The notes beneath the pieces were generated by a model, which saw nothing but the letters and a program-made list of their open reading frames with translations, had not been told where the DNA came from and made no database searches. The position numbers and the translations under genes were made by a program. DNA of 16,276 nucleotides from Thermoplasmata archaeon (GTDB taxonomy: Archaea > Thermoplasmatota > Thermoplasmata > Thermoplasmatales > Thermoplasmataceae), in contig JAJZKL010000001.1 of the NCBI GenBank assembly GCA_021804185.1, positions 1 to 16,276 of the forward strand, in the 5' to 3' direction. This document shows, one piece after another, positions 1 through 16,276 of the stretch (within the stretch, counting starts at the first letter, position 1; each line of letters opens with the position of its first letter).

Positions 1-15
1 GATGTCCAGAGAAAT

Positions 16-52
16 ACCCGGATTACCCGGATTAAAACTCACATGTTAGGGG
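16..52 (+). repeat. 37-bp direct repeat, copy 1 (operon start)
   Basis: The core ACCCGGATTACCCGGATTA (19 bases) is itself a tandem of ACCCGGATT. It is followed, after a variable stretch, by CATGTT(A/T)GGGG. The second copy is at 1774-1810 in the same orientation; the core is identical and the ATG falls at the same offset of 27. In this copy that ATG is the likely start codon of the first operon gene. The role (iteron, operator, recombination site) is unknown. Confidence 0.85.
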
Positions 53-291
53 ACGACATAAGGGAAATCATAGACGGACTGCTGAAGGACGACTATCATA
101 TTAATCCAAACGAAACGGGTTTTTCCATTGGCAATAAAGCATACAAGCTAGCAATCACCAAGCCCGCGGACGCTTCTAAACTTGAGGCACTCCAAACAAA
201 AATGAAAGCTCTTGGGTTTGAGCAGGTCAACCAGGGGACATACGGCCCGCTATTCTTTACGAGGTCCGTGAAGAAGGAGGAAAAACAATGA
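43..291 (+). CDS. Small hypothetical protein, first visible gene of element operon
   Basis: An 82-residue protein of unknown function. It is predicted mixed alpha/beta, with an acidic N-terminal helix (GDDIREIIDGLLKDD), a central strand-rich part and a helix-strand C-terminus ending in a charged KKEEKQ tail. The frame is open to the left edge of the window, so the true start could lie upstream. ATG at 43 is chosen because it falls inside the direct repeat at a fixed position, and an A/T-rich GAGAAATA at about 9-16 lies near the expected TATA distance. Its stop overlaps the next gene's ATG (ATGA at 288-291), so the two are translationally coupled. No catalytic motif is visible and I do not recognise the family. 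Confidence 0.65.
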   Translation: MLGDDIREIIDGLLKDDYHINPNETGFSIGNKAYKLAITKPADASKLEALQTKMKALGFEQVNQGTYGPLFFTRSVKKEEKQ

Positions 292-494
292 TCAGTTACG
301 CTGATCTCAAAGCACTGGAAGGCTTCCCGGTGCGTATAGAATACGAAACTGCAAGGAAGGCCATCCGTTCCAGGTCGGGAACGCTGAGAAGCATCGGCAT
401 TTCAAATGTCTCCATCGAGTCGTTGAGCGTTTCGGGCTTTTGTTATGCCATTCCAAAACGCTCGGGCAAGACGATCACGGAGTTGAAAATATGA
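288..494 (+). CDS. Small beta-rich protein, possible Sm-like fold
   Basis: A 68-residue protein. The start is well supported: a strong GGAGG (around 276-280) precedes the ATG, which overlaps the upstream stop as ATGA. The sequence reads as a short N-terminal helix (YADLKALE) followed by about five strands: VRIEYE, SGTLRSIG, NVSIESL, FCYAIPK and TITELKI. That layout resembles a small beta-barrel of the Sm type, and an Hfq-like protein is encoded four genes along in the same operon. There are no diagnostic Sm motif residues, so this is an inference from the strand pattern only. The C-terminus ends at an ATGA junction (491-494) with the next small gene. Confidence 0.65.
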   Translation: MISYADLKALEGFPVRIEYETARKAIRSRSGTLRSIGISNVSIESLSVSGFCYAIPKRSGKTITELKI

Positions 495-640
495 ATTTCG
501 GTAATACAGGGCCGGGGAATATTACCCCTAATCATTGCAGGAGCATGGGCAATTATCCCCTGAACCCTGACAAAGAGGGCTTAAATCGCAATATTGACGC
601 TTCGAATAAAAATGAGTATATAGGGAAGGGAAGAAAATGA
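491..640 (+). CDS. 49-residue hypothetical protein
   Basis: A short polar protein, rich in Asn and Gly (NFGNTGPGN near the N-terminus) and ending in a basic IGKGRK tail. It is likely disordered. The start is chosen because GGAG (479-482) lies 8 bases before an ATG that overlaps the previous stop as ATGA. Its own stop overlaps the next ATG in the same way (637-640). The double overlap is the main evidence that it is translated. No domain or motif is recognised and the function is unknown. Confidence 0.5.
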   Translation: MNFGNTGPGNITPNHCRSMGNYPLNPDKEGLNRNIDASNKNEYIGKGRK

Positions 641-747
641 GCGAAGAAGAAGGAAAAAAAGGAATAGTGCAGAAATTCCCGGTATTTTTGAGGGCAGTAC
701 TGCACGAGATAATAAGGAGAGTGAGAGAACATGCAAAGAGGAACTGA
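637..747 (+). CDS. 36-residue basic amphipathic peptide
   Basis: A very short open frame starting at an ATG that overlaps the previous stop (ATGA, 637-640), after a purine-rich AGGGAAGGGAAG site. The N-terminus is highly charged (MSEEEGKKG). The rest (about residues 12-36) can form one amphipathic helix with a hydrophobic face (FPVFLRAVLHEII) and a basic face ending RRVREHAKRN. Its 3' end overlaps the Hfq-like gene start at 731 by 17 bases in another frame. It could be a membrane- or nucleic-acid-binding peptide, or merely a translated coupling leader for the Hfq-like gene. Translation is inferred from the overlaps and not otherwise shown. Confidence 0.45.
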   Translation: MSEEEGKKGIVQKFPVFLRAVLHEIIRRVREHAKRN

Positions 748-1009
748 GAAAAGGGAAGGTTATCCACAGGACAGGGATAGCCGGAGAGAGGAAAGGCCAC
801 AGAGAGACCCTTCGCAAAACAGGTACTCAGTGCTGGACTGTCTCTCGAAGAAGGACGTTGGCAAGTCAGTAACCATGACGCTGATCAATGGCCGGACGGA
901 ATCAGGCATACTGAAGGATATTGGCATGTTCGACATCAAGCTGGAATTGCCAAACAGGAAGGAACTGATCCTGTTCAAGCATGCCCTGGTGAGTGTGAGC
1001 ATCCTGTGA
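731..1009 (+). CDS. Hfq/Sm-like RNA-binding protein of mobile element
   Basis: A 92-residue protein. Residues about 1-33 form a charged, disordered N-terminal extension. Residues about 34-92 match the Hfq/Sm core: a short helix (YSVLDCLSKKD), then VTMTLINGR..SGIL, which corresponds to Hfq 'VxIYLVNGxxLxGxI', then MFDIKLEL, then LFKHALVSVS, which corresponds to the Hfq Sm2 signature 'YKHAIS'. The conserved LxNG glycine and the KHA triad are present. Hfq forms ring oligomers that bind U-rich RNA and help sRNA/mRNA pairing, and archaeal Hfq-like proteins are known. Here it is the fifth gene of an element operon, so it may act on element or host RNAs. GGAG at 717-720 precedes the ATG, and its stop overlaps the next start as GTGA. 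Confidence 0.75.
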   Translation: MQRGTEKREGYPQDRDSRREERPQRDPSQNRYSVLDCLSKKDVGKSVTMTLINGRTESGILKDIGMFDIKLELPNRKELILFKHALVSVSIL

Positions 1010-1521
1010 GCTTTGAACTGAAGAACTTGGGGCCATACAGGATCGAAAGAACCGAGGACTACGATCAGTGTCCTTTCGATAAGTCATACTGTGAACTTAT
1101 CCGGGTCAAGGGGTCAAGACCGGGGCCTTCTTTTAATGTGGTGTCCCACGTCTACAAGTACAGCGAAACGGAACTTGCTCTTTACATGAAGGACAAAAAG
1201 AATCTATGGAGAGATCTGGGGAAATTGCTCAATGAGGACATAGACATTTCGGATGAAGAAATCATCCTGAGGTTTCCGATATCCAAATTCAGGGATATGG
1301 CCGGGATTGTTCCGCTCATGAGGAAGAGGGGATCCGGAAAGTTATCGCCTGAGTTGATAGCCCGAAGGGATGCCCTGAATGCCAGAAGACATACTGATAA
1401 AATAGGGCAAACTGCTTCAAAACCCCCAACGAAAGATGGAGAGGGTAATAATCATAACCTATCAGCGAGACTGGAAGACTTTACCGGAGAAGAGATTAAA
1501 AATGATGACGTACAACGGTAA
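1006..1521 (+). CDS. Hypothetical protein (171 aa), element operon
   Basis: I do not recognise this protein. It starts at GTG (1006), overlapping the Hfq-like stop as GTGA, with GGTGAG upstream. The N-terminal about 120 residues look folded and alpha/beta: LGPYRIER, then a Cys22/Cys29 pair in the segment DYDQCPFDKSYC, then strands (FNVVSHVYKY), a helix (LWRDLGKLL) and IILRFPISKF. Residues about 120-171 are polar and basic-then-acidic, probably disordered. Two cysteines alone do not make a zinc site. It is the largest protein of the operon and sits directly after the Hfq-like gene, so a partnership in RNA or DNA handling is possible but unproven. Confidence 0.7.
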   Translation: MSFELKNLGPYRIERTEDYDQCPFDKSYCELIRVKGSRPGPSFNVVSHVYKYSETELALYMKDKKNLWRDLGKLLNEDIDISDEEIILRFPISKFRDMAGIVPLMRKRGSGKLSPELIARRDALNARRHTDKIGQTASKPPTKDGEGNNHNLSARLEDFTGEEIKNDDVQR

Positions 1522-1726
1522 AGTTTCCTTGATCGATGGTTTTACAACGGGATTTTTGGAGATGAAACGGAAAGATAGGGTAAATACACGTGCCGATGTC
1601 CCATGCCCTGGAATCATGCCTGAAAGAAGGCATCCACTCATACCCACGGACAAAAGAGACCCCACAGATGAGCCCTGCTTACCGGGAGACCCAGGGGATG
1701 AACCGGAAGACCGAATAATGAGCTAA
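1502..1726 (+). CDS. Proline-rich 74-residue hypothetical protein
   Basis: This is the last gene of the plus-strand operon, overlapping the 3' end of the 171-residue gene by 20 bases. ATG at 1502 (or 1505; it begins MMTYNG) follows GGAG at about 1486. After a short beta-like start (GKVSLIDGFTTGFLEM) the chain turns basic, and then rich in Pro, Asp and Glu (PTDKRDPTDEPCLPGDPGDE), so the C-terminal half is probably disordered. No homologous family is recognised. The next feature downstream is the second copy of the direct repeat, and then a gene on the opposite strand. Confidence 0.45.
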   Translation: MMTYNGKVSLIDGFTTGFLEMKRKDRVNTRADVPCPGIMPERRHPLIPTDKRDPTDEPCLPGDPGDEPEDRIMS

Positions 1727-1773
1727 TCACAGTCGATTTATGCCGGATAATCCCTGATGATGATTATTGGTCG

Positions 1774-1810
1774 ACCCGGATTACCCGGATTACTTTCCCC
1801 ATGTTTGGGG
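1774..1810 (+). repeat. 37-bp direct repeat, copy 2 (operon end)
   Basis: The 19-base core is identical to the copy at 16-34, followed by CATGTTTGGGG. It lies in the gap between the convergent ends of the operon and the AT-hook gene. Here CCCCA-TGTT-TGGGG (1797-1810) also forms a small hairpin that copy 1 lacks. The ATG leads to only 15 codons, so this copy does not start a gene. It separates two oppositely oriented transcription units. Confidence 0.85.
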
Positions 1811-1822
1811 CCTTCTATCTTC

Positions 1823-2098
1823 TTAATTTGCATTTCGGGAAGCTTTAGGAGGTCTCCCGCGCTTGTTTCTTGCTGGCTTGTATGGTCTCAAAACGATGCG
1901 TATTTCACCCATTCCGTGGGCCCTTGCATATTCTCTAACAATCCTTGACCATTTAAGATCGGAAACATAAGCTGTCCTGTTTTCAAGCTGTAATGTTGCG
2001 TAATCGGAAAGCTTGAAATGTGGTACATTTTCTTCAGGTTCAAACCATGAAACATAATGCTTGCCGGTTTTGCTGGTCCACTCTTTTTCAGTTTCCAT
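1823..2098 (-). CDS. Small AT-hook-like DNA-binding protein
   Basis: A 91-residue protein from the ATG at 2098; a longer TTG start at 2113 is possible. The ATG is preferred because a TATA-like AGTATTTATT is centred about 26 bases upstream, giving a leaderless transcript. The body (METEKEWTSKTGKHYVSWFE onward) is strand-rich, with a helix SRIVREYARAHG. The C-terminus holds NKRGRPPKASRN, and KRGRPPK matches the core of an AT-hook, a minor-groove DNA-binding motif. It could be a chromatin-type or regulatory protein of the element, acting with the integrase upstream on the same strand. The fold of the body is not recognised. Confidence 0.65.
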   Translation of the reverse strand: METEKEWTSKTGKHYVSWFEPEENVPHFKLSDYATLQLENRTAYVSDLKWSRIVREYARAHGMGEIRIVLRPYKPARNKRGRPPKASRNAN

Positions 2099-2119
2099 AG
2101 ATGGATAAACCAATCCTGA

Positions 2120-2130
2120 ATAAATACTAT
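2120..2130 (-). promoter_or_regulatory. TATA-like promoter of AT-hook gene
   Basis: The minus-strand sequence AGTATTTATT is centred about 26 bases before the ATG at 2098, the spacing expected for a leaderless archaeal transcript. Confidence 0.5.
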
Positions 2131-2211
2131 GTGATTACCATATCTCTATTGTCTGTGTATTCAACGGTTTACTGCATTAAGGCAACCGGTTTGACGGTTT
2201 CATAGCAACAA

Positions 2212-2234
2212 TTATTCTTACATCGTAAGAATAA
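2212..2234. repeat. Perfect 10-bp inverted repeat
   Basis: TTATTCTTAC (2212-2221) and GTAAGAATAA (2225-2234) are exact reverse complements separated by ATC. It could be a protein-binding dyad, a hairpin ending the integrase transcript, or a recombination core. It lies about 115 bp upstream of the AT-hook gene. Confidence 0.75.
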
Positions 2235-2398
2235 AAGTCATTACGATTTTTCAAGACGGGCAGACGGGACAAAATCGAGATCGACACAAACTTATGTTCT
2301 GCCATAGAACAATAGCAAGGAATTGTGAAAAATTAAGGATTTTAGCCGAAAGCTATCGAAAGGCCTTATCCCTGGATAATCAGCATCTTGAAAATATG

Positions 2399-3706
2399 TC
2401 ACGAAGGGAGCTTCATAACAATCTTTCCCGATGGCAATGTTGTAAACACTTCGTAGCCCTGATCCATGTATTTCTCTATCTCCTTTTCAGATACTATTCT
2501 TTGCCTAGTGCCATTTCCTGTTATGTTTCCAAGGATGCCATTAGTAACGAGCTTTTGAAATTCCTCATTGCTCATGTTCGCCAGATCAAGCTGATCTATC
2601 TTGTCCTGTGAATATCCCATAACCGAAGAGAGAAATTCTACCCTGAAGCCCTTCTTGACCTCGTCCTGTGTTATCTCTTTAGCTTCAGTTACCAGATATG
2701 TTTCGCATCTGTGATATGTCTCCCTCATTGCGTTTATTGTGTCTTCAGGCAGAACCTTGTTTGTGGAATACCTCGCCGAAATGTCCCCGGTGTGTCCCAT
2801 CCAGAACTCACGCCAATTATGCGATACTATGCCTTTAGCTTCAGCAACATCCATTGAACTGGCCCAGTAAACCCTAAGAGCATAGGGCCTGAAAGACAAG
2901 CCTGATTTTTTCATTGATCCTCTCACGTCCTTGAGAATAAACGTTGTAGCAAGGATGCCGGATCTCCTCAGGTTCGATCCCCTTGTGTCTGTTGTTATGA
3001 TCGGCGATTCAGGGCTTACGTTCTCTCCCTCTCTTATTCTTGCGTCTATGTAGTCTTTGACGTATTTTCCTGTTTGCTGAGGTATGAAAGTGAAATATCC
3101 ATGCCCCTTCTTTGAAAGCTGAACCTTCGACTGCCTGACTTTCAGCATAGCCGGAAAGGTAGTGTAATCTATGCCTTCAGTTCCAATCTTCAAGCCCTCA
3201 ATGTCCTTAATCCTCAAAGCGTCCGATCCGTCATAGTTGCCAAGCGTTTCAGGTCTTAATCCACTGAAGGCTAACAGTGAGATAATTGCCCGTCCCCTGA
3301 CTGTTGCATTCCTGAGCATTGAATCGATTTCGCCTTTCAGGGGTGGCCTTTCATCTATCAGTGTCGGGGATATGTTAGCTCCCTGTACCTTAACGCCTTT
3401 CAAGTTTGCATCCTGGCCATTGAACATGACCCAGGAAGCGATAACTTTCTTGAACCTGATAACATATGATCCGGCCCTGCCTTCTTTGCCCTGTTTGTAA
3501 ACAAAATCCATGAAGTCATTCTTCAGCTTTCCTGTATTGGCGTCCGCTACAATCTGCTCAGGACTTATCTTATTGGTCTTACAGTATAATCCCAGTGTCC
3601 TCAGATAAACGTCCCCGGTTATAAGCGATCCCTGCTGAAGGTTCCTGTACCATCGCATAACCTGCTCATTCTCTCTAAGGTCTCCGTGCTTTTCCTTGAA
3701 AGTCAT
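2399..3706 (-). CDS. Tyrosine recombinase (site-specific integrase)
   Basis: A tyrosine-recombinase integrase that would catalyse strand exchange between the element and a chromosomal attachment site. It is 435 residues from the ATG at 3706, chosen over GTG 3721 because TATA-like CATTATATAC lies about 25 bases upstream. The N-terminal about 120 residues are a core-binding SAM-like domain. The catalytic part shows, numbered from ATG 3706, Arg151 in LAFSGLRPETL, a candidate Lys in VRQSKVQL, Arg278 in RPYALRVYW (the usual box II His is Tyr), His305 in FWMGHTG and the nucleophile Tyr313 in SARYST. About 100 further C-terminal residues form a helical tail. The gene is intact and uninterrupted, and defines the left part of the window as an integrated element. 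Confidence 0.88.
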   Translation of the reverse strand: MTFKEKHGDLRENEQVMRWYRNLQQGSLITGDVYLRTLGLYCKTNKISPEQIVADANTGKLKNDFMDFVYKQGKEGRAGSYVIRFKKVIASWVMFNGQDANLKGVKVQGANISPTLIDERPPLKGEIDSMLRNATVRGRAIISLLAFSGLRPETLGNYDGSDALRIKDIEGLKIGTEGIDYTTFPAMLKVRQSKVQLSKKGHGYFTFIPQQTGKYVKDYIDARIREGENVSPESPIITTDTRGSNLRRSGILATTFILKDVRGSMKKSGLSFRPYALRVYWASSMDVAEAKGIVSHNWREFWMGHTGDISARYSTNKVLPEDTINAMRETYHRCETYLVTEAKEITQDEVKKGFRVEFLSSVMGYSQDKIDQLDLANMSNEEFQKLVTNGILGNITGNGTRQRIVSEKEIEKYMDQGYEVFTTLPSGKIVMKLPS

Positions 3707-3726
3707 AATAACACCATGCACAGATT

Positions 3727-3736
3727 GTATATAATG
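3727..3736 (-). promoter_or_regulatory. TATA-like promoter of integrase
   Basis: CATTATATAC on the minus strand is centred about 25 bases from the ATG at 3706. It supports a leaderless start there and argues against the in-frame GTG at 3721, which would be too close. Confidence 0.55.
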
Positions 3737-3930
3737 ATACTGTCAGGGCTCAAAATTGATGCTAATACCTCCGAGCCCGCTCTCAATAAAGTATAGGTTG
3801 TATTTCTGTACCCCCTGAATGCTGACTGTGCTTTATATACTCTGTGATCGCTTTCTGGAATATATTAATGTGCGAATAAAAGTAATCACTCCTTCAGATC
3901 ATCCATGTCCATAAGTGCCGAAAGACTGAG

Positions 3931-3952
3931 ACCCATCTCCCTTGGGTTTTTT
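3931..3952 (+). terminator. Terminator-like hairpin with T-run
   Basis: ACCCA (3931-3935) pairs with TGGGT (3943-3947) and is followed at once by six T (3947-3952). No plus-strand gene visibly ends here, so it may serve a lost gene or be coincidental. Confidence 0.25.
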
Positions 3953-4010
3953 CGTGTCACAGTGACCCATCCCATCGCTTCCTACGCTCTTTGAGCCAGC
4001 ATAGTTACGC

Positions 4011-4041
4011 AGGGCCGATTCGCATTTGCGGGTCTGCCCTT
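4011..4041 (+). repeat. 31-bp palindrome-like inverted repeat, left copy
   Basis: It starts AGGGCCGATTCGCATTTGCG and ends GGTCTGCCCTT. It is nearly self-complementary (AGGGC/GCCCT outside, GATTCGCA/TGCGGGTC inside allowing G-T pairs, TT loop). The reverse complement recurs at 8191-8221 with one mismatch, so the two copies frame the thermopsin gene. Confidence 0.85.
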
Positions 4042-4240
4042 CATCTCTTCATAAGCATGCCTCCATCAAATAGTCCCGTATCGGAGAAAGCAGGGACGAG
4101 ATAGAACTTCACCGGCGAAAGGGCCGATCTAAAACTTTCGAAATAGTATGCAACACAACTATTCAGTCATGACACTGGAGTCATCTAATCTTGCTGCAGC
4201 AAATTTTATAACATGACAATAAGATCTTTTCATGCCAGGC

Positions 4241-4259
4241 AATATTTATTAACCGGTTA
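4241..4259 (+). promoter_or_regulatory. Promoter and operator-like palindrome of thermopsin gene
   Basis: The TATA-like AATATTTATT (4241-4250) is centred about 27 bases before the ATG at 4274. Immediately downstream and touching it is the perfect 10-bp palindrome TAACCGGTTA (4250-4259), placed where a repressor could block polymerase. The core AACCGGTT also occurs at 2184-2191. Confidence 0.5.
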
Positions 4260-4273
4260 CCGTTAAAACGTCA

Positions 4274-7200
4274 ATGAATGATTACGCCTGCACAAAGGGC
4301 AAACACATCACGCCTGTGTGGTTGACCGTAGCCATTATTCTTGTCATTTTTCTTATTTCTACGACGTCGGTTTCAGTAACTCACCAGAAATCGTACACTT
4401 CTCAACCAGTGAACGGAGCCGAACGACCTCATATCAACATAGTGACCGACGTATCCCATTCGCAATCGAGTTCCATGTCTCCCGTAAATACTAGCCGAAA
4501 AATGTCCGCTGATAATCAGAAAACCAGTGGTTTTTCACTTCCTCCTGCTAGATCCCTTAATCCCCAGTACGTGAATGAATCTGTTGATCCAACGGCGTAC
4601 TATTCCTACGAACCGGCACCGATGGGAATAGCAGATTACGGATTGAGCACAAGTTCAGGAGGCGGATACACCCCCTACTCGTATTTCACTTCCATGTTCC
4701 TGGGGAAGGCAGATATCTCATCCCTATCAACAATGACCTCTTCCGGGGACACCGAGATGACCTTCCAACTGAACGTGAACCTGGTTTTCTATGATTCTGG
4801 AATTGAATACGTGTACTGGATACAGGACGTCGCTTTTGTACAGACAGCTTCCCCGCAAGCCATAGAATTCATTGACAATGTGTGGAACATGTCCTCTCCA
4901 TCCGCCAGCATGCTTTCCTCCTCCATATCAGGAAATGGGACGGTCGCACAGTCAGGCAGCACGGGTTACTATTACTCCGTTGCCAGCAGCTATAATCTTC
5001 CGGGCAATGACATATACATAAACATGCCAACAACGGCTGATTTCAAGGTAATTTCCGGTATTAATGCAATGAACAGGCCGACTGTTGCATTTGAGTACAA
5101 TGATGGATATGGCTGGGTTACATATGACAATGCTGTCTTCAGCTTTGTATCCGACCTGACCTCAGATGGCGGATTCCTAGTTGACGGATCCAGCTATAAC
5201 CCATACGGCACTTTCTACGATGCTGAATTCATTCTTGGCGGGCCCGGTGGGGGCAGCGATACAATGGATCTCGGCTCTAACGTCAATATTCAGCTCGAAT
5301 ACTGGAATGGAAATAATTTCCAGATGATCACAAATGCCTTCAATTTCGGAAGTGACACCGCCGAGGGAATAGATAACGTGTATCCGAACGCAGACTACTA
5401 TTCCAGCACGGGAACCTTATTTTCCAACATAGGGGCTGGATACGGAAGCCTCGGTCAACTTTACAGCTACCAGAACGTAGGCATCCTGGATCTTACCACT
5501 CAACTGAATTCAGGGACGCTCTGGGTTGGCAGCGATCCGCACCAGTTTGCTGACAACTCGGTTATCCTGACCCTTGCTCCGGGTAGTTATGATCTCTATT
5601 TGTACAGTGCACAGGGTTCGGGCATTCTGCTATGGAGCACACAGGCAACTATAACCGCTGGGCAGACTCTTGCGATCAGTGCCCCTGTGATATACACAGT
5701 CACGTTCCGTGAATCAGGCCTGCCATCGGGTACGGAGTGGTCTGTAGACATGGGTTCTGACACTCTGTCAACGCAAGGCTCTACAGTACAGTATTACGCA
5801 ACGGATGGTTCATATCTGTTTACCGTGTCAGGCGTTCCAGGGTATGTGTCCAGCACGTATTCCGGGACCGTTACCGTAAATGGTGGAGACCAAACCCTTG
5901 AGGTGACTTGGACACAGGCTGTATACACAGTAACTTTTGCTGAATCCCGCCTTCCTCCCGGAACGGCGTGGTACGTGAACGTTACCGGCAACCAGCAATC
6001 CGGTCCCCTGACTGGGCAGTCATATTCAATAATGCTGGCAAATGGTAGTTACGCCTATTCAGCGTCGACCTCCGACAAGAATTATGACCCGTCATACGAA
6101 GGGGCATTCATTGTTAAGGGCAGTTCTCTAAATGAGGCCGTTACGTATCTTGAGGTAACATGTCCCGTTACATTCACGGAATCATCGCTTCCCCCGGGTG
6201 CAGGATGGTATGTCAATATAACCGGCCAGAACTCATCGAGCCTGATCACCATGCAGTCGTACACTGCTCAGCTGATGAATGGAACCTATTCCTTCACCGT
6301 AGCAACCTCAGACAGGATTTACACGCCTTCCCAGTATTCAGGGACTGTGGCAGTCAATGGAGCGGCAGTTTCCGTTCAGATAACCTTCAGCAAGGTAATT
6401 TACAGCATAACGTTTTCGGAGACTGGATTGCCCTCCAGCGCACCGTGGTGGGTGAACCTTTCCGGCCAGCAGTCTTCCGGGCCAATATACGCTTCGCTCT
6501 ATTCCACTGGGGTGGTAAATGGGACATACGCATACAGCATATCAACATCGGACAAAGAATACGCACCAGCGAATTACGAGGCATCATTGACGGTAAATGG
6601 GCCGCCAGAATCACAGCAGAATATCGTATTCGAGATTCAGACATTCTCGGTTGTATTTGTTGAAACGGGCCTAGGTGAAGGGACATGGTACGTTAACATG
6701 TCGGGGATTTTCGAGTCGGCACTCGCCGGGTCTGCAATGACGTATGTACTGCCGAACGGTACGTACTCATATACAGTTTCTACATCCAACAGGGTATTTC
6801 ACCCATCTTTCCACGCAGGATCATTTAGCGTGAGAGGAGCAGCCTCCCTGTTGATCACATTTGAAAAGACCCTGTATTCTGTGGAGTTCTCGGAGACCGG
6901 CCTTCCATCAAATGGGGTCTGGTACGTCAACGTTACCGGTTTCCTATCCTCAGCCCCTATTTCCGGCACTTTCCATGCGGAATACCTGACCAATGGATCA
7001 TACTCGTACGGAATTTCAACAGCCAACAAGGTTTACGGTGCAATATACAATGGCACATTTACGGTACAGGGGACTTCCGTTATGGTTAACGTGACATTCT
7101 CCAGGGTTGTTTACAACGTGACTTTTGTTGAATCTGGCTTGCCTGTTGGCATTGAATGGTACGTAAACATAAGCGGCATTGGGCCTTCCGGACCGATAAT

Positions 7201-8134
7201 TACTGCGACATACAGTGCCAAGCTTTCCAATCAAAGCTATGAATATTATATTCAGACTTCCGATAAAACATTCCGACCTCTATACAAGAATTCATTGTCT
7301 GTAAATGGCACCCCGGTAAATGAGCAGATAAGTTTTTTAGAGATTACACATTCAGTGGCATTCTCCCAATCTGGGCTGCCGGCCGGTGCAAAATGGTTCG
7401 TAAATCTATCCAATGGTCAGTCATTCTCATCCACAACAGGTACGTTATCAATCTCGGAACCCAATGGGACATATTCATATACAATTGCAACCTCAGACAA
7501 GATCTATTCTCTGTCAACGCCTTTATTTCCTTTCACTGTCAATGGAGCTGCGGTATCTAAAGGCATAACATTCAGTGAGGTTCAGTATACTGCAATATTC
7601 GCCGAATCTGGACTACCATCAGGAACAGAATGGTATATTAACGGTACTGGGTTATTAGGTCACGAGGCATCACCAACAAACACCACATTCAGTCTTGCAA
7701 ACGGAACCTATACGTTCACGGTAACCAATCTCAGCAGCTATTACGCAACTAGGTCTCATTTCACAGTTACTGTTAATGGAAATAATGTGACGGAAACAGT
7801 CGATTACCTTCACTGGCTTTACATAACAGGAACGATATCTCCAAACAGTGTTTCACTCACAATTAACGGACAAGCAGTAGCTATTTCTCCGTCAGGATCA
7901 TTTAACGTTTCAGTAGCAAACGGATCCTATGATCTCGTGGCTTCTGAATCTGGATACCACTCATATTACAACAACTTCACGCTGAATCATGGAAGCACAA
8001 AGAATCTGACCATAAGCCTAAAAGCTGTGTCGAAACCATCAAGAATATCAAGCACAGAGATATATGCAATCATAGGGGCAATTATGGCGATTGTCGTAAT
8101 TGCAGGTGTCGTAATGGCAATAAGGAGAAGGTAA
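4274..8134 (+). CDS. Thermopsin-family surface protease with nine repeats
   Basis: A 1286-residue exported protein of the thermopsin family (peptidase A5), acid proteases of acidophilic archaea. In order: an N-terminal signal/anchor (about 14-36, LTVAIILVIFLIS); a Ser/Thr-rich linker; the thermopsin domain (about 100-400) with EPAPMGIADYGLS, TFQLNVNLVFYD, WIQDV, FYDAEFILGGPGGGSDT and NFGSDTAEGI; nine repeats (474-1181) each opening like YxVxFxESGLPxGxxWYVN and holding NGTYxYxxxTSDK; a PEGA-like module (about 1182-1250); and a C-terminal membrane helix (about 1263-1283) ending RRR. It is probably anchored and faces outward to an acidic medium. Many N-x-S/T sites suggest heavy glycosylation. 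The catalytic residues of the family are not firmly known to me, so activity is inferred. The start is supported by a TATA box 27 bases upstream. Confidence 0.88.
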   Translation: MNDYACTKGKHITPVWLTVAIILVIFLISTTSVSVTHQKSYTSQPVNGAERPHINIVTDVSHSQSSSMSPVNTSRKMSADNQKTSGFSLPPARSLNPQYVNESVDPTAYYSYEPAPMGIADYGLSTSSGGGYTPYSYFTSMFLGKADISSLSTMTSSGDTEMTFQLNVNLVFYDSGIEYVYWIQDVAFVQTASPQAIEFIDNVWNMSSPSASMLSSSISGNGTVAQSGSTGYYYSVASSYNLPGNDIYINMPTTADFKVISGINAMNRPTVAFEYNDGYGWVTYDNAVFSFVSDLTSDGGFLVDGSSYNPYGTFYDAEFILGGPGGGSDTMDLGSNVNIQLEYWNGNNFQMITNAFNFGSDTAEGIDNVYPNADYYSSTGTLFSNIGAGYGSLGQLYSYQNVGILDLTTQLNSGTLWVGSDPHQFADNSVILTLAPGSYDLYLYSAQGSGILLWSTQATITAGQTLAISAPVIYTVTFRESGLPSGTEWSVDMGSDTLSTQGSTVQYYATDGSYLFTVSGVPGYVSSTYSGTVTVNGGDQTLEVTWTQAVYTVTFAESRLPPGTAWYVNVTGNQQSGPLTGQSYSIMLANGSYAYSASTSDKNYDPSYEGAFIVKGSSLNEAVTYLEVTCPVTFTESSLPPGAGWYVNITGQNSSSLITMQSYTAQLMNGTYSFTVATSDRIYTPSQYSGTVAVNGAAVSVQITFSKVIYSITFSETGLPSSAPWWVNLSGQQSSGPIYASLYSTGVVNGTYAYSISTSDKEYAPANYEASLTVNGPPESQQNIVFEIQTFSVVFVETGLGEGTWYVNMSGIFESALAGSAMTYVLPNGTYSYTVSTSNRVFHPSFHAGSFSVRGAASLLITFEKTLYSVEFSETGLPSNGVWYVNVTGFLSSAPISGTFHAEYLTNGSYSYGISTANKVYGAIYNGTFTVQGTSVMVNVTFSRVVYNVTFVESGLPVGIEWYVNISGIGPSGPIITATYSAKLSNQSYEYYIQTSDKTFRPLYKNSLSVNGTPVNEQISFLEITHSVAFSQSGLPAGAKWFVNLSNGQSFSSTTGTLSISEPNGTYSYTIATSDKIYSLSTPLFPFTVNGAAVSKGITFSEVQYTAIFAESGLPSGTEWYINGTGLLGHEASPTNTTFSLANGTYTFTVTNLSSYYATRSHFTVTVNGNNVTETVDYLHWLYITGTISPNSVSLTINGQAVAISPSGSFNVSVANGSYDLVASESGYHSYYNNFTLNHGSTKNLTISLKAVSKPSRISSTEIYAIIGAIMAIVVIAGVVMAIRRR
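5693..7816 (+). repeat. Nine tandem 77-81-residue surface repeats
   Basis: Unit starts are at residues 474, 551, 630, 710, 791, 868, 947, 1026 and 1105 of the thermopsin protein. Each has a beta-sandwich-like pattern: hydrophobic strand, ESGLP turn, W(Y/F)VN, NG(T/S)Y, then xVNG near the end. The units differ strongly at DNA level, so the array is old and not a recent expansion. Unit 1 lacks the TSDK motif and unit 5 has a shortened GLGEGTW turn. They probably act as a stalk or as glycan/cell-wall contacts. Confidence 0.85.
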
Positions 8135-8190
8135 AAACAACGGAAATCAATGTTTCTATCAGAAAGAAATCGAAGAGCCTGGAACACAAA

Positions 8191-8221
8191 AAGGGCAGAC
8201 CCGCAAATGCGAATCGACCCT
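8191..8221 (-). repeat. 31-bp palindrome-like inverted repeat, right copy
   Basis: On the minus strand it reads AGGGTCGATTCGCATTTGCG then GGTCTGCCCTT, matching 4011-4041 except C/T at the fifth base. On the plus strand both copies are followed by TCAT. It lies 57 bases after the thermopsin stop codon. Confidence 0.85.
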
Positions 8222-8524
8222 TCATTCTCCCCAGACAATAAAAATTTTAAATTACCCGATGTTGTCTCACTCATAAGCACTATTGTGGAACGAATGCCTC
8301 ATGGAATTTTCTAAGCCTATGATCCTGTAAGGGTCTTCAACGCCCTTCTCCCAGTTATAGTCCAAGCCCTTGTTGAAAGATGTGAGTGCGTGCATCGCCG
8401 TCTTCCTGCTCGGGCACTTCCGAGCCCGTACCGCACGATACGTAGTTGTATTTAGAAATGGCGTGGGAAATGCTATGAAGACCAGCAACTAGGGCCGGAT
8501 AATGGCCCCTTTGTACCACAAAAG

Positions 8525-8534
8525 CAATATTAAG
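8525..8534 (+). promoter_or_regulatory. TATA-like promoter of small hydrophobic peptide gene
   Basis: CAATATTAAG lies about 24 bases before the ATG at 8553, consistent with a leaderless transcript. Confidence 0.4.
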
Positions 8535-8552
8535 CACTAATTTTTAGGATTT

Positions 8553-8753
8553 ATGGTAGTTACAGGATTGGCGATTGCAAAAGCAGCATTGACGGCTATT
8601 GGGATAGGAAGTGCTGGAGTTGCGGCAGTAGCAGTAGGATACCCGCACGGGCTGGAAGTAGCATTGCAGAATGTACCAGGAATGACTCATGCACATAGTG
8701 TGCTGGGGGGTCTCTGGCATTCATTTCCAGGAAGAGGCGGCCCTGGGCATTAA
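8553..8753 (+). CDS. Small membrane peptide (66 aa), unknown function
   Basis: Residues about 3-28 are strongly hydrophobic and small-residue rich (LAIAKAALTAIGIGSAG then VAAVAVGYP), giving one membrane helix or a signal sequence. The remaining about 38 residues are soluble, with histidines (HGLEV, MTHAHS, LWHS) and a Gly-rich end (PGRGGPGH). A TATA-like box at the leaderless distance supports transcription. It lies between the thermopsin gene and the convergent pilin-like gene, so a cell-envelope role is possible. The histidines might bind metal, but there is no recognised motif. I do not know the family, and the gene could be spurious. Confidence 0.5.
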   Translation: MVVTGLAIAKAALTAIGIGSAGVAAVAVGYPHGLEVALQNVPGMTHAHSVLGGLWHSFPGRGGPGH

Positions 8754-8812
8754 ATTGGCTATCGTGGGAAAGGAATGAAAATACAGGAAATGTAAGGGTG
8801 CCAGTAGAAGAT

Positions 8813-9313
8813 TCACTGTTGGTAAGCCGATGCAATAATCCCGCTTGACGCAGTATCAATGAAGGCTATCCTCGTTACGAACTGATGTGCATTGTTTTCC
8901 TTTATGGATATGAAATCCAGAGGGGAGAACGTCGTACTACCACTACCCTTTGTAAGGTTGGCCACTATGTGTTTCGTCAAATTCGTACCATGGGGGCCTA
9001 TGCTCAATAATGAAACTGTTGTTATGTTGCCGGTGTTAAGCGTGACCATCAACCTGACGTACGAAAGCGATATATTTCCCGAGACGGATTCTATGTACAC
9101 GATATAACTACCAGTCCCTGTTCCATTTGTTGCTAACTTGGTCATGTTGACCACGGCAATGTTGGCTTGAGGCGTCAGGGCCGGGGCGTTGGAAAAGTAT
9201 CCTCCGACGATTGAATACAGCGTTGACGCGAGGGTCACGGTTATGGCGATAAGCAAAATTGTCGCTATGATCGGTGATACTGCATTATCATTCCTTAATA
9301 CTACTTCCTTCAT
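8813..9313 (-). CDS. Archaeal type IV pilin-like protein
   Basis: A 167-residue protein with the N-terminal signature of archaeal type IV pilins: a short charged leader (MKEVVLRND), then NAVSPIIATILLIAITVTLA, a hydrophobic helix preceded by the 'AVSPIIA' motif (Pilin_N type). The leader would be cut by a prepilin-like peptidase and the helix would form the filament core or anchor. The rest is a Thr/Ser/Gly-rich beta domain with several N-x-T sequons (NGTG, NLTK), typical of glycosylated surface pilins. ATG at 9313 is chosen; a TATA-like ACATATAG at about 9344-9352 would place transcription start near an alternative in-frame TTG at 9322. Assembly genes are not in the window. Confidence 0.8.
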   Translation of the reverse strand: MKEVVLRNDNAVSPIIATILLIAITVTLASTLYSIVGGYFSNAPALTPQANIAVVNMTKLATNGTGTGSYIVYIESVSGNISLSYVRLMVTLNTGNITTVSLLSIGPHGTNLTKHIVANLTKGSGSTTFSPLDFISIKENNAHQFVTRIAFIDTASSGIIASAYQQ

Positions 9314-9472
9314 GTAGGTCAATATGTAAACACCTGTGTAGCTCTATATGTTTTAGGCGGTCAGCATGATTTTCCTTCGCGTGTTCATGATGCTGGTATT
9401 GCTGGTTGAAATTTCATTCCTGGCATGCACTTTATGATCTTATCAAGAAAAATTATCGGGATGGCGAAATTA

Positions 9473-9482
9473 AGTTATTTAA
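9473..9482 (+). promoter_or_regulatory. TATA-like promoter of OsmC-like gene
   Basis: AGTTATTTAA lies about 25 bases before the ATG at 9503, consistent with leaderless transcription. Confidence 0.45.
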
Positions 9483-9502
9483 CAATGAGCTAATGGTGAA
9501 GT

Positions 9503-9937
9503 ATGCTTCTTTCATTCAGATATGAAAAAGGGAACGGATTCTTAACAGACGTGGATGGAAAAGACTCGGTCAGGATCAAGAATTCGCTATCGGACAATGC
9601 ACAGAATTTCAGCCCAACAGAACTCCTGGTTCTCTCTATAGGATCCTGCACAAGCGATGATGTCCTCTCTATCCTGCAGAAGATGAAGCAGCCATACAAA
9701 TCTTACAGGTGCATTCTTGAAGCTGAGAGAGAGGAGGAGATTCCGAAGACACTCAAGAGGGTGAATATAACTTATGATCTTAGCGGAGATCTTGATCCTG
9801 AACAGGTAAGGAAAGCTGTGAACCTTTCACTTTCCAAATACTGTTCAGTCTCAATACTGGTCAAGCGAGGCGGCACAAAGGTAACACATTCCATAATAAT
9901 CAACGAAAAGAAGATAGACGATCGCATATCCCTCTGA
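9503..9937 (+). CDS. OsmC-like thiol peroxidase family protein
   Basis: A 144-residue protein of the OsmC/Ohr/YhfA superfamily, cytoplasmic thiol peroxidases that reduce (often organic) hydroperoxides using a cysteine pair. The first conserved cysteine, Cys49, is in FSPTELLVLSIGSCTSDDV at the start of the long central helix. The second, Cys114, is in LSKYCSVSILV, the usual spacing for the family. The C-terminus (THSIIINEKK) is the closing strand. Length is normal for the YhfA-like subgroup. It may help against oxidative stress in an aerobic acidic habitat. It is convergent with thrC, with about 23 bases between them. The exact substrate cannot be told. Confidence 0.85.
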   Translation: MLLSFRYEKGNGFLTDVDGKDSVRIKNSLSDNAQNFSPTELLVLSIGSCTSDDVLSILQKMKQPYKSYRCILEAEREEEIPKTLKRVNITYDLSGDLDPEQVRKAVNLSLSKYCSVSILVKRGGTKVTHSIIINEKKIDDRISL

Positions 9938-9938
9938 T

Positions 9939-9964
9939 CTGAGGTTGAGAGTGATTGCCCTCAG
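9939..9964. terminator. Possible shared hairpin between osmC-like and thrC
   Basis: CTGAGG (9939-9944) and CCTCAG (9959-9964) are complementary around a 14-base loop, at the junction of the convergent genes and overlapping the thrC stop. It could act in both directions. There is no T-run, so the call is weak. Confidence 0.3.
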
Positions 9965-10983
9965 GGAGTTTTCAACCCGTTTCCGGTAATGACCAGCAGG
10001 CTCTTGCCATCAAAATGTGAAAGGGAGAATGCCGCCAGGACAGTTGCGGAACTGTACTCCGCGTAAATCCCCATCAGGGCAAGATTCTTTCTTGCGCTAA
10101 TTATTGATTGCTCGCTCACTGTGACGCATTTGCCGTTTTCCCTTACTATGCCAGACATAAGGTCAAGAAGCGGTGGGGTCCTGGATACGAGTGCGTCCGC
10201 AACTGATCCAAGGGAATTATCCGGATCATACGGTGTGTTGTTTACGCTGGAACATAACGGGGATACAGCTTCGGTCTGAACAGCTATAACGGATGGCACC
10301 TTCTCAATTTCACCGCTTTCCACCAGGTGATGAAACCCGCTGTACATGCCTATAAGCAGGGTTCCAGCGGATACCGGGATGAAGATATTATCTGGAACCT
10401 TGCCGTTCCCCTGCCTAAAAATCTCGTAAGCTAGCTCCCTTATGCCATCCCTGAATTCCGGGTTTATGACATGGCTGGCATAGACACCACGATTCAGCCG
10501 AGCCGCTTCAGCAACCTTTTCTCTGCCACCCTTAACCGGTACTATCCTGGCACCGTAGGACTCTATCTGTGAGATCTTTCCATGAATCGTGTTTTCTGGC
10601 ACAAAGATGTTTACATTGAATCCTGCCCTTTTCCCGTACGCTGCGATGGAGGCACCCGCGTTTCCAGAAGAATCCTCGTTTATTTCCGTTTCTCCCGGTT
10701 TCACGTACCTTTCTGCGAGAGCTGAAATAAGCGTTTTTGACCCCCTGTCTTTGTAGGAAAAGGTAGGCGAATAGTACTCAAGTTTCATGGATACGGTATC
10801 AAAATCCAGAATAGGTGTTACAACTTCTCCCAGCGAAATCATCTGTCTGATATATGGGTAGTTTTCCCCTGGATTGCCTCTGTATTTAAAGTTCGGTTCC
10901 ATATTGAATATGCCGTTGCACTTCAGGCATCTTAGCTCACTCCCCTTTCTGGGTTCACCGCAGCTGATGCAGCAAGTTCTCAT
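9961..10983 (-). CDS. thrC: Threonine synthase
   Basis: A 340-residue PLP-dependent (fold type II) enzyme that converts O-phosphohomoserine to threonine. The N-terminus has a zinc-ribbon-like CISC and CLKC pair (Cys5, Cys8, Cys19, Cys22), common in archaeal threonine synthases. PLP Lys78 is in SPTFSYKDRGSK; the phosphate-binding SSGNAGAS (105-112) and the C-terminal VITGNGLKTP also fit ThrC. The related threonine dehydratases lack the ribbon and the GLK ending. It starts 6 bases after the stop of a TusA-like gene on the same strand, so the two are probably co-transcribed. The Ser/Phe of the usual SFKDRG is SY here, a mild change. Confidence 0.88.
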   Translation of the reverse strand: MRTCCISCGEPRKGSELRCLKCNGIFNMEPNFKYRGNPGENYPYIRQMISLGEVVTPILDFDTVSMKLEYYSPTFSYKDRGSKTLISALAERYVKPGETEINEDSSGNAGASIAAYGKRAGFNVNIFVPENTIHGKISQIESYGARIVPVKGGREKVAEAARLNRGVYASHVINPEFRDGIRELAYEIFRQGNGKVPDNIFIPVSAGTLLIGMYSGFHHLVESGEIEKVPSVIAVQTEAVSPLCSSVNNTPYDPDNSLGSVADALVSRTPPLLDLMSGIVRENGKCVTVSEQSIISARKNLALMGIYAEYSSATVLAAFSLSHFDGKSLLVITGNGLKTP

Positions 10984-10989
10984 TCCGGA

Positions 10990-11238
10990 TCACTGGTTGT
11001 CTCTTCGTATGATCAACTCAATTTCGCCATGCTCTTCCTTCATCTCGACCAGTTTCAGGCGGGAATTTTTTGAGAGACTTTCAAACAGGTCCCGCTTGTA
11101 TGGGAACTTTTCGCTGAGCAGCAATACTTTTGCATCCTGTCCTGGGGAGAGATCGAAATAAAGCCCCTTCAGCACGCTCTTAAGGTAATTGAATGGATCC
11201 CCGCCGCATGAAATATTTCTCTGGTCTTCTACAAGCAT
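10990..11238 (-). CDS. TusA/SirA-like small protein
   Basis: An 82-residue protein with the size and alpha/beta rhythm of the TusA/SirA/YedF fold: an early strand and cysteine (RNISCGGDP, Cys11), a helix (FNYLKSVLKGLY), then PGQDAKVLLL, a second helix (KRDLFESLSKNS) and strands LKLVEM and EIELIIRRD. TusA proteins carry sulfur on the Cys of CPxP. Here the motif is CGGDP, so the Cys is kept but the prolines are shifted. It might relay sulfur or have lost that role. Its own TATA-like box lies about 26 bases upstream and it leads the thrC transcript. Assignment to the family is by pattern, not certain. Confidence 0.5.
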   Translation of the reverse strand: MLVEDQRNISCGGDPFNYLKSVLKGLYFDLSPGQDAKVLLLSEKFPYKRDLFESLSKNSRLKLVEMKEEHGEIELIIRRDNQ

Positions 11239-11260
11239 GCTTGATAATACTTCCTTGTCT

Positions 11261-11273
11261 AATATTCTTTTAT
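11261..11273 (-). promoter_or_regulatory. TATA-like promoter of TusA-like/thrC unit
   Basis: The minus-strand ATAAAAGAATATT is centred roughly 26-29 bases before the ATG at 11238, the leaderless spacing. Confidence 0.45.
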
Positions 11274-11551
11274 CCCGGACAATCAGGGTACATAGCAGGT
11301 GTTTTCCCTCCGAATATTTCCCTGCTTGCAGAAATTAAGGTGATTCCGCAAGGTCAGTTTCAGTTACGGGCAGCTTCTGCATTCCAAATTCCAGGGTATT
11401 CCCTTGCCCCTAACTTATGGGCATATGCATGAAATACTGCTTCAAGCAACCACCACCCCATAATCTTCAGCATAATCGCGCTTGCAATTCTGGATGGCCA
11501 TCGAGAACACTATCACGCAGATCTGTCAGTTGCGCATTTGCATCGGAGATG

Positions 11552-11559
11552 TTTTATAT
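11552..11559 (+). promoter_or_regulatory. TATA-like promoter of DUF1059 gene
   Basis: TTTTATAT lies about 24 bases upstream of the ATG at 11579. It decides this start over longer in-frame ATG/GTG choices further upstream. Confidence 0.5.
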
Positions 11560-11578
11560 CCTATGCACATACAAAATC

Positions 11579-11761
11579 ATGGCCACTTTTCTTTACAAGT
11601 GCAGGGACATTGGTTATGATTGCGGTTTTGAGTTCTCGGCCCACGCAAGGGAAGACCTCATGCCAAGGATAAGGATTCATTCACGATACGCACATAACAT
11701 CTACGAGATGAGCGAAGAAACAAAGAAGAAGATTGAAGCGTCCATAAAGCAGACAGACTGA
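11579..11761 (+). CDS. DUF1059 family small protein
   Basis: A 60-residue protein matching the DUF1059 pattern: a short strand then KCRDIGYDCGFEFSAHARED (residues 7-26), with the paired cysteines Cys8 and Cys15, followed by HSRYAHNIYEMSEETKKKIEASI, corresponding to the family's 'HA.. H.. el..e....I' half. These proteins are small, cytoplasmic and of unknown function, widespread in archaea and bacteria. The two Cys and the two His (His33, His37 region) might bind a metal, which is inference. The start is fixed by the leaderless TATA distance. It lies about 40 bases before the GTPase gene, which has its own promoter-like box. Confidence 0.75.
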   Translation: MATFLYKCRDIGYDCGFEFSAHAREDLMPRIRIHSRYAHNIYEMSEETKKKIEASIKQTD

Positions 11762-11765
11762 GCTT

Positions 11766-11778
11766 TACACATTATTTT
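11766..11778 (+). promoter_or_regulatory. TATA-like promoter of NOG1-like/gltX unit
   Basis: TACACATTATTTT is centred about 27-29 bases before the ATG at 11801, just after the DUF1059 stop. Confidence 0.4.
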
Positions 11779-11800
11779 GCACTAGAAGTGATAAAAGGAA

Positions 11801-12772
11801 ATGTTTAACAAGATACCGACTGTTTTGAGAACCCAGGAAATAATCGACAAAGCCTTTTCCAAGGCTGCAAAGATAGAGGAACCCTATCACCCGGATATTT
11901 CCGATAAGATAAGGAAAGAACTGATTGATAAAATATCTACAATCGAAAGCACTGCCTGTTCGCATCTTGACAGGCTGGTGAAGAAATTTCCGTCAAGCGA
12001 GAAACTTCACCCGTTTTATTACGGATTGCTTGACCTTATGTTTGATGTGGACAAGTACAAGCTCTCACTGGGCAAGATCCAGTGGACTTCTGAGAGGATA
12101 GTTACACTCAGCACAGATTACATAAGGAGATTGAAATCAGAGAAGGACAAGAAGATCATGAATAGCTGGATGAAGCAGTATTATGGACGCTTTTCATCCC
12201 TGATCAAGAACATTTCGGCAGATCTTGAATTCCTGTCAAGCTGCCGGGATTACATGAGGAAGATTCCGGAAATCGAAACTAACATGGAGACGTTTATAAT
12301 TGCAGGAATGCCAAATGTCGGAAAGAGTTCCTTGCTAGGCATGCTAACCACCTCACAGCCAAAGGTGGCCCCTTATCCCTTTACGACCCAGTCTATTCAC
12401 ATTGGGTATACTGACATCGGTTATTACAGGATTCAAATAATCGATACCCCGGGTATCCTGGACAGGAAAATGTCGGACAGGAACGAAATGGAGAAAAAGG
12501 CAATACTTGCGCTGCAGAAGATTGAAGGAAGCATAATATTTCTCATCGATTATTCAGGCAGTTCCGGATATTCAGTGGAGCAGCAGGAAAATCTCTATGA
12601 GGAAATCAAGAAATTTTTCAGGAAAAAGATTATCCGTGTCCAGAGCAAAACTGACCTTTCCCCAGAGCGCATTGAAAGAATATGCATGTCCATAAATGAT
12701 AAGTCAGGGTTGCACGATCTGGTTTCTGAGATGGAAAATATACTGAGGGGTTCACTTGTCCCTGCTGGATGA
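11801..12772 (+). CDS. NOG1-like (Obg-family) GTPase
   Basis: A 323-residue GTPase of the NOG1 branch of the Obg family, which in eukaryotes acts in large-subunit ribosome assembly. The N-terminal about 160 residues are helical, as in archaeal NOG1 (IPTVLRTQEIIDKAFSKA onward). The G domain has G1 GMPNVGKSS (169-177), G2 Thr in PYPFTTQ (191-197), G3 DTPG (215-218), G4 SKTD (282-285) and a G5-like SINDKSGLHDL. G4 deviates from the usual NKxD: Asn is replaced by Ser, which could weaken guanine specificity. The eukaryotic C-terminal extension is absent, as in other archaea. Its 3' end overlaps gltX by 17 bases, so the two translation factors are coupled. Confidence 0.85.
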   Translation: MFNKIPTVLRTQEIIDKAFSKAAKIEEPYHPDISDKIRKELIDKISTIESTACSHLDRLVKKFPSSEKLHPFYYGLLDLMFDVDKYKLSLGKIQWTSERIVTLSTDYIRRLKSEKDKKIMNSWMKQYYGRFSSLIKNISADLEFLSSCRDYMRKIPEIETNMETFIIAGMPNVGKSSLLGMLTTSQPKVAPYPFTTQSIHIGYTDIGYYRIQIIDTPGILDRKMSDRNEMEKKAILALQKIEGSIIFLIDYSGSSGYSVEQQENLYEEIKKFFRKKIIRVQSKTDLSPERIERICMSINDKSGLHDLVSEMENILRGSLVPAG

Positions 12773-14414
12773 TGAGATCAGGAAACAGGTAATCCGGAAC
12801 GCATACCAGCATGGTGGCAGGGCTGATCCCGGTCCCGTCATCGGAAAGATAATGGGCCTGTTCCCGGAGGCGCGTTCGGATCCCAAGGGGCTTGCCCGGA
12901 AGGTTGCCGAGGTTGCCAGCGAGGTCAATTCAATGTCTCAGCATTCGCTGGAAGAGGTTGTAAGAAATGAATTCCCGGAATTTATGGTAAGGGAGAAGAG
13001 GGTTCAGGAACACAGGCTTCCGGACCTGGAGGATGTGTCGGGAAACGTTGTTATGAGGATGGCCCCTTCACCTTCGGGACCACTTCATCTCGGGCATTCG
13101 AGGATGGCAATTCTCAACGATGAGTACGTGAAAAGATACGGCGGCAGGCTGATTCTGAGGATCGAAGATACAAATCCGGATAACATAGATCCATTCGCCT
13201 ATACTCAGATTCCAAGGGATCTCGAATGGTTAGGAGTCGATGTTTCCGAAGTCGTGATACAATCTGACAGATTTGATCTGTATTATAACGAAGCCAGGAA
13301 ACTGATAAAAAACGGAAAAGCTTACGTATGCCACTGCAAGCAGCAGGACTTCCGGGACCTGAAACTCAAGGGTATCGAATGCCCGCACAGGTCCAACACC
13401 ATTGAAACTAACTCTTCAGAATTTGAAGAGATGATCCTTGGCAGTTTAAGGCCCGGATCCGCAACTCTGGTAGTAAAGACGGATCTCAATCATCCGAATC
13501 CGTCCATAAGGGACTGGATAGCATTCAGGGTGGTTGACGCTAATCACCCGCGAACCGGGAAAAAATACCACGCATACCCGATGATGAATTTCTCAGTCGC
13601 TGTTGATGACCATTATCTCGGACTGACTCACGTAATAAGGGGAAAGGATCATCTGAACAATACTGAGAAGCAGAAATATGTATTTCAGTATAACAAATGG
13701 AAGATTCCTGTTTATTACCACTATGGGCTGATCACTATACCAGAAACAATACTTAAAACATCGATAATAAAGAAAGGAATTGCAGAGGGAAAGTATAGTG
13801 GCTGGGACGATATTCGCCTCGGAACTTTGCTTGCACTGAAGAGGAGAGGATATTCGCCTGCGGTGATAAGGCGATACTGGATTGAATCCGGACTCAGGGA
13901 GATCGATGCAGATTTCTCGTGGGAGATTTTCAACGCCATGAACAAGGAAATTATTGATTCCGGGGCAATGAGGTTCTGGTTTGTTCGCGATCCCGTAAAA
14001 GTGACGGTGAAGTCTCCGCTACCGCTTCAGAGCAGGGCTCCTTACCATCCGGGGCGCACCGAACTTGGGCACAGGAAATACGATCTTGGAACTGAATTCA
14101 GCATATTTGTGCAGAAGGAAGACTGGGATAAATTCAGCGATGGTGATGTGCTTAGGCTTAAGGATCTGTGCGTTGTGGTGAAGAGCGTGAACGTTGGAAA
14201 TTTCGATGATCGTGAAGTAACAAAGGATCATCCGCTTAAAATTATTCACTGGTGCCCGCAGGATTCCGAACGGTTCAGCGTCTACAAGCCCGATGGAACA
14301 GTGGACAATGGCCTGCTGGAGCCGCTGGCGCTGGATTATAACGGAATAGCACAGTTTGAAAGATATGGTTATGTAAACAAGACGGCAGACGTAGCGTTTT
14401 TCCTCTACCGTTGA
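12756..14414 (+). CDS. gltX: Glutamyl-tRNA synthetase (archaeal type)
   Basis: A 552-residue class I aminoacyl-tRNA synthetase that charges tRNA-Glu. In archaea it usually also charges tRNA-Gln, later amidated. The N-terminal helical region (RNAYQHGGRADPGPVIGKI) is the archaeal/eukaryal type. The HIGH motif is HLGH (111-114) in APSPSGPLHLGHSRM. The KMSKS-equivalent is LKTSIIKKGI (333-342), where archaeal enzymes commonly have LSTS. Then follow GKYSGWDDIRLGTL, MRFWFVRDPV and a beta-barrel anticodon-binding domain to the end. The TTG start at 12756 is chosen because GAGGGG lies 7-9 bases before it and no ATG fits before the conserved region. It overlaps the GTPase gene, and its stop abuts the convergent PRC-barrel gene. 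Confidence 0.93.
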   Translation: MSLLDDEIRKQVIRNAYQHGGRADPGPVIGKIMGLFPEARSDPKGLARKVAEVASEVNSMSQHSLEEVVRNEFPEFMVREKRVQEHRLPDLEDVSGNVVMRMAPSPSGPLHLGHSRMAILNDEYVKRYGGRLILRIEDTNPDNIDPFAYTQIPRDLEWLGVDVSEVVIQSDRFDLYYNEARKLIKNGKAYVCHCKQQDFRDLKLKGIECPHRSNTIETNSSEFEEMILGSLRPGSATLVVKTDLNHPNPSIRDWIAFRVVDANHPRTGKKYHAYPMMNFSVAVDDHYLGLTHVIRGKDHLNNTEKQKYVFQYNKWKIPVYYHYGLITIPETILKTSIIKKGIAEGKYSGWDDIRLGTLLALKRRGYSPAVIRRYWIESGLREIDADFSWEIFNAMNKEIIDSGAMRFWFVRDPVKVTVKSPLPLQSRAPYHPGRTELGHRKYDLGTEFSIFVQKEDWDKFSDGDVLRLKDLCVVVKSVNVGNFDDREVTKDHPLKIIHWCPQDSERFSVYKPDGTVDNGLLEPLALDYNGIAQFERYGYVNKTADVAFFLYR

Positions 14415-14672
14415 TCAGTCTTTGTCTTCCGGTTCCTTCACGAAGGAGGGGAATCTCTTAAGGAGTATGATTTCGCCGATCGCTTTTATCCACCTGTATG
14501 GTATGGAGATTGCTGCACCATTCTCTATAAGGGACGGGTTCGGATTTTCTATGTATAATCCATGGACAGTTTGCCTGTCGAGATCCACTATGACATCGTC
14601 CACAGTGCCCACAAACTTGCCCTTATCCGAATAGACCTTCATGCCGGTGAACTCACTTACTTCTGTAAGCAT
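14415..14672 (-). CDS. PRC-barrel domain protein
   Basis: An 85-residue single PRC-barrel: VSEFTGMKVYSDKGKFVGTV, then DDVIVDLDRQTVHGLYIEN, and SIPYRWIKAIGEIILLKRF closing the barrel. PRC-barrels occur in RimM and photosystem subunits. Short stand-alone archaeal forms are widespread and may help RNA or ribosome processes, but their function is not established. It has its own TATA-like box (14697-14708), about 30 bases upstream, just beyond the end of the GMP synthase subunit gene. Its stop (TCA on plus, 14415-14417) directly abuts the gltX stop with no spacer. Confidence 0.8.
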   Translation of the reverse strand: MLTEVSEFTGMKVYSDKGKFVGTVDDVIVDLDRQTVHGLYIENPNPSLIENGAAISIPYRWIKAIGEIILLKRFPSFVKEPEDKD

Positions 14673-14696
14673 TATTGCTTAGATGATTAAGGCGGT

Positions 14697-14708
14697 TAAA
14701 TATATTTG
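14697..14708 (-). promoter_or_regulatory. TATA-like promoter of PRC-barrel gene
   Basis: The minus-strand AAATATATTTAA is centred about 30 bases before the ATG at 14672, in the 46-bp gap after the guaAA stop. It suggests separate transcription, perhaps in addition to read-through. Confidence 0.45.
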
Positions 14709-14718
14709 TCTGTGTATA

Positions 14719-15291
14719 CTATTTTTTCATGGCACATATGTCGAGGAAAGAGCGGAAAATATCCTCTCCATGTTCAGTATTGTTGACTTCTGGATGAAAC
14801 TGGACACCGAAAATCGGTTTAGTCCTGTGGTAAAATGCCTGCACCTTGCAGCCTTCTGAGGATGCGCAGACAACATAGTCGCCACTCATGCGCTTTATCT
14901 CATCGTTATGGTTCTCCCATGCGACGATGCTGTCCGGAAGCTTAGAAAAAATTCCTCCTTTATTAAAGAAAGTCACTGCCGTTTTCCCGTACTCTGGATG
15001 AGTGCCCGGCCCGACCTCCCCGCCTGAATTCAGGGCTATAAATTGTGCACCTACACATATTCCCAACACCGGGAATTCGTGATCTGCAAGATATTCCTTA
15101 ACATAACCCAGCTTATCAAGTTCAGAAACTATGCTCGGAGCCCCCCCTGAAAGGACAATGCCATCAGCATCAGAAATCCTGTATGAGGGGGTATCGTTTG
15201 GAATGATAGTGGATTCGGCACCCAGATTCTTCACCACTCTCCATTCACGATGAGTCCACTGGCCACCGTTGTCTACGATGTAGATTCTCAT
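14719..15291 (-). CDS. guaAA: GMP synthase glutaminase subunit A
   Basis: A 190-residue class I glutamine amidotransferase, the stand-alone glutaminase half of archaeal GMP synthase. It releases ammonia from glutamine for the separate ATP-pyrophosphatase subunit, which turns XMP into GMP. It shows IVDNGGQWTHREWR at the N-terminus, SGGAPS (48-53), the nucleophile Cys79 in VLGICVGAQ, and the catalytic His166 and Glu168 in GVQFHPEV. Length is normal for the stand-alone form. The subunit B gene is not in this window. It starts 8 bases after the TFB stop on the same strand, so it probably shares the TFB transcript. Confidence 0.93.
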   Translation of the reverse strand: MRIYIVDNGGQWTHREWRVVKNLGAESTIIPNDTPSYRISDADGIVLSGGAPSIVSELDKLGYVKEYLADHEFPVLGICVGAQFIALNSGGEVGPGTHPEYGKTAVTFFNKGGIFSKLPDSIVAWENHNDEIKRMSGDYVVCASSEGCKVQAFYHRTKPIFGVQFHPEVNNTEHGEDIFRSFLDICAMKK

Positions 15292-15299
15292 CTCTTGGT

Positions 15300-16229
15300 T
15301 TATTCCAGACCAACTATCCCCAGGGACTTGCTTATCTCCTTGTACCTGTTCCGGATTGTGACTTCAGTGACGCCGGATACCCTGGCAATCTCTTTCTGCG
15401 TCCTTGGTTTTCCGAGCATTACCGATGCTATGTATATCGATGCAGCAGCAACCCCTGTGGGTCCCTTTCCAGAAGAAATTCCAAGTTCTATCGATTTCCT
15501 AACTATCTCTTCACTTTTTACAATTGCCTGCTTGTCCAGTTCCAGCTTGCTACAGAACTGCGCTACATATGAATACGGGGTTGTTGGCTTGAGGTTGAGG
15601 CTCAATTCCTTGGCAAGATGCCTGTAGGCTTTCCCGATCTTTTTCTTGTTGACTTCGGAAGCTTTTGAAATTTCATCAAGAGTCCGCGGAAGATTTACCA
15701 TTCTGCAGGCTGCGTAGATAGAAGCGCATACGATGCTTTCAATACTTCTCCCTCTGATAAGGTTCTTCTCAACGGCCTTCCTGTAGATGAGTGCTGCCGT
15801 CTCCTTTATATCCTTGGGAATACCAAGCTTCGCACCGTTATCGTTAAGCATCTGCAGAGCCAGAGAGAGATTTCTCTCGGCAGCATTACTTACCCTGATC
15901 CTCTGATGCCATTTTCTGACTCTATAAATCTGGGCTCTATTTTTGTGCGGAATTCTTTTTCCATAATAGTCCTTGTTTGACCACGAAATCTCGGTTGCCA
16001 GACCCTTATCATGACTCAGGAACGTCATGGGTGATCCGGTTCTTGCCCTTCTGTCATCCTGTTCTGAGTCGAAGGCACGCCATTCAGGTCCCTGATCAAT
16101 GAGGGAATCTTCGATCACCATGCCGCAATCGCTACATACCAGTTCTCCCCTCTCATAGTCCCTCACGAGGTGCTCAGATTTGCATTCAGGGCACCGTTTC
16201 ATAACTTCTTCACTATTTTTTGTAGCCAT
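15300..16229 (-). CDS. tfb: Transcription initiation factor B (TFB)
   Basis: A 309-residue archaeal TFIIB. The N-terminal zinc ribbon has Cys13, Cys16, Cys32 and Cys35 (RCPECKSEH and LVCSDCG). The B-reader/finger region follows ([19 protein letters not shown], then [16 protein letters not shown]). Two cyclin-like repeats of about 90 residues come after (from about 115, and from about 210: [34 protein letters not shown]), ending with a helix-turn-helix ([20 protein letters not shown]) that reads the BRE. It recruits RNA polymerase to TBP-bound promoters. The start could instead be the ATG at 16202 (300 aa): the nearest TATA-like box, 16240-16249, is only about 15 bases from 16229 but suits a short leader to 16202. 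guaAA follows directly. Confidence 0.93.
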
Positions 16230-16239
16230 ACAAACACCA

Positions 16240-16249
16240 ATATAATTCG
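16240..16249 (-). promoter_or_regulatory. TATA-like box upstream of tfb
   Basis: The minus-strand CGAATTATAT lies 11-20 bases before the ATG at 16229. That is too close for a leaderless start there, but would put transcription start near 16218 and favour initiation at 16202. Confidence 0.35.
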
Positions 16250-16276
16250 ATACTCGAACTACATTAGTGGCAATAT

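Follow-up and report, generated by a model that had tools for sequence, protein, structure and literature searches.

Hfq-like proteins encoded on archaeal plasmids have been described before. A Thermococcus plasmid study of 2013 places zinc-finger/Hfq-like proteins right after helicase genes; the plasmids with Hfq-like proteins are pCIR10, pP12-1, and pIRI48 (Thermococcales) and pMETVU01, pFS01, and ECE1/ECE2 (Methanocaldococcus), and the authors raise the recruitment of DNA through the zinc finger (PMC3543421, in the accessible part of that article). Within the sequence records, the hfq-like gene comes immediately after a helicase gene in pCIR10, pP12-1, pIRI48, and pMETVU01, is separated by about 0.5 kb from a DEAD/DEAH helicase gene in ECE1, stands two small genes after MCM in pFS01, and follows a hypothetical gene in ECE2. 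On a plasmid of Aeromonas jandaei, hfq is followed directly by a DNA helicase gene (L161:914-2210). Borg elements also carry Sm/Hfq proteins, some with an N-terminal repeat-bearing extension (PMC9879509, accessible part). Among the open-licence papers, no report was found of an hfq-like gene in Thermoplasmata elements, and the word Hfq is absent from the main text of a 2025 genomic-island study of acidophilic archaea. Because helicase-adjacent plasmid genes of this type are already published, the gene described below has known predecessors; what is added to the plasmid genes known from PMC3543421, as far as its accessible part describes them, is a set of integrated elements with exchangeable partner genes.

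The window, that is, the whole stretch of DNA analysed here, consists of 16,276 nucleotides at the start of contig JAJZKL010000001.1 from a Thermoplasmata archaeon. The genes run in the order Rep end, A3 protein, microprotein, hfq, D165, and then the convergent integrase, and parts of this order are kept in many relatives. The features are listed below.

Features of the window, with positions counted from its first nucleotide
Feature	Position	Strand	Remarks
Primase-helicase (Rep), C-terminal end	1..291	+	33% identity over 96 aa to L049 protein, residues 715-803 (of 803)
37-nt direct repeat, copy 1	16..52	+	two CCCGGATTA units; repeat search
Small A3-family protein, possible second Sm-like barrel	288..494	+	4-nt overlap with Rep stop
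36-aa basic microprotein ORF	637..747	+	from the sequence; overlaps hfq start
hfq-like gene	731..1009	+	92 aa, ATG; charged N-terminal tail ~1-31, Sm core ~44-90; profile matches
D165 protein	1006..1521	+	171 aa, GTG; 4-nt overlap with hfq stop; 12-locus BLAST family
37-nt direct repeat, copy 2	1774..1810	+	doubled CCCGGATTA, 81% identical to copy 1; repeat search
96-aa ORF, KRGRPPK tail	1823..2113	-	no significant family match
Tyrosine-recombinase-type integrase, INT-A family	2399..3721	-	440 aa; convergent; 15-locus family
Predicted right attachment core AATACCTCCGAGCCCGCTC	3764..3782	.	resembles cores in L047, L048, L074
Thermopsin gene	4274-8134		PF05317, 4.5e-81; past attachment core

The ATG of the hfq-like gene is preceded within a few bases by TAAGGAG. 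The pattern on which the original prediction was based is present in the translation, with L51-I-N-G54, a glycine past the next strand (G59), and F82-K-H-A-L-V-S88, and the predicted charged N-terminal extension is likewise borne out, 47% of residues 1-43 being charged. Residues 1-31 contain neither Cys nor His, and this charged tail stands in place of a C2H2 zinc finger. The DNA for the tail at window 754-808 matches L059:101-155 with 92.7% identity over 55 nt, but the Sm cores are different, which suggests an exchange of tail DNA inside the gene. Look-alikes of the microprotein, recognized by eye, overlap the hfq start in L047, L048, L055, L057, L063, and L068, and one in L049 lies further upstream of hfq.

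Examined alone, the window protein gives marginal matches to the Hfq models, PF17209 of Pfam (E=0.0034, 17.4 bits) being below its cut-off of 27 and TIGR02383 of NCBIfam (E=4.3e-4, 20.1 bits) below 61.7, so that no curated cut-off is reached. The three top PDB chains for the single sequence are all Hfqs (E 0.11-0.58). The single sequence, searched against 5.8 billion proteins, returned three clusters, among them the window's own and one named 'sRNA-binding regulator protein Hfq' in its source, and a family profile retrieved 83 proteins at E<=0.001 from the same collection, including those of Picrophilus and Acidiplasma. Weak matches by tblastn against plasmids and phages included bacterial Hfqs. 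A profile designated A2 was built from 35 family members, leaving out the truncated L059 and L070, which is identical to L068. Among these 35, PF17209 is matched at E<=1 by 30 (best 3.7e-7), TIGR02383 by 31 (best 4.7e-7), and Pfam LSM by 17 (best 6.9e-4). The top PDB matches of A2 are the entries of the Methanocaldococcus jannaschii Hfq-like protein MJ1435 (PDB 2qtx, 5dy9), with E values of 1.6e-8, the best solved-structure match of the family, and 1.1e-7; bacterial Hfqs follow from 8.5e-6, and the first LSm appears only at 0.086. The Hfq/Sm identity proposed in the original prediction, against which the lack of any significant Sm-family profile match was to count, thus withstood this search; of the profile comparison with Hfq and LSM that it had put forward as a check, the part at the family level gave significant Hfq matches, and the part for the window protein alone stayed under the cut-offs. 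Chance is excluded for the family, not for the single window sequence.

The A2 profile is also selective. Out of 247 ORFs in 10 plasmid records, of which three bacterial ones were chosen through tblastn matches of family members and seven archaeal ones were taken from PMC3543421, A2 picked up 10 ORFs at E<=10, all of Hfq type and no others; six are annotated as Hfq and four are called Hfq-like in the accessible part of that article. All seven archaeal plasmid proteins were recovered, with E values from 1.1e-12 to 6.1e-5. In hhalign comparisons, A2 aligned with the three bacterial Hfqs (96.9%, 2e-10) over 56 columns that span Sm1 and Sm2, and with the seven Thermococcales/Methanocaldococcus plasmid proteins at 95.4% (1.7e-8). 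A divergent SmAP/LSm copy taken from the host, instead of an Hfq-type protein, would agree with the alignment of A2 to five host-type SmAPs (94.4%, 8.5e-8) and with the LSM matches of 17 members, but this alignment is limited to 34 columns, Sm1 only, whereas the Hfq alignments cover both motifs, and PDB LSm chains score no better than 0.086. Moreover, the Sm2 of the family is mostly K-[HSGQ]-[ASG]-I where SmAP/LSm (PF01423) has I/L-R-G, and neither the I/L-R-G Sm2 nor whole-fold homology to SmAP/LSm was found in the family. A host-derived SmAP copy is accordingly considered very improbable. Since the family aligns with bacterial and plasmid Hfqs and over a shorter stretch with SmAPs, the product of 731-1009 is classified, from its sequence relationships, as an Sm-fold protein of the Hfq branch, nearer to Hfq than to SmAP.

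Relatives were detected at E<=1e-3 in 32 of the 117 genomes of the host's order, each best match being at or below 2.1e-11. The Hfq-like gene is not a one-off; it has relatives in many similar elements, and with related genes in about a quarter of the order's genomes it has the appearance of a core component of the element. In a draw of 400 genomes from the class, a three-row profile gave 25 at E<=0.01, two of them (G048 and G053) with stop-ridden matches only that were not seen again with A2; A2 itself gave 28 at E<=1e-3, of which 25 were at <=2.1e-12, all 25 within the order. The PF17209 cut-off was exceeded by a match in one of the 400. The phylum draw yielded 17 of 389 genomes, consisting of 11 in the order, five weak Sm1-only matches, and G483, a genome outside the order in which Rep and integrase genes stand beside the hfq-like gene. 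The weak PF17209 matches that were inspected, those at L039, L042, and L079-L081, proved to be ordinary SmAPs and were not counted as family. In the nearest host relatives, the gene is absent from G001 as searched with A2 and from G002 as searched with the A1 profile only; both are MAGs, the contigs of which do not reach the insertion site. The hfq-like gene coexists with host SmAPs: a canonical SmAP was present in each of the 25 genomes checked, namely 23 carriers, G001, and G002, and two SmAPs were present in 23 of the 25.

The original prediction placed the gene in an integrated mobile element, and the tRNA-derived repeats of relatives, the homology that ends in the attachment core, and the neighbouring Rep and integrase genes all agree with this placement. 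Homology between the window and L074 spans 2399-3779 and ends inside a similar core, supporting the right side of a predicted integrated element, the left end of which would lie beyond the window. With one mismatch allowed, the core pattern was found nowhere in G001 and G002 and twice in G311, in neither case within a tRNA, and the target tRNA of the window was not found in these searches. Six related elements have tRNA-derived repeats: Pro, 21 bp (L044 and L045); Trp, 21 bp (L056); Arg, at least 60 bp (L047, where an N-gap adjoins the second copy near the right end); Leu, 17 bp (L067); and Ser, a short one of 14 bp (L065). The other tRNA-bearing loci showed no such repeat. In four of the 15 loci of the INT-A family (L044, L045, L047, and L056), the repeat is located just upstream of the integrase gene. 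The window integrase matches XerA_Arch weakly (8e-5, 22.3 bits, cut-off 220), and a GH...Y pattern read by eye is taken by us to be the tyrosine recombinase motif.

The thermopsin region beyond the core is read as host chromosome. From 8419 onward the window is about 90% identical to L001 and L002, the loci of both nearest host relatives, the alignable parts of which start at this position, at their contig ends. A protein with an archaeal type IV pilin N-terminal domain is encoded at 8813-9322 (PF07790, 5.3e-11).

Among 50 hfq loci, 38 carry Rep/Prim-Pol or an integrase within the sequence retrieved (Rep/Prim-Pol at 26, an integrase at 32, both at 20); neither was present at the other 12, several, not all, of which are at contig ends. 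D165 or a Cys-rich gene occurs at 33 loci, directly downstream of hfq in 27, and only L059 and L175 have no marker, whereas among 20 host SmAP loci, comparable in length, a single one has any marker, an integrase. Since the neighbour-marker profiles were built from the same loci, the counts for S56, D165, and Cys are descriptive; the Prim-Pol, INT-B, and Rep markers have support from outside these loci. The Rep identity agrees with a match of the A4 profile to PDB 7ola, 'DNA primase' (2.1e-20), with a Prim-Pol match (PF09250, 4.8e-25), and with matches of two of three Rep proteins to the PHROG DNA primase (6.3e-18, that of the 803-aa L049 protein, and 1e-34), the third, from L045, having none; the Rep profile gave no score for the window fragment 1-291. 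D165 lies just 3' of hfq in all 12 loci of its family, the twelfth (L078) being recognized through profile markers, and a protein designated c89 follows hfq in some loci. Single-sequence and pattern scans, which reach close relatives only, detected no relatives of the hfq gene in IMG/VR and GTDB species genomes and none of the integrase and D165 in IMG/VR; as far as close relatives are concerned, there is thus no sign of a virus. No Rfam RNA match was found in the window.

Several smaller features of these loci deserve description. The A3 family has 8 to 10 members near hfq, and the 288-494 protein may be a second Sm/SH3-like barrel: its alignment as an Sm barrel (hhalign p=0.0017, probability 15%) is suggestive and the best among the profile pairs compared, its other Sm/Hfq alignments were below 1%, and no useful match came from PDB or Pfam. 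The two 37-nt repeats flank most of the visible part of the operon and are a candidate origin or binding site; their 18-nt doubled unit is absent from 49 other element loci at up to two mismatches. Small proteins encoded after Rep at L044:8770-9054, L051:7849-8091, and L053:9975-10247 are similar by eye to the C-terminal domain of GINS, and Pfam Gins51_C matched two of the three (E 0.11-0.18).

Comparison of loci points to hfq plus its partner as a module. L044 and L045 are inserted at the same tRNA-Pro, and their left flanks are syntenic (80%); the integrases (86%) and hfq regions (75%) correspond, but the Rep cores give no alignment, and of the two genes 3' of hfq one encodes D165 and the other Cys148. 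A single genome contains both L069 and L072, which have in common 1354 nt including hfq (84%) and shorter pieces, and their Rep clusters differ. At L174:3133-3855, a single ORF encodes an Hfq domain (7e-14) together with a Cys178 domain (4e-36; search among 24 ORFs), for which a frameshift error is possible. An hfq that persists through an exchange of Rep would agree with a generic role no less than with a Rep-specific one.

For the conserved residues, positions are given in what we take to be E. coli Hfq numbering, with Q41, F42, K56, and H57 assumed to form the proximal RNA uridine site and Y25, I30, and Q33 the distal A-R-N site. Across 36 sequences, the truncated L059 being left out, Lys56, Gly34, and an aromatic residue at position 42 (Tyr or Phe) are each present in all 36, Asn28 in 31, Gln41 in 19, and His57 in 15; the window protein has M, F, K, and H at 41, 42, 56, and 57. 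At the distal face, Tyr25 and Ile30 are found in none and Gln33 in two, position 30 being Arg or Lys in 30. Because these distal residues are missing, sRNA-mRNA matching on two faces as in E. coli is not expected, and RNA would be bound via the proximal face, without a distal A-rich site. The label of RNA chaperone given in the original prediction would fit this conservation. The relatives are under selection: dN/dS was 0.078-0.241 in 23 of 27 pairs and saturated in four, rough values from pairs 60%-100% identical, many with dS >1. The set consists of relatives without the window, no pair of which passed the 60% filter; its two nearest relatives are available as protein only.

From its position 3' of the primase-helicase gene and the 4-nt coupling to the next gene, hfq would most likely be expressed together with the replication operon. 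The product probably forms a six-membered ring, which would bind short U-rich RNA by its proximal face (Lys83, Phe67, and His84 in the window protein) and, with a partner encoded by the element (D165 here, Cys-rich proteins elsewhere), would control the replication transcripts of the element itself and through them its copy number. For this reading as a whole, an element-encoded Hfq-branch ring as a backbone gene of tRNA-integrated, plasmid-like Thermoplasmata elements, acting through U-rich RNA in control of their own replication, we see about an even chance.

Two other roles have to be weighed against it. The residues conserved best belong to the RNA uridine site of Hfq, and a near-identical hfq module goes with different Reps in L069 and L072; both observations argue against a replication accessory on DNA, a ring that would assist the primase-helicase in handling ssDNA or primers at the replication fork or the origin and would not act on mRNA. 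Such an accessory is nevertheless suggested by the adjoining Rep in many family loci, by the helicase-gene neighbour in pCIR10, pP12-1, pIRI48, pMETVU01, and one Aeromonas plasmid, and by the zinc-finger recruitment of DNA raised in PMC3543421 (accessible part), some partners here being Cys-rich; we regard it as rather doubtful. The ring could also be directed at the host, binding host RNAs or competing with host SmAPs and so shifting expression in favour of the element, as might be thought from the canonical SmAPs already present in the hosts and from the charged tail, which varies and looks exchangeable between the window and L059; the placement among replication genes and the D165 overlap speak instead for the element's own cycle, and a host-directed role is judged unlikely.

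In a wider sense, Hfq-type rings could be general companions, assembled repeatedly, of the replicative helicases found on plasmid-like elements of archaea and of some bacteria; together with a partner that is Cys-rich or has a zinc finger, either fused to them or as a separate protein, these rings would provide an RNA/DNA platform for replication control, Thermoplasmata having Hfq in such elements only and SmAPs in the host; this generalization is offered as a tentative possibility. The loci suggest that in several archaeal groups Hfq is connected with plasmid replication, and they offer a case in which the use of RNA-binding rings by mobile elements can be tested. According to the accessible part of a 2023 survey of archaeal Lsm proteins, Hfq is found in bacteria and one archaeon species; against this stand the 32 of 117 genomes of one order, in which the Hfq-type gene is mostly located beside replication and integration genes.

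Among the known systems, bacterial Hfq (PF17209) is similar in Sm1 and in an Sm2 of K-H-A-I type, but the family described here is without the distal-face residues and has a long and variable N-terminal tail. MJ1435, presumably a chromosomal gene product, is a 71-residue chain without the long charged tail. The Sm/Hfq proteins of Borgs, compared by description only, are likewise encoded by elements, these being giant and linear and belonging to methane-oxidising archaea (PMC9879509, accessible part). The plasmid proteins of the Thermococcus study share the Hfq-type Sm core, the setting in an archaeal mobile element, and the helicase-gene neighbour; as described in the accessible part of the article, theirs carry an N-terminal C2H2 finger (except that of pIRI48) and reside on free plasmids, whereas those of Thermoplasmata are found in integrated elements with Prim-Pol or primase-helicase genes, and combine a charged tail with separate, exchangeable partner genes (PMC3543421).
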